A stretch of DNA of 64,000 nucleotides from Thermoanaerobaculia bacterium. GTDB taxonomy: Bacteria > Acidobacteriota > Thermoanaerobaculia > Multivoradales > Multivoraceae. The notes under the pieces are model-generated. The model saw only the letters and a program-made list of their open reading frames with translations. It was not told the origin of the DNA and made no database searches. Positions 1-64,000 of the stretch are shown here, piece by piece (position 1 is the stretch's first letter; every line of letters starts with the position of its first letter). The translations under genes and the position numbers were made by a program. The stretch spans positions 62,001-126,000 of the forward strand of contig JAJDUI010000009.1 of the NCBI GenBank assembly GCA_022826745.1. The letters are read 5' to 3'.

Positions 1-94
1 TCAGCCCGTCGAGGCCCGCCGCCATGCGGTGGACGGCGCCGATGAAGGCGCCCTGACCGCCGCCGACCATGCCCATGCGGATCTTCCGTTCCAT
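1..94 (-). CDS. Gfo/Idh/MocA-type oxidoreductase, N-terminal fragment
   Basis: Only the first 31 codons are in the window; the gene runs off the left edge. The reading frame starts [20 protein letters not shown] and continues to a segment like [12 protein letters not shown] glycine-rich turn right after a short hydrophobic strand, followed by an H-R-M-A helix, is the usual N-terminal Rossmann start of Gfo/Idh/MocA NAD(P)-dependent sugar or inositol dehydrogenases. The start is the ATG at 92-94. The next gene upstream is the PQQ-like propeller that ends at 153 on the same strand, 58 bases away, so the two may be co-transcribed. Substrate cannot be judged from this fragment. Confidence 0.7.
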
Positions 95-152
95 CGCGCG
101 CTCCCTGTTCGTGCGATCCGGGAGCGTACCGCAAAGGAAGGCGCGTTTGGCG

Positions 153-1598
153 TTACTCGGCCGACGGCAGCTGGGCTCCTTCTTCGATCGCGTACAGCTC
201 CGAGCGGGTCGCCACGTAGAGGACGCCGTCCTTGGCGAAGGGTGTCGTGTAGACCGCCCCCTCCATGAACACCTCGTTGATCAGGTTCTCCTCGCGACCG
301 GTAGCCAGGATCGCGACCTCGCCGTCCTCGTCGCCGATGTAGATCTTGCCGTCGACGACGAAGGTCGAACCCCAGATCGCGGCGTAGGTGTGGTGCATCC
401 ACTGGAGTTCGCCGGTTTCCTCATCGAAGCAGTAGACGTGGCCCGAGAGGTCGGCGATGTAGACCAGGCCGTCGTGGACGGCCGCGGTCGACATCGTGCG
501 CTGAAAGTCCTCGCCGCCGACGTGCCAGATCTGGCCCGTCTCCGTGATGTCGCCGCTGCCGGAGGCGTCGATCTTGTAGAAGTGGCCGGGACCCTCGCCG
601 TGCTCCGGGTCCTGGCCGACGCCGATGTAGACGACGTCGTGGTGGAAGACCGGGGTGGAGATGATGTTGTTGCGGGTACCCTTGCCGCCGAGTTCCCACA
701 CGGACTCCTTCGGATTCGCGTCGAAGGTCCAGATCAGTTCACCCGTGTCCGGCGCGAAGGAGTAGACGACGCCCTCGCCGCCCGGGATGACGATCTGTTC
801 GCGGCCGCCGGCCACACCGTAGGCGGGGTTGGACCACGTCCCGTGGAGGATGTTCTCCATCGGGTGGGCGCTTTCCCAGACCAGCTCGCCGGTGTGCTTG
901 TTCAGCGCCACGAAGCTCGGTCCGAGCGGAGACGGGATGTTGATGTGCCCCTCGTCGACACCCTGGCCGGTGGTTGCGACGACGACGTCGCCGACCACGA
1001 TCGGCGAACCGGCCGCCAGGTTGTGGGGGAAGACGTCGAGTTCGGCGATCGTGTCGTAGATCCAGAGGATGTCGGCGTCCTGTTCGTGGCTGTACTGCTC
1101 GTCCTGCATTCCGTCGTTGCCGTCCGCGAAGCCGTCGACATCGACCGCCACGAACTCCGCGCGGTTGGAGACGTAGTAGGCGACGCCGTCCTCGATGTAG
1201 GGGGTCGAGCAGATGCCCTGGAGCGGCCAGTCGTTGACCCGTCCGGCGGGCAGCTTGTCATGCGTGGCCTGCCAGAGGAGCTCGCCGTCGCTCTCGCGGA
1301 AGGCGATCAGGATGCCCTTGTCACCGACGATGCCGGGACGCCGTTCGCCCTCGTTGTTCGTGCCTACGAAGACCTTTCCGTCGTAGATGATGGGCCCGGC
1401 ATAGGTCTGGGAGCCGAGCTTCTGCTTCCACTTGATGTTCTTGCCGGACAGGATGTCCCAGTCCGTCGGGACCCCGGTTTCGGTCGACACCATGTTGCGC
1501 GAAGGGGTCAGGCCGAACATGGCCGGCGGATCGTCCGCCAGCGCCGCAGCGGCTCCAGTCGAGATCAGGAACGCTGCTACAACGGTCCCCTTTGTCAT
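153..1598 (-). CDS. Exported PQQ-like beta-propeller repeat protein
   Basis: The protein has 481 residues with a signal peptide at about 1-21 (hydrophobic core ending in AALA), so it is probably periplasmic. The rest is a run of beta-propeller blades with the pattern 'G-x-V/I-Y/F-V-G' followed by 'D-x-x-T-G-E-L-x-W', for example DTGELIWTF and EETGELQWM. This is the PQQ_2/PQQ_3 repeat type seen in quinoprotein dehydrogenases and in BamB. No cytochrome domain and no clear catalytic Asp-Glu pair of an alcohol dehydrogenase is visible, so an enzymatic role is unproven. A second propeller gene lies immediately upstream (start 3855) on the same strand, with 76 bases between them. Confidence 0.85.
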
Positions 1599-1674
1599 GC
1601 TCTGCTCCTCGGTTTCAGTGGATGCGTCTTGCCCTCTCTCGCTATAGCCAGCCCGTCGGCTGTACTTCAGGTTC

Positions 1675-3855
1675 TCAGTTGCTGGTGATCAGGACGTTGT
1701 CGTAGGAGACGACGGACGGCGAGTAGCCCAGAAGGCCCGGCGAGCCGTTCCGGATCGGGTAGGGATCCTCGGCCGTGAGGGTCCACTCGGCCGGTTCTGC
1801 CTCCTCGCGGGGCCAGACCTTGCCGCGGATCGTGGCGGTGTCTCCGTCCGATTCCACCTGCAGCTTCATCGTGTACCAGCGGTCCATCTCGAACTCGTAG
1901 TCGACCTTGCTCTCGACTCTCAGTTCGGCGGACCACGAACGGATCTGGAGGCGTTGGTGGATGCCCAGCAAGTCGAGGATGTAGCCGCTGTTGATCAGGC
2001 CCGAGTCAGACCTGCGCCGGCCCTTCTGCGAGTTGCGCACGTCGGCCTGGATCGTGTAGTTGCCAAGCGAGGGCGGACCGAGAAGAAGCGGCGAGCGCAA
2101 CAGGCCGCGCTCGGCCACCGGCTTGGTCAGGATGCTGTCGCCGTCCTCCTGCGCGATGTCGTAGCGGCCTCCGCCGATCCAGTAGCCGCGCTTGCCGCCG
2201 GAGAAGTCCTCCGTCCAGGGCAGGGGCGGGAAGACCCGGATGCGCGCTTCGGCTGTGAGGTCGCCGCTGGTGGCGACCAGGGCGCCGGCCTGGAAGCTGG
2301 AGTCGTCGGCGAAACGGAGGGTGCTGCCCTCGAGATCCGCCTCGATTCCCTTGAGCGACCAACCGGCCTCTACGGCGCCGAGCGGCCGGCCAAGGGCGTC
2401 GTATGCCAGGACCTCGAAGTCGTGACTCTCGCCGGGGTTGGCCCTGATCTCGGCGGGGACCACGAGCAGGGTCGCCGGCGGTCCTTCGGGTTCGCCCTCG
2501 TCGCCGCGGCTTGGAAGGGGGGAGGCCGTGACCTCGAACGTCGCGTTCTTGTCGCCCAGGCAGTAGACGCCCTCTTCGGTCGTGAAGTAGATGCGTCCGT
2601 AGGCGATCGCCGCGGAGCCGTAGAGTTCGGCGTACCGGCCGTCCGGGACATTGAGTTGGTGCCGGGCCAGAATCTCGGCGCTCGTGTCTCCGGGCCGGAC
2701 GATCGCGAAGTGGCCGTTCGTTTCGCCCGCGTAGATCTTGCCGTCGGCCCATACCGGCGACGCCTTGCCGACCGTGCCGATGCTGAGCTCCCAGTAGACC
2801 TCGCCGGTTGCCGTATCGACCGCGGCCAGGTTGCCGGAGTTGTTAACCACGTAGAGACGGCCGTCGTGGATCGTCGGCGACGGGAACCCGGCCTTGTTCC
2901 GGTTCCACCGCCACAGTTCGCCGGTGTTCGTGATGTCGCCGCTCAGCGTGCCGTCGATGGCGATGACGCGGCCGAGCGTGCCTTCGTCGATGTTCTCCTC
3001 GCTGTGGGAGATGAAGACCCTGCCCTGGTCGTCGACCACGGGCGAGGCGTTGATGCCGCGTTTCGAGAGGTTGAACTCCCAGACCTTCTTGCCGGTGCGG
3101 GCCTGCAGAGCGTAGATGCGCCCATCCGCGTTGCCGGTGATCAGCAAACGCTGGTTGTCGATCACGGTCACGATGGGGATCGACTGCGTGTTCCGGTCGT
3201 AGACGGCGCCGCCCGGCGTCGACATCCATTGCACGGCGCCGGTTCGCTTGTCGAATGCGTAGTAGCGGTGCCGCGGCGGCCCCTGGGCGCCCCAGCTCCC
3301 GTTGTTCATGTTGACGATGATCAGATCCTCGTCGATCACCGGGGAGGCGGTTCGGCCGCCGTATCCCTCGAAGCGGCCGTGTTCCTCCTTGAGGGAGCGC
3401 GACCAGACCAGATTGCCGTCGCTGTCGTGACAGAGGAATAGCCCGCTGACCAGTTGGGCGTAGATGTAGCCGGTTTCGGGATCGCCGGTCAGGGAAGCCC
3501 AGCCGACCCGGTTGTAGGCCACCGTGGTCAGGTACAGGTTGTAGCGCCGCTCCCAGAGCGGCTCGCCAGTGTCGGCGTCGAAAGCCGCGATCACGGCCTG
3601 CTCGTCGATTCCGTTGCCGGCGCGGCCGTTGACGAACACCCGGCCGCCCATCACGACCGGCGTCGAGCGGGCGATGAAGTCCTGACGCCAGATCAGGTTC
3701 TCGCCCTCCGGGTTCCAGGTGTCGATCAGGCCTGTCTGGGGCGAATAGCCGTTCTGGTAGGGCCCCCGCCAGGAGGTCCACTCCTCGGCCTGCAGCGATG
3801 CGGCGGCCAGCGTCAGAAGGGGCAGGAACGAACAGAACTGAATGCGATTCCTCAT
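1675..3855 (-). CDS. Exported PQQ-like propeller with C-terminal beta-sandwich region
   Basis: I start it at the ATG at 3853-3855 because an AAGGAG ribosome site lies just upstream and the next residues form a signal peptide (MRNRIQFCSF...SLQA). The open frame extends further but without such signals. The product is about 726 residues. Residues 25-440 form a propeller with repeated D-T-G-E-x-x-W blades and the opening motif EEWTSWRGPYQNG, typical of exported PQQ_2 proteins. Residues of about 470-570 resemble an Ig-like sandwich, and the last 170 residues resemble a concanavalin-like or DUF1080-like fold (FSGGKRGYWIGGG, then a long beta-rich stretch). The ligand is unknown. It probably forms an operon with the next propeller. 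Confidence 0.83.
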   Translation of the reverse strand: MRNRIQFCSFLPLLTLAAASLQAEEWTSWRGPYQNGYSPQTGLIDTWNPEGENLIWRQDFIARSTPVVMGGRVFVNGRAGNGIDEQAVIAAFDADTGEPLWERRYNLYLTTVAYNRVGWASLTGDPETGYIYAQLVSGLFLCHDSDGNLVWSRSLKEEHGRFEGYGGRTASPVIDEDLIIVNMNNGSWGAQGPPRHRYYAFDKRTGAVQWMSTPGGAVYDRNTQSIPIVTVIDNQRLLITGNADGRIYALQARTGKKVWEFNLSKRGINASPVVDDQGRVFISHSEENIDEGTLGRVIAIDGTLSGDITNTGELWRWNRNKAGFPSPTIHDGRLYVVNNSGNLAAVDTATGEVYWELSIGTVGKASPVWADGKIYAGETNGHFAIVRPGDTSAEILARHQLNVPDGRYAELYGSAAIAYGRIYFTTEEGVYCLGDKNATFEVTASPLPSRGDEGEPEGPPATLLVVPAEIRANPGESHDFEVLAYDALGRPLGAVEAGWSLKGIEADLEGSTLRFADDSSFQAGALVATSGDLTAEARIRVFPPLPWTEDFSGGKRGYWIGGGRYDIAQEDGDSILTKPVAERGLLRSPLLLGPPSLGNYTIQADVRNSQKGRRRSDSGLINSGYILDLLGIHQRLQIRSWSAELRVESKVDYEFEMDRWYTMKLQVESDGDTATIRGKVWPREEAEPAEWTLTAEDPYPIRNGSPGLLGYSPSVVSYDNVLITSN

Positions 3856-3976
3856 CTCGGCTCCTTGCCAGGGTCTTGGGAAGCGGACAGCGGCCCGCGC
3901 GCGGCGCACATTCTAGGCGGAACTCCCTCGGGAGGCGCGCTTGCGTCCTGTGTTCGCGGTGCGGCGGGCGATGTCG

Positions 3977-4924
3977 CTACTCGGCTTCCTCGCCTCCTGC
4001 GGCCTCCTGCGCCGCGGCCATTCGTTCCTGCCAGTTGGCGGGGTAGATCATCGCCATGAGCGTCGACTGCTCGGACTGGTACTGCACCATCGTGCCCTTC
4101 GGCATCCAGATGGCGTCGCCGGGTCCGAGTTCGTGGGCGTCCTCGCCGGATAGGACCGTCAGGCTTCCGTCGAGGACGTAGAGGTACTCGTCGAACATCA
4201 TCGGGCGCTGTTCCTGGGTATCGAAGTTGTCCAGGACCGTGACCGCGCAGTGGAGCTCGTTGCTGATAGCGACCACCCCGGGGGCGCTCGCGGGTCCGAC
4301 GTCGGAACCGGTGTAGATGCCCGGTCCGAACTCGACGATCTGACGGTCGGCGGCCGCGACGAAGACCACCGGCTCCGGCTCGCCCTCCATCGACCAGTTC
4401 TCGTCCGCGGGCAGCCAGTCGACGGGATAGACGGCGACCAGGTTCGGGGCCATTTCGTCGGCTTGGAGCCTCTTGGCCACGGTGCCCCTGGGAATCCACA
4501 GGCCGTCACCCGGACCGACCTCGAACACCTCGTCCTCCGTTTCGAGCGTCAGGACTCCACCCTCGAGGCCGTAGATGTACTCGTCGTAGGTGTAGACCCA
4601 GTCCTCCAGGAGGTAGTTCTCGTAGCGCGCGATGACGCTGCTCATCGCCGTGGTGCCCGCCACCGTGCCGACCGCGTTGGGATCGCCGACGTCCGTCGCC
4701 ACCATCAACGTGGGGTTGCCCGGAGTGAGTTCAAGGAACTCGCGGCTGTCCGCCCGGATGACGACGATCTCGTCGATCGGCGCCGGCACTTCCCGCACGG
4801 CTGGCGCTTCCTCCGGTGCTTCCTCCGCTGCTTCCTCTTCGGCTGGGGCGCAGGCAAGGAAGCCGGCGCCGAGAGCGAGAACGCTCAACGCCACGATCGG
4901 GGTCCTGAGAGAGTTGGTGAACAT
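3977..4924 (-). CDS. Two-cupin lipoprotein
   Basis: The chosen start is the ATG at 4922-4924, preceded by AAGGGGAG. The 315-residue product begins with a signal peptide ending in FLAC (cysteine at about 25), a fair though not ideal lipobox, followed by a low-complexity acidic Glu/Ala/Pro stretch. Two similar cupin domains follow: each has a D-E-Y-x-Y-x-L-x-G strand and then 'GPGDxxWxPxGT' (GPGDGLWIPRGT and GPGDAIWMPKGT). This layout recalls EutQ-like or stress-response cupins. The canonical metal-binding His pair is weak, so metal-dependent catalysis is uncertain and sensing or binding is possible. It is transcribed divergently from the sulfatase gene. Confidence 0.75.
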   Translation of the reverse strand: MFTNSLRTPIVALSVLALGAGFLACAPAEEEAAEEAPEEAPAVREVPAPIDEIVVIRADSREFLELTPGNPTLMVATDVGDPNAVGTVAGTTAMSSVIARYENYLLEDWVYTYDEYIYGLEGGVLTLETEDEVFEVGPGDGLWIPRGTVAKRLQADEMAPNLVAVYPVDWLPADENWSMEGEPEPVVFVAAADRQIVEFGPGIYTGSDVGPASAPGVVAISNELHCAVTVLDNFDTQEQRPMMFDEYLYVLDGSLTVLSGEDAHELGPGDAIWMPKGTMVQYQSEQSTLMAMIYPANWQERMAAAQEAAGGEEAE

Positions 4925-5125
4925 CGCGATCTCCCCTTTGAAACTCAACATCCCCCAACAAATTTAAGAAATACTAAGGTTCCGGTAGACGCTCCGGAAC
5001 GGGTTCGGAGCCTTCCTGTGTCTTGGGGGAGGCGTGTCGATCGACCTTGTCTCGGTAACTCAGAAGGCTTCGCTCTGCCGTTAGGATGGCTTTTCATAGT
5101 ACTGAGCGCCCTGCTAGTGGTCAAT
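4925..5125. promoter_or_regulatory. Divergent intergenic region with an inverted repeat
   Basis: This 201-base gap separates the cupin gene (minus) from the sulfatase gene (plus), so both promoters should lie here. It includes an AT-rich patch at about 4958-4979 that stands out from the high-GC surroundings and could hold the -10 region of the cupin gene. Next to it, 4980-4999 is a perfect inverted repeat, TTCCGG - 8 bases - CCGGAA, which looks like a site for a dimeric regulator. A possible -10 for the sulfatase is CATAGT near 5094. No binding protein can be named. Confidence 0.45.
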
Positions 5126-7534
5126 ATGACGAAGAAGCGAATCGTGTTGCGGCGCGGGCGGCTGAGCGCCGTTGCTTCGGTACTTGCGGTTGCTTCGCTG
5201 GTCGCCTGTCAGCGGGAGCCGGCCCCGGTTCCGGAGCGCACGGCACTTGCTGACGGCCGTCAAGCGACCGGCCGGCCTGGCACGGTTGCGGCCTGGACCG
5301 AAGCCGTTGGCGACCTGTCCCCCGAGACCTGGAACGTCGTGCTGCTCACGATCGACACGCTGCGCGCCGACCGGCTGGGCTGCTACGGCTACCGGGAGAT
5401 CGAGACGCCGCACCTGGACCGTTTCGCGAGCGAGGGCATCCTGTTCGAGAACGCGTTGACCACGGTTCCCTTCACCCTGCCCGCGCACACCTCGATCATG
5501 ACCGGGGTCTACCCACCGGTTCACGGGGTGCGCGAGAACGTCGGCTATGCGCTGGACGAGCGGCTGCCGACGCTCGCCGAGGACCTGTCCGCCGCCGGCA
5601 GGCGCACCGGGGGCTTCGTCAGCGCCTTCGTCCTGGACGGAAGATGGGGAATCGACCGGGGCTTCGACCACTACTACGACGAGTTCAAGGTCCAGGACTC
5701 GGGGCTACTGAACATGGCGTCCGTTCAGCGCGGAGGGACGGAGACGATCGCGCGGGCGGAGGCCTGGCTGGACGAGGCAGCCGGCTCCCCTTTCTTCCTG
5801 TGGCTGCACCTGTTCGAGCCGCACGACCCCTACGAGGCGCCCGAGCCGTTCGCGTCGCGCTATCCGAAGCGGCCGTATGACGCGGAGGTCGCCTACACGG
5901 ACACTCTGGTCGGGCGTCTGCGCGAGGCGCTCGAGGGCAGAGGCCTGCTCGAGAGGACCCTGCTGATCATCACCGGCGATCACGGGGAGGGGCTGGGCGA
6001 CCACGGCGAGTACTTCCACGGTTTCTTCGTCTACGACAGCACGGCTCGCGTGCCGCTGATCGTGCGGTTGCCGGAAGCCCGACTCGGCGGCCGCCGGGTC
6101 GAGACCGCGGTCAGTCACGTTGATCTCCGTCCGACGATTCTCGACGCGCTCGGCGTCGATGCGCCGGCGGCCCCTCCGGACCAGGGCGGTCGCAGCCTGC
6201 TCCCGCTCCTGCTGAGCCTGGACGACGGCGAACGCTCCGCCTACGTCGAGTCCTACTACGCCCTCTACCACTACGACTGGGCGCCCCTGCGCGCCATCCA
6301 CACCGGCGAGTTCAAGTTCATCGACGCGCCGAGACCGGAGTTGTACCGGCTGGCGGACGATCCGGGCGAGATGGAGAACGTCGTGCGCGGTACACGGGTC
6401 GAGGCGCGGGAGCTTCGCGACCGTCTGCTGAGGATGATCCGCGACTTTGAAGGGTCGGGGTCGGGCGAGAGCGCGCGGCCCGACCTGGACCAGGAGACGC
6501 TGGCGCAACTCCAGGCGCTCGGGTACCTCGCTGGCAGCGGCAGCCGCGCCGAGACGCCCGAGGACCTTTCCGGTCTCGCCGACCCGAAGGACAAGATCGA
6601 GGTTCACCGCGCGATCATGCTCGCCCAGAGCGACATCGGGCAGGGGGAGACGGCGGCGGCGCGCGAGCGGCTGCTGGAGGCCGTCGAGCTGGATCCCGGT
6701 GTCGTCGACGCGCAGCAGATGCTGGGCAACCTGCACCAGCGCGAGGGCGACTACGAGGCCGCGATCGGCTACTTTCAGAACGCCCTGGCCCGCAACCCGG
6801 ATCACCAGGCGTCCCTGATGGGTCTGGCCGACTCGTACCTCTGGCTCGGCCGGTCGGAGGACGCCCTGGTCGGTTTCGAGCGGCTTCGCGGTCTGGCGCC
6901 GCACGACAGCAAGGCGGCGATCGCGTCGACGGAGATCCTGGTCGATCTGGGACGTCAGGCGGAGGCCCTGGAAGTCGCCGAGGCGGCGGCCCGGTACGAG
7001 CACGCTCCGGCGCTGGTCCACAATCAGCACGGCGAACTACTCGCACTCGCCGGACGGGTCGACGAGGCGGAGGGAGCCTTCGAACTGGCCATCGAGGTGA
7101 ACGACCGCCCGGTGCAGCCGCACTTCAACCTGGCCGTGCTCTACGAGGAGCGTGGCGAAACGGCGAGGGCGATCGAGCGCTACAAGGAAGCTCTGGCCCG
7201 CATGCCGTGGCACTACAGGACGCTGTTCAATCTCGGCCGGTTGTTGGGCCTGGAGGGAGACGTCGTGGAGCAGGAGGAGCTGTGGCTGGCCGCTGTGAAC
7301 GCGAACCCGGAGTTCATCGAGGGGCACTACCTGCTGGCGAAGCTGCTGATGGACCAGGGCGGCGATCTCGAGCGCGCCGAGGAGCTGGTGCGCGCGGGCC
7401 TCGAGCAGGACGAGACGCACCAGGCGGGCGCTCTCGGCTACTTCGTCCTGGCCGACATCCTCAGTCGCCTCGGCCGCACCGGGGAAGCGATGGAGGCGTT
7501 GCGCTCCGGCCGGGAGATCCAGGCGCGGCGCTAG
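5126..7534 (+). CDS. Lipoprotein sulfatase/phosphodiesterase-fold protein with TPR domain
   Basis: The frame is open much further upstream, but the ATG at 5126 is followed by a lipoprotein signal (SLVAC, cysteine 28), so I use it (802 residues). Residues 70-430 form an alkaline-phosphatase-superfamily sulfatase domain: metal ligands are expected at D77 in the IDTLRAD strand and at D285-H286 in TGDHGEGLGDHGE. The residue aligned with the formylglycine cysteine is T117 in FTLPAHTS, with His instead of Arg at +4, so the classical C/S-x-P-x-R sulfatase signature is missing. Residues of about 500-800 are tetratricopeptide repeats. This sulfatase-TPR fusion is frequent in Acidobacteriota-like genomes, where its substrate is unknown. 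The stop is 3 bases from that of the convergent DUF5916 gene. Confidence 0.85.
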   Translation: MTKKRIVLRRGRLSAVASVLAVASLVACQREPAPVPERTALADGRQATGRPGTVAAWTEAVGDLSPETWNVVLLTIDTLRADRLGCYGYREIETPHLDRFASEGILFENALTTVPFTLPAHTSIMTGVYPPVHGVRENVGYALDERLPTLAEDLSAAGRRTGGFVSAFVLDGRWGIDRGFDHYYDEFKVQDSGLLNMASVQRGGTETIARAEAWLDEAAGSPFFLWLHLFEPHDPYEAPEPFASRYPKRPYDAEVAYTDTLVGRLREALEGRGLLERTLLIITGDHGEGLGDHGEYFHGFFVYDSTARVPLIVRLPEARLGGRRVETAVSHVDLRPTILDALGVDAPAAPPDQGGRSLLPLLLSLDDGERSAYVESYYALYHYDWAPLRAIHTGEFKFIDAPRPELYRLADDPGEMENVVRGTRVEARELRDRLLRMIRDFEGSGSGESARPDLDQETLAQLQALGYLAGSGSRAETPEDLSGLADPKDKIEVHRAIMLAQSDIGQGETAAARERLLEAVELDPGVVDAQQMLGNLHQREGDYEAAIGYFQNALARNPDHQASLMGLADSYLWLGRSEDALVGFERLRGLAPHDSKAAIASTEILVDLGRQAEALEVAEAAARYEHAPALVHNQHGELLALAGRVDEAEGAFELAIEVNDRPVQPHFNLAVLYEERGETARAIERYKEALARMPWHYRTLFNLGRLLGLEGDVVEQEELWLAAVNANPEFIEGHYLLAKLLMDQGGDLERAEELVRAGLEQDETHQAGALGYFVLADILSRLGRTGEAMEALRSGREIQARR

Positions 7535-7537
7535 CTT

Positions 7538-9862
7538 CTAGCGCTGGAACAGATAGGTGGCCTTGAGGATCAGTTGCCGTCCCTGTGTATGCCGCTCCCG
7601 GAGCGACGGCGCCGTCCAGTTCTCGTTGTAGACGAGGAAGATGTCGGCGCCGGGCCGGTAGATCCAGTGAAAGCGGATGTTGACGCCGAGATCCCCGGCG
7701 GCGTCGTTGTACTGGGCGATCATGTTGAGTCGCAGATCGGGCGTGAACGACAGGTCGACGCCCTGGCTCAGGAGGTTGATCTCGAAGGCGCCCTGCGGCA
7801 GGTCGACGTCGTGGTGCGACCAGGTGGTCGAGGCGCGAACCAGGCGTGACAGGCGAAGACTGAACTGCTGTCGCATGGAGAGCCAGTCGCCTTCGTAGAA
7901 CTCGCCCCAGTAGGTGAAGCTCCGCAGGGACAGCGATCGGGATGCGTCGGTCAGCATCAGCAGCTCCCAACTGTCGAATTCGAACAGGCCCGGCGGGATC
8001 ACCACGCCGGGGTAGATCTCGAACGGAGCGAACAGTCGCTCCTTGGTGCGGGCGGCGCCGAGCTCGAGGAAGTCGTTCGTTCTGAAGACCATGCCGATGG
8101 GATAGACGATGGTCTCCTCGCTCTCCATGCGTCCGTCGCTCGAGCGCTCGAAACGGCGGTGCGCGCCCTCGGCGTACCAGGAGCGGATGCCGGCCCGCTC
8201 GATCCGCGGCTGCCAGATGAAGCGCGGGTTGAAGAGGCGGAAGTTCTCGCGCAGCAGGAACCCCACGCCCGGATCGAAGTTCTGCTGCGACTCGATGAAG
8301 TCCAGCGACGTCGTCAGCGTGGAGCCCTGGTAGCCGACGCCGGCGCCGAAGGAAGCGTCGTCGCCTTCGATGCCGGGGCGCTCGCTGCGGCTCCAGTAGC
8401 CGTTGAGCTGAAGGAGCTGGGTGGGCTTGAGCTCGATGTCGAAGCCGTAGAGGTTGTCCGCCCCTCGCGCGGCGGGATCGCGCTGCGTGAAGATCGCGCC
8501 GACGCTCGAGCGCTGGCCGAGGTTCCGCTTCACCCGGGCGACGGAGAAGGCGGTCTCCGGCACGCCGCGATCTCCCATCTCGGTCGCGCCGGTGCCGACG
8601 CCGAGGACGCCGACGTTCCACTCGCCTAGCCGGCCGGTCAGGCGAGCGCCCAGGTCCATCGGCACCGTTTCGCCGCCGTCGAGGCCGATTCGGCGCGAGA
8701 AGAAGGCCTTCATCAGGGCGGGCAGCCACGGCACCCTCTGGGGAGGGCCGAACTCGAAGATGCCGGCGTTCTCGAGAAAGAAGTCCCGCTTTTCGGGAAA
8801 GAAGAGGGAGAAGCGCGTCAGGTTCACCTGCAGATCGTCGACCTCGACCTCGGCGAAGTCCGTGTTCCAGGTCAGATCGAGCGCCATCGACTTGCTCAGT
8901 CCCCACTTGACGTCGAGCCCGCCGTCGAGGTCGTTCGCCGAGGTACGGATCGGAGGCGTTTCGGAGGCGGAACCGATCATGTACGGCTTGATGTCGAGGC
9001 TGCGCGAGCGCCGGAGACCGGCGAGCCCCGTCAGCCTGCCGGCCAGGGAAACGCGGTAAGCCGCGTAGTGGGATACGCCGGAGGTGGTGATCGGCAGGGT
9101 GGAGCGCGGCAGGTACGCCCAGTTCACTTCCTCGCTCTTGCGCCGGATGAGCCGCTGGACATGGAGCCCCCAGCGGTCGAGCGCCGGATCGAAGCGCAGG
9201 GTTGCGAAGGGAATCGCGATCTCCGCCGTCCAGCCGTCCGTCGTTCGCCGCGCCCTGACGGTCCACACGCCGTCCCACTCCGTATTCACGTCACGCCCCT
9301 CGTCGGTGATCAGCGCATCGTGGCGGGCGCCGTTCGGATTCGTGGCGAAGGCGAAGGCGTTCCTGCCGTCGAGAAAGGTGTCGAAGACCACGACGAAGGA
9401 GTCGTCGGAGGCGAGCTCCGCGTCGCGCTCCATCTCCTTGGCGATGACCCTCTCCGGCTCCCGGTCGAACGCCCGCAGCGCCACGTAGAGCGTCGACGGG
9501 GTGTAGGCGATGGAGAACTCCGTGCGCTCGGAAGCGGGCGCTCCTTCCCGGGGTTCGCGCTGGCGGAATCCGTTGCCGACCTGAGCTTGCCGCCAGGCCG
9601 GCTCGTCGAGCAGGCCGTCGACCGCGATCGGCTCGTCGATGGCGAGCGCCGTGATCGAGGGACGTTCGGCGAGATCGGAGTCGTCCTGAGCTACCACCGG
9701 CACGCACAGGGTGAGCGCGACGAGGCCGGCAGCCAGCCGGCTGGAGGTTCTGGCGAAGCGAGCGGTTCTGGCGCGGGTATGGACCGCGGAAGGAGCCGTG
9801 AACACGGGAGGATCGTCTAGGGCGCGGAAACGACGGTACTTCCCGAGACTATTCGAGTCCAC
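7538..9862 (-). CDS. DUF5916 protein with N-terminal CBM9-like domain
   Basis: The 774-residue product has a hydrophobic export segment near residues 43-58 (LAAGLVALTLCVPVVAQ). The first domain, about 70-260, looks like a carbohydrate-binding family 9-type sandwich: 'I-A-V-D-G-L-L-D-E-P-A-W' opens it and 'F-A-T-N-P-N-G-A-R-x-D' sits in the middle. The remainder matches DUF5916, with its characteristic FFPEKRDFFLENAGIFEFG segment and a beta-rich, porin-like C-terminus ending in FQR. Members are predicted outer-membrane barrels. The start is uncertain: GTG at 9862 gives the longest form, and GTG at 9805 would also keep the signal peptide. Neither has a good ribosome site. It is divergent from the TonB receptor, suggesting a joint surface role. 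Confidence 0.83.
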   Translation of the reverse strand: MDSNSLGKYRRFRALDDPPVFTAPSAVHTRARTARFARTSSRLAAGLVALTLCVPVVAQDDSDLAERPSITALAIDEPIAVDGLLDEPAWRQAQVGNGFRQREPREGAPASERTEFSIAYTPSTLYVALRAFDREPERVIAKEMERDAELASDDSFVVVFDTFLDGRNAFAFATNPNGARHDALITDEGRDVNTEWDGVWTVRARRTTDGWTAEIAIPFATLRFDPALDRWGLHVQRLIRRKSEEVNWAYLPRSTLPITTSGVSHYAAYRVSLAGRLTGLAGLRRSRSLDIKPYMIGSASETPPIRTSANDLDGGLDVKWGLSKSMALDLTWNTDFAEVEVDDLQVNLTRFSLFFPEKRDFFLENAGIFEFGPPQRVPWLPALMKAFFSRRIGLDGGETVPMDLGARLTGRLGEWNVGVLGVGTGATEMGDRGVPETAFSVARVKRNLGQRSSVGAIFTQRDPAARGADNLYGFDIELKPTQLLQLNGYWSRSERPGIEGDDASFGAGVGYQGSTLTTSLDFIESQQNFDPGVGFLLRENFRLFNPRFIWQPRIERAGIRSWYAEGAHRRFERSSDGRMESEETIVYPIGMVFRTNDFLELGAARTKERLFAPFEIYPGVVIPPGLFEFDSWELLMLTDASRSLSLRSFTYWGEFYEGDWLSMRQQFSLRLSRLVRASTTWSHHDVDLPQGAFEINLLSQGVDLSFTPDLRLNMIAQYNDAAGDLGVNIRFHWIYRPGADIFLVYNENWTAPSLRERHTQGRQLILKATYLFQR

Positions 9863-10001
9863 AGGGGGTGGTGTGCCGGCGGCTTCGCGGGCGTGCGCAT
9901 TCGGAAGCTCTAAGGTTTTCTAAGGTTTCTTTCTGGCACGAAGGTCGTGGGTTCCGGTACGCTGCCGCCGAAAGTTTGCGAAAACAGAGCCGGAGGTGGC
10001 C
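9863..10001. promoter_or_regulatory. Divergent promoter region with tandem direct repeat
   Basis: This 139-base gap lies between the DUF5916 gene and the TonB receptor gene. It contains a tandem repeat at 9910-9929, two copies of CTAAGGTTT(T/C) in direct orientation ten bases apart, i.e. one helical turn. The same CTAAGGTT core occurs once in the cupin/sulfatase intergenic region near 4974. An identical spacing of one turn would suit a regulator binding one face of the DNA. The receptor gene has a strong GGAGGT ribosome site at 9992-9997. Confidence 0.4.
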
Positions 10002-12785
10002 ATGTCGAAGGTGCGATGCTCGGTGTTTGCTCTTCTGTTGCTGGTGATGATCGCGGCGCCGGTTCTGGCCCAGAACGTTGGAACGGTTCGCGGCGAGGTG
10101 CGCGACGCGAACGGCGACCCGCTGCCGGGCGTGATGATCGAAGTCGACGGTCCGCTGGTGCGCGGTGACCGCTCGACGACGACGGGAGTCAACGGCGAGT
10201 TCCTGGTCACCGCTCTGCTTCCGGGCGCGGTCTCGGTCACCGGAAGACTCGACGGCTTCGAGGACGAGACGGTGGAAGACGTCCGCATCTCGATTTCGCA
10301 GACCAGCACCGTGCACATGGTCCTGCAGCTCGCCGCGACATCGGAGGAGATCACGGTGACCTCGGAGCGGCCGATCCTCGACGTGACGAGCAACGTGATC
10401 AGCACCCACCTCACCGAAGACTTCATCGACGACCTGCCGACCAAGCGGAGCTTCCAGGACTACGCCGCCATGGCCAAGGGGGTGACCCTCCAGGGCCGCG
10501 ACCAGACCTACGGCGACTGGAGGTACTCGGTCTACGGCAGCGGCGGCGTGTCGAACTCGTGGAACATGGACGGCCTCAACTCCTCGTTGCACGACTACGG
10601 CGGCGTGTGGTTCTGGGTCAACCCGGACACGATCTCGGAGGTCCAGGTGCTCGGCGTCGGCGCCCCGGCGGAGTACGGAGGCATGTCCGGCGGTGCGATC
10701 AACATCGTCACGAAGTCCGGGACGAACGAGTTCGATGGCCGCCTGAACTACTACGGCCAGTTCGACGGGCTGACCGCGGAAGGCCCGAAGGTGGCTGGAT
10801 TGACGGGCGAGGAGACGGGCTTCTATCGGGACAAGTTCAACAACTACACCCTGGCGCTCGGCGGCGCGCTCGTCCAGGACGAGCTGTGGTACTTCCTGTC
10901 GCTGGAGTACAAGGAGGACGCGCTCGGGGAGCCGGGCTCGATTCGGGAGTTCGTGCGGCCGGACCTCTGGGAGCGCTCCGCCCTGAAGCTCGACTGGACC
11001 TTCAACCCGTCGAACACGCTGACGCTCAGCGCCCAGTACGAGGACTACGACTGGCAGGCGTCGTCGGATCCCTTCCTCGCCCAGGACGCGCAGACGCACG
11101 AGTTCGGCATCCGGCCATCCTTCCGGCTCGGCTGGCAGTCCGTGTTCTCGAACCGGACGTTCTTCGAGATGAACCTCGCCGACTTCGACAACTACGACCG
11201 CGTGGCCTCGGTCACCGGCAGCACGGAGCCGCCCTTCGTGGACTACACCCAGCCGGTGCCCACGACCGTCGGCGGACCGAGGTATCCATACGACTACGGG
11301 CCCGGGATGATCCGCACCAGCGCCAAGCTGACCCACTTCGCGGACGACCTCGGCGGCAGTCACGAGTTCAAGTTCGGCGTCCAGTTCACCGACGCGACGA
11401 CGAAGACGCCGCAGCTCTACCCGGGCTCGGGCGGTCTCTACTACGCCAAGTTCGCCGAGAGCTTCTACTGGCGCTACACCCGGCAGCAGCACTACTACGG
11501 CAGCGACTCGACCTCTCTCGGGCTCTTCGTGGACGACTCGTGGAACCTGGGCGGCAAGACGACCCTGAACCTCGGCGTGCGCTACGACCACGACAACGGC
11601 GGCATCCCGCCCTACGAGGTGCTGCTGGACCACGGCGGCGGCAAGGGCAACGCCGTCTTCAGCGGTGACTTCTACCCCGCCTACGATGACCTGGTCGACT
11701 GGAAGAACATCTCGCCGCGGCTGGGGATCGCCCACCAGGTCGGCGAAGGCGAGCGGCAGGGTGTGCTGCGCGTCTCCTACGGCAAGTACTTCGAGGCGAA
11801 CAACACGGCCATGTGGAACGGCCCTCACCCCGACCGGCCGCCCTCGATGTACGCCTTCAGCTACTACCGGAACGGCCCCTGGTACGTCTACCGGACGGTC
11901 GCCGACGAGAATCTCATTCAGCCGGACCCGAACATGAAGGCGCCCGAGTACGACCAGTACGCCCTCGGCTACGAGCAGCAGCTCAGCGAGACGCTGACGC
12001 TCGGCGCCGAACTCGTCGTCAAGCGCGGCACGAACCTGATCGGCTGGCACATCCTCGACGACGGCGTCTACGAGGAAGTGCCGTTCGAGAATCCGGAGAC
12101 CGGCGAAACGATGACGCTCTTCGGCATCGTCGAGGAGCCGACCCGGCGCAAGGGGAACAGCCCGGGGCCGGGCGCGAACGCGCCCCCCGGTGCGAGGTAC
12201 CACCAGGACTACGAGGCCATCTTCGTCAGCCTGACCAAGCGGAAGGTCGGCAGGTGGGGGATGAACGCATCGCTCGGCTGGTCGAACTCGGAGGGATTCA
12301 CGGCACGGAACCTCGACCAGCGCCAGGCGGAACCGTTCTTCTCGTCCCAGTCGGGCGTGGATCCGAACCACCACATCAACGCTGAAGGGCTGTTGCAGGG
12401 AGACCGAACCTGGGTGTTCGCGGGCCAGGTTCAGGTCGACCTGCCGTGGCAGCTCCGGGGAGCAGGAGTGCTGAAGGTTCAGGACGGCCGGCCCTACGGA
12501 CTCTTCCAGAGGGTCCAACTGCCTCAGGGCCAGATCGATGTCGCCCTGACCCCGCGTGAGGACCAGCGGAGGATGCCGGGCAGTGCGACGCTCGACCTGG
12601 GCATCGGGCGCAACTTCTCGCTCGGTGGTGACGTCTCGTTCGGCCTCGATCTGCAGGTCCTGAACGCCCTGAACGAAGACGCCTGGGACTGGTGGCAGGC
12701 CACTGCGTTCAGGGACGGTAATCTGGTGCCTTCCCTCTACCAGTATCCGCGCCGGTTGATGCTGCGGCTCAGCTTCGACTTCTAG
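10002..12785 (+). CDS. TonB-dependent receptor with carboxypeptidase-regulatory-like domain
   Basis: The start is the ATG at 10002, five bases after GGAGG; a GTG two codons earlier is less likely because it overlaps the ribosome site. The 927-residue product has a signal peptide (to about residue 24, ending VLAQ). Residues 27-110 form a CarboxypepD_reg beta-sandwich (GTVRGEVRDANGDPLPGV). A plug domain follows, with the signature 'GAPAEYGGMSGGAINIVTKSG' region near 225-245, and then a long beta-barrel ending in MLRLSFDF, a typical outer-membrane C-terminal strand with terminal Phe. Such receptors take up oligomers or chelates; the substrate is not predictable. The propeller gene that follows is 48 bases downstream and probably co-transcribed. 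Confidence 0.92.
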   Translation: MSKVRCSVFALLLLVMIAAPVLAQNVGTVRGEVRDANGDPLPGVMIEVDGPLVRGDRSTTTGVNGEFLVTALLPGAVSVTGRLDGFEDETVEDVRISISQTSTVHMVLQLAATSEEITVTSERPILDVTSNVISTHLTEDFIDDLPTKRSFQDYAAMAKGVTLQGRDQTYGDWRYSVYGSGGVSNSWNMDGLNSSLHDYGGVWFWVNPDTISEVQVLGVGAPAEYGGMSGGAINIVTKSGTNEFDGRLNYYGQFDGLTAEGPKVAGLTGEETGFYRDKFNNYTLALGGALVQDELWYFLSLEYKEDALGEPGSIREFVRPDLWERSALKLDWTFNPSNTLTLSAQYEDYDWQASSDPFLAQDAQTHEFGIRPSFRLGWQSVFSNRTFFEMNLADFDNYDRVASVTGSTEPPFVDYTQPVPTTVGGPRYPYDYGPGMIRTSAKLTHFADDLGGSHEFKFGVQFTDATTKTPQLYPGSGGLYYAKFAESFYWRYTRQQHYYGSDSTSLGLFVDDSWNLGGKTTLNLGVRYDHDNGGIPPYEVLLDHGGGKGNAVFSGDFYPAYDDLVDWKNISPRLGIAHQVGEGERQGVLRVSYGKYFEANNTAMWNGPHPDRPPSMYAFSYYRNGPWYVYRTVADENLIQPDPNMKAPEYDQYALGYEQQLSETLTLGAELVVKRGTNLIGWHILDDGVYEEVPFENPETGETMTLFGIVEEPTRRKGNSPGPGANAPPGARYHQDYEAIFVSLTKRKVGRWGMNASLGWSNSEGFTARNLDQRQAEPFFSSQSGVDPNHHINAEGLLQGDRTWVFAGQVQVDLPWQLRGAGVLKVQDGRPYGLFQRVQLPQGQIDVALTPREDQRRMPGSATLDLGIGRNFSLGGDVSFGLDLQVLNALNEDAWDWWQATAFRDGNLVPSLYQYPRRLMLRLSFDF

Positions 12786-12833
12786 GCCGTTCGGTCCCGG
12801 CCTGACCACTGACCTCGACCAGAGGAGATCACC

Positions 12834-14663
12834 GTGATTCGGAAAGCGACAGCCGTTCGGTCCACCGGAGCGCTGAAGCTCCTTCTCTGCCTGGCTCTGC
12901 TCGCGGCTGCGTGGTCGGCGCCGACCCTTGCCGCTGAAGGTGACTGGTCCCAGTGGCGGGGCCCGGCCAGGGACGGGTACGCGCCCGTGGCCGGCAACGA
13001 GAGTCTGGCCGGGGCGCTTCACGGTCCGCTGCCGGCGTCGCTGCACCAGGTCTGGAAGGTGGAGGTCGGGCTCGGACAGTCGGCGCCGATCATCCACCAG
13101 GGAAAGCTCTACATCCACGTCCGGCAGGGCGAGGAGGAGGTCGTCCTTGCGCTCGACCCGGAAACGGGCGAGGAGATCTGGCGCTACGCGTATCCGGTCG
13201 CCTACGTGCCGGTGAACCACGCCTGGGCCTGGGGGCCCGGCCCGAAGTCGACGCTGACCGCGGTCGGGGACACGCTTTACACCTTCGGGGTCACGGAGCG
13301 GTTGCACGCCATCGACGCGGAGCAGGGCGACGTGCTCTGGGACAAGAGCTACGACGACATTTACGCGCAGCCCTATCCCGAGTGCGGCACCAGCGCCTCG
13401 CCGCTGGTCGAGGGCGACCTGGTCATCGTTCCGATCGGCCAGACGTGGCCGGATCCGTCGATCGAGAGCCTCGGTGAGATCGTGGCCTACAACCGGCACA
13501 CCGGCGAGGAGGTATGGCGCACCGAGTACCTGCCGCCGGGCTACGCCTCGCCGATGGCGTTCACGATCGACGGGGTCCGGCAGATCGTCACCTCGACCCA
13601 GAACCACGTGGTGGGCATTCGCGTCAGCGACGGCAAGACGCTGTGGAAGAAGGAACTGCGGATCTTCATGGAGCAGAACATCCCGACGCCGCTCCTGTAC
13701 GAAGACAACATCCTGATCGGCGGCTACCACTGGGGTAACGCACTGCTCGATCCGGAGCCCACCGAAGGCGACGGACTCTGGGACGTCAACAGCGTCTGGG
13801 CGACGAAGCGGCACGAGCTCTACATGGACTCGCCCGTGCTGGTCGGTGACTACGCCTACTTCCGTTCGCACAAGAGGCTCGGGACCCTGGTCTGCGTCGA
13901 CATGCGGACCGGCCAGCAGTGCTGGCAGGGCCCGCCCCAGGTGGCAAGGTACGCGGCCTTCGTCGTCGTCGGCGAGGACCGGCTTCTGGTGCTCACGGAC
14001 AACGGCGAGATCAAGGTAGTGGCGGCCGACCCCTCCGAGTACCAGGAACTCGCTTCCTGGGACGTCGCCGACACTCCGGTCTTCACCCACCTGACGGTCG
14101 CCGGGTCCCGGATGTACGTCAAGGACGAGGCGCACCTCGCGGTGTTCGAGATCGCGCCCGAGCAGGTGACGGACGCCGCGGAGGGCCCGGCCGGTGACGT
14201 GGTCGCGGACTGGACGCCGACGGCGGAAGACGAGGCCGCGGTGCTCGAGGTGGTCAACAAGGTGCTCGACACGCAGAGGGACGCGAGGACGTGGGAGCAG
14301 GTCGAGGAGCACCTGAGCTACTGGTCCGAGGACTTCAGCGACTACTCCGGTCAGACGAAGGCCGACTGGGTCGCGATGTACCGGAACATCTTCAACGCGG
14401 CCGGTGTGATCGGACCTCCGACGGGCTACGACAAGCAGTCGATGTACCTGGAGGGGTGGGTCGGCGATACGGCGGTCGTCCGCGGCGTCTTCATCGACTT
14501 CCGGCCGCGTCGCCAGGCGATCATGGAGCAGTTCTACACCGTCAGGAAGTACGACGACCGCTGGCTCGTGACCGGCACGGACAACCGGCCCATCTGGGAA
14601 CGATGGGCCGAGGACGGGGAGTACAGGAGCACCGCCTTCGGCGAGGAGACGGAGGACCAGTAG
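12834..14663 (+). CDS. PQQ-like beta-propeller fused to NTF2/SnoaL-like domain
   Basis: Translation starts at GTG 12834, after an AGGAG site. The 609-residue product has a signal peptide to about residue 34 (SAPTLAAEG), then the exported-propeller opening motif WSQWRGPARDGYAP. Residues 50-440 show blades such as LDPETGEEIWRY and YNRHTGEEVWRT. Residues of about 465-605 are different: an alpha+beta segment (EDEAAVLEVVNKVLDTQRDA ... QFYTVRKYDDRWLVTGTDN) with the strand-helix pattern of SnoaL/DUF4440 NTF2-like domains. A propeller plus NTF2-like fusion is unusual. It follows the TonB receptor closely, so it may process or bind the imported compound in the periplasm; that is inference. Confidence 0.83.
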   Translation: MIRKATAVRSTGALKLLLCLALLAAAWSAPTLAAEGDWSQWRGPARDGYAPVAGNESLAGALHGPLPASLHQVWKVEVGLGQSAPIIHQGKLYIHVRQGEEEVVLALDPETGEEIWRYAYPVAYVPVNHAWAWGPGPKSTLTAVGDTLYTFGVTERLHAIDAEQGDVLWDKSYDDIYAQPYPECGTSASPLVEGDLVIVPIGQTWPDPSIESLGEIVAYNRHTGEEVWRTEYLPPGYASPMAFTIDGVRQIVTSTQNHVVGIRVSDGKTLWKKELRIFMEQNIPTPLLYEDNILIGGYHWGNALLDPEPTEGDGLWDVNSVWATKRHELYMDSPVLVGDYAYFRSHKRLGTLVCVDMRTGQQCWQGPPQVARYAAFVVVGEDRLLVLTDNGEIKVVAADPSEYQELASWDVADTPVFTHLTVAGSRMYVKDEAHLAVFEIAPEQVTDAAEGPAGDVVADWTPTAEDEAAVLEVVNKVLDTQRDARTWEQVEEHLSYWSEDFSDYSGQTKADWVAMYRNIFNAAGVIGPPTGYDKQSMYLEGWVGDTAVVRGVFIDFRPRRQAIMEQFYTVRKYDDRWLVTGTDNRPIWERWAEDGEYRSTAFGEETEDQ

Positions 14664-14769
14664 GGATCGGGCGCCGAGTGCAGCGCTTGTGCTGCGAGTG
14701 CCTCCCAGGCTGGTAGGCTGAGGCGGCTCTGGCCAGGAGCCTGTTCCGCCTGCACCGAGGTCCAACGCC

Positions 14770-15390
14770 ATGTCGATTTCTCCCGAACTCCGGTCCCGCA
14801 TCCAGGGCATCGTGAATTCCGCTCCGACCGTCCTGTTCATGAAGGGCAACCCGGCCACTCCCCAGTGCGGTTTCTCGGCCCAGGTGGTTCAGGTGCTGAA
14901 CCGGCTCCTTCCGGAGTACCAGACCTTCGACGTGCTCTCGGACTCCGAGGTCCGCGAGGGGGTCAAGGAGTTCTCCGACTGGCCGACGATCCCCCAGCTC
15001 TACGTCGGAGGCGAGTTCATGGGCGGCTGCGACATCGTCAAGGAGATGTACGACAGTGGCGAGCTCCACGAGGCGTTGGGCATGGAACGCGCGGAGCTGT
15101 CGGCCGGCGAGGTGGAGATCTCGATCAGCGCCGAAGCGGAGCAGATTCTCCGCAACGCCCAGCAGCAACAGCAGGCGGAGCTCCACTTCGGCATCGACGC
15201 GAAGTTCCAGCCCTTCCTCGGCTTCGGACCGGCGGCCGGCGGCGAACTCCGCGTGGCGGTCGGCGGTCTGTTCTTCCTGCTCGATCGGGACTCGGCGGCT
15301 CGCGCCAGGGGCGCCTCGATCACGGTGGTCGACACCGAGCACGGCCAGCGCCTCGACGTCGACATTCCAGCCGCCCGCGCCGGCGGCTGA
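14770..15390 (+). CDS. Monothiol glutaredoxin (CGFS) fused to a cysteine-free HesB-like domain
   Basis: The 206-residue product has a Grx4-type domain at residues 1-105: the active site is C33-G-F-S, the glutathione-binding segment includes WPTIPQLYVGGEFMGGCDIV, and a K occurs in the VLFMKG strand, all as in Fe-S-carrying monothiol glutaredoxins. Residues 112-200 match the A-type/HesB carrier fold in order of strands (start VEISISAEAEQILRNA, end GQRLDVDIP), but none of the three cluster-ligating cysteines of IscA is present. The tail therefore probably serves in dimer or client contacts. A BolA gene follows 27 bases later, matching the known Grx-BolA partnership in Fe-S trafficking. Confidence 0.88.
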   Translation: MSISPELRSRIQGIVNSAPTVLFMKGNPATPQCGFSAQVVQVLNRLLPEYQTFDVLSDSEVREGVKEFSDWPTIPQLYVGGEFMGGCDIVKEMYDSGELHEALGMERAELSAGEVEISISAEAEQILRNAQQQQQAELHFGIDAKFQPFLGFGPAAGGELRVAVGGLFFLLDRDSAARARGASITVVDTEHGQRLDVDIPAARAGG

Positions 15391-15417
15391 TTCCCGGCGC
15401 TGGCGCGGAGGCCGCCT

Positions 15418-15687
15418 GTGGTGGAGATAGTCGATCAACCGACGACCCACGAGACGGCCGAGCGCATGCGGGAGGCGGTGGCCGAGGCGCTGCCGGGCGC
15501 CCGAATCGAGGTGACTGGCGAGGGGAACCACTTCAGCCTGCGCGTTGAGTCCGCCGCCTTCGCCGGCCGGAACCGGTTGGCCCGTCAGCGGCTCGTGCTG
15601 CGCGCCATCGCCCACCTGATGAAGGGCGAAGCCGCACCCGTCCATGCGATCGACCGGCTGGAGACGGTGCTGCCTTCAGCGGGGTAA
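15418..15687 (+). CDS. BolA/IbaG family protein
   Basis: The 89-residue product fits the BolA class II KH-like fold: the sequence runs from a helix (TAERMREAVAEALPGA) to the conserved strand ending GEGNHFSLRVES, then a loop and helix with RNRLARQRLVLRAI, and a final HAIDRLETVLP strand. BolA proteins bind CGFS glutaredoxins and help transfer or sense [2Fe-2S] clusters. Here it lies 27 bases behind the CGFS glutaredoxin gene, which strongly supports that role. The start is GTG 15418 or the adjacent GTG 15421; no strong ribosome site is visible, consistent with translation coupled to the upstream gene. Confidence 0.85.
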   Translation: MVEIVDQPTTHETAERMREAVAEALPGARIEVTGEGNHFSLRVESAAFAGRNRLARQRLVLRAIAHLMKGEAAPVHAIDRLETVLPSAG

Positions 15688-15725
15688 GCGGGGAAGCGAC
15701 GAAACCGGGAAAGCGAGGCCGCGAC

Positions 15726-17102
15726 ATGGGCGAGGGCACCCGAACAAGGACGAGCAGTCGGCGCGACCACATCAGGACGATTGCCGCTGCCGGCGGGGCT
15801 GCCGCCCTGGCAAGTTGCGCTCCGAACACGCGGGCCGCTTCGGACACGGGCGCCCAGGAAGCGGCGACCCTCGAAGCGGTCCACTTTCCGGAGGGCTACC
15901 CGCCGTATCCGTCGGCCGCCGCCACCGAGGGCGCCTTCGCAGAGCACGTATCCCCCGGCAACGTCGGCGTCATGAAGGCGTTCGGCACGGAGCTGCACTT
16001 CGGCCAGCGCGAGGGCGCCCGCGTGCAGGACGCGTTCACGAAGAAGTGGTACTGGGACTGCCACCGCAACGGCACCCTGTACAACCTCGGGCATCGCAAC
16101 CCGGACATCATCGCCGCGGTCAAGGAAGCGCTGCACCAGCTCGAGATCGGGAACCTGCTGCTCGTCTCCGGCTACAAGGCGAAGGCCGCCGAGAAACTCG
16201 TCCAGAGCACCGGCGGCGCCCTGACCGGCGTCACCTACACGGCCAGCGGCGCGGAAGCCACGGAGGTCGCGATCCGCGCCACCCGGGGCATGACCAGGAG
16301 GACGAAGCTCGTTTCGATCAAGGCCTCCTACCACGGCCACACCTGCTTCGCCCTGGCTGCCGGCGACAACCCGGACAACCACGAGCGATACCTCCTCGAC
16401 TTCGACGACTTCGTCTTCGTGCCGTACAACGACCTGGACGCCATGGCCGCCGCGGTCGACGACGAGACGGCCGCGGTGCTGATCGAGTCGTCGCCGGCCC
16501 AGTCGGGCTTTCCGGTTCCCGATTCCGGCTACTTCCAGGCCGTCATGGACATCTGCCGTAAGAACGGCGCGAAACTGATCATCGACGAGGTCCAGACCGG
16601 CCTGGGCGCGACCGGGAAGTTCTGGTTCTGGCAGCACCACGGCATCGTCCCGGACATCGTGACCACCGCCAAGGGCCTCGGCGGCGGCATCCTCGCCAAC
16701 GCCGCCGTCCTGCTCGCCCCCGAGATCAAGGAGTGGTTCTTCGACACGGCGATACCGCACTCCTCGACCTTCGGCGGCAACGAGCTCGGCTGCGTCGCCA
16801 CGGCAAAGGTCTGCGACCTGACGATGGCGCCCGGCTTTCTGGAACACGTGAACGCGCTGGCCGTGCAGTTCGCCGAGGGGCTGCGGGGCGGTCCCTACCG
16901 GGTCAACCAGCACGGGCTGTGCATGGGCATCCTCTCGGAGGAGATGGGCAAGATGGAGATGACGGCCCGACTGTTCGAAGCCGGCATCTTCACCGTGCCC
17001 GCCTGGTACACGGCCGGCGGCGTGGAGTTCCGGCCGATCCTGACGCTTACCGAGAACGAGGCGGACGAGATCATCGGCATCTTCCGCGACACCGTCGGCT
17101 AG
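15726..17102 (+). CDS. Class III PLP aminotransferase with a Tat/lipoprotein-like export signal
   Basis: The 458-residue product belongs to the ornithine/GABA aminotransferase fold type I group: it has an IIDEVQTGLGATGKF segment and a Schiff-base lysine at K316 in TTAKGLGGG, both intact. The N-terminus is odd for such an enzyme. Residues 11-31 contain a twin-arginine-like motif (S-R-R-D-H-I-R), a 12-residue hydrophobic run, and a lipobox LASC with cysteine 31, followed by a flexible linker. If real, the enzyme would be exported folded with its PLP and lipid-anchored. The start at ATG 15726 is needed for the signal; the next in-frame starts lie well inside the domain. It sits 38 bases after the bolA-type gene. 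Confidence 0.85.
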   Translation: MGEGTRTRTSSRRDHIRTIAAAGGAAALASCAPNTRAASDTGAQEAATLEAVHFPEGYPPYPSAAATEGAFAEHVSPGNVGVMKAFGTELHFGQREGARVQDAFTKKWYWDCHRNGTLYNLGHRNPDIIAAVKEALHQLEIGNLLLVSGYKAKAAEKLVQSTGGALTGVTYTASGAEATEVAIRATRGMTRRTKLVSIKASYHGHTCFALAAGDNPDNHERYLLDFDDFVFVPYNDLDAMAAAVDDETAAVLIESSPAQSGFPVPDSGYFQAVMDICRKNGAKLIIDEVQTGLGATGKFWFWQHHGIVPDIVTTAKGLGGGILANAAVLLAPEIKEWFFDTAIPHSSTFGGNELGCVATAKVCDLTMAPGFLEHVNALAVQFAEGLRGGPYRVNQHGLCMGILSEEMGKMEMTARLFEAGIFTVPAWYTAGGVEFRPILTLTENEADEIIGIFRDTVG

Positions 17103-17130
17103 GCGCCGTGCGCAGCAACTCTTCCAATAG

Positions 17131-17146
17131 CTGAGTCGTCACTCAG
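17131..17146. promoter_or_regulatory. Inverted repeat upstream of haem/copper protein gene
   Basis: CTGAGT - CGTC - ACTCAG is a perfect 6-base inverted repeat with a four-base centre. It lies 28 bases after the aminotransferase stop and 51 bases before the next start. A -10-like TAGGGT follows at about 17151-17156. It could be an operator for the downstream gene or a short hairpin; there is no T-run, so a terminator is unlikely. Confidence 0.4.
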
Positions 17147-17197
17147 TGTGGTAGGGTCCGATCAACCGCAACCAGACCCTCTGGGAGGAAGCCCGTG

Positions 17198-18529
17198 ATG
17201 TCACGTCGTTCCCGCTTCGTCGCTCTCGCCGCCATGCTTCTCGTCGCCGCGGCCCCGGTTCTTGCCGCCGGCCCCAACGAGACGGCCAGCCCCGACACGA
17301 TCACGTTCCACGAGGACGTCGAGCCGATCCTGCAGCGTTCCTGCCAGGGTTGCCATCGCCCCGAGGGCGTCGCCTACGGCGGCATGAAGGCGCCGATGGC
17401 CCTGACGACGTACGAAGAGACGCGTCCGTGGGCGCGGAGCATCGCGCGGCAGGTCGAGGCGAAGGACATGCCGCCCTGGTTCGCGAGCGACCACACGCAA
17501 GGGCAGTTCACGAACGAGCGCGTCCTGACGGCGGAAGAGATCGACACGATCGTCGGTTGGGCCAAGACCGGCGCCCGCCGCGGCGATCCGGCGAACGCCC
17601 CGGAGGCGATCGAGTGGCCGGCGGGCTGGCTGATCGGCGAGCCCGACCTGGTGCTCGACCTGGCCGAGCCGTTCTGGGTCGATGACGACGTCAAGGACCT
17701 GAACATCAGCCTGAAGGCGGTCATGATCACGGAAGAGATGCTGCCCGAGCCGCGCTGGATCCAGGCGATCGAGTTCCGCCCCGGCAGCGATGTCGTCCAC
17801 CACGTGGTCGGTTCGCGGGTCGCCACCGAGACCGAGACTCCGGGCGCTTCAGGACTCCTCGGCGGCATCGCCCCCGGCACCGAGCCGTTCTACCTGCCCG
17901 AAGGCGCCGGCCGGCTGCTCGTGCCGGGCACGCAGCTCTACTTCTCGATGCACTACAACAAGGAGCCGGGCGAGGGCACCGGCGTCTGGGACCGCTCCCA
18001 GATGGCCTTCAAGTTCCATCCGAAGGACGCGAAGATCGACCGCGTCGCCAAGTGGGAAGGCGTTGGCAACAGCGACTTCGAGATCCCGCCGGGCCATGAG
18101 AACTGGATCATCGGCGCCTCCAAGGTCTTCGAGTACCCGACCACGATCTACGGTTACCTGCCGCACTCCCACCTGCGCGGGCTGGACGCCAGGTACACGG
18201 CGTACTACCCCGACGGCACGGAGGAAGTTCTCCTCGACGTGCCGGCGTACGACTGGAACTGGCAGACGAACTACATCTACAAGGAGCCGAGGGATCTTCC
18301 GGCCGGCACCCGCATCGACGTGCTGATGACCTACGTCAACACCGAGGAGCGGAACGAGCAGACGGTGCTGGAGCTCGACACGACCCGCGCCATCCAGTTC
18401 GGCGGCCCGACCACCGACGAGATGATGATCGGCTTCATCGACTACTCGGAGGACACGGGCGGCGATCTCGTCACCGAGGTCGAGGAGGCGACGGCGGCCG
18501 TGACGCCTGCTGCCGGCGGCGGCGAGTAA
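17198..18529 (+). CDS. Cytochrome c / copper type II monooxygenase-like exported protein
   Basis: The start is ATG 17198, after GGGAGGAAG. The product (443 residues) has a signal peptide ending VLAAG. One haem-binding motif, CQGCH, at about residues 50-54 is followed by the ALTTYEETRPWARSI segment common to this family. The C-terminal two thirds resemble the copper-dependent, ascorbate-type monooxygenase fold: likely copper ligands are in VVHHVVG, the FSMHY strand and LPHSHLRG. Such proteins are widespread in Acidobacteriota and Planctomycetota, with no firmly known substrate. A strong terminator follows at 18561-18586, so transcription ends here and the kinase gene downstream is separate. 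Confidence 0.82.
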   Translation: MSRRSRFVALAAMLLVAAAPVLAAGPNETASPDTITFHEDVEPILQRSCQGCHRPEGVAYGGMKAPMALTTYEETRPWARSIARQVEAKDMPPWFASDHTQGQFTNERVLTAEEIDTIVGWAKTGARRGDPANAPEAIEWPAGWLIGEPDLVLDLAEPFWVDDDVKDLNISLKAVMITEEMLPEPRWIQAIEFRPGSDVVHHVVGSRVATETETPGASGLLGGIAPGTEPFYLPEGAGRLLVPGTQLYFSMHYNKEPGEGTGVWDRSQMAFKFHPKDAKIDRVAKWEGVGNSDFEIPPGHENWIIGASKVFEYPTTIYGYLPHSHLRGLDARYTAYYPDGTEEVLLDVPAYDWNWQTNYIYKEPRDLPAGTRIDVLMTYVNTEERNEQTVLELDTTRAIQFGGPTTDEMMIGFIDYSEDTGGDLVTEVEEATAAVTPAAGGGE

Positions 18530-18560
18530 CGGCTCCGTCACAGCGATCCCCTGAACATGC

Positions 18561-18596
18561 GGCGCGTCCATTCGGTTGGGCGCGCCGTTGTTCTTT
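18561..18596 (+). terminator. Rho-independent terminator
   Basis: The stem is 18561-18570 (GGCGCGTCCA) paired with 18577-18586 (TGGGCGCGCC), ten pairs including one G-T wobble, with a six-base loop (TTCGGT). A T-rich tail, GTTGTTCTTT, follows directly. It lies 31 bases after the stop of the monooxygenase-like gene and is the clearest intrinsic terminator in the window. Confidence 0.85.
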
Positions 18597-18636
18597 GTGA
18601 GGTCGCTTCTCTCTGGGAGAATGGCGCGGTCGGACC

Positions 18637-19623
18637 ATGACGATTGAGGCACTCTACGGCGCCGTCGATCTCGGCGGTTCCCACGTCGGGCTGGCCCTGG
18701 GCGTTGTGGATACCGCGGCCGGCGAGTTCCGCCTGGTTGCCCGCCGGGACCTCGAAGGCGGCGGCTATGACGGCTGGCAGCCCGTCCTCGACCGGATCGC
18801 CGAGGGGCTTCTTGAGCTGGCGCGGGAGGTCGGGGAACCGCCGGCCGCCATCGGCGTCGGCTGCCCCGGATGGGTCGACCTCGAGGCCGGCGTCACCCGG
18901 TTTCTGCCGAACCTCCCGGGCCAGTGGCGCGACGTCCCGGTGGCCCGCCTGCTCGGCGAGCGGCTGGCGGCCCCGGTCCACCTGCTGAACGACGTCCGGG
19001 CAGCGACGCTCGGGGAGTTCTCGTTCGGCGCCGGCCGCGGCGTCTCCACGATGGCCCTGTTCGCGCTCGGCACCGGCATCGGCGGCGGCGTCGTGGTCGA
19101 CGGCAGGCTGCGCCTGGGGCCGCTCGGCTCGGCCGGCGAGCTTGGCCACCAGATCGTCGATCCCGGCGGCCCCCTCTGCGGTTGCGGCAACCGGGGTTGC
19201 CTGGAGGCGGTGGCGAGCGGTCCGGCAATCGCGGCCGCCGGCGTCCGGCTGTTGCGCTCGGGCCAGGCGCCGGCGCTGTTCGATCTCACCGGCGGCGATG
19301 CCGGACAAGTCACGGCCGAGACGATGGGCGAGGCGGCAAGGGCCGGCGACGAGGCGGTGACGAAGGAACTGGAGCGGATCGCGGGCCTCGTCGGCATAGC
19401 CGCCGCCAACGTCGTGGTCACCCTGCACCCCGAGCTCATCGTGCTCGGCGGCGGCGTCGCCGGCCTCGGCGACCTGCTCTTCGACGGCGTCAGGCGGACG
19501 GTCGCCGACCGCGTTCGCGTGTTCCCGATCGACGGCGTGCGGGTCGAGCCCGCGGCCCTCGGCACGGATGCCGGCCTGGCCGGCGTGCTGGCTTGGGCTG
19601 CGAGTGCTTCTTCAGGTCGCTGA
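18637..19623 (+). CDS. ROK family sugar kinase (glucokinase-like)
   Basis: The 328-residue product has the ROK layout. An ATP-phosphate loop sits near the start (AVDLGGSHVG), a second glycine-rich loop is LGTGIGGGVVVDG, and the ROK signature with the zinc-binding CGCGNRGCLE follows GELGHQI. The catalytic Asp is expected in LLNDVRAA (near residue 118). No N-terminal winged-helix domain is present, so it is a kinase and not a NagC-type repressor. Glucose is the likely substrate, but N-acetylmannosamine or others cannot be excluded. It starts 50 bases after the terminator, so it has its own promoter; a GAGAAT box at 18617-18622 is a weak -10 candidate. It is convergent with hsdR. Confidence 0.85.
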   Translation: MTIEALYGAVDLGGSHVGLALGVVDTAAGEFRLVARRDLEGGGYDGWQPVLDRIAEGLLELAREVGEPPAAIGVGCPGWVDLEAGVTRFLPNLPGQWRDVPVARLLGERLAAPVHLLNDVRAATLGEFSFGAGRGVSTMALFALGTGIGGGVVVDGRLRLGPLGSAGELGHQIVDPGGPLCGCGNRGCLEAVASGPAIAAAGVRLLRSGQAPALFDLTGGDAGQVTAETMGEAARAGDEAVTKELERIAGLVGIAAANVVVTLHPELIVLGGGVAGLGDLLFDGVRRTVADRVRVFPIDGVRVEPAALGTDAGLAGVLAWAASASSGR

Positions 19624-19687
19624 CCTCTTTCGCCAGCGAGGCAGACCCAATCGGGCCTCGCGCGTGGACAGCCGTTTCGCTAGCGCG

Positions 19688-22654
19688 TCAGTAGTACTGG
19701 CGGATGTAGCCGTAGGCGCGATCGAAGAGTTCCTGGTCCTGATGCAGGCGGTACTTGAAAAGCGTCTTCCGGAGCGCCCGCCGGACTTCGCGCTCACCAG
19801 CATGGGTCGTTTGCCAGCCCTCAAAGCGGACGTGCCGGACGATCTCGTCGATGTCGTTGACGACTCGCTCGACCATGATCGGGGTTTGGTCGTTGCGGGC
19901 CTCCTCGAACAACTCGGTGAGGGCCGCCTTCCCGCGTTCTTCGGACGTCGCCGGTTCGACGGTCCGTTCCGCCTCGACCACATCACGAGCCAGTTCCAGC
20001 AGGGACTTCAGGAACTCGATGCTGACCAGGAGGCCCTGCTCGTGCCTTTGGCGCAAGTCCTCGAGTCGTTCGCCAAGGGCGCGAAAGCGGGGGTCCTCCG
20101 CGTGTCGGCGCAGACGGTTCGCAACCTTGATCTCGATCTCCTTCGTCTTGCTGTCAGGGTCGGGGGTTCCAAGGACTGCGTCCAGCACGTCGGCGTCCAG
20201 CACCAACGTCTCGAGGTCGTCGCGAACCGCGTCAACGTGGACATGCCGGTGGATGAGGTCGATGGTCTGGGGCCCCAGCGTGTGCCAGAGGAGCTTGCCC
20301 GTTCCAGTAGAGGGTCTCACGGATTCGTAGACCTGACTCAGCCAGCGGTAGTCGGTCTCGTAGGACTCCAGGCTCGGGTGGGGGGAGATTGCTTCCCAGA
20401 GCCGGGTGAGGTAGCTGTAGTCGGCGGCGAAACGGTCGCGGGTCCCGTTGTCCGGGAGGCACTCCTGTGCGGCGATCAGACCTTCGTAGCCGGTGACGGT
20501 GCGATCCACGCCTTGGAACCTTGCGAGGCACTTCTGTACCGCCGCGGGAAGCGCCGCGACCAACTCGTTGATGTTGGTGACGACGCGGGTGATGCCTTCC
20601 TCGTCGAACTGGATTGCCTGGGCCACGTCGTCGAACACGCCGAGGTAATCGACGATGAGCCCGTGCGTCTTGGTCTCGCCATACGGCCGGTTCGTCCGGC
20701 AGATGGCCTGGAGAAGGGTGTGGTCGCGCAGCGGCTTGTCCAGGTACATCGCTTGCAGAATGGGAGCGTCGAACCCGGTCAGCAGTTTCGAGGTGACAAT
20801 CAGGACCTTCAGCGGGTCATGTGGATCGCGGAATCGATCGAGCAGGACTTCCTCGGCGTCCCGGCCCCGTCGGTAGGCGGCGTACTGTTTCTCGCCGCTG
20901 TTGACTGTCATCACAACGTCCGACATTTCAGCCGGAAGCACTCGGTCGAGCGCCTGCTTGTAGAGCACGCAGCTCTCGCGGTCGTAGGTGACCACCTGGG
21001 CTCCGAACCCGCTCGGTGCCACCTTTTCCTGGAAGTGCTTGGCGATGTCGGAGCAGATCCGTTCGATCCGCTCCGGTGTCTTGAGCAAGATCGCCGTACG
21101 GGCCGCCGCTTTCGTGAGCTGCTCGCGGTCGAGGTCGCCAAGGCTGCCGGTCAGTTCCTGGTACTCGGCGTCAATCGCATCGCGGTCGATGTGCAGTTCC
21201 GGCAGGCGCGGCTCGAAGTGAAGCGGCTTCGTTGCGCCGTCGCGGACAGACTCCTCGAACCCGTAGCGACTCAAGTAGCCGTAGTCGTCCTCCTCGGCGC
21301 CGAAGGCGAAGAACGTGTTGCGGTCGGCGCGGTTGATGGGCGTACCAGTGAGTCCGAACAAGAAGGCGTTCGGTAGTGCCCTGCGCATCTTGCGGCCCAG
21401 GTCGCCTTCCTGAGTCCGGTGGGCCTCGTCGACGAGCACGATGATGTTCTGGCGGTCGTTCAGGATCCCGCCTGCTTCGGCGAACTTGAAGATGGTGGTG
21501 ATGATGATCTTGCGAGCGTCCTGGGCCAGCAGCTGCTCCAGCTCCGCCCGACTGTCCGCCTTCTTCAGGTTCGGCGCGTCGGCCGCGTAGAACGTGCCGG
21601 AGAGCTGTGTGTCGAGGTCGATTCGGTCGACCACGATGATCACTGTCGGGTTCTGAAGGGCCGGGTGCAGCCGCAGCTTCCGAGCGGCAAACAGCATCAG
21701 CAGGGACTTGCCGGATCCTTGGAAGTGCCAGATCAGCCCCCTTCTGGGATGACCGCCGACGACTCGCTCGACGATTCGGTTCGCCGCTTCGACCTGCTGG
21801 TAGCGGGCCACGATCTTCGTGCGCCGTTTTCCCTTGGCCGTGGCGTAGGCCGTGTAGCTGCCCAGAAGGTCCAGGACCACCTGCGGTCGGAGCATTGACG
21901 AGACGGTCCGTTTGACGGTCTCGATCGCCGGCATCTCAGCTTCATCGTCCGTTCGCCACGGTCCCCAAAGGTCAAGCGGCAGACCGATAGAGCCGTAGCG
22001 CAGCTCCTTCCCCTCGGTGGCGACCGAGCAGAGGTTGGGAACGAACAGCTCCGGTACGCTGCTCTCGTAGTCGTCGTGGATCTGCGCGGCAGCGTCGAAC
22101 CAGCTCTGGCTTGGTCGTACCGGGGTCTTCGCCTCGATGACGACCAGCGGCAGTCCGTTCACGAGCAGGACGAGATCGGCGCGCCGCTCTTTGGCGCCCG
22201 ATCGGACCGTGTACTGCGTCGTGACGACGTAGTGGTTCCTCTCGATGTCGGCGAAGTCGATCAGACGGATCGTCACATGCTCGCCATTCGCGCCGAACGG
22301 CAGCGACCGTTCTCCGCACAGCCATGCCGCGAACTCCTCGTTCGCCTTCACTAGGCCGTCGGTCCGCACGCCCATCAGGATGGCTCGCAACCGGTACAAG
22401 ACGTCGTCGGCCCGATCAGGCTGCGCGGCAATCTCAGGATTGAGCCGAGTCAGTGCCTCCCGAACGTGATCCTCGACGAGGACCTCGTGCGCTTGCCGGG
22501 GCAAGTGCTGGTGGCTGAGGAAATGCCAACCGAGGCCGGAGATCGCGCCCTGCCGCCGGGCCAGGCCGGGCCCCGTGACCGTATGGTGGGTGATACCGCC
22601 GCAGAGGATGTCGCGGACGAGGGCCTCGACCGTGTTCGACTCGGTGAACGTCAT
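19688..22654 (-). CDS. hsdR: Type I restriction enzyme R subunit (HsdR)
   Basis: The product is 988 residues from the ATG at 22652-22654; the frame is open slightly further but that part overlaps the DUF433 gene. The nuclease domain (residues to about 270) has the PD-(D/E)xK elements ADLVLLV and VIEAK. The SF2 motor shows Walker A in FQGSGKS, the Walker B box as DEAH in VDEAHRTQ, and motif III as GLTGTP; motif VI resembles QAICRTNRPY. Length and order are those of HsdR, which translocates DNA and cuts at a distance when bound to the methylase complex. Its M and S genes lie 3.1 kb upstream on the same strand, beyond an inserted opposite-strand cassette. Confidence 0.95.
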   Translation of the reverse strand: MTFTESNTVEALVRDILCGGITHHTVTGPGLARRQGAISGLGWHFLSHQHLPRQAHEVLVEDHVREALTRLNPEIAAQPDRADDVLYRLRAILMGVRTDGLVKANEEFAAWLCGERSLPFGANGEHVTIRLIDFADIERNHYVVTTQYTVRSGAKERRADLVLLVNGLPLVVIEAKTPVRPSQSWFDAAAQIHDDYESSVPELFVPNLCSVATEGKELRYGSIGLPLDLWGPWRTDDEAEMPAIETVKRTVSSMLRPQVVLDLLGSYTAYATAKGKRRTKIVARYQQVEAANRIVERVVGGHPRRGLIWHFQGSGKSLLMLFAARKLRLHPALQNPTVIIVVDRIDLDTQLSGTFYAADAPNLKKADSRAELEQLLAQDARKIIITTIFKFAEAGGILNDRQNIIVLVDEAHRTQEGDLGRKMRRALPNAFLFGLTGTPINRADRNTFFAFGAEEDDYGYLSRYGFEESVRDGATKPLHFEPRLPELHIDRDAIDAEYQELTGSLGDLDREQLTKAAARTAILLKTPERIERICSDIAKHFQEKVAPSGFGAQVVTYDRESCVLYKQALDRVLPAEMSDVVMTVNSGEKQYAAYRRGRDAEEVLLDRFRDPHDPLKVLIVTSKLLTGFDAPILQAMYLDKPLRDHTLLQAICRTNRPYGETKTHGLIVDYLGVFDDVAQAIQFDEEGITRVVTNINELVAALPAAVQKCLARFQGVDRTVTGYEGLIAAQECLPDNGTRDRFAADYSYLTRLWEAISPHPSLESYETDYRWLSQVYESVRPSTGTGKLLWHTLGPQTIDLIHRHVHVDAVRDDLETLVLDADVLDAVLGTPDPDSKTKEIEIKVANRLRRHAEDPRFRALGERLEDLRQRHEQGLLVSIEFLKSLLELARDVVEAERTVEPATSEERGKAALTELFEEARNDQTPIMVERVVNDIDEIVRHVRFEGWQTTHAGEREVRRALRKTLFKYRLHQDQELFDRAYGYIRQYY

Positions 22655-22679
22655 GCCGTCAACTGAACCGTCGATGGCG

Positions 22680-22928
22680 CTACGACGTGGCGGCAGTCGG
22701 GCGGTGCGTGTCGGCCACAACCAGCCGTCGCTCTCGGTCCGCGCCGAACGCGAGACAGGCGTAGATGTCGTCGCGCGTCAGGTCCGGGAAGTCCCGGAGC
22801 ACGTCTTCCACCGACATGCCGGACGCCAGGTAGTCGAGCACGTCGGAGACCGTGATGCGCAGGCTGCGGATGCAGGGCTTGCCACTGCGCCTACCCGGCT
22901 TGATCGTGATCCGGCCCAAGGGGGTCAT
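22680..22928 (-). CDS. DUF433 antitoxin-like protein
   Basis: From the ATG at 22926-22928 the product is 82 residues. It begins with a GRITIKPGRRSGKPCIR segment and continues with a helix-turn-helix-like region (ITVSDVLDYLASGMSVEDVL, then DLTRDDIYACLAFG), which is the DUF433 pattern. DUF433 proteins usually act as antitoxins or regulators, commonly beside a DUF5615 PIN-like toxin. No such toxin is present here. The gene lies 25 bases upstream of hsdR on the same strand and is probably co-transcribed with it, so a regulatory role for hsdR is possible but unproven. Confidence 0.7.
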   Translation of the reverse strand: MTPLGRITIKPGRRSGKPCIRSLRITVSDVLDYLASGMSVEDVLRDFPDLTRDDIYACLAFGADRERRLVVADTHRPTAATS

Positions 22929-23022
22929 CAGGCTCAGCGTACGCAACGCCAAGCCATCGATCAAGCAGCCGAAGTGCGCCTAAGCTCGATAGGGCGGTCC
23001 CAGGTGTTCCGGCTGGTCACAC

Positions 23023-23051
23023 TTCACAGTGCTCTTCACATCGCATACACT
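23023..23051 (+). promoter_or_regulatory. Sigma-70-like promoter for the inserted cassette
   Basis: TTCACA (23023-23028) is separated by exactly 17 bases from TACACT (23046-23051), a near-consensus spacing with good boxes for high-GC DNA. Transcription should begin near 23058 and give a leader of about 40 bases before the GTG start at 23098. Confidence 0.6.
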
Positions 23052-23056
23052 CCGCC

Positions 23057-23075
23057 CGTCGGGCGTCGCCCGACG
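23057..23075 (+). promoter_or_regulatory. Leader hairpin of the cassette mRNA
   Basis: The predicted 5' leader begins with a perfect 8-base-pair stem: CGTCGGGC (23057-23064), loop GTC, GCCCGACG (23068-23075). A ribosome site (TTGAGGAG) starts four bases later. The hairpin sits exactly at the predicted transcript start, so it could be an operator for the HTH protein encoded in the cassette, or an RNA structure that limits ribosome access. Confidence 0.5.
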
Positions 23076-23097
23076 TCTTGAGGAGCTACAGAACTAG

Positions 23098-23898
23098 GTG
23101 GATTCGACCGAGAACCCCCTGACGGGGTCGCCACCGCCCGAGGTTCCCCTCGCCAATGCACCGCTGATACGCGTCATCGCGCAGGTGCGCTTCCCGCTGA
23201 TCGCCTCCGTGGAGAACCGCAGCTTCGTCGCCCCGTTTCAGGAGGCGATTCGGGACGACTACCCGACACTGCGCCCGGAGAAGAGCCAGAACGTCGTTAT
23301 CGGCCCAGCGGGTCCGGCTAGCGTGCAGTCCAGCGTGTCGTGGCGGTTCAGCGATGCGACTTCGAATTGGCGAGTGACGCTCGCCCCCGAGTTTCTCGCA
23401 CTTGACACCAGGCAGTACACGAGCCGCGATGACTTCCTCGACCGGTTCCGCCGAGTCCTGACCGAGCTCGGCGAACATGTGAACCCGGGGACGGTCGACC
23501 GCCTCGGAGTGAGGTACATCGACCGAGTCCTGGGCGAGAGTCTCCGGGCGCTGCCGCAACTCGTGCGCCCGGAGGTGGCTGGAGTCATGGCGACGCCACT
23601 GGCAGACGACGCTCACCACATGATCGCCGAGACCTTGTTCCAGTTGCCTGAGACCAGCAGCCAACTGATGGCCCGTTGGGGTCGTCTGCGCGCTGGCAGC
23701 ACGGTCGATCCGGCAGCGATCGATCCCGTCGACGAGCCGAGCTGGATCCTCGACGTTGACGCCTTCACTCAGGAGACGAGTGCGTTCGAAGTCGAGACGA
23801 TCGACCTACGGGCGAGGGCGCTCGCTGAACGCATCTACAGCTTCTTCCGCTGGGTCGTAACGGCCGAGTTCGATCGCACGTACGGGGGGACTTCATGA
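23098..23898 (+). CDS. TIGR04255 family protein
   Basis: The 266-residue product (GTG start, after AGGAGC) resembles the TIGR04255 family. It has an N-terminal strand on the pattern PLIRVIAQVRFP, a middle segment of the form DRLGVRYIDR and a closing alpha-helix AERIYSFFRWVV near the C-terminus. The family is sporadically distributed and has no established biochemical role. It overlaps the HTH gene by four bases (ATGA), so the two are coupled. It is the first gene of a cassette inserted between hsdS and DUF433-hsdR on the opposite strand. Confidence 0.72.
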   Translation: MDSTENPLTGSPPPEVPLANAPLIRVIAQVRFPLIASVENRSFVAPFQEAIRDDYPTLRPEKSQNVVIGPAGPASVQSSVSWRFSDATSNWRVTLAPEFLALDTRQYTSRDDFLDRFRRVLTELGEHVNPGTVDRLGVRYIDRVLGESLRALPQLVRPEVAGVMATPLADDAHHMIAETLFQLPETSSQLMARWGRLRAGSTVDPAAIDPVDEPSWILDVDAFTQETSAFEVETIDLRARALAERIYSFFRWVVTAEFDRTYGGTS

Positions 23899-24623
23899 AT
23901 CTACAGCGCGGTACCTATGGGTCGCCGACTGAGCCGGAGCGAAGCACGCTTGTGCGATGGGAGCCTCGCGAGCAGTTGCCTAGGATCCCGGTCTTGCTCG
24001 TGAGCGGACAGTTGCTGACCGCCGGAACGTCGGCCGCGTCCCCGATGGACGTGTGGCCGGAGTCCTTCGAGTACGACTGGAGACGGACAGCGGTCGTCGA
24101 CTGCTCCTGGGACGTGGCGACGTACACCGGTGGAGTCGCGGCGATCTCCTCGGATGATACGAGTCGAGCCATCTCGGAGTTGCGCCGCATATCGGCGCTG
24201 ACCTGGGAGCAAGTCGGACAGCTCTTCGGTGTCTCGCGGCGGAGCGTTCACTTCTGGGCCAGCGGCAAACAGATGAACGTCGCCCATGAGCAGCGTCTCT
24301 TCGAGATACTCGACATCGTCCGACAAGCCGACCGCGGTGAGGCCAGACGCAATCGGGCCGCTCTCCTCTCGGTGACGGATGGCGAGGCGGCGGTCGATCT
24401 GCTGGCGGCAGGAGAGTTCGCGGAGGCCAGAGCGCGGCTCGGACGCGGTGAGGCACGCGGACGCGTGGAACCGGAAGAGCTCGATGCGGACGCACGGGCC
24501 GAGCGGACACCGCCTCCACCCGATAGCTTGATCGAAGCGATGAACGATCGGATCCATCGGGATGCCGGGCGCGGCGGCGCCGCGCGCACCGTGAGGAACA
24601 TGCGGCGTGAATCGGCGGGATGA
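23895..24623 (+). CDS. HTH-containing cassette protein
   Basis: The 242-residue product starts at an ATG overlapping the upstream stop. The central region around residues 95-120 is a helix-turn-helix of the XRE/Cro type: SALTWEQVGQLFGVSRRSVH, followed by FWASGKQM. The first 60 residues have no recognised domain, and the last 90 are rich in Arg, Glu and Ala and probably partly unstructured. A DNA-binding regulator of the cassette is the simplest reading. The third gene starts inside this one, overlapping by 17 bases. Confidence 0.65.
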   Translation: MNLQRGTYGSPTEPERSTLVRWEPREQLPRIPVLLVSGQLLTAGTSAASPMDVWPESFEYDWRRTAVVDCSWDVATYTGGVAAISSDDTSRAISELRRISALTWEQVGQLFGVSRRSVHFWASGKQMNVAHEQRLFEILDIVRQADRGEARRNRAALLSVTDGEAAVDLLAAGEFAEARARLGRGEARGRVEPEELDADARAERTPPPPDSLIEAMNDRIHRDAGRGGAARTVRNMRRESAG

Positions 24624-25500
24624 GGCGCCCCCGGCAGCCATCGACCGCATCGGCGAGGCGCACAGGGGCCGCGTCGACGACGCTCTCCGACTTTGGCGGC
24701 AGGGCGATTGCGTTCTGGGCGACCAAGAGTTCCTCTTCCGGTTGAATCCCGCGGCGCCGTTGACGGAGCCGGCGGCTGTCGCAGCCGCCGTCGGTGCCGA
24801 CGCGGCAGAAGTACAAGTCCGTGGATACGCCATTGTGACGCAGACCTGCGACATCGTCCGCGCTTGTGAGAGCCGGCCCTTCGTTCAGGTCTGCCCCTTG
24901 GTGCAGGTGGACGCGGACAGGCTCGCGGAGATCCGACGCGGGCGCAGGCCGAACTACGCGTTTCTTCCGGGAACCGAGCAGCAGAGGCTGGTCGCCGATC
25001 TCGACTGCGTGATGACCGTGGAGAAGGCGGTCGTGGCCGACTGGGAACGCGTCGTTGGCGCGCCTCGGGAAGAGGACGTCAGACGTCTTCGGCAGGCCCT
25101 CACTCGCAACCGAAGTCGTGTGGCGTTCCCCGATGACTTTGTGCGGTTGGCGTCGCAACTGACGAGCCGAATGTCGAAGAAGCACGACGCACAGAGCGAC
25201 GAGGGGCGTGCTCTTCGGGCACTAAGGGAGATTCGGGTCCGGGCCGAGCCTTCTTGGCGCGCCTCCGAGGTCGCTCTCCTGCTTCTCTTCGTACGTGACG
25301 ACTCAGTCGAGACCTTCGCTGGGCAGACCTGGGACAACTACTTGAGCCTGTGGCTGAACCGAGTTCAGCCACAGGGCCGGTTCAGGCAGGTGGAAGGTGT
25401 GGTGCAGACGCTCGACGACCTGACGGGTCGGGACTACGTCGAGAGCGACCCGCTCGACCTTGACCACCTGTCCCTCGGCCCCGGCGCGAGGCTCGGGTGA
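24607..25500 (+). CDS. Unknown protein, third gene of the cassette
   Basis: I do not recognise this 297-residue protein. It starts at GTG 24607 inside the HTH gene. Visible features: an N-terminal helical region, then a beta-rich part with conserved-looking VTQTCDIV, RPFVQVCPLV and YAFLPGT segments, then VADLDCVMTVEKA. The two cysteines in TCDIV and QVCPL could bind a metal or form an active site. No signal peptide or membrane segment is present, so it should be cytoplasmic. The coupling with the TIGR04255 and HTH genes suggests a three-protein module. No transposase or integrase is visible nearby. Confidence 0.6.
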   Translation: MNRRDEAPPAAIDRIGEAHRGRVDDALRLWRQGDCVLGDQEFLFRLNPAAPLTEPAAVAAAVGADAAEVQVRGYAIVTQTCDIVRACESRPFVQVCPLVQVDADRLAEIRRGRRPNYAFLPGTEQQRLVADLDCVMTVEKAVVADWERVVGAPREEDVRRLRQALTRNRSRVAFPDDFVRLASQLTSRMSKKHDAQSDEGRALRALREIRVRAEPSWRASEVALLLLFVRDDSVETFAGQTWDNYLSLWLNRVQPQGRFRQVEGVVQTLDDLTGRDYVESDPLDLDHLSLGPGARLG

Positions 25501-25745
25501 TCGAGTCGTTGTCCGTTTGGGCCGGCGTCCGCCGCCGCCGAAGGCCCTAGTCGGCGAAAGCGAGTGGGGCAGAAGCCAACGGAGATTGCGAACTCCGCGG
25601 CGTTGACGCGGGGAACTGTCTCGATTCGGCAGAGAATTCGGGAGTCTGGCGCACCCGTACGGGACGTGATCTCCGGTCGGCGGCGCTCACTTCCGCACGA
25701 GTTGCAGATCGGATTCAGGGCTGTGTTTCGGTCCCCATGTCTCGC
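25501..25745. other. 245-base spacer with no recognisable feature
   Basis: This gap separates the end of the cassette (plus) from the 3' end of hsdS (minus), so it is between converging genes. A short frame (25564-25857, plus) runs through it but its 3' half lies antisense to hsdS, and it has no ribosome site or recognisable domain. I see no hairpin with a T-run, no repeat and no att-like direct repeat matching the other cassette end. Confidence 0.5.
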
Positions 25746-26930
25746 TCATGAGTTCAGCAGGATGCTCTTGAGCCGAGCGAGACGATCGGCCCGGTGCTTA
25801 AGGTCCCTGTCCCGAAGATCCCTCATACTCGTGATGACACTCAACGACCTGCGCTGATCGCAAAGGGGCGGCACGACGAGCCGGTGAGCGCGAACGTCCT
25901 GCCCGTTCACCATCCAGATGCCGTTCGTCGACTTGGCTCTCGCGCTGAACTGTTGATGCACGGTGGGCAGGTTCCACTGGGCTACCGCGAAGGCGGGGAG
26001 GATCCGCGCCGGGTCGAACCGAAGTCTTATGAGTTTGTCGTGGTAGAACACGTCGCCGTAGGACATTTCAGCCAGGCCGGCCTGACCGCAGATGCTCCGA
26101 TTTCCGTTGCCTCGGATGACGAAGGCGTCGTCCCGTTGAACGAGGAACTGTGCCGCGAGCGCTTCATCCACATTGACGCACTTTGTCACGTTCTCGGGGT
26201 TGAAGCGTCCTCCGGCCACGGCTGAGACGGTCACGGTCTTCAGTCCGGCTTGACGCACGCTCTGTCCCCCTTTCGGCGCTACGAAAAGGCCGTTCTTGGG
26301 CGGTTCGCGGAGCAGGTCGGCTACCCGTACTGGCGGGGGTTCTCCCTTAGCCTTGGTGGCCAAGGCTCCCTGCAGCACACTGGCTTCCGACTTCACGATG
26401 GTGTGCGCAAGGTGCGCGAAGGCTCTGAGCGCTTCCTCGATGGCCGTCAACACCTTCGCAAGTCGGCGCTGTTCGTCCAGCGGCGGCAGGACGAACGCTT
26501 CGTTCGCAAGGGTACGCCAGTTGATCGTTGGCGACAGCGAGCCGACGGAGATGGCCTTTGCGCGCTTCATGAACGTGTCGCTTTGCATAAAGAACGGCAG
26601 GAACTCGGGCGCGACGACTCTGGGTCTTGCGCGAAGGACAAGGGCGTGCGCAGAGCAGATGCCCTTGAAGTCCGCGACCGCGAGTTTTCGCTGATAGACG
26701 CGGCGTCGGCCGAGGATGATGTCGCCCTTGCGGAAGAGGAGCTTTGTCGCGGTCACGTCACTGGGTGCTCCCCAGCGGCGGATCGCCAGCGAGTCGGAGT
26801 CGAGGTGCTCGAGGCCTACATAGCGTTCGACACCGGCCTCAACGGGATTGTCGACTCGGTCGTTCACGCAGGTAGCCAAGTCACCGAAGGCGACCCGCGT
26901 CCAACCAGGCTTCAGCCTGCAGCTACTCAC
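25746..26930 (-). CDS. hsdS: Type I restriction specificity subunit (HsdS)
   Basis: I start it at the GTG at 26928-26930, which overlaps the hsdM stop by 8 bases; the frame is open upstream but that part is inside hsdM. The 394-residue product has two target-recognition domains. The first, to about residue 165, begins KPGWTRVAFGDLA and ends with NEAFVLPPLDEQRRL, followed by a central helix. The second begins PPPVRVADLLREPP and ends with a similar helix; LVVPPLCDQRR marks the matching point. This two-half layout with repeated 'LPPLxxQ' elements is standard HsdS, which determines the bipartite DNA target. Confidence 0.9.
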   Translation of the reverse strand: MSSCRLKPGWTRVAFGDLATCVNDRVDNPVEAGVERYVGLEHLDSDSLAIRRWGAPSDVTATKLLFRKGDIILGRRRVYQRKLAVADFKGICSAHALVLRARPRVVAPEFLPFFMQSDTFMKRAKAISVGSLSPTINWRTLANEAFVLPPLDEQRRLAKVLTAIEEALRAFAHLAHTIVKSEASVLQGALATKAKGEPPPVRVADLLREPPKNGLFVAPKGGQSVRQAGLKTVTVSAVAGGRFNPENVTKCVNVDEALAAQFLVQRDDAFVIRGNGNRSICGQAGLAEMSYGDVFYHDKLIRLRFDPARILPAFAVAQWNLPTVHQQFSARAKSTNGIWMVNGQDVRAHRLVVPPLCDQRRSLSVITSMRDLRDRDLKHRADRLARLKSILLNS

Positions 26931-28452
26931 CGGGCCGGGTCTCCGCGACGACCCGCTCGACCATGTCAAGCACGCTGTCCGTCTCGCGCCAGAACGCTGC
27001 GGTGCCTGCGTCGAAGCCGGCCCACGTCTGCCGCAGATCGCCTCCGGCCCGGGCACCGTCATCCGGTTCGTCGATCCGCCGAACGTAGCGGGGGATGGAC
27101 AGATTGCCCTCGTTAGCCAACACGTCGGCGTTGGACGCGACGGCGGCGAACCCAGGCTCGTCAGCGAAGGTCTCGTACGCCGTCAGAATCCGCTTCTGAT
27201 GCTCCGGTGTCAGGAAGCTCTGAGCCCGCTCCCGCGCGACCTCGCCGACAGCGTCGATGAACAGGATCCTGCCGCGGCGATCGCTCGGTTTCCGCGTCCG
27301 GCAGACGACGACACACGCCTCCATCGGCGAGTTGTAGAACAGGTTCGGGCCCAGACCGAAGACGCACTCGACGAGGTCGCGCTCGATCAGGGCTCGACGC
27401 ATCGCCGCCTCATCCTGGCGGAACAGGACGCCGTGCGGGAACAGGATGGCACACCGGCCGGTCCGAGGGTCGAGGCTCTTGAGAATGTGCTGGAGGAAGG
27501 CGTAGTCGGCTCGCCCCTGAGGCGGCGTGCCGAGGTTGTTTCGTGACCAGGGGTCGTTGGACCACTTCGCGCGGTTCCACGTCCTGATGGAGTAGGGCGG
27601 ATTGGCGAGAATCACGTCGAACGTCATCAGGCGGTCCCGCTCGACGAAGGCGGGCTCGCTCAGGACGTTGCCGACGGCGACGTGAAAGTCGTCTATTCCG
27701 TGTAGTACGAGGTTCATGCGCGCTACCGACGCCGTCGTTGCGATGAGCTCCTGGCCGTAGAGGCCGAGCGTACGTGCGTCGTCGCCGTTCCGCCGTACTT
27801 CGGCCAGAGCCGAGATCAGCATGCCGCCGGTACCGGCCGTCGGATCGTAGATTCGCTCGCCGGCTTGCGGCTGGAGCATCTTCGTCATCAGGTGCACCAA
27901 CGTCCGATTCGTGTAGAACTCCTGCGCGGTGTGCCCGCTGTCGTCGGCGAACTGCTTGATGAGGTACTCGTAGGCGTTGCCCAGCTCGTCCTCGGGCACC
28001 GCGGCAAGGCTCAGCGTGTGTCTCGAGAAGTGCTCGATCAGGTTCTTGAGCGTAGGATCCGGCATCTGCGCCTTGTCGGTCCAGGGCGCGTTGCCGAAGA
28101 CCCCGGCAAGGCGATCCGGGTTGGCCGCCTCGATGGTACGGAACGCTGTCAAAAGCGCGCGGCCAACGTCGCGCGCCACACTTCGGACATCCGTCCAGTG
28201 GGCGCCGGGCGGGATAGTGAACCGGTCGTTGGCGGTAGCCGCCGCGTATCCTCGGTCGCCGGTTTCATCGAGGGCCTTCCGATAGTCCTCGTCCCAGACG
28301 TCGGACAGGCGCTTGAAGAAGAGCAGCGGGAAGACGTACTGCTTGTAGTCGCCGGCGTCGATAAGGCCCCGCAGAAGGTTGGCCGCGCCCCAGAGGTAAG
28401 ACTCCAGCGCCTGCTGGCCAAGGTGTTGGGTGCCTGCGCCTTGGTCAGCCAT
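26923..28452 (-). CDS. hsdM: Type I methyltransferase M subunit, copy 1 (HsdM)
   Basis: The 509-residue product starts at ATG 28450-28452 after an AAGG site. The N-terminal HsdM_N domain includes FPLLFFKRLSDVWDED. The methylase domain has motif I (DPTAGTGGM) and the catalytic NPPY motif (ANPPYSIRTW) of N6-adenine methylases. The stop overlaps the hsdS start, so M1 and S are coupled. A second, clearly paralogous hsdM (28555-30060) lies 102 bases upstream. With HsdS in a 2:1 complex it should form the modification enzyme and, with HsdR, the restriction enzyme. Confidence 0.93.
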   Translation of the reverse strand: MADQGAGTQHLGQQALESYLWGAANLLRGLIDAGDYKQYVFPLLFFKRLSDVWDEDYRKALDETGDRGYAAATANDRFTIPPGAHWTDVRSVARDVGRALLTAFRTIEAANPDRLAGVFGNAPWTDKAQMPDPTLKNLIEHFSRHTLSLAAVPEDELGNAYEYLIKQFADDSGHTAQEFYTNRTLVHLMTKMLQPQAGERIYDPTAGTGGMLISALAEVRRNGDDARTLGLYGQELIATTASVARMNLVLHGIDDFHVAVGNVLSEPAFVERDRLMTFDVILANPPYSIRTWNRAKWSNDPWSRNNLGTPPQGRADYAFLQHILKSLDPRTGRCAILFPHGVLFRQDEAAMRRALIERDLVECVFGLGPNLFYNSPMEACVVVCRTRKPSDRRGRILFIDAVGEVARERAQSFLTPEHQKRILTAYETFADEPGFAAVASNADVLANEGNLSIPRYVRRIDEPDDGARAGGDLRQTWAGFDAGTAAFWRETDSVLDMVERVVAETRPGE

Positions 28453-28554
28453 AGCCTTGTCCGGCCAGACCCTGTTCTAGCCGGAAACGGGACTTGGGCG
28501 GCATGGTGGGAGCGTAGCGGTTTCGTCGCCTGCGCATTAGAGGAGCCGGGTGGG

Positions 28555-30060
28555 TCAGTCCAGCCAGCCGTCCTCGACCAGCACGCGCCGCAGGCGGTCC
28601 TCGGCGGCCCGCGCCTCGACCAGCGATCGCCTGAACGTGGCCACCGCCTCCGGGAGTGGCGGAACCTCCTCGCCGATGGGTGGCAGCACGTACCGCGAGA
28701 TGTTGAGTGTCCAGTTTTCGCGCTCGATGTCTTCGGTCGAGACGACCTTGGCTCGATCCTCGACGTCCTGGAAGCTGCGTACCCACTCGACGATCAGCTC
28801 GGCATGCCCCGCGTCGAGGAAGTTCTGAGCCCGGCCCTTGCGGAAGAGCCTGGACGCGTCGATCACGATGACCTTGCCGCGCCGGCCGCGTCGCTTCTGG
28901 CGGCGCATCGTGACTACGGCGGGGGCCAAGCCGGTGCCGTAGAAGATGTTGGGCGCGAGCCCGATCACCGCCTCGATGAGGTCCTTCTCGAGAAGCTCGC
29001 GCCGGATCTTTCCCTCCGCTCCCGCTCGGAAGAGCACTCCCTGCGGCAGTACGACCGCCATGCGGCCGGAGTCCGCCGCCATCGAGGCCGCCATATGCTG
29101 GACCCAGGCATAGTCGCCGTAGCGGGCTGGAGGCAGGCCGAACGACGCGCGGCGCCACGGATCCGCTTCCCAGACCTCCCGGCCCCACTCCTTGAGTGAA
29201 AACGGCGGGTTGGCGATCACGCAATCGAACGTGGCCAGGGCGCCGTTGGGGTGGGTGAAGGTCGGTGTCCTGAGAGTGTCGTTCTGTTCAATCTGGAAGT
29301 CATCGACGCCATGTAGCAGGAGATTCATCCGGGCGATGGACGACGTCGTAAGGTTCTTCTCCTCGCCGAAGATGCGCCCGAAGAAGGTCCGCGGGTCGCC
29401 GCCTGCGCGCTCGACGTGATCGATGGCACCGAGCAGCATGCCGCCGGTGCCGCAGGCCGGATCGTAGATGGTCTCGCCTTCCCGGGGATCGAGTAGCTCG
29501 ACCATCATCCGCACGACGCTGCGCGGCGTGTAGAACTCGCCGGCCTTCTTTCGCCGCGTGATGTCGGCGAACTTGCCGATGAGGTACTCGTAGGCGTCGC
29601 CGAGGATGTCGGACCCCACTGACGCGTTTTCCAGCGGCACGGCCGACAGTCGTTCTATGAGGTCCTTGAGTAGCGCGTCACTGAGAATCTCGCGGTTACC
29701 CCAGTCCGCCGCGCCGAAGACGCGGGTGAGTGTGTCGGGGTTGGCACGCTCAATGGCTCGAAGGGCCTTCGTCAGCGCGGCGCCGACGCTCGTTGGCACT
29801 TGACGGACGTCGCGCCAGTGGTGCCCGTTTGGCAGGCGGAAGCGGTGGAGCTCGGGGAAGTCGGCCAAGTCGATGTCGCCGTAGGTCTGTCGAGCCTCTG
29901 CGGCTTCCTCGTCCCATACGTCGCTGATCCGCTTGAAGAACAGAAGGGGCAGGATGTAGGCCTTCCAATCCGTCCGATCGACGGCGCTGCCGCGGAGAAT
30001 CTCGGCGCAGGCCCACAGTTCGGCCTTCAGGTCGTTCAGGGTCAGTCGATTCGGAGGCAC
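28555..30060 (-). CDS. hsdM: Type I methyltransferase M subunit, copy 2 (HsdM)
   Basis: The 501-residue product has the same domain order as copy 1 and similar N-terminal elements (LPLLFFKRISDVWDEE), but differs throughout. Motif I is DPACGTGGM and the catalytic motif is NPPF (ANPPFSLKEW), both of which look functional. It begins at GTG 30058-30060 with no clear ribosome site, 25 bases downstream of the VWA gene stop. No extra hsdS or hsdR accompanies it. It could serve with the single HsdS in a mixed complex, or be an independent methylase. Confidence 0.9.
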   Translation of the reverse strand: MPPNRLTLNDLKAELWACAEILRGSAVDRTDWKAYILPLLFFKRISDVWDEEAAEARQTYGDIDLADFPELHRFRLPNGHHWRDVRQVPTSVGAALTKALRAIERANPDTLTRVFGAADWGNREILSDALLKDLIERLSAVPLENASVGSDILGDAYEYLIGKFADITRRKKAGEFYTPRSVVRMMVELLDPREGETIYDPACGTGGMLLGAIDHVERAGGDPRTFFGRIFGEEKNLTTSSIARMNLLLHGVDDFQIEQNDTLRTPTFTHPNGALATFDCVIANPPFSLKEWGREVWEADPWRRASFGLPPARYGDYAWVQHMAASMAADSGRMAVVLPQGVLFRAGAEGKIRRELLEKDLIEAVIGLAPNIFYGTGLAPAVVTMRRQKRRGRRGKVIVIDASRLFRKGRAQNFLDAGHAELIVEWVRSFQDVEDRAKVVSTEDIERENWTLNISRYVLPPIGEEVPPLPEAVATFRRSLVEARAAEDRLRRVLVEDGWLD

Positions 30061-30085
30061 TGGCCGGCGATTCCGGGCTTCAGGT

Positions 30086-32698
30086 CTAGGCCGCGGGTCG
30101 GCTCTCGGCCGAGACCGGGATCACTGTTGACGCCCCGTACCGCCGTCGCCGGCGGAGCAGGAGTTCGGCGAGGAACAGCAGAGTCGCGGCGCCCAGGAGG
30201 ACAGACCAGAGGTCGAAGCGGCGGACGGCGGTGTCGGAGCTCGGCGCGGTGATGGCGCCGACGGCGCCGGCGACGGTTTCGTGGAAGAGGCCGTCGGTCG
30301 CGGCGGCGAGTTCGGCGAGCGCCGCGATGTCGGGAGCGCCGGGGCGAAGTTCGTCGCGGGCGGGATAGAAGATCGTCCGGCCCGGCCCAACGGTCGCCGG
30401 AGCGCCGGCCGGGCCGGTGTGGACCTCGACGCGGTAAGGCTCGAGGCTCGGCGCGAGCAGCATGCCCTCCCCGGACGCCAGGCGGTAGAGGCCGGGTCCG
30501 GTGCGCTGCAGCGGCGTCTCGATCCGGCGGTCGCCGCGCAGGACGACGAGGCGGGGCGAGAGGTCGCTGCCGAAGCGGCCATCCTCCTCGACGACGCTGA
30601 GTGTCGCTTCGAGCGCCCCGTCGCGGCGGTCGAGATCGAACTCCCACTCGGCGCCGGCGCGCCGGTCGGCGGCGTCGCGGACTACCTGGGAGACGAGCCG
30701 ATCCAGCTCCGGCCAGCGTAGCCAGCCGCTCGCCCAGCGCGGTTCGAGGTCGGAGGTGAACATCCAGGTCTTGCCCAGGCCGACGTAGCGGCTGGCCAGG
30801 ATCGGATCCGACTCGCCGGCGCCGAGAATGACTTCGGCGCTCTCCTTGGCGACCGCGGCGATCCGGCCGTAGAGCTCGGGCGCCGTGGCGACGTCGACTC
30901 CGGTCAGGGCGTCCGACTGGCCGCGCAGTTCGACCAGGATCGTCTCTTCGCGGGCCGAGTCGGGGAGCTGGTTCATCGTCTCGTCGATCAGGATGTTCTG
31001 GACGGAACTCGGATCCTCGATCGTGTAGGCGTTGCCGTCGCCCCAGTCGGCGATGTCGGCGAGCAGCTCCCGGTCGGACTCGACCCCGATGGCTACCGTC
31101 GAGACGGTGATTTCCTCCTGCCTCATCCGCAGGACGAGCTGTTCGTACTCGTCGGGGTAGGTCCGGCCGTCGGAGACCAGGATCACGTGCTTGACCTCGG
31201 ATTCGACCTCGGCAAGCTGCTCCAGGCAGGCCTCCAGAGCCGGGTAGAAGTTCGTCTGGGCGCTGGCCTCGATGCGGTCGACCCTCTGGCTCAGCCGCTC
31301 CTGGTCGCGAACGAACTGCAGGCCGACGATGTCGTGGGTGTGCCAGTCGAAGGCGACGAGACCGAAGCGGTGCTGCTCGTTCAGCATGCCGAGCGCGGCC
31401 TTGGCGGCCTCCTTGGCCAGGTCCATCTTCGGGCCCTTCATGCTGTACGACTTGTCGAGGGCGATCATCAGTGCGACCTCGCTGCGCTCCTCCTCGATCT
31501 CGAAGTCGAGCGGCAGAACGCGCTCGAGTGGTGAGTTACGGTAGCCCTCCTCGCCGAACGTCTCCTCGCCGGCGACGAAGAGGAGCCCACCGCCCTCTTC
31601 CGAGACCCATTCGCCGAGGGCCTGCTGGGTCGGCTCGGGGAGGCTCGCGGCGGCGACGTTGCTTAGCACGACCGCGTCGTAGCTGCGGAGCGACGAAGGC
31701 GAGAGAGCGGTCCGGCTCGGGGTGGACCGGGTCACGCGCAGGCCCCGCGCCTGGAGCAGTTGCTGCAGGTCGGCCGAGTGGTCGGGGGGCGCGAGCAGCA
31801 GGACGCGGTGCGGGGGCTCGACCCGCAGGTTGCCGCGCCACAGCGCGCCCTGCGATGCGGCGGCGCCCTCGCCCGCGCCGAGGACCGCCTCGAACGTCTG
31901 CATCCCGGGCTGGTCGAAGGTCCACTCCAGTTCGACGATGTTGACGCCCGGCGAGAGCGCGACGCTGTGACGCTCCTCGGCGTCTCCGCCGCGCAGGGTC
32001 AGGGGAGCTTCCGGCAGCGAGGAACGGCTGCCGATGCGGAGCACCCAGCGGTGGGGCTCGCCGGCGTGGAGGAGGCGGTCGCTTTCGTCGAGTTCGACCG
32101 ACTCGATCCAGACGGGCGGCGCCGTCCGGCCGAGGGCCGCGGTGTCGACGCGGAGGTCCGGGTACTCGGCCGCGATCCGGGCGCCGGCGCCCTCGAGGCG
32201 CTGCCCGTCGGAGAGCAGCAGCACGCGGCGGACGCGATCGGGACGCAGCGCCGCGGCGGCCTGACGGAGGGCCGCGTCCGGCCGGGTGTTCCCGCGGTCG
32301 AGAGCGGCGGCGCCGGCCGAGGCGGTGCTGGAGTCGGCCACTTCGAGTTGCCTTAGGTCCGTCGCACCGGCGACGCTGGCGGCACGGTCGGCGTAGGCGA
32401 ACAGGCGCACCGGACCCTCCGGATCGAGACCGTCGTCGATCGCCTGGAGAGCCCGGTTCAGGCTCGCCGGTTCGATACTGGCCGAGACGTCGACGAGAAC
32501 GGCTACGTCGAGCTCACGCGTGCGCCAGGTGGCGACCGGCTCCGCCAGCGCCAGCACGACGGCGATCAGCAGCGATCCGCGCACCCACAGCAGTCGCCGG
32601 CGTTGCCGGTCCGGATGGTCGCTGCGTTGCGACCAGAGCAACAGTGCTACCGGCAGCGCGGCCAGCAGCCAGAGCGGCTCCTGCAGGGTGATCGGCAT
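30086..32698 (-). CDS. Membrane protein with two von Willebrand A domains and a GATase-like domain
   Basis: The start is the ATG at 32696-32698, overlapping the stop of the BatA-like gene by one base; 870 residues. Two membrane segments lie near residues 8-23 and 41-57. VWA-1 (about 64-240) has the MIDAS motif D70-V-S-A-S. Next comes a beta/alpha region resembling glutamine-amidotransferase-like domains (VEPPHRVLLLAPP to LLFVAGEETFGE, about 292-385). VWA-2 (about 407-590) has MIDAS D-K-S-Y-S. A final transmembrane segment is at about 835-855. This is the domain pattern of proteins at the end of MoxR/DUF58/Bat operons. Its partners are probably protein complexes or metals assembled at the membrane. 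Confidence 0.82.
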   Translation of the reverse strand: MPITLQEPLWLLAALPVALLLWSQRSDHPDRQRRRLLWVRGSLLIAVVLALAEPVATWRTRELDVAVLVDVSASIEPASLNRALQAIDDGLDPEGPVRLFAYADRAASVAGATDLRQLEVADSSTASAGAAALDRGNTRPDAALRQAAAALRPDRVRRVLLLSDGQRLEGAGARIAAEYPDLRVDTAALGRTAPPVWIESVELDESDRLLHAGEPHRWVLRIGSRSSLPEAPLTLRGGDAEERHSVALSPGVNIVELEWTFDQPGMQTFEAVLGAGEGAAASQGALWRGNLRVEPPHRVLLLAPPDHSADLQQLLQARGLRVTRSTPSRTALSPSSLRSYDAVVLSNVAAASLPEPTQQALGEWVSEEGGGLLFVAGEETFGEEGYRNSPLERVLPLDFEIEEERSEVALMIALDKSYSMKGPKMDLAKEAAKAALGMLNEQHRFGLVAFDWHTHDIVGLQFVRDQERLSQRVDRIEASAQTNFYPALEACLEQLAEVESEVKHVILVSDGRTYPDEYEQLVLRMRQEEITVSTVAIGVESDRELLADIADWGDGNAYTIEDPSSVQNILIDETMNQLPDSAREETILVELRGQSDALTGVDVATAPELYGRIAAVAKESAEVILGAGESDPILASRYVGLGKTWMFTSDLEPRWASGWLRWPELDRLVSQVVRDAADRRAGAEWEFDLDRRDGALEATLSVVEEDGRFGSDLSPRLVVLRGDRRIETPLQRTGPGLYRLASGEGMLLAPSLEPYRVEVHTGPAGAPATVGPGRTIFYPARDELRPGAPDIAALAELAAATDGLFHETVAGAVGAITAPSSDTAVRRFDLWSVLLGAATLLFLAELLLRRRRRYGASTVIPVSAESRPAA

Positions 32699-34407
32699 CA
32701 CAGGGTCAGGCCGCGGAAGAAGGTGATGGCCTCGAACGAGGCGAACAGGAGGCCGGCGAGGGCGAGGGTGCGCCAGGACCAGGGGCGGCGGTCGGGGCGG
32801 TCGAGGTCGGCGAGGCGGTCGGCGGGGACTGGCTCGAGGGTCGAGTCGTTGATGCGGGTGGACCACTCCGCCTGGAGGCCGGTGTCGGCGGTGAGATCGC
32901 CGGTGGCGGGGGTTTCGGTGAGCCAGGTGGCGGCGTTCTGGAAGAAGGCGGCGAGGTCGGGGCGCTGGGCCAGGGAGGAGTGATCGAGGTCGAAGGCGAT
33001 GGTGAGGGAGCGGGGGCCGCTGTCGGGCGCCGGATCGCAGGCGGCGATCGCGGTGCGGTCTCCGGCTGAGGCCAGGGCGGTGCAGCGGGGATCCAGTTCG
33101 CGGGCGGCGAGGACGACCGGCAGGTCGAGGAGGGAGACGCCGGCCAGGAGGGGGTGGCCGGGCTCGACGCGGTCGATCCTGCGTGGTGAAAGGGGCGCTT
33201 CGGCGGCGGGGGAGAGGCCGGCCGCCGCGACCGCCTGCGGCGGGTCGAGGTAGAGGGTGGGCATCGCCGGAGGGATCGCCGGCGCGGTTCGGTGGAAGGT
33301 GGCGATGTCGGCCGCCGGGAGCGGTTCTTCGGGTGGCGGATCGTCGTCTCCGGCTGCCGCGCGGACGGCTGCCACGTCGACCGAGGCGTCCGCCTCGAGA
33401 GCGAGCGCGGCGGCGGAGCCCGCGAACGAGCCCGGGCTGCGGGCGATCACGACGACCCGTCGCGGATCGGTCGGGGCTCGGACACGGTGAGCCGGGGAGA
33501 ACGCGGCGGTCCGGGTGTTCGCGGCGTGGGCGTCGATCAGGCCGGCCCGGTCGTCGAGCGGGAAGACGTCTCCGGGCGTTTCGATGCGCGCCGTGACGGC
33601 GCCGGGGGCGAAGCTGCCGAGGTCGATCAGGGCGGTGAAGCGGTCGCCGGGTTCGAGCTCGAGTTGCCGGCGGATGCGGATCGTCTCGGAGTCGGCGACC
33701 GTCAGCTCGACCGGCACCTGACTATCGGCCGGATCGGTCGCCAGGATCTCGAGCAGCGCCTCGGGACCGGCGGCGCGGGTCGCGGGCGGCCGGGTCGCGA
33801 AGCGGACGATGCCGGCGTTCCGGGCCGGGACGAGGATGGACACGGTCCGCGTCTCCGTGCCGGGGTCGATGATCGGCGTGAAGGGTCCGATTCCGTCGGT
33901 GAACACGTGGACCCGCCGGGCGGTGGGGATCGCCGGCTCCGTGTCGGCTGCGTTCGAGAGGGCTTCCAGCGGGCCGGAGAGGAGCGCCAGGACCTCGGCG
34001 GAAGTCAAGGGAGTCGGATCCGCGTTCACGGTGAAGCGGCTGCCGGCTTCGGCCTCGGCAACGATCCGGCGCGCCTCGGCCGCGGCCAGTTCGATCCGGC
34101 TGGGGCCTCCATCCGGCAGACGAGCCTGCATCGTCGGCGACGGGTCGAAGGCAAGGGCGATCGGATCGCCGCCGCCGGGCTGCAGCCAGGGCGCCCGGCT
34201 TGCCGCGACCGACAGGAGACCGGCGACTGCCGTGGCCAGGAGCAGCGAGAGCAGCCAGCGCAGGCGGTCGCGCCGCCGCTTGCGCGCCGCCAGAAGGCGT
34301 CGCCAGAGCACCGTCGAGGCGACCGGCAGCGCCTGCGCGGTGGGGCGGATCAGGTAGATCGCCAGCACCAGCAGGGCGGCGACTCCGAGCGGGATCCAGA
34401 AGGGCAT
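32698..34407 (-). CDS. BatA-like membrane protein
   Basis: The 569-residue product starts at ATG 34405-34407. The N-terminus resembles BatA domains: a membrane helix (PLGVAALLVLAIYLIRP), the short loop with WRRLLAARKRRRDRLRWLL and a second helix. A VWA-like fold follows (IALAFDPSPTMQARLPD ... VHVFTDG), but its MIDAS is degraded to D-P-S-P-T. The C-terminal end has another membrane helix. It lies two bases after the DUF58 stop and overlaps the next gene by one base, so it is part of a coupled run. Confidence 0.72.
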   Translation of the reverse strand: MPFWIPLGVAALLVLAIYLIRPTAQALPVASTVLWRRLLAARKRRRDRLRWLLSLLLATAVAGLLSVAASRAPWLQPGGGDPIALAFDPSPTMQARLPDGGPSRIELAAAEARRIVAEAEAGSRFTVNADPTPLTSAEVLALLSGPLEALSNAADTEPAIPTARRVHVFTDGIGPFTPIIDPGTETRTVSILVPARNAGIVRFATRPPATRAAGPEALLEILATDPADSQVPVELTVADSETIRIRRQLELEPGDRFTALIDLGSFAPGAVTARIETPGDVFPLDDRAGLIDAHAANTRTAAFSPAHRVRAPTDPRRVVVIARSPGSFAGSAAALALEADASVDVAAVRAAAGDDDPPPEEPLPAADIATFHRTAPAIPPAMPTLYLDPPQAVAAAGLSPAAEAPLSPRRIDRVEPGHPLLAGVSLLDLPVVLAARELDPRCTALASAGDRTAIAACDPAPDSGPRSLTIAFDLDHSSLAQRPDLAAFFQNAATWLTETPATGDLTADTGLQAEWSTRINDSTLEPVPADRLADLDRPDRRPWSWRTLALAGLLFASFEAITFFRGLTL

Positions 34408-34408
34408 C

Positions 34409-35314
34409 TCAGCGCCCCCGGCTCAGCAGCCCGCGGCGCAGGGCGCCCAGCGCCAGTTCCTCGAAGGAAGCCTCGACCGGGGCGTGGATGAAGGACCAGC
34501 CGCGGGCGGTGCAGCGGGCGCGGATCTCCTCGCGGTGGGCCTCCGCCTCCCGCTCCAGGCGGTGAAGCAGGTTCGGGGCGCCGTGAATGCGGAGCGAGTC
34601 GCCCGTCTCGCTGTCGACGAGGGTCGTGTCGCGGTCGAGCGGCGCCTCGAGATCGCGGTGATCGGTCACCTGGATGACCGCTACGTCGTGCCGGAGCGGC
34701 AGCAGGAGATCGAGGCCGCCCTCCGTCGTGTCGGAGAGGAGGTCCGAGATCACGATGACCAGGCCGCGGCGGCGGCCGGCCGCGAATACTTCCCGGACCG
34801 TCCGGTCGAGGTGCGTCTCGCCACCGGTGTCGAGATTGGCGAGGTAGTCGAGGGCGCGCCAGACCTGGCGGGAGCCGTGGAGCGGGCCGAGAACCTGGTG
34901 CACGTGGCCGGAGTACGGCGCCAGGGTGACCCGGTCGAGGGTGGCCAGGGCGATGTAGGTCAGGGCCGCCGCTATCCGGCGCGCCGCGTCGAACTTGCGG
35001 CGGCCGCCGGGTCCGGGGGTCGGCGCCATGGAGTGGCTGCAGTCGAGCAGGATGTAGACCGCGAGGTCGCCGTGCTCCTCGAACATCCGCAGCAGCAGCC
35101 GGTCGAACCGCAGGTAAGCGCGCCAGTCGAGGTGGCGCACGTCGTCGCCTTCGACATAGGGGCGGTAGTCCGCGAACTCGAGCCCGGAGCCGAGGTGGCT
35201 GGCGCGGTGCTCCCCCTTGAAGCCGCCGGCGGGCACGCGCCGGGTGAGAAGGCGCAGGCGCTCCAGCCGGGCGAGGAAGGCCGGCTCGAAGGCGAAGACG
35301 GAGTGGTCGGCCAC
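34409..35314 (-). CDS. DUF58 protein with VWA-like MIDAS
   Basis: The 301-residue product (GTG start) has the DUF58 opening: GGFKGEHRASHLGSGLEFAD, then YRPYVEGDDVRHLDWRA and LLRMFEEHGDLAVYILLDCSHSM. The MIDAS is D-C-S-H-S. No membrane segment is visible, so it is cytoplasmic or peripheral. It follows the MoxR gene with 25 bases between, the classic MoxR-DUF58 order; such pairs act as chaperones for activating or assembling enzymes or pilus-like structures. The target here is unknown. Confidence 0.88.
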   Translation of the reverse strand: MADHSVFAFEPAFLARLERLRLLTRRVPAGGFKGEHRASHLGSGLEFADYRPYVEGDDVRHLDWRAYLRFDRLLLRMFEEHGDLAVYILLDCSHSMAPTPGPGGRRKFDAARRIAAALTYIALATLDRVTLAPYSGHVHQVLGPLHGSRQVWRALDYLANLDTGGETHLDRTVREVFAAGRRRGLVIVISDLLSDTTEGGLDLLLPLRHDVAVIQVTDHRDLEAPLDRDTTLVDSETGDSLRIHGAPNLLHRLEREAEAHREEIRARCTARGWSFIHAPVEASFEELALGALRRGLLSRGR

Positions 35315-35339
35315 GGCTCGGAGCTTGGAGCCCGCCCGC

Positions 35340-36349
<1,010 letters not shown>

Positions 36350-36353
<4 letters not shown>

Positions 36354-37786
36354 TCCCCGTCCTCCTGGGCTTCGGCCTCCAGCGCTTCCAGGTAGCGGCG
36401 CACGGATTCCCGGTGGCGCCAGGCGATCGGATGGCGGGCGGCCGGCAGGTCTCCGCCCGAGGCCGCGGCTTCGCCGGCAGCGCCGGTGGCGGGCTCGCGC
36501 ATGGCGACCTCCGCGGCGCGGAACTGCGTCGCGCTCGTCGTGGTCAGGGGGCGCCGCTCGATCTCCTCGATCGACTCGATCAGCGCGGTCTCGAGCGCCT
36601 GTTCGAGACTGAGAGCGGGGACGAGGAGATCGCCGAAGGGATCGACCATCTCCTCCTGCGGGCCGGTGCCGATGCCGGCCGCGGCACCGTCGGCCTCGCC
36701 GTCGCTGGAGCCGGGTTCGTCGCTGATCGCGGCCGCCGCGTCGCTCTCGGCGCCCGATCCCTCGCTGTCTTCCACCGGCTGGCCGCCCGAGCCGTCGCCC
36801 TCACCGGCCTCGGCGCCGGGCTCTGCCCCCTCGCCGCTGCCCTCCGTGCCGGGGGCGGTTCCCTGTTCTTCCTCGCCGGTTCCCTCGCGGTTGTCGAGTT
36901 CACGCATCAGGTCGGCGCCGGTCTCCGGGTCCGTCCCGTCGGTCAGGGCGTTGGCCGCCGCGTCGCCGCCCTCCGCCGTCGCGTCGAGGGCTTCGGCCTC
37001 CGCGCCGTCGCCGAGGCTGCCGTCGGCGGCGTCCGTCGCGTCGCCGGCCCGGGCGCCGTCCTCGGCGTTGGGCTCGCGGACCCGCAGCGTCACGATGGGC
37101 AGGTCGCTGAGGCGCACGTCGAGTTCCGGCAGGCCGGGTATCCGGTGGGGGTCGTCTTCGAGCAGCGCGGCCGCTTCGAAGCCGGGCGGGAGTTCCCCGG
37201 CCGCGTCGCCGCTCACGGCCGCCGCCAGCGCCTCGCCGACGAAGGAACGGGGCAGCGCCACTGGCAGCAGCAGGACGAGGCAGATGCCGGCGGATGGAAG
37301 GGCGCTCCCCGGAACGAGCCGCGGCACGGTCCGCCGGGGGCCCGTGCGTTCGAGGCCCACCACCGCCCGCTCGAGGACGAGGGCGATCCAGGGCAGGGGC
37401 CAGACGATGCCGTCGCTCGCGCGCCGCTGCTCGGCGCGCGAGTCGTCCAGCCGCTGCTGCATTTCCAGCGCGGTGGCGGCGGCGTCATGGAGATCGCCGG
37501 CCCGGTCGACCGCCCGGGCGGCGGCGGGAAGGTCGCGGCCCAGTGCCGCCGCCTCCCGCAAGGCGAGCAGGAGGAGAACGGCACCGCCCGCCCAGGACGG
37601 CCAGAGCGCGGCGCCACCGGTTGCGGCGCCGAGAGCGAGGAGCCAGGTCGCGAGCAGCCACAGGCAGGCGGCGGGCGCGAACCAGGTCAGGGCCTTCAGC
37701 CCGCGGCGGAGGCGGAGCCGGCGGTCGGTCGCTCTGAGGCCGCGCAGCAGCCGGCCTCGCAGCTCCTCGGCGCCGGAGGGCTTCAA
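36350..37786 (-). CDS. Membrane protein with long acidic region (DUF4175-like)
   Basis: The best start is a TTG at 37784-37786, whose TTGA overlaps the stop of the upstream propeller gene. There is no ATG or GTG nearby; a weak start is likely compensated by coupling. The 478-residue product has two membrane helices in residues 30-72 and a third near 155-170 (ICLVLLLPVALP). The middle (about 220-380) is a long Glu/Asp/Gly/Ala/Ser-rich low-complexity stretch. A C-terminal basic/helical segment (WRHRESVRRYLEALEAEA) closes it. It resembles DUF4175-type proteins of MoxR operons, but the low-complexity part is so long that I hold this loosely. Confidence 0.65.
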
Positions 37787-38946
37787 TTCCGTTCCCAGAG
37801 CGCGATGCCCCCGGCCTGCTTGCCGATGTCGATCTGGGCCACGCGCCGGAACGCGCCGTTGTCGTAGACCTCGACCACGCCCGGCTCGCCACCGACACCC
37901 TCGACGGTGACCAGGCTGAAGCGTCCATCCGACGTGATGACGACGCCGTGGGGGATGCGGCGCGTCGTGGAGACCCGGGCGACTTCCCGGCCCTCCTCCA
38001 GGTCCCAGAAGCCGATCGAGTCGCCCTTCTTGTAGGTGACCACGAGCAGCCGCTCGTCGGGCGCCACGGCGGCGTTGTAGGGCCCGGGGGCAGGCGTCTC
38101 CAGTCGCCGGGAGACCTTCCAGGCGTTCGTGTCGACCTCGTAGATGGCGTTGCCCGAAAGCGCCGTGACGTAGACCATGTCTTCGCTGGTGGGCGGCGTG
38201 ACCCACGACGGTTCGACGACCGGCTGGCCGTGGGCGCCGTGTCCGGCCGCGGCGTCCCCGTGACCGCCGTGTCCCGCGTGGCCGCTGGCGGAGTGCTCGG
38301 TCCGTCCCAGCTTCAGGCGGCGGCCGACCTCGAAGCGCAGCGCGTCGATCTCGACGAGCTCGTCGTCCATCATGTTCGCGCTGTAGAGCTTCCGGCCGTC
38401 GCGGCTGAACCGGGCGCCGTGCGGCATGGTCCCGCTCTCGAACTGCGCGATCTCGGTCATCGTCGACGTTTCGACGACGGAGATCGTGCTTGGCACGTGG
38501 TCGCCGTAGAAGTCCGAGTTGACGACGAAGAGCAGGCCGGTGGTGGCGGCCACGTCGAGGGTGGCGGGGAACATGCCGACCTGCACGTCGCCCAGCCACT
38601 CGTCGGTCCCGGTTTCGTACTTGTGGATCGAGCCGAACGGGTTGCCGTGGGCGATCGACACGTACCAGTAGCGGCCGCCGGGCGAGATGTTGATGCCGTG
38701 CGGACCTTCCGTTTCGGCCGGGAAGCTGCCGACGGTGATCGTCTTCGTCACTTCGATACCGGAGGGCCCGAAGCGGACGAGCGCCACCTGGTCCTCCGAT
38801 TCGGCGCAGACGTAGGCGTAGTACTCGCGGGACGGCGGCGTGAGGTCCGACTCCGCGTGGAGGGCGGAACCCGTGAAGACGGTGAGGGCGAGAAGCAGCG
38901 TTGAGAGCGCAGCCGTCCGCGGCTGCCGGCGAGTCGAAATGTGCAT
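37783..38946 (-). CDS. Exported YVTN-type beta-propeller with His-rich loop
   Basis: The 387-residue product has a signal peptide ending SALHA. Blades follow the YVTN/lactonase pattern (for example SPGGRYWYVSIA, SRDGRKLYSANM, TSDGRFSLVTVEG). At about residues 223-244 there is a loop with seven histidines, S-G-H-A-G-H-G-G-H-G and then G-H-G-A-H-G, which could bind copper, zinc or nickel. The gene overlaps the following membrane-protein gene by four bases, and the Ig/LVIVD gene lies 31 bases upstream, linking these exported proteins to the MoxR cluster. Confidence 0.8.
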   Translation of the reverse strand: MHISTRRQPRTAALSTLLLALTVFTGSALHAESDLTPPSREYYAYVCAESEDQVALVRFGPSGIEVTKTITVGSFPAETEGPHGINISPGGRYWYVSIAHGNPFGSIHKYETGTDEWLGDVQVGMFPATLDVAATTGLLFVVNSDFYGDHVPSTISVVETSTMTEIAQFESGTMPHGARFSRDGRKLYSANMMDDELVEIDALRFEVGRRLKLGRTEHSASGHAGHGGHGDAAAGHGAHGQPVVEPSWVTPPTSEDMVYVTALSGNAIYEVDTNAWKVSRRLETPAPGPYNAAVAPDERLLVVTYKKGDSIGFWDLEEGREVARVSTTRRIPHGVVITSDGRFSLVTVEGVGGEPGVVEVYDNGAFRRVAQIDIGKQAGGIALWERN

Positions 38947-38977
38947 CCCAGGCCTCCGGGTACGCCCCCGTCGGGGC

Positions 38978-41113
38978 CTAGTGCGGCTCTCCGATGATCC
39001 GGTTCGGGTCTTCGGGATCCTTCAGTTTGACCGCCCACAGTCCCGAGTGCCAGTCGGAGAAGAAGATGTGGCCCTTGTACGGCTGCGGGCCCCAGACGAA
39101 GGGGGAGTTCGGCACGAGGGCGTCGGGATCGTAGGGCATGAACATGCCGATCTCCCGGCCCTGCCGGTAGAGGTCGCCCCGCAGGTCGCCGGAGACGTCG
39201 ACGACGCGGAGGCCTCCGTTGTAGTAGGCGACGTACATGATGTCGTCTTCGATCCACAGGTTGTGGGTGCCGGCTTCGGGCACCTGGTAGCGGGCGACCT
39301 CGCGGGGGTTTTCCCAGTCGTCCCAGGAGATCACGTGGATCCAGCCGGCGGCCCGTGGCGGCGCCGCCCTCGGGTCGCGCCCGAGCTCGCCGTAGGGGAA
39401 GGCCTCGTCGCCGGCGAAGACGTAGAACTTGCCGGTCGACTCGCTGCGGTAGGGGTAGGCGGCGTGGTTCCAGCCGCTCGGGTAGGCGTAGCTGCCGAGT
39501 TCGACCGGGTTGTTCGGCGCGCCGCCCATGCCGGCGCCGCCGACGTCGATCGCCACCACGCCATCGTCCCAGTTGGAACTGAAGGCGACGCCGTCGACGA
39601 TCCAGACGTCATGGATCGAGTGTCCCGGCGTGTCGAGCTCGAAGCGGCCGACGCGGTAGGGCTGGGTCGGGTCCTCGATGCTGATCACGTCGAAGCGGCG
39701 GCCGTTCGACAGGGCGTAGACGTGCTCGTCGTGGATGAACACGTTGTGGACTCCTCCCCGCAACTGGTCGTCGAAACGGGACAGGATGCGCACGCCTACC
39801 TGAGGCTCCGAGACGTCGAGAACGACGAAGCCGTTCTTGCGGTTCGAGGCGCCCTCGCGGCTGAGCACCGCGACCCGGCCGTCCTCGGAGACCTTGACGT
39901 CGTTCACCGTCCGCGCGTCGACGCGCACCGCGTCGATGAGCACGATGCTCTCCGGGTTCGTCACGTCCCAGATGTAGGCGTGGCCCTCGGCGCCCCAGGT
40001 GCCGGTGATCGCGTAGTCCCGGCCGTCCGTGCCCTCCCAGACCCAGAGGTCGGAGGTGCGACGGTCGCTCACCTTGCCCTGGCCGACGAACTCGATCTCC
40101 TTGTTCACGCGGCGAGGCGTCACCCGGACCGGCACGCTGGCGGAGTGGCTGCCTCCCAGCGCGGTCACGTTGTAGATCCCTGAGCGCTCGGCCACGAAGG
40201 CGCCGTCCTGCTCGATCTGGGCGGTGGCGCCGGGCGCGAGGATCCCGGTCGCCGACTGGCCGGCCACCAGGAAGCGGATGGGCAGGTCCTCGACCTCGTT
40301 GCCGGAGGCGTCGCGGCCGACGGCCTCGAACCAGACGACGTCGCCCGTGCGTGCCTCGTCCGCGGAGGCGGTCAGCTCGAGTCGCTGCGTCGGGTTCCGT
40401 GCGACCTGGATGTCGACCTGGGAGGTCGCGTCCTCGGCGGTCGCGGTCAGGGTCGCCGTGCCGGGCGCCAGGAAATCCAGACCTCCGAAGCCGTCCGGCG
40501 CCGCGACGTCCGGGTTCGAACTCGAGTAGGCGACCTCGACGTTGTCGCGGACGACGTTCGTGATGTCCACGACGCGGGCCTGCAACGTCAGGTGGGTGCC
40601 GCTGTAGAAGGCGCCGGGGAGCCCGACGACCTCGACGCTTTCGACCGGGGGATTCGGGATCGTCACGTCGACTTCGACCCGGAGCAGGGCCTCCGCCCGC
40701 CGCGGTTCGTCTTCCGCCTCCTTCGGCACCAGGGCGATGACCTGGACGCTGCCGGGGCCGTGGGCTTCGACCTCGCCGGCCGGGTTGACCCCGAGGCGCC
40801 GGCGGTTGCGGGAGAAGAAGACGACGTCGACGCCCTCGACCGCTTCGCCGTCCCCGTCGACGACGGTGGCGGTCAGGGTGGCCTTGTCACCGACCTCCAG
40901 GGTCAGTTCGGTGGGGGAGACCTTGAGCTCGGCGCCGGGCGGGATCGCGGGCTTCTCTTCCTCTTCGGCGCCCTCCTCGCCGGCCTGCTCCTCCTCGGCG
41001 GTGGGCTCGGCGGGCTCCTGGGCGGCAAGAGGCGAAGCAAGGAGGAAGAAGACGGCGCCGAGCAGCGCCAGCCAGATTGGCGGATTTGTGCGGGAAAGGG
41101 TCACGGCGCTCAT
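38978..41113 (-). CDS. Exported protein with Ig-like domains and LVIVD repeats
   Basis: The 711-residue product has a signal peptide ending SPLAAQ, then an acidic Glu-rich stretch. Residues 60-345 contain three or so bacterial Ig-like domains (ELKVSPTELTLEVGDKATLT; SSSNPDVAAPDG; ASADEARTGDVVWFEAVG). Residues 350-700 are propeller repeats of the LVIVD type (AYIWDVTNPESIVLIDAVR, GFVVLDVSEPQVG, LRVVDVSGDL). It is probably a surface or periplasmic binding protein. It is the first gene of the same-strand run that leads into the MoxR cluster. Confidence 0.8.
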   Translation of the reverse strand: MSAVTLSRTNPPIWLALLGAVFFLLASPLAAQEPAEPTAEEEQAGEEGAEEEEKPAIPPGAELKVSPTELTLEVGDKATLTATVVDGDGEAVEGVDVVFFSRNRRRLGVNPAGEVEAHGPGSVQVIALVPKEAEDEPRRAEALLRVEVDVTIPNPPVESVEVVGLPGAFYSGTHLTLQARVVDITNVVRDNVEVAYSSSNPDVAAPDGFGGLDFLAPGTATLTATAEDATSQVDIQVARNPTQRLELTASADEARTGDVVWFEAVGRDASGNEVEDLPIRFLVAGQSATGILAPGATAQIEQDGAFVAERSGIYNVTALGGSHSASVPVRVTPRRVNKEIEFVGQGKVSDRRTSDLWVWEGTDGRDYAITGTWGAEGHAYIWDVTNPESIVLIDAVRVDARTVNDVKVSEDGRVAVLSREGASNRKNGFVVLDVSEPQVGVRILSRFDDQLRGGVHNVFIHDEHVYALSNGRRFDVISIEDPTQPYRVGRFELDTPGHSIHDVWIVDGVAFSSNWDDGVVAIDVGGAGMGGAPNNPVELGSYAYPSGWNHAAYPYRSESTGKFYVFAGDEAFPYGELGRDPRAAPPRAAGWIHVISWDDWENPREVARYQVPEAGTHNLWIEDDIMYVAYYNGGLRVVDVSGDLRGDLYRQGREIGMFMPYDPDALVPNSPFVWGPQPYKGHIFFSDWHSGLWAVKLKDPEDPNRIIGEPH

Positions 41114-41234
41114 TCCTCGGGTAGTGCAGGTGCGGTAGCGAAGACGGCGCAGTCTATCAGCGGGCCGTGACGGGATGGCGGCGCCTGAAGGTGCCGGACG
41201 AGCCCGTCGGACGCAGCGAGCCGGCCCGCGGCAG

Positions 41235-42650
41235 CTACATGTGGATGGCCCGGCCGTGGACGGCCAGAGCCGCTTCCTTGACTGCCTCGGAGAGGGTCGG
41301 ATGAGCGTGGCTGGTGAGGAAGAGATCCTCGGCCGAGGCGCCGAAATTGATCGCCGCCACCGCTTCGGCGATCAGGTCGCCGGCGTGGCTGCCCAGGATG
41401 TGGACGCCGAGGACCGCATCCGTCTCGGCGTGGGCCAGGATCTTGACGAAGCCCTCGAGGCTGCCGGTGGCGCGGGCGCGGCCGATTGCGCGGAACGGAA
41501 AAGCGCCCTTGCGGTAGGGGGTGCCGGCTTCCTGCAGTTGCTCTTCCGTCCTGCCGACGGAGGCGACTTCGGGTTCGGTGTAGACGATGCCGGGGATCGC
41601 GTCGTAGTCGATGTGGACGTGGCCGCCGGCGATGCCCTCGACGCAGGCCATGCCCTCCTCCTCGGCCTTGTGGGCGAGTTGCGGCCCGCCGATCACGTCG
41701 CCGATGGCGAACACGCCGGGCGCCGAGGTGGCGAAACGCCCGTCGACCCGGATGAAGCCGCGCTCGTCGACGGCGACGCCCGCTTCCTCGAGCCCCAGAC
41801 CGTCGCTGATCGGCGTTCGGCCGACCGCGACGAGAACGCGGTTGCACTCTATCGGCTCGGCGCCGTCGACTTCGACGACGCAGCCCGTCTCGTCCTTGCC
41901 GCCCTTGACGTTCGCTCCGAGCACGCGGCTCCCGAGCCGGATGTCGAGACCCTGGCGGCGGAAGATCTTCTCGGCGGCCGCGGCGATCTCGGTGTCCGCG
42001 CCAGGCAGGATGCGGTCGAGGTACTCCAGCACGATGACGTTCGAGCCGAGCCGGTTCCAGACCGCGCCGAGCTCGAGGCCGATGTAGCCGGCGCCGATCA
42101 CGACCAGGCGCTCGGGTACCGCGTCGTAGGCCAGGGCCTCCGTGCTGGTGCCGATGCGGTCGCCGTCGAACTCGATGCCCGGCAGCGTCGCGGGGCGGGA
42201 GCCGGTGGCCACGATCACATTCCGGGCCTGCACCTCGTGCTCCTCCTGCTCGCTGGCGATGACGACCCTGCGCAAGTCGCCGTGGAGGCCCCCGAGGCGG
42301 CCCCGGCCCTGGATGTGCTCGATCCTGTTTTTCTTGAGCAGGGACGACACACCGCGGGTGAGCGTCGTGACGACGCGGTCCTTGCGTTTCATCATCGCCG
42401 CCAGATCGAGGCCGATCTCGCCCGCGACGCCGCCGTGTGCCGCGAGTTCGCCGCGGGCCGCGACGAGGCGCTGGCTCGACTCCAGCAGCGCCTTGCTCGG
42501 GATGCAACCCACCCGCAGGCAGACGCCCCCGGCCGCTGCGTGTTCGTCTACCACGGCGGTCCGGAAACCGAGCTGCGCGGCCCGGATCGCCGCGACATAG
42601 CCGCCGGGTCCGGCGCCGATGACGACGAGGTCGAGGCTGATCTCGCTCAT
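41235..42650 (-). CDS. lpdA: Dihydrolipoyl dehydrogenase (E3)
   Basis: Starting at the ATG at 42648-42650, the product has 471 residues. The FAD loop is VVIGAGPGGYVAA. The redox disulfide is in GGVCLRVGCIPSK (the usual spacing of four between cysteines), the NAD loop is VVIGAGYIGLELG, and the C-terminal H-P-T-L-S-E motif provides the catalytic His-Glu pair. It re-oxidises the lipoyl groups of 2-oxo-acid dehydrogenase complexes; sucA and sucB lie about 2 kb upstream on the same strand. The start overlaps the stop of a secreted PKD protein (ATGA), an odd partner for coupling. Confidence 0.95.
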   Translation of the reverse strand: MSEISLDLVVIGAGPGGYVAAIRAAQLGFRTAVVDEHAAAGGVCLRVGCIPSKALLESSQRLVAARGELAAHGGVAGEIGLDLAAMMKRKDRVVTTLTRGVSSLLKKNRIEHIQGRGRLGGLHGDLRRVVIASEQEEHEVQARNVIVATGSRPATLPGIEFDGDRIGTSTEALAYDAVPERLVVIGAGYIGLELGAVWNRLGSNVIVLEYLDRILPGADTEIAAAAEKIFRRQGLDIRLGSRVLGANVKGGKDETGCVVEVDGAEPIECNRVLVAVGRTPISDGLGLEEAGVAVDERGFIRVDGRFATSAPGVFAIGDVIGGPQLAHKAEEEGMACVEGIAGGHVHIDYDAIPGIVYTEPEVASVGRTEEQLQEAGTPYRKGAFPFRAIGRARATGSLEGFVKILAHAETDAVLGVHILGSHAGDLIAEAVAAINFGASAEDLFLTSHAHPTLSEAVKEAALAVHGRAIHM

Positions 42651-44053
42651 CTGACGTCGTCGCCAGGCTGTTCCTGGCAGCCTTCCGGAAAGGCCGTCGT
42701 GTCGGCTATCGCGACGGCAGCGACGCCTGCTTCGTTCTCGTATTCCCTGACCGCGCCGGAGACCGTGTCCGTCACCCGGATCGTGTAGCCGAGGTTCGTG
42801 GATGACGCACCGTAGACCCAGACGTGGCCGTTGTGCCCGCAGCCATCCAGGACCTTGATGAGAATCTCCCAGTTGTCGTCGTCGAAGAAGCGGAAGAGGC
42901 CCGAGTCGTTCGTCCCTTCCGGGACGATGACGGCGGTGGCGATGATGGGTTCGTCCGGGTCCAGCCAGTCGACCGTGACGGCGAAACGCGAGTCCTGCAG
43001 GCACAGCGTTTCGGAACTCGCCTCGCAGGCGCCCGCCGGTTGGGCTGCCTGGACCAGGAAGATCCGGGCCGTCTTCGACTCGGTGTCCGCGCCCGTCACG
43101 GTCAGCGTGACGGTGTAGAAGCCGGGCGAGGACCAGGAGTGCGGCACGGTGCTTCGGGTGGACTGCCGGCCGTTTCCGAACTCCCAGAGGCGCCGGGTGA
43201 CGGTTCCGGAACTCGTGTCGGTGAACACGAGTTCTTCGCCGGTGCGGACGCGGCACGGATCCTCGGGGCAGTCGATGTTCGTGCCGAAGGCTGCCTCCGG
43301 GGGTGTAGAGGGCTGTGGCGGCGTCGGCGACTCCGGATCGGGATCGGTCGGCGTTGGCGTTTGGGGCGTCTGAAGAACGAACGTCAGCCTGGCCATCGGT
43401 TCGTTCGAGAACTTCTCCTGTCCCCTGATGCTGGTGATCGTCCCCTGAGGGTTCGTCGCCGGGTTGCTGAGAGAGAACTCCGTCCCGTCCTCCGTACCGG
43501 CGTCGTAGGGGTACAGGTTCACACTGACTCGCGACCGCCAGCCCTGACTGTTCCGCAGCGAAAGGCCTGAAACGCCGACGAACCAGTCCGGACTGGGACC
43601 GATCATCGACAGGAGCGTCACGAGGTGGTGCGTCGAGGACGCCTCGATCGTGAAGGTCGAGGTGCCGGTCGCTCCCGTCCCGCTCTCGCGGATCAGCTCC
43701 TTTCGGTCGGCGGCCGGAACCGCGTTGTATTCGCTCGTGAACCCCGAGGTGGCGCCCGTTTCGGCGACGCTTTCAACACCCGACGTGGCGGTGCCGCCGG
43801 CCGTCCAGAACGTGACGTTGCCGTTGTGGACGGCGCCGATCAGTTGCGTGAAATGAGCGCCTCCCACGACGCCGCCCGGCGTGCTGCTGAGGTTCCACAT
43901 GCCCTCGAAGGTGACGTTATAGGTCGCGGTCGCCGTGCCTTGCGCGCCTGCGGGGGCGGACAGTCCGGTCTGAAGCAACAGAGCGGCGGCCAGGGACGCG
44001 AGGCCGGCGAGCCTGGCGCCGATGACGGGGAGAGCGGTCGCCCTGTTCGTCAT
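42647..44053 (-). CDS. Secreted Spondin-PKD domain protein
   Basis: The 468-residue product has a signal peptide ending APAGAQ. Residues 42-225 match the Spondin_N fold: YNVTFEGMWNLSSTPGG, then GGAHFTQLIGAVHNGNVTFW and GVESVAETG. A Pro/Thr-rich linker follows at about 229-250. Residues 255-345 form a PKD domain (FTDTSSGTVTRRLWEFGNG, then SPGFYTVTLTVTG). The last 120 residues resemble a C-terminal domain common in Acidobacteriota-like secreted proteins (SRFAVTVDW ... FFDDDNWEILIKVLDGCG). It is probably surface-exposed. Its stop overlaps the lpdA start. Confidence 0.8.
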   Translation of the reverse strand: MTNRATALPVIGARLAGLASLAAALLLQTGLSAPAGAQGTATATYNVTFEGMWNLSSTPGGVVGGAHFTQLIGAVHNGNVTFWTAGGTATSGVESVAETGATSGFTSEYNAVPAADRKELIRESGTGATGTSTFTIEASSTHHLVTLLSMIGPSPDWFVGVSGLSLRNSQGWRSRVSVNLYPYDAGTEDGTEFSLSNPATNPQGTITSIRGQEKFSNEPMARLTFVLQTPQTPTPTDPDPESPTPPQPSTPPEAAFGTNIDCPEDPCRVRTGEELVFTDTSSGTVTRRLWEFGNGRQSTRSTVPHSWSSPGFYTVTLTVTGADTESKTARIFLVQAAQPAGACEASSETLCLQDSRFAVTVDWLDPDEPIIATAVIVPEGTNDSGLFRFFDDDNWEILIKVLDGCGHNGHVWVYGASSTNLGYTIRVTDTVSGAVREYENEAGVAAVAIADTTAFPEGCQEQPGDDVR

Positions 44054-44473
44054 TCAGTTCGCGGCGTCGACGCCGGGTACCAGGAAGGCGCCCGGGATGC
44101 CGGCGTCGAGCGTCGCGAGTTCGGCGTCGTGCGCGGCGGCCAACTGCATCAGGTGGGCGTCGGTCGTCTGCGATGCATGTCTGCACCAGGCGGGAAACCG
44201 CCGGGCGGCCCTGTCGTCCGAGACAAAGGCATGCGCCGGACCAAGTGACCGGAGCATTCCGGCAAGCGTCCTGGCGGCCTCGTCCACGGTAACACCGCCG
44301 CCGGTGCGCTGCACCGAGACCCGAACGAAGCCGAGCTCGGGAATCGCCGACGTCAGGAGCTTCGATGCGCCCTGCCCTCGCGTATCCGCAACCCACCGCG
44401 AGGTGCGGTCGTGCGCCACATGATCGGTCCAGCCCCAGGCGACAAGGATGTTGACGTCCAGCAGGTAGTTCAC
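44054..44473 (-). CDS. PIN-domain toxin (VapC-like)
   Basis: The 139-residue product begins with the PIN motif YLLDVNILVAW (acid D6), and has a conserved E in SAIPELGFVR, D in TTDAHLMQLA and D in ATLDAGI. All four acidic positions of a PIN ribonuclease are present. The GTG start at 44471-44473 overlaps the antitoxin stop by three bases, the usual antitoxin-toxin arrangement. VapC toxins cut tRNA or rRNA when not held by the antitoxin. Confidence 0.85.
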   Translation of the reverse strand: MNYLLDVNILVAWGWTDHVAHDRTSRWVADTRGQGASKLLTSAIPELGFVRVSVQRTGGGVTVDEAARTLAGMLRSLGPAHAFVSDDRAARRFPAWCRHASQTTDAHLMQLAAAHDAELATLDAGIPGAFLVPGVDAAN

Positions 44474-44712
44474 GGGAAATCGCCGAGCAGGCTGCGAACG
44501 GCCTCCGTCGTCAGTGGGGGCAGGGTGTCAGCGGCCGCGAAGATGCGCGCGCCGGTATGGGGGCAGCGGACCGTCCGGGGCTTTGGGGGCGGCGCTGGCG
44601 CCAGACGCGCGCGGCGACGCAGGAACTCCGACACGCTGATCCCCTCCTTCTTCGCCTGCAGGCGGATGGCTCGCGCTTCCTGCTCGTCGACCTTGAACGA
44701 GATCGTGACCAT
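44470..44712 (-). CDS. Ribbon-helix-helix antitoxin (VapB-like)
   Basis: From the ATG at 44710-44712 the product is 80 residues. The first 35 residues (VTISFKVDEQEARAIRLQA, then KKEGISVSEFLRRRA) fit a ribbon-helix-helix DNA-binding fold. The C-terminal part has a short Pro-rich linker and a CPHTGARIF segment that probably contacts the toxin. It lies 41 bases after sucB stops, so the pair could be read from the suc promoter or from its own; a weak GTAATACGGTA-like AT segment sits just upstream near 44720. Confidence 0.78.
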   Translation of the reverse strand: MVTISFKVDEQEARAIRLQAKKEGISVSEFLRRRARLAPAPPPKPRTVRCPHTGARIFAAADTLPPLTTEAVRSLLGDFP

Positions 44713-44753
44713 GGGTAATACGGTACTACCCGCTGCCGTGTCGGTCAATCAGG

Positions 44754-46133
44754 TTAGACCTCGATCAGCATCCTGGCCGGATCCTCGATCGCCTCCTTGA
44801 TCCGGACCAGGAAGGTGACCGCCTCGCGGCCGTCGACGATGCGGTGGTCGTAGCTCAGGGCGACGTACATCATCGGCCGGACGACGACTTCGCCTTCGAC
44901 GACGACGGGCCGCTGCTGGATGGCGTGCAGGCCGAGCACGCCGCTCTGCGGCGGGTTGATGATCGGCGTCGACAGCAGCGAGCCGAAGATGCCGCCGTTG
45001 GTGATCGTGAAGGTGCCGCCCTGGAGTTCGTCGAGGCGGATCCTGCCGGTCCGGGCCCGTCCCGCGAAGTCGCCGATGGAGGACTCGATCTCGGCGAAGG
45101 ACATGCGCTCGGCGCTGCGTAGCACCGGCACCATCAGGCCGCGATCGGTGCTGACCGCGATGCCGATGTCGTAGTAGTTCCGGTAGATGATGTCGGTGCC
45201 GGTGATCTCGGCGTTGAGCCGCGGGAAACGGCGCAGCGCGTCCACCGCCGCCTTGACGAAGAAGGACAGGAAGCCCAGGCGCACGTCGTGGCGCTCGGAG
45301 AAGGCGTCGCGGTAGCGGCGCCGGAAGTCCATGACGGCGGACATGTCGATCTCGTTGAACGTCGTGAGCAGGGCCGCCTGCTGCTGCGCCTCGACCAGGC
45401 GCTCGGCGATCCGGCGGCGGATCGGCGTCATCGGCACGCGCTCTTCGGCGCGTTCCCCGGCCGCCGCCGCGGCAGGCGGAGCGGCGGCGGGCGGAGCGGG
45501 CTGCGCCGGCGGTGATGGCATCGTCGGCGCCGGCGCGGACGCCGCGGTCTCCGGCACCGCTTCGGCGGAGGGTTCCGGTTCCTCCTCGCGGGCGGCCAGC
45601 CACGCCGCCACGTCGCTCTTCAGCAGCCGGCCACCCTTGCCCGTGGAGGGAATGAGGGACGCGTCGAGGCCGTGCTCGGCGATCAGGCGGCGGGCGGCCG
45701 GCAGAATGCGTCGCTCTCCGGGCGCGGCCGGCGCGGCCACGGGTTTAGCCTCGGCCGCCGGGACAGGTGCGGGAGGCGTGGGTTCCGCGGCGGGCGCCGG
45801 GGCCGGCGGAGCGGACGGCGCCGCCGGTCGAGCGCCGGCCAGCAGGTCGCCCTGGGCTTCTTCGGCTGCCGCGGCGCCCGGGCTGGCGGCGACAGCGCCT
45901 TCCTCGATCCGCGCGATCACGGCGCCGATGGGCACCGTCTCGCCCTCCGCGCAGACGATCTCGGACAGGACGCCCGCTACCGGACACGGCATCTCGACGG
46001 TCACCTTGTCCGTTTCGAGCTCCACGAGCGGATCGTCCCTGCCGATCGCCTCGCCGGGCTGTTTGATCCAGCGGAGGATCAGCGCTTCCGTGACCGATTC
46101 GCCGATCTCGGGGATTGTGACTTCGTACGTCAT
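44754..46133 (-). CDS. sucB: Dihydrolipoamide succinyltransferase (E2 of 2-oxoglutarate dehydrogenase)
   Basis: The 459-residue product has an N-terminal lipoyl domain with the lipoyl lysine in [10 protein letters not shown], a long Ala/Pro linker with repeats of AAP, then an E3/E1-binding domain ([14 protein letters not shown] ... [17 protein letters not shown]). After a second linker comes the acyltransferase core with the catalytic YDHRIVDG motif. sucA lies 22 bases upstream, giving the usual sucAB order. The product carries succinyl groups to CoA. Confidence 0.95.
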
Positions 46134-46155
46134 GCGGTCTGCCTTCGGGGGATTC

Positions 46156-49056
<2,901 letters not shown>

Positions 49057-49091
49057 CGCTGCCTACCTCCTGGGCGGGGAGCCCGGCGGCG

Positions 49092-50174
49092 TCAGGCCCG
49101 TTCGGCCTGGAGCCGCGGGTCGATTACATCCCTCAGAGTATCGCCGACGAGGTTGAAACTCAGCACCGCGAGGAAGATCGCCACGCAGGCGGGAGGAATC
49201 ATGTGGCCGGCGGTGAACAGGTTCTCGTAGCCGGAGCGGAGAATCGTGCCCCAGGAGGCGTCGGGCGGCTGGACGCCGAAGCCGAGCCAGGAGAGTCCCG
49301 CTTCGATCAGGATGGACACCGCGATGCCGAAGGTCACGCTGACCAGCACGGGCGCCAGCGCGTTGGGCAGCAGGTGGCGGAGGACGAGCTGGGCCGGTCT
49401 GACTCCGAGCGAGCGGGCGGCGAGGGCGTAGTCCGTCTCGCGGATGCGCAGGATCTCGCCGCGCGCGAAGCGGGCGATGCCGACCCAGCGGGTCAGGCCG
49501 ATCACGATCATCACGTTCTCGATGCTGGGCGGGAACCAGGCCAGGACGGCGAGGATCAGGAAGAAGGCCGGGAAGCACTGGACGACTTCGATGAAGCGCG
49601 AGATGACGAGGTCGGCGATGCCGCCGGCGTAGCCCGCGATGCAACCGAACACGAGGCCCAGGATGACCGCGATGCCCATCGACAGGAAACCGACCTTCAT
49701 CGACACGACGGTGCCGTGGACCATCCGCGACAGGACGTCGCGGCCCGACTGGTCGGTGCCCAGCCAGTGACGGCTGGAGGGCCCGGCCAGGGGCTCGGCG
49801 GCGATCTCCCTGGGGCCGTAGCGCACAGGCGTCCACAGCGCCCAGTCGCCGCGCTCCGGGTCGAACTCCCGCTTGAAGTCGAAGGTCGCCAGGCGGTAGG
49901 GCCGCTGCTTCTGGATGATCAGGCTCGTGCCCGGGACCTGGTGGACGAGGTCGACGACCGCCGGGTAGTAGAAGCCGCCGTCGAAGCGGCACAGGATGGG
50001 TTGTTCGTTGGCCAGGATCGGCGACAGGAAGGCCACGAGAAACAGCACGGCCACCACGCACAGGCCGACCATTCCGAGGCGGTGGCCGCGGAAGCGCCGC
50101 CACGTGATGTGCCAGTAGGAGCGCGCCGCGGGCGCCCCTCCGGTCGTTGTGCTCGTCGTCGCTTCGGTCGCCAT
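49092..50174 (-). CDS. Peptide/nickel-type ABC transporter permease (DppC/OppC-like)
   Basis: The start is the ATG at 50172-50174, five bases from a GAGAAG site; a GTG two codons upstream overlaps the stop of the previous gene and is an alternative. The 360-residue product has an N-terminal membrane helix, then a periplasmic insert of about 80 residues (ANEQPILCRFDGGFYYPAVV ...), resembling YejE rather than a short-loop DppC. The HWLGTDQSGRDVLSR motif and the GIARFARGEILRIRETDYAL EAA-type loop identify the family. No ATPase or binding protein is in the window, so the transporter is incomplete here. Confidence 0.9.
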   Translation of the reverse strand: MATEATTSTTTGGAPAARSYWHITWRRFRGHRLGMVGLCVVAVLFLVAFLSPILANEQPILCRFDGGFYYPAVVDLVHQVPGTSLIIQKQRPYRLATFDFKREFDPERGDWALWTPVRYGPREIAAEPLAGPSSRHWLGTDQSGRDVLSRMVHGTVVSMKVGFLSMGIAVILGLVFGCIAGYAGGIADLVISRFIEVVQCFPAFFLILAVLAWFPPSIENVMIVIGLTRWVGIARFARGEILRIRETDYALAARSLGVRPAQLVLRHLLPNALAPVLVSVTFGIAVSILIEAGLSWLGFGVQPPDASWGTILRSGYENLFTAGHMIPPACVAIFLAVLSFNLVGDTLRDVIDPRLQAERA

Positions 50175-50176
50175 CG

Positions 50177-51157
<981 letters not shown>

Positions 51158-51185
51158 CGGCGATCTCGGTGAGAGTGAGGCTGCC

Positions 51186-51191
51186 TACAAT
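51186..51191 (+). promoter_or_regulatory. -10 box for a leaderless MATE transcript
   Basis: TACAAT lies 8 bases before the TTG start at 51200 and no ribosome site separates them, so the mRNA probably starts at or next to the start codon. A similar arrangement occurs at the right edge (63722-63727). Confidence 0.4.
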
Positions 51192-51199
51192 ACCGTCCC

Positions 51200-52609
51200 T
51201 TGAAGGGGGCGGGAACAGCGGGCGACGGGCGGCCGATACGCCGGGAGTTGGGCGCCGTAGTGCGCCTGGCGACGCCGGTCATCCTGGTCCAGGTCGGGAT
51301 GGTGCTGATGGGCGCCGTCGACACGATGATGCTGGGCCGCGTGTCGGCGACCGAGCTGGCCGCCGGCGCGATCGGCAACGCGCTCAGCATCGCCGTGATC
51401 TGGTCCCTAATCGGCATCCTGCTGGCGATCGACCCGATGGCGGCGCAGGCCTTCGGCGCCGGCGATCACCGGCGGATCGGCAGGGTGCTGTGCCGGGGCG
51501 TGGCGATGGCGGTCCTGCTTGCTGTCCCCGGCACCCTGATCGTCGTCAACCTGGGGCCGATCCACGAGGCCGTTGCGCGGGTGCTGCCGTTCCTGGCGCA
51601 ACCGGAACCGGTCATGCCGATCGCGACGGCGTACTTCCGCGGGCTCGGGCCGGGAGTCGTCGCCTTCCTGCTCTTCATGTGCCTCCGCCAGACCCTTCAG
51701 GCGATGAGCATCGTCTGGCCGGCCCTGGTCTCGATCGCGGTCGCCAACGTGTTCAACGCGGTGGCCAACTGGGCGCTGATCTTCGGCAACCTGGGGTTCC
51801 CGGCTCTCGGCGCCCGCGGCTCTGCCTTCGCGACCTCGGCCTCGCGCTGGACGATGTTCCTCGTGCTTCTGGCCTTCGGCTGGCGCTATCTGCGGCCCTA
51901 CATCCGGGGTTGGCGTCTGGCCTGGCTGCGGGCGCGGGCGTTGCGACCGTTCTTCGTCGTCGGCTTGCCGATCTCGGTCCAGGTCTCGCTCGAGGTCTGG
52001 GTGTTCACGGCAGCGGCCCTTGTCATGGGCCAGTTGGGCGAGGCCCAGCTTGCGGGGCACCAGGTGGCGATCGGCCTTGCCTCCATCTCCTTCATGGTTC
52101 CGCTCGGCTTTGCCGGTGCCGCGACGACTCGGGTCGGCAACGCGATCGGACGCCGCGATCCGGTGGGCGCCCGCCGTTCGGCCGGCGTCTGTCTGGCGCT
52201 CGGCACCGGCGTGATGTTCCTGTTCGCGCTCCTCTTCATCCTGTTCCCGGGCAAGTTCGCTCGGATGTTCAGCGACGTGCCGGCGGTGGTGGAGGTAGCG
52301 GCCGTGCTGATTCCGCTTGCCGGCCTGTTCCAGATCGCCGACGGCGCCCAGGTGGCGGCGGCGGGCGTGCTCCGCGGCGCCGCGGACACCCGGTTCCCGG
52401 CAGCCGTCGCGCTCGTCGGCTACTGGCTGTTTGGCATGCCGGCCGGCGCCTGGCTGGCGTTCGGCCGCGGCATGGGACCGGCCGGGCTGTGGTGGGGCCT
52501 GACCTGCGGCCTGGTTTTCGTCGCCGTGCTGCTCGCCTTCAGGGTGCGAGTGCGGTTGTGGCGCCGGGCACTGGTCAGCATGCTGCCGGCCGATCCGGAC
52601 GAGGACTGA
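51200..52609 (+). CDS. MATE family multidrug/metabolite exporter
   Basis: The 469-residue product has 12 membrane helices in two similar halves. The first half includes [17 protein letters not shown] and the second [20 protein letters not shown], the MATE signature positions. It uses a sodium or proton gradient to expel drugs or metabolites. The start at TTG 51200 is uncertain because no ribosome site precedes it; the -10-like TACAAT just upstream suggests a leaderless mRNA. argG starts 101 bases after its stop. Confidence 0.9.
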
Positions 52610-52710
52610 CGCGGCGCCAACCCGTGCGCCCCCGGCGGTTGCCAAACGCGGCGGGCCGGATAGTCTCCCGCGGGCACCGATTCTCGGGCGCCGGGGAGGA
52701 ACGCTCGATC

Positions 52711-53940
<1,230 letters not shown>

Positions 53941-53961
53941 GGCCGCCCGCTCCGGGGCCGG

Positions 53962-55560
53962 TCAGCCGATCGTGAAACGGACCTGACCGGCGACGGCGAG
54001 CTGGTAGTCCGCGAGGTCGCTGCTCAGCGTGACTTGCGGCCGCTCGGCCGTGACTTCCAGGTTCACCCGGTGGGGCGAACCCTTGCGCATCGAATGGCGC
54101 ACGCCGAGGCGAAGATGCTCCCGCCCGGTTGACGTGGCGGCCATGGCCTGGGCGAAGGGCGTCACCATGGATGTGCCGATTCCCATGCCCCATGCGACTT
54201 CGGCCCTGGTGTGCGACGCTCCGGGATCCCGGCGGGCGGAGACGCTCGCCAGCGCATCGGGAGACATGCCGATCCACCGGGGAGCGTCGGAGCGCCACAG
54301 GGCGTTCGCACGCGCGGATGTGCCGCCGAACTGCTGGGCGACCAGCAACGACAGTCCCTCGCCGTCCCTTGTCGCTGGACGCAGCTCGATCGTGGCGCCC
54401 ACGCCCTCTTCCTCGTAGCGCCCCAGGCCCTGAGTGACCAGCGTCCTGCCGGTGGCATGGACGCGCAGCCGGCCCTCGGCGGCGATCAGCTCCAGGCCCC
54501 CGGCGAGTTCCGTCCCGGTTCCGCTCGTCGAGGAACCGCCGTCATAGCGCTGGGCCACCTGGGTGAAGGGGCGGAAGACGACCGCGCCGACCTTGCGAGT
54601 CAGGGAGCCTTCGAGACCGATTCGTCCCCTGCTTGCGTCGCCGCCGAGACTGGCGTCCCCGGCCGGTCGGCCCAAGTCGTCGCCGCCCTCGATGACGGCG
54701 GAGCCGACGTCGCCGCGCAGGGCGAACTCGAGTGACCCGGCGGTCGCCACCCGCTGGCGGAAGCCGGCGAGGCCGAGCCGCATGCGGGCGTCGGAGGACG
54801 GAGGCGATCCCGCTGCCTGGTCCGCGTCTCCAACGAGGTCGCCGTGGCCCATGGCGCCCACTGCCCAGAGCTCCGTCCGGCACGACTTCCGGGACGGTCC
54901 GCGACAACCGGACGCGTAGCGGGCGTACGGGTAGATGCCGCTGAGGTCGAGACGCATGGCGGCGCCGCCGGTGTTCGACAGCCGGTAGCGCCCGGTGGCG
55001 TCGAACCAGGACACGGCGGTCCCGACCATGAGGTGTCCGGCGGTGTAGTCGACGCCGACGAAGGGCAGTTCCGGCGCGACCGAGTACGAGTTCCGACCCG
55101 CTCGTCCGCGCAGCGACCGGCGAGCCCCGGCTCCCCAGAGCGACAGCGTTCCGCCCGGGCGCTCCTCGTCGAGCGGCTCGACCTTGTGAACGAACTCGAA
55201 ACTGTCGGTCGCGAAGTCGAAATCCATGTCGGGCGTTCCGCACACCTCCCGGCCCGCTGCCCGGCCTCCATCCAGGGCGGTGCGCTCCACGTCGATGCGC
55301 TGCCGACGTCCGGCTTCGCAACGGTCGAGTGACTTCATCTTCACGCGGTTTCGGCCCGGCCCCTTCCCGAACCGTTGCACGACCGTGTCCGTTGCGCCAA
55401 GGAGCATGCCGCGCGCGAAACCTCCGAGGACTGCTTCCTCCGCCAGTTGCTGTTCCGTCGCGCCGTCGCTTCCGAAATCGCCTGGTTCAGCCGCGCGGGC
55501 CGGTCCGAAGGAAAGAGCGACCAGAGCCAGAGCGCAACCGCAGCAGAAGGTTCTGTGCAT
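53962..55560 (-). CDS. Autotransporter-like outer-membrane beta-barrel protein
   Basis: The 532-residue product has a signal peptide ending ARAAE. After about 180 residues without a recognised domain, the sequence alternates hydrophobic and polar residues through a series of beta strands (GVDYTAGHLMVGTAVSWFDA, MRLDLSGIYPYARY, AVVFRPFTQVAQRYDGG) and ends VAGQVRFTIG. This fits an outer-membrane barrel of the autotransporter/TIGR-type. Two Cys pairs (KSLDRCEAG/REVCGTP and SGCRGPSRKSCR) may form disulfides. The function is unknown. Confidence 0.65.
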   Translation of the reverse strand: MHRTFCCGCALALVALSFGPARAAEPGDFGSDGATEQQLAEEAVLGGFARGMLLGATDTVVQRFGKGPGRNRVKMKSLDRCEAGRRQRIDVERTALDGGRAAGREVCGTPDMDFDFATDSFEFVHKVEPLDEERPGGTLSLWGAGARRSLRGRAGRNSYSVAPELPFVGVDYTAGHLMVGTAVSWFDATGRYRLSNTGGAAMRLDLSGIYPYARYASGCRGPSRKSCRTELWAVGAMGHGDLVGDADQAAGSPPSSDARMRLGLAGFRQRVATAGSLEFALRGDVGSAVIEGGDDLGRPAGDASLGGDASRGRIGLEGSLTRKVGAVVFRPFTQVAQRYDGGSSTSGTGTELAGGLELIAAEGRLRVHATGRTLVTQGLGRYEEEGVGATIELRPATRDGEGLSLLVAQQFGGTSARANALWRSDAPRWIGMSPDALASVSARRDPGASHTRAEVAWGMGIGTSMVTPFAQAMAATSTGREHLRLGVRHSMRKGSPHRVNLEVTAERPQVTLSSDLADYQLAVAGQVRFTIG

Positions 55561-55628
55561 GAAAACCGGATTCTATACGTCTTTCTGCATACGAACCGGG
55601 GAACCTCCCGAACCTGCCGGCGATGGCT

Positions 55629-56600
55629 CTACCGGGCGATCGCCTGGAGCTTCTCGGTCAGCAGCGGCACGACCGCCTTGTAGTCCTCGACGATTCCGAA
55701 GCTGCAGTGCTTGAAGATCGGCGCGTCGGCGTCCGTGTTGATCGCCGCGACGACCTTGCTGTCGCCCATGCCGAGCAGGTGCTGGCTGGCGCCGGAGATA
55801 GCGATCGCGATGTAGAGCTCGGGGGCCACCTTCTTGCCGGTCTGGCCGACCTGCCAGTTCGGGGGTACCCAGCCGGCATCGCAGGCGGCGCGTGAGGCGC
55901 CCTGCTCGGCGCCGATCGAATCGGCGAGCTTCTTCAGTTCCTGGAAGGGCTCGGGGCCGCCGAGCCCGCGGCCGCCGGAGACGATGATCTGCGCGTCCTC
56001 GAGGCGCACGCCTTCCTGTACCGCGACCTCACGGCCGGTGATGCGGATGCGGGGTGCATCGAGCGCCAGATCGACGGACGTCACTTCGCCGGCCGACTGC
56101 TGTCCGGGCGCGGGTTCGAAGCCGCGGGCCCGCAGCCAGACGACGGCCGGCTGCTTCTTCAGCCGGTAGATCGAGATCGCCTTGCCGCCGTAGGCCGTGC
56201 GCTGCGCCAGCAGGTGGTCGCCGTCCATCCGGATCGCGGCCGCGTCGGCCATCGAGCTGCCGCCCAGGCGGTGGGCGAGGCGCGGCGCGATCTCCTGACT
56301 GTAGGTGTCGTTGCTGAGCAGCACCGCGACGTAGTCGCCGCCGCCCGCGGCGTGGAGTTGCTCGGCCGCCTGCAGCGCCTGTTCGGGCTGGTAGTCCCGC
56401 AGCGCTTCGTTGGCGCCGACCACCACGCGGTCGGCGACGGTCGCGAGCGCCGCGACCGCGTCGTCCCCGGCGGGGCCGATCACCAGAGCGTGGAGCTCGC
56501 CGCCGACGCTCTCGGCAAGGGCCCGGCCGGCGCCCGCCGCGCCTTGCGCGGCGCGGTCATAGCCGAGACTGCCCAGAACACAGACTGCAACGTTCGCCAT
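55629..56600 (-). CDS. etfA: Electron transfer flavoprotein, alpha subunit
   Basis: The 323-residue product starts at ATG 56598-56600 after AAGGAGAG. The C-terminal FAD-binding domain is recognisable: GRGLGGPEPFQELKKLADSI, then AAC-DAGWVPPNWQVGQTGKKV and IAIAISGASQHLLGM. The N-terminal half is the usual alpha/beta domain. It accepts electrons from acyl-CoA dehydrogenases together with EtfB, encoded 42 bases upstream. Confidence 0.94.
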   Translation of the reverse strand: MANVAVCVLGSLGYDRAAQGAAGAGRALAESVGGELHALVIGPAGDDAVAALATVADRVVVGANEALRDYQPEQALQAAEQLHAAGGGDYVAVLLSNDTYSQEIAPRLAHRLGGSSMADAAAIRMDGDHLLAQRTAYGGKAISIYRLKKQPAVVWLRARGFEPAPGQQSAGEVTSVDLALDAPRIRITGREVAVQEGVRLEDAQIIVSGGRGLGGPEPFQELKKLADSIGAEQGASRAACDAGWVPPNWQVGQTGKKVAPELYIAIAISGASQHLLGMGDSKVVAAINTDADAPIFKHCSFGIVEDYKAVVPLLTEKLQAIAR

Positions 56601-56642
56601 CGTTTCTCTCCTTCTGCCCTTTGCTGCCGGGTTCCGTCTGCG

Positions 56643-57467
56643 TCAGCCGATGGAGGCCACGACTTCGTGGATGCGCTTCGCCAGTTGGTCGACCCGCTCG
56701 TCCAGGGTGTCGCCTTCCGCCAGTTCGCACTCGACTTCGTCCGCCGGGATGAAGATCTCCTCGACCTCGAAGATCGACGACCCGGCCCGGACCTCCTCGC
56801 TGTCCAGCTCCAGGTCGGCGAGGCCCAGCTTCTGGAGGGGCTTGCGGTAGGACATCATGACGTCCCGCGTCTTGGGGATGCGGGGCACGTTGTCCTCGTT
56901 GTTCGTGATGGTGACGAGGAAGGGCGGCTCGGCCTCCGCGACCTCGATGCCGACGTCGGTCTGACGGCGGAGCGTTACGCTGCCGTTGCCTGGCTGGAGG
57001 CTCTCGACGAAACCCAGCGCGGGCCGCCCAAGTTCCTCGGCCAGCACGCCGCCGGTCTGTCCCACGCCCCAGTCGCCCGACTCCCGGCCGACGAGCACGG
57101 CGTCGAAGGGGCCGCCGTCCTGCTCCAGTCGCCGGATCGCCGCCGCCAGCACGCGACCGACGGCCGCAGCGTCCGGGTTCGTGTTGCCGTCGCGTTCGAC
57201 CAGGCAGGCCTCGTCGACCGTCATCGCCATCGCCTTGCGCAGGCAGTCCTCGGCCGAGGACTCGCCGTAGCAGAGCGCGGTGATCTTCACGTCGCCGCCT
57301 GCCGCCTCACGGAACTGGAGAGCGGTCTCGACCGCGTTCTCGCAGAAGATGTTCGTCACCAGGTTGGCGCCGCCCCGTTTGGCGGCCCTGGCTTCGGGAT
57401 CGATCTGGAAGTCCCGTGCGGGAACGTCCGGGTCGAGAATCTGTTTCAGGCAGACGAGCACTCTCAT
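56643..57467 (-). CDS. etfB: Electron transfer flavoprotein, beta subunit
   Basis: The 274-residue product has the AMP-binding alpha/beta fold: MRVLVCLKQILDPDVPARDF, and the signature DAVLVGRESGDWGVGQTGGVL. The start ATG overlaps the TetR stop by four bases (ATGA) and is preceded by AAGGAGA, so regulator and ETF genes are one transcript. Together with EtfA it forms the soluble electron carrier for the EtfD-like membrane oxidoreductase encoded upstream. Confidence 0.94.
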   Translation of the reverse strand: MRVLVCLKQILDPDVPARDFQIDPEARAAKRGGANLVTNIFCENAVETALQFREAAGGDVKITALCYGESSAEDCLRKAMAMTVDEACLVERDGNTNPDAAAVGRVLAAAIRRLEQDGGPFDAVLVGRESGDWGVGQTGGVLAEELGRPALGFVESLQPGNGSVTLRRQTDVGIEVAEAEPPFLVTITNNEDNVPRIPKTRDVMMSYRKPLQKLGLADLELDSEEVRAGSSIFEVEEIFIPADEVECELAEGDTLDERVDQLAKRIHEVVASIG

Positions 57468-58150
57468 TCTCGCGTCTCCTTCGCCGGCTGCCCGGTCCTG
57501 GCCGGGTTGCCGGCGTTGCTGTCTTCACCGCGGTTCAGCACCGCCGAGATCGCCATGCGGGTCACTTCGGCCACGACTTCGTCGCCGTCCAGCCGGCCGT
57601 CGGCCCGGTACCAGCGGGAGATCCAGAGGATCATCCCGACCAGGCTGAACGCTCCCACCGTGGGGTCGAGGCCCAGGACCTTGCCCTCGTCGCGCAGGGC
57701 GGCGAGGGTGTCGGCGATGAAATCGACGTAGTCCCGCTGCCTGCCGATGATGTCGGCGCGGTCGTCGGGGAGGAGCCCCTCGAGTTCGTTGACGAGGATG
57801 GTCAGCGCCGAGGAGTCCTGGGTGATCAGCCGGGCGTGGCGCGCGACGATCGTCTCCAGCCGGGCCTGAGGATCCTCTACGCGCCGGGCCGGCTCGATGA
57901 CCTGCTCGTCGAGCTGGTCCATGGCGAAGCCCATGATCGCGAACAGAAGGTCCTGCTTGCCCTTGATGTAGTAGTAGAGGCCGGCCTTGGTCAGTCCGAC
58001 CGCGGCGGCGATGTCGTTGATCGACGTGGCGTGGTAGCCCTTGCGGTGGAAGATCCGCGCCGCGCTGCGGTAGATCTCCGCCCGCCGGTCCTGTTCGCCG
58101 TTGGCCGCGCCGGTGGCGGCCCGGAGGGCCGCGTTGTCCAGGGCAGTCAT
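57464..58150 (-). CDS. TetR family regulator of the etf genes
   Basis: The 228-residue product has the TetR helix-turn-helix near residues 25-65: IYRSAARIFHRKGYHATSI, then NDIAAAVGLTKAGLYYYIKG. The C-terminal helical half resembles acyl-CoA-responsive TetR proteins. It is the first gene of a transcript with etfB and etfA, and a probable operator lies 37 bases upstream of its start, so autoregulation by an acyl-CoA ligand is likely but inferred. Confidence 0.9.
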   Translation of the reverse strand: MTALDNAALRAATGAANGEQDRRAEIYRSAARIFHRKGYHATSINDIAAAVGLTKAGLYYYIKGKQDLLFAIMGFAMDQLDEQVIEPARRVEDPQARLETIVARHARLITQDSSALTILVNELEGLLPDDRADIIGRQRDYVDFIADTLAALRDEGKVLGLDPTVGAFSLVGMILWISRWYRADGRLDGDEVVAEVTRMAISAVLNRGEDSNAGNPARTGQPAKETRE

Positions 58151-58186
58151 CGGGTCGAGGGTCCTCGGAAGGTCACGAAGAGTAGT

Positions 58187-58204
58187 CTACCGACCGCCCG
58201 GTAG
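58187..58204. promoter_or_regulatory. Likely TetR operator
   Basis: CTACCG - ACCGCC - CGGTAG is a perfect 6-base inverted repeat with a 6-base centre, whose left part reads TACCGACCG. It resembles the ACCGACCGGTCGGT-type palindromes bound by TetR regulators of fatty-acid and acyl-CoA genes. It sits between the EtfD-like gene stop and the TetR gene start, where the TetR-etfBA promoter must be. Confidence 0.6.
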
Positions 58205-58236
58205 GTTCGCAATGGACCCGGTGGACGGAGAGGATG

Positions 58237-60318
58237 CTAGGGCGCGGCCTCTTCGGACTCGCCGACCGCGTCCCAGAGCAGCTCCGCCACGTCCCTGACC
58301 TGGACGTCGCGTTCGCCGCGGCGGGCGTTCACGCCGTCGTCGAGCATCGTGGCGCAGAACGGACAGCCCACGGCCACCACGTCGGCGCCGGTGTCGACCG
58401 CCTCCTGGGCGCGTTCCTGGTTCACCCGCTGGTCCGGCGGCTCGTCGACGAAGGCCATGCCGCCGCCGCCGCCGCAGCAGAAGCTCGTGTTCCGGCTGCG
58501 CTCCATCTCGACCTGCCTCGCGCCGCCGACCTGCGCGAGCAGGTTGCGGGGCGCGTCGTACTCGCCGTTGTGGCGGCCGAGATAGCAGGGGTCGTGGAAG
58601 GTGATGGTCGAACTCCCGTTCGATCTGCCCCCGGCGCCGTTCCCGTCGAGACGGCCCTGTTCCAGCAGTTCATCGAGGAACTGGGTGTGGTGGTAGACCT
58701 CGTAGCTGCCGCCGAAGTGCGGGTACTCGTTCCTGAACGAGTTGAAGCAGTGGGGGCAGGAGGTGACGACCTTGCGCACGCCGTAGCGTTGCATCGTCTC
58801 GACGTTGCCCTTGGCCAGCATCTCGAACAGGAACTCGTTGCCCACGCGGCGGGCGGGATCGCCGGTGCAGGACTCCTCGCGGCCGAGGATCGCGAACTTC
58901 ACCCCGGCCTTCTTGAGGAGCTTCGCGGTGGCCCGGACCGTGTTCCGGTTGCGCTCGACCAGGGCGCCGCCGCAACCGACCCACATCAGGACCTCGGCCT
59001 CGTGCGGATCGTCCATCTCGGCCATCACGTCGATGTCGAGACCCTCGGTCCAGTCGACGCGGCTGAACTGAGTGCCCGCGAACGGATGCTGGCGCGACTC
59101 GAGCGAGTTCATCATGTCCATCATCCCCTCGGGGAAGTCCGCCTCCTCCATGACGAGGTAGCGGCGCGCGTCGACGATCTTCGGCATCTGTTCGATGTGG
59201 ACCGGGCAGGCCTCCATGCAGGCGGCGCAGGTGGTGCAGGCGAAGAGCGCTTCCGGCGATACGGCCGTCTTCTGGTCGATGATCGGCAGGAGTTCATCGC
59301 TTCCGTTGCCGCCGTCGCCGTTGCCGTTGCCCGCCCGGCTGCCCAGAAGCTCGTCGCCCCGCTTGTGCATCAGCCCCTGCAGGTCGAGGATGATGTCGCG
59401 CGGCGACAGCGACTTGCCCACCGTGTTGGCCGGGCAGACGTCGGTGCAACGGCCGCACTCCGTGCAGGCGTCGAAGTCGAGCAGGTCCTTCCAGGTGAAA
59501 TCGCCGAGGTGGTTGATCCCGAAGCGCTCGGCGGTCTCGAAGTCGATCGTCTTGAGCGAGCCGCCGTAGCCGTCCAGGTTGGCGGTGAAGATGTTCAGCG
59601 GGGCCGTGAAGACGTGGGACATCTTGCTGAACGGCACCCAGGCGATCCAGCCGAACGCCACGACCAGGTGGAACCACCAGATGATCACGTGGCCGCGCTG
59701 CATCGCCGTATCCGTCATCCAGGGGTCGGAACCGAGAGCGAACAGGTTGCCGATCGGCGACCAGGCGGCCCAGGGGTCGTCGGTGACGGCTATTCGCCAG
59801 CCCTCGATCATGAAGCCTGTCAAGGCCATGACGAAGATCGTGATCAGAATCCAGCTCGCCTCGTCGGTGTAGACCAGCAGCTTCGGCTTCGAGATCCAGC
59901 GTCGTATCGCGGCCAGGGCGACGCCCACGAGCACGAAGAGGCCGAAGATGTCGACGATCAGGGACTGGAAGATGAGGTAGAAGTGCCCCTTCATGATGTG
60001 CAGGGGCGTGTCGTGGTGGATGGCGACCACAGTGGTCGCCAGGAACAGCACGATGAAGCCGGTGTAGACCAGACTGTGGAAGACGCCGGCGTAGCGCCTC
60101 TTGATCGTGCGGCCCTGACCCACGGCGTTCCTCAGGAAGAGCTGCAGCCGCTCGCCCGGCCGGTCGAAGCGGAGCGCCGGCTGGCCTGACCGCCAGCGCC
60201 GGACCTTGAGCCAGAAACCCCAGCCGAAGACCGCCAGCGTGGGGACCATCAGCACGTACACCAACCAGGTGTATTCGATGTTCCAGAAGACCTCTCGGGT
60301 TGCCTGCGTGGGGTCCAT
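58237..60318 (-). CDS. EtfD-like membrane Fe-S oxidoreductase (ETF to quinone)
   Basis: I start at the ATG at 60316-60318 (MDPTQATREVFW); another ATG ten codons upstream is possible. The 693-residue product has five or six membrane helices in the first 230 residues, with His residues that could bind haem b. Two 4Fe-4S sites follow (CTECGRCTDVCPA and CTTCAACMEACPV), and then two cysteine-rich CCG-type domains, the second with CCGGGGGMAF. This is the arrangement of heterodisulfide-reductase-like proteins such as mycobacterial EtfD, which passes electrons from ETF to menaquinone. The nearby etfAB genes strongly support that role. Confidence 0.88.
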   Translation of the reverse strand: MDPTQATREVFWNIEYTWLVYVLMVPTLAVFGWGFWLKVRRWRSGQPALRFDRPGERLQLFLRNAVGQGRTIKRRYAGVFHSLVYTGFIVLFLATTVVAIHHDTPLHIMKGHFYLIFQSLIVDIFGLFVLVGVALAAIRRWISKPKLLVYTDEASWILITIFVMALTGFMIEGWRIAVTDDPWAAWSPIGNLFALGSDPWMTDTAMQRGHVIIWWFHLVVAFGWIAWVPFSKMSHVFTAPLNIFTANLDGYGGSLKTIDFETAERFGINHLGDFTWKDLLDFDACTECGRCTDVCPANTVGKSLSPRDIILDLQGLMHKRGDELLGSRAGNGNGDGGNGSDELLPIIDQKTAVSPEALFACTTCAACMEACPVHIEQMPKIVDARRYLVMEEADFPEGMMDMMNSLESRQHPFAGTQFSRVDWTEGLDIDVMAEMDDPHEAEVLMWVGCGGALVERNRNTVRATAKLLKKAGVKFAILGREESCTGDPARRVGNEFLFEMLAKGNVETMQRYGVRKVVTSCPHCFNSFRNEYPHFGGSYEVYHHTQFLDELLEQGRLDGNGAGGRSNGSSTITFHDPCYLGRHNGEYDAPRNLLAQVGGARQVEMERSRNTSFCCGGGGGMAFVDEPPDQRVNQERAQEAVDTGADVVAVGCPFCATMLDDGVNARRGERDVQVRDVAELLWDAVGESEEAAP

Positions 60319-60348
60319 GACGGTCACTGTACCGCCGACTCGAAACAT

Positions 60349-60546
60349 CCGGCAATGCCGGTCAGTCGCCGGGCCGGCTTAACCTCTTGTTCATGAATAA
60401 CTTACGGTGAGTCGAAGGCTCGCACCGTATCCGGTGCGGAATGGCTGTAAGTTACTGATAACAAAGGACTTACAAGGTATGAAGATGGTTGCTTTCCGCA
60501 GAGTTTTCCGCAGATTCTGCGGACTCCCGGCGCCGCGGGACCGCCT
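60349..60546. promoter_or_regulatory. Structured AT-richer intergenic region
   Basis: This gap separates the acyl-CoA synthetase stop from the EtfD-like gene start, so it should hold the latter's promoter. It contains, in order: a 7-base-pair hairpin with a four-base loop (CGCACCG - TATC - CGGTGCG, 60421-60438); an inverted pair TGTAAGT/ACTTACA (60446-60452 and 60468-60474); and a perfect palindrome TCCGCAGA-T-TCTGCGGA (60507-60523) with a third, direct half-site TTCCGCAGA at 60494-60502. The palindrome looks like an operator for a dimeric regulator. No small protein or known RNA is evident. Confidence 0.5.
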
Positions 60547-62472
60547 TCAGGCCGTCGTCGGGCGGGGGTAGCCCAGCTCGGTGAGGGCCTGCTCGATTTC
60601 GTCGAGGATCGCGGGATCGTCGATCGTCGGCGGCACCGTCCAGGGCTCGCCGTCGGCGATGCGCCGCATCGTGCCCCGGAGCACCTTGCCGGACCTCGTC
60701 TTCGGCAGGCGTTCGACGATCGCAGCGACCTTGAACGAGGCGACCGGGCCCAGCTGGTCACGCACGCTCTGCACGAGTTCCGGGACGATCTCCGCTTCGC
60801 TGCGGCTCGAACCCGCGTACAGCACCGCCAGCCCCAGGGGTACCTGTCCCTTGAGCGAGTCGGCGACTCCGATGACGGCGCACTCCGCGACGTCGCGGTG
60901 GGAAGCCAGAATCTCCTCCATGGCGCCGGTGGACAGGCGGTGGCCGGCGACGTTGATCAGGTCGTCCGTCCGGCTCATGATGTAGAGGTAGCCGTCGTCG
61001 TCGAGGTGCCCGGCGTCGCCCGTCTGGTAGTAGCCGTCGTACTCGCGGAGATAGGACTCGACGTAGCCTTCGTCGTTCCGCCACAGGGTCGGCAGGCAGC
61101 CGGGCGGCAGCGGCAGGCGCAGCGCGATCGCGCCGTTCTCGCCGGGCGGCATTTCCCGACTCGAGCCGGGCGTGCCGGCATCGTCGTGGTCGAGGATCCG
61201 CACGTCGTACCCGGGCACGACCTTCGTGGGCGAGCCGTGCTTGACCGGCAGGGCGCCCAGACCGACGCAGTTGGCGGCGATCGCCCAGCCGGTTTCGGTC
61301 TGCCACCAGTGGTCGATGACCGGCACGCCGAGCTTGTCCTCGGCCCACTGCACGGTGTCCGGGTCGGCGCGCTCGCCGGCCAGGAACAGGGTGCGCAGGC
61401 AGCTCAGATCGAACTTGTCGATCAGTTCGCCCCGCGGGTCCTCCCTCTTGATCGCGCGGAACGCTGTCGGCGCCGTGAACAGCGCCGAGACGTTGTGTTC
61501 GGAGATGACCCGCCAGAAGGCGCTGGCGTCCGGCGTGCCGACCGGTTTTCCCTCGTAGAGCACGGTCGTGCAGCCGTGGATCAGCGGCGCATAGACGATG
61601 TAGGAGTGCCCGACCACCCAGCCGATGTCCGACGCGGCCCAGTAGACATCGCCGGGCGACACGCCGTACACGTTGCCCATGCTCCAGTCGAGGGCCACCA
61701 GGTGGCCGCCGTTGTCGCGGACGACGCCCTTGGGGACGCCGGTCGTGCCGGAGGTGTACAGGATGTAGAGCGGGTCGGTGGCCCGGACCGGTACGCAGTC
61801 GGCCGGCTCGGACGCGGCCATCGCGTCGTGCCAGTCGAGGTCGCCCGAGCCGAGCTCGGCGGTGTGCTGGGGACGCTGAAGCAGGACCGTCGCGATCGGC
61901 TTGTGGGCGGACATCGCGATCGCCTCGTCGAGGAGAGGTTTGTACTCGACGATGCGGGCGGTCTCGATGCCGCAGGAAGCGGCCAGGACGACCTTCGGCC
62001 TGGCGTCCTCGATCCGGGTCGCGAGTTCCCTGGAGGCGAAGCCGCCGAAGACGACGGAGTGGACGGCGCCGATGCGGGCGCATGCCAGCATGGCGACGGC
62101 CGCTTCGGGCACCATCGGCATGTAGATCAGCACCCGGTCGCCGCTCTCCACGTCGAGGCTGCGCAGCACGCCGGCGAGCCGCGCGGTCTGCTCCTGCAGA
62201 TCGGAGTACGAGAGCGTCCGTTTCGTGCCGGTAACGGGGCTGTCGTGGATCAGGGCCGGTTGGGTACCGCGTCCGTCCTCGACATGCCGGTCAACCGCGT
62301 TGTAGCAGGTGTTGACCTCGGCACCGGCGAACCAGCGGTAGAACGGCGGGTTCGCGTCGTCCAGCACGCGGTCCCAGCGCCGGTGCCAGGAGATCGCCTC
62401 GGCGGCCTCGGCCCAGAACCCTTCCGGGTCGGTTCGGGCCCGGTGCAGCGTCTGTTCGTAGCGGGTGCTCAC
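60547..62472 (-). CDS. prpE: Acyl-CoA synthetase, propionyl-CoA synthetase-like
   Basis: The 641-residue product is an AMP-forming acyl-CoA synthetase: it has the phosphate loop YTSGTTGVPKG and the C-terminal lysine motif TRSGKVLRGTMR. The segments IVEYKPLLDEAIAMSAHKP and HGSPTKVVPGYDVRILD match PrpE/ACSS3 better than Acs. It would activate propionate or a related short-chain acid. The GTG start overlaps the stop of the isoaspartyl-peptidase gene (GTGA). The neighbouring ETF system fits oxidation of the resulting acyl-CoA. Confidence 0.85.
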   Translation of the reverse strand: MSTRYEQTLHRARTDPEGFWAEAAEAISWHRRWDRVLDDANPPFYRWFAGAEVNTCYNAVDRHVEDGRGTQPALIHDSPVTGTKRTLSYSDLQEQTARLAGVLRSLDVESGDRVLIYMPMVPEAAVAMLACARIGAVHSVVFGGFASRELATRIEDARPKVVLAASCGIETARIVEYKPLLDEAIAMSAHKPIATVLLQRPQHTAELGSGDLDWHDAMAASEPADCVPVRATDPLYILYTSGTTGVPKGVVRDNGGHLVALDWSMGNVYGVSPGDVYWAASDIGWVVGHSYIVYAPLIHGCTTVLYEGKPVGTPDASAFWRVISEHNVSALFTAPTAFRAIKREDPRGELIDKFDLSCLRTLFLAGERADPDTVQWAEDKLGVPVIDHWWQTETGWAIAANCVGLGALPVKHGSPTKVVPGYDVRILDHDDAGTPGSSREMPPGENGAIALRLPLPPGCLPTLWRNDEGYVESYLREYDGYYQTGDAGHLDDDGYLYIMSRTDDLINVAGHRLSTGAMEEILASHRDVAECAVIGVADSLKGQVPLGLAVLYAGSSRSEAEIVPELVQSVRDQLGPVASFKVAAIVERLPKTRSGKVLRGTMRRIADGEPWTVPPTIDDPAILDEIEQALTELGYPRPTTA

Positions 62473-63611
62473 GGTCGGCCGCTACGGACGTCCTCCCAGA
62501 TCCCGACGTCGAACCGGCCGAGCGAGTTGGCCGCGCCGCGGAACATCGCGTTCGTATTGAACTCCATCGCGATGGAGCCGTTCCTGCCGATCGCGATGAT
62601 GCCGCCGTCGCCGGGCTTCAACGTCTCGCCGATGACCTGGCGCACAGCCTCCTCGACGGAGAGGCCGGCGTACTCGATGAGTGCCGAGACGTCGTAGGCC
62701 ACGGTGTGACGGATGAACTCCTCGCCCCGGCCGGTGCAGGAGATGGCCGCCGTCTCGTTGTTCGCGTAGGTGCCCGCGCCGATGACGGGCACGTCGCCGA
62801 CGCGGCCGATCTGCTTGTACATCGTGCCTCCGGTCGAGGTGGCCGCCGCCAGGTTGCCGTAGCGGTCCATGGCCACGGCGCCGACGGTGCCGAGATGGGA
62901 GGCGCCACCCTGGCCGGGTTCCGGGCCGGCGTTGCCGGTGTAGTCGCCCTCGGGACTCGGAGCTCCGTCGCCTCCCGAGTTGCCGCCCCTCCGCTGGCTC
63001 CGGATGGCGCGAAAGCGCTCCAGTTGCGGCTCGGTCGAGAAGTAGGCCTGGACGTTCCGGCGCACGCCCGCGTTGACGGCGAAGTTGTCGGCGCCCTGGC
63101 CGCTGAGAAGAACGTGGGGCGTGTCCTCCATGACGCGCCGGGCCAGTCGCACCGGATTGCGGACGTTCTTCACGCCGGCCACCGCGCCGCAGGCGAGGGT
63201 GCGGCCGTCCATGATCGCGGCGTCCAGTTCGTGGGTGCCGATGGAGGTGAACACGGAGCCGCGGCCGGCGTTGAAACGGGGGTCGTCCTCGAGTGCCGCG
63301 ACCACCTCCTCGACCACCCGGAGGCTCGCTTCGCCCGCCGCCAACTGCTCGCTGCCCAGCGACAGAACGTCGCGCAGGGCCCCGTAGTAGTCGTCGGCGT
63401 CCGTCGTGTCGCGCCGGGCGCTGCCCGCGCCTCCGTGAATGGCGAGCGACCACTCGGGGGCGGGCGTTGCTTCGCTTGCCTGGTTCAAGTCCTGTTGCTC
63501 TTCCGCGGTCGTCTCGGGCTCAGCCGAACCGCATGCTCCCAGTCCCAGGGCCAGGACCGCGCAGACGGCCACGGCGAGAGTCGGAGGACACAGTCGAAAA
63601 CCGTTCACCAT
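62469..63611 (-). CDS. Lipoprotein isoaspartyl peptidase / L-asparaginase
   Basis: The 380-residue product has a lipoprotein signal peptide with LGAC (cysteine 27). The Ntn-hydrolase fold is clear: LAIHGGAGSARR at the start of the domain, a GRGSVFTSIG segment, and the autocleavage/nucleophile Thr in HLGTVGAVAMD, followed by AATSTGGTMYKQIGRVGD. A Gly/Ser-rich stretch before the Thr is where processing occurs. It would cut isoaspartyl or asparagine bonds in the periplasm. A periplasmic lipoprotein version coupled to a CoA synthetase gene is unusual. Confidence 0.88.
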   Translation of the reverse strand: MVNGFRLCPPTLAVAVCAVLALGLGACGSAEPETTAEEQQDLNQASEATPAPEWSLAIHGGAGSARRDTTDADDYYGALRDVLSLGSEQLAAGEASLRVVEEVVAALEDDPRFNAGRGSVFTSIGTHELDAAIMDGRTLACGAVAGVKNVRNPVRLARRVMEDTPHVLLSGQGADNFAVNAGVRRNVQAYFSTEPQLERFRAIRSQRRGGNSGGDGAPSPEGDYTGNAGPEPGQGGASHLGTVGAVAMDRYGNLAAATSTGGTMYKQIGRVGDVPVIGAGTYANNETAAISCTGRGEEFIRHTVAYDVSALIEYAGLSVEEAVRQVIGETLKPGDGGIIAIGRNGSIAMEFNTNAMFRGAANSLGRFDVGIWEDVRSGRP

Positions 63612-63721
63612 GTGCAGGCCCCCTCGTCGTCGAGGCGCCTGGTCCGAGGCGGTAACCAGGGGGCGCCGGCCGGAACCGGAGCGGTGGACGTTAGCACGGC
63701 GGTCGCCGGCTCCCGGTGGGG

Positions 63722-63727
63722 CATAAT
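63722..63727 (+). promoter_or_regulatory. -10 box for the right-edge gene
   Basis: CATAAT lies 9 bases before the GTG start at 63737, with no ribosome site between, which suggests a leaderless mRNA as at 51186-51191. Confidence 0.4.
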
Positions 63728-63736
63728 GCGCGCTCG

Positions 63737-64000
63737 GTGGCCAACACGAAACGTCTCTCGGACTATGAAGACGAGCGGGACCAGGACGCCTTCTGGGAGG
63801 CGATTCGTCCTGCCGACGAACCCCTGCGGCATCGCTGGTTCCTGCCCGCGGTCGTTCTGATCCTGGTCGTCAGCGTGCCGTGGTACCTGCCGTCTTCGGT
63901 GGGCGGCCGGCTGGCGGCCGGCCTGCCAGTCTGGACCTGGATCACGATCGCCTGCGGCCTGGCCCTGGCGGTGATCACCTCTTTCGCTTCGTTGCGCCTG
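63737..64000 (+). CDS. Small membrane protein, N-terminal part
   Basis: The frame starts at GTG 63737 and is open to the window edge (88 codons). The first 30 residues are charged (LSDYEDERDQDAFWEAI), then two membrane helices follow (PAVVLILVVSVPWYLP and TWITIACGLALAVITSF). The PWYLP and GLPVWTW segments recall the small accessory proteins encoded just before sodium/solute symporters, but the partner gene would lie outside the window, so this is a guess. Confidence 0.6.
   Translation, partial: MANTKRLSDYEDERDQDAFWEAIRPADEPLRHRWFLPAVVLILVVSVPWYLPSSVGGRLAAGLPVWTWITIACGLALAVITSFASLRL

Follow-up and report, generated by a model that had tools for sequence, protein, structure and literature searches.

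Discovery of toxin-antitoxin systems has so far centred on gene pairs. Among three-gene arrangements, TAC modules have a chaperone as third component (PMC5105189), and in CmdTAC the chaperone senses a phage capsid protein (PMC11618068). The work on the hyperpromiscuous Panacea (DUF4065) antitoxins and on the NetFlax network describes one family associated with many toxin folds (PMC8832971, PMC10440598), which is itself the antitoxin and is found mostly in two-gene loci (PMC8832971). NetFlax covered two-gene loci (PMC10440598), while the Panacea work allowed for accessory third genes and, in its accessible part, does not name TIGR04255 (PMC8832971). The same work mentions paaR-paaA-parE, a toxin-antitoxin operon of three genes in which the regulator is a protein of its own (PMC8832971).

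Here we analyze a stretch of 64,000 nucleotides from a member of the Thermoanaerobaculia (the window) which carries three genes, A, B and C (the trio), that look like a toxin-antitoxin-like operon of an undescribed type, with an undescribed extra first protein of the TIGR04255 family. As in MazEF/PemIK, a DNA-binding gene lies upstream of and overlaps a toxin-fold gene, whose product is predicted to contain a MazF/CcdB barrel; moreover, TIGR04255 elsewhere precedes true MazF genes. The trio differs from MazEF/PemIK in its constant third gene (A), in the Xre-type HTH of B, and in C: this protein of 297 aa has both an insertion and an extension at its C-terminus, apparently lacks the canonical catalytic Arg and Thr, and shows no detectable sequence kinship to MazF. 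What it would have in common with TAC and CmdTAC (PMC5105189, PMC11618068) is a set of three genes in which one product is an accessory to a toxin-antitoxin pair, but TIGR04255 proteins are of about 260 aa, are encoded by the first gene, gave no SecB-like match and are partners of several toxin folds. The likeness to Panacea is that of one family accompanying many toxin folds, whereas TIGR04255 heads three-gene operons and a further gene stands between it and the toxin-type gene. Compared with paaR-paaA-parE (PMC8832971), the protein families are different and the constant member, A, has no HTH. Our literature search, over 5.39 million papers other than subscription articles and preprints, found neither the name TIGR04255 nor a described equivalent system.

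Organization of the locus

A preliminary description of this DNA, made from the sequence alone, had placed three overlapping genes between hsdS and a DUF433-hsdR pair and on the opposite strand. The ORF coordinates bear this out (Table 1): the trio is encoded on the plus strand and its flanking genes on the minus strand, A and B overlapping by exactly 4 bases and B and C by exactly 17. The window hsdR falls into one cluster with HsdR-like proteins encoded next to the trio in other loci. Beside the one hsdS and the one hsdR there is a tandem of two hsdM-like methylase ORFs (26923-28452 and 28555-30060, both on the minus strand).

Table 1. Features of the trio and its immediate surroundings in the window.
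Feature	Position	Strand	Evidence and remarks
Gene A: TIGR04255 family protein, 266 aa	23098..23898	+	Profile match E 3e-46; AF2 pLDDT 94.5; shared first component
Gene B: Xre-type HTH protein with conserved C-terminal tail, 242 aa	23895..24623	+	HTH profiles in homologues; candidate cognate antitoxin/autoregulator
Gene C: MazF/CcdB-fold core (residues 26-171) and C-terminal extension, 297 aa	24607..25500	+	Predicted model; candidate toxin
DUF433 protein	22680..22964	-	PF04255 E 2.8e-24; context, outside the module
hsdR, type I restriction subunit	19688..22720	-	Context
hsdS, type I specificity subunit	25746..27062	-	PADLOC Specificity_I E 1.5e-108; context
Sigma-70-like promoter of the trio, TTCACA-17-TACACT	23023..23051	+	Consensus match only; sole site in 22900-25800
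Inverted repeat CGTCGGGC-GTC-GCCCGACG ahead of gene A	23057..23075	+	8-bp stem; possible operator, not conserved

The first gene had been assigned to TIGR04255, and its product indeed matches the NCBIfam profile with 158.3 bits (E 3.1e-46), exceeding the curated cut-off of 30 bits. Concerning B and C, no family in Pfam, NCBIfam or PADLOC was found above cut-off, and none of the three proteins gave a credible match to the defence families listed in PADLOC.

The trio had also been credited with its own promoter and leader hairpin. A single sigma-70-like site, identified by consensus match alone, lies ahead of A, and it is the only promoter-like site in positions 22900-25800, where 0.1 would be expected from shuffles. 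As for the hairpin, the inverted repeat is present, but folding of the leader is no more stable than that of shuffled sequence (z -0.37), and a strong hairpin upstream of the trio occurs in only 2 of 77 loci and is not conserved. The hairpin is therefore no evidence of a feature, and we rejected it as a candidate operator.

The trio is a conserved unit

The preliminary description proposed to look in other genomes for co-occurrence of the three families, which turns out to be the rule and not a rarity. Using profiles of A, B and C, we found the three genes in this order on one strand in 70 of the 76 C-bearing loci that have at least 2.2 kb of upstream DNA, the exceptions including same-genus remnants (L017, L021) and degenerate C fragments. 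The scan with C returned 80 loci in GTDB genomes and two in viral contigs, and trio loci span about ten phyla as well as conjugative plasmids. A plasmid search with C gave homologues, most of them carried by conjugative plasmids, in Chroococcidiopsis, Rhizobium, Sinorhizobium, Sphingomonas, Paenarthrobacter and Kocuria. In the C-bearing records that we inspected, TIGR04255 lies just upstream and the intervening gene is an HTH gene by profile. A comparison of C with annotated phage records gave no match. An Acinetobacter contig labelled as phage (L283, 3483-5630) carries a TIGR04255 - HTH - C-type chain whose third protein contains WRQGG...SGSCD.

Such conservation as a unit across phyla shows the trio to be more than a chance arrangement. 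Within the window's phylum, C is present in 5 of 297 genomes, four of which have A adjacent while the fifth holds a truncated remnant, and TIGR04255 is present in 28 of the 297 (24 above its cut-off); C thus implies A, but the reverse is not true. A close relative of the window hsdR was found in one genus member only, and as this genome also carries the trio, no empty insertion site can be defined.

Two members of the genus (L003 and L004) hold trio remnants from which A has been lost and in which about 215 residues of C are left; L003 has a transposase-like ORF beside C, and L004 has a ROK-kinase gene like that at 18637-19623 of the window. The same-genus relative G012 has a TIR-like ORF (DVFVSHASEDTDAVVRPL...) beside the trio on the hsdS side (L002, 788-1435, minus strand). 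Finally, in three trio loci, L026 (5314-6039), L041 (3464-4189) and L084 (372-1208), the hsdR operon ends with a conserved small gene (cluster 14) whose product by eye resembles a DUF45-type metallopeptidase.

TIGR04255 precedes exchangeable toxin-type genes

TIGR04255 genes were sampled in three phyla regardless of C, and the DNA around 60 of them was inspected, a gene being considered tight when it starts -40 to +30 nt from the end of the preceding one. A tight co-directional second gene follows A in 55 of these 60 loci, and a tight third gene is present in 48 of the 53 that have a tight second gene and a further gene. Two loci scored as loose by the automatic procedure are tight on inspection: L280, where A is followed by a 79-aa gene and a PIN gene with overlaps of 4 and 1, and L161, where a PemK-like gene takes the last place.

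The last genes of these chains include PemK/MazF (L164 and L248 above cut-off, 5.8e-19 and 1.1e-18; L161 weak), PIN (L154, L171 and L280 above cut-off, 1.7e-11, 6.8e-11 and 7.1e-8) and HEPN (L278 above cut-off, 4.4e-8; L167 weak), together with about 16 relatives of C, recognized by profile or by a QG...[ST]xxC motif; the remaining ones belong to unnamed families. A HicA-like reading of L162 and L163 found no Pfam support and was not counted. One unnamed last-gene family (ARYILYRRHIRRD...) follows TIGR04255 in L243, L253, L256, L258, L277, L156, L160, L166, L267 and L269, with second genes that mostly carry a WDGYxA motif; the two may make up a new toxin-antitoxin pair.

Mapped onto a tree built from 54 A proteins, the classes of last gene require 16 changes, where 8 would be the fewest possible. 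They change repeatedly (HEPN 4, PIN 3, MazF 2), HEPN and PIN being scattered over the tree, and a PIN locus (L154) and a C-type locus (L159) are supported sisters. This indicates that A is the lasting element of the chain and that the toxin-type gene following it is the one exchanged.

Fold searches with the confident model of A gave no clear match and middling ones only, such as a guanidino-kinase domain (Z 8.7) and AdoMetDC (about 7), with viral TBP-like proteins also among them. A duplicated beta-alpha-beta4-alpha (TBP-like) layout was considered and set aside, as the secondary-structure reading behind it was too weak to use.

Gene B is a candidate antitoxin with an Xre-type HTH

The middle gene had been described as an HTH protein, and its homologues agree: at E<0.1, HTH_3 is found in 20 of 28 and Xre-like-HTH (PF20432) in 13 of 28, with a best value of 6.6e-4, the window copy lying below the threshold for PF20432. 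After the HTH come a conserved region and then a conserved, proline-containing tail. Type II antitoxins usually combine a DNA-binding domain with a toxin-binding tail. B and C moreover match the type II gene layout, being adjacent and co-directional with a 17-nt overlap, and with the DNA-binding partner upstream of the candidate toxin.

Gene C is predicted to have a MazF/CcdB-like fold

The TCDIV and QVCPL segments of C had been noted for their conserved look, and an alignment of 63 homologues bears this out for TCDIV: Q32, Q79, C81, R171, A173 and P175 do not vary, and in QVCPL P97 is almost invariant. The conserved residues of C include the motifs QGD, TQTCD and RxAxPD. Structure prediction of this protein, another suggestion of the preliminary description, yielded a confident AlphaFold2 model (pLDDT 92.2) that matches the MazF/CcdB fold. 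MazF leads the Foldseek matches against the PDB (prob 1.00, best E 1.9e-3), and all 50 rows listed by VIA are MazF/CcdB/Kid proteins; these matches cover residues 26-171, with Z up to 10.5 (rmsd 2.7 over 102 residues for the best). C is thus predicted to have a MazF/CcdB-like SH3-type barrel as its core, to which an insertion and a C-terminal extension are added.

At the sequence level, PF02452 (MazF/PemK) matched none of the 63 C homologues, and comparison of the C and MazF profiles with hhalign (prob 0.3) detected no kinship; C as a direct sequence relative of MazF/PemK was rejected on these grounds. A PDB sequence search with C profiles returned nothing credible. When the two proteins are mapped by eye, AIVTQTCDIV of C takes the place of VVVQND in MazF, and FVQVCPLVQ that of TVVPLTS. 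On this mapping, G73 and V99 appear to occupy the positions of the catalytic Arg (GxRP) and Thr, and the canonical MazF catalytic residues appear to be missing from C. Because these positions appear changed and no sequence kinship to MazF was detected, the fold does not give the activity: the predicted fold carries over from MazF, but the chemistry should not be assumed to do so.

A proposed tripartite toxin-antitoxin-type module

The explanation that we favour, and consider fairly probable, is that the three genes make up a tripartite toxin-antitoxin-type module in which C is the toxin, B its cognate antitoxin and autoregulator, and A a shared accessory protein, chaperone or sensor. It builds on the gene order and its conservation, the predicted fold of C, the HTH of B, and the association of A with exchangeable toxin-type genes; from there we infer toxicity, neutralization, autoregulation, the role of A and the existence of a trigger. 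C would be the effector, expected to inhibit growth once freed, probably via RNA or another core target. B would be its dedicated partner, with its Xre-type HTH expected on the operon's promoter and its conserved tail expected to keep C inactive. A would work with many different B-C pairs, and would most likely aid the antitoxin in neutralizing the toxin or sense the trigger that releases it. Speaking against this module are the apparent change of the MazF catalytic positions together with the lack of sequence kinship, and the fact that the fold of C rests on prediction. More tentatively, with somewhat less than even confidence, we propose that tripartite modules of the toxin-antitoxin or abortive-infection kind have in TIGR04255 a general, exchangeable third component, which would serve MazF, PIN, HEPN and a large unrecognized MazF-fold superfamily (that of the QG...[ST]xxC motif) via cognate second proteins, as a shared neutralizer, chaperone or trigger sensor.

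The preliminary description spoke of a defence or toxin-type module. The toxin half is upheld by the fold of C and by the MazF-, PIN- and HEPN-like partners of TIGR04255, whereas the defence half is no more than suggested. Seven loci (the window, L011, L026, L041, L043, L050 and L084), among them some from lineages distant to that of the window, have type I restriction genes next to the trio, and such genes look enriched beside it. There are also some PADLOC defence matches among trio neighbours, the trio is carried on prophage and plasmid, and up to a few last genes behind TIGR04255 have matches to the PADLOC candidate PDC-M32B, one model of which matches three of them. A defence role is plausible, and these data would be consistent with abortive infection of the kind for which CmdTAC provides a mechanism (PMC11618068): A, sensor- or chaperone-like, would recognize a phage product and free C to stop the infected cell. 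However, restriction neighbours are a minority; most trio loci have mixed or mobile-element surroundings, and most neighbours are not defence genes. Furthermore, the match lists for the predicted model of A contain no SecB-like protein, a weak negative that does not exclude SecB. We regard this specific form of defence as possible but on balance doubtful.

A little less likely still is that A is the true antitoxin and B, which carries the HTH, a transcriptional regulator only, like PaaR in paaR-paaA-parE. A is indeed the constant partner of many toxin types, and in L171 the gene that comes directly after A and overlaps it is a PIN gene, so that a second gene is missing, a layout that also counts against the tripartite module. 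On the other hand, the second genes of TIGR04255 chains group by last-gene type, as expected of cognate antitoxins, and B is conserved in its tail beyond the HTH.

We find it rather improbable that C has lost toxin activity and that the trio forms a complex with a regulatory or enzymatic role, with Cys81, Asp82 and Gln79 as a new active or ligand site; this would agree with the apparent loss of the MazF catalytic positions and the presence of a new invariant polar set (Q32, Q79, C81, R171), but TIGR04255 also heads loci of this layout whose toxin-type genes are standard MazF or PIN genes. That the three genes are casual neighbours of a restriction locus with no joint function is extremely unlikely: few genus members carry them (C in 4 of the 99 genomes searched, two of these truncated), but what is conserved is the trio and not the restriction genes, and the co-occurrence in 70 of 76 loci contradicts such a reading.

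If the tripartite module is real, a constant family heading three-gene operons, with toxin folds swapped behind it, would represent a new wiring of toxin-antitoxin modules, one that resembles TAC or Panacea and yet is distinct from both. TIGR04255 would then offer a handle to find many unrecognized toxins, including a Cys-motif MazF-fold superfamily.
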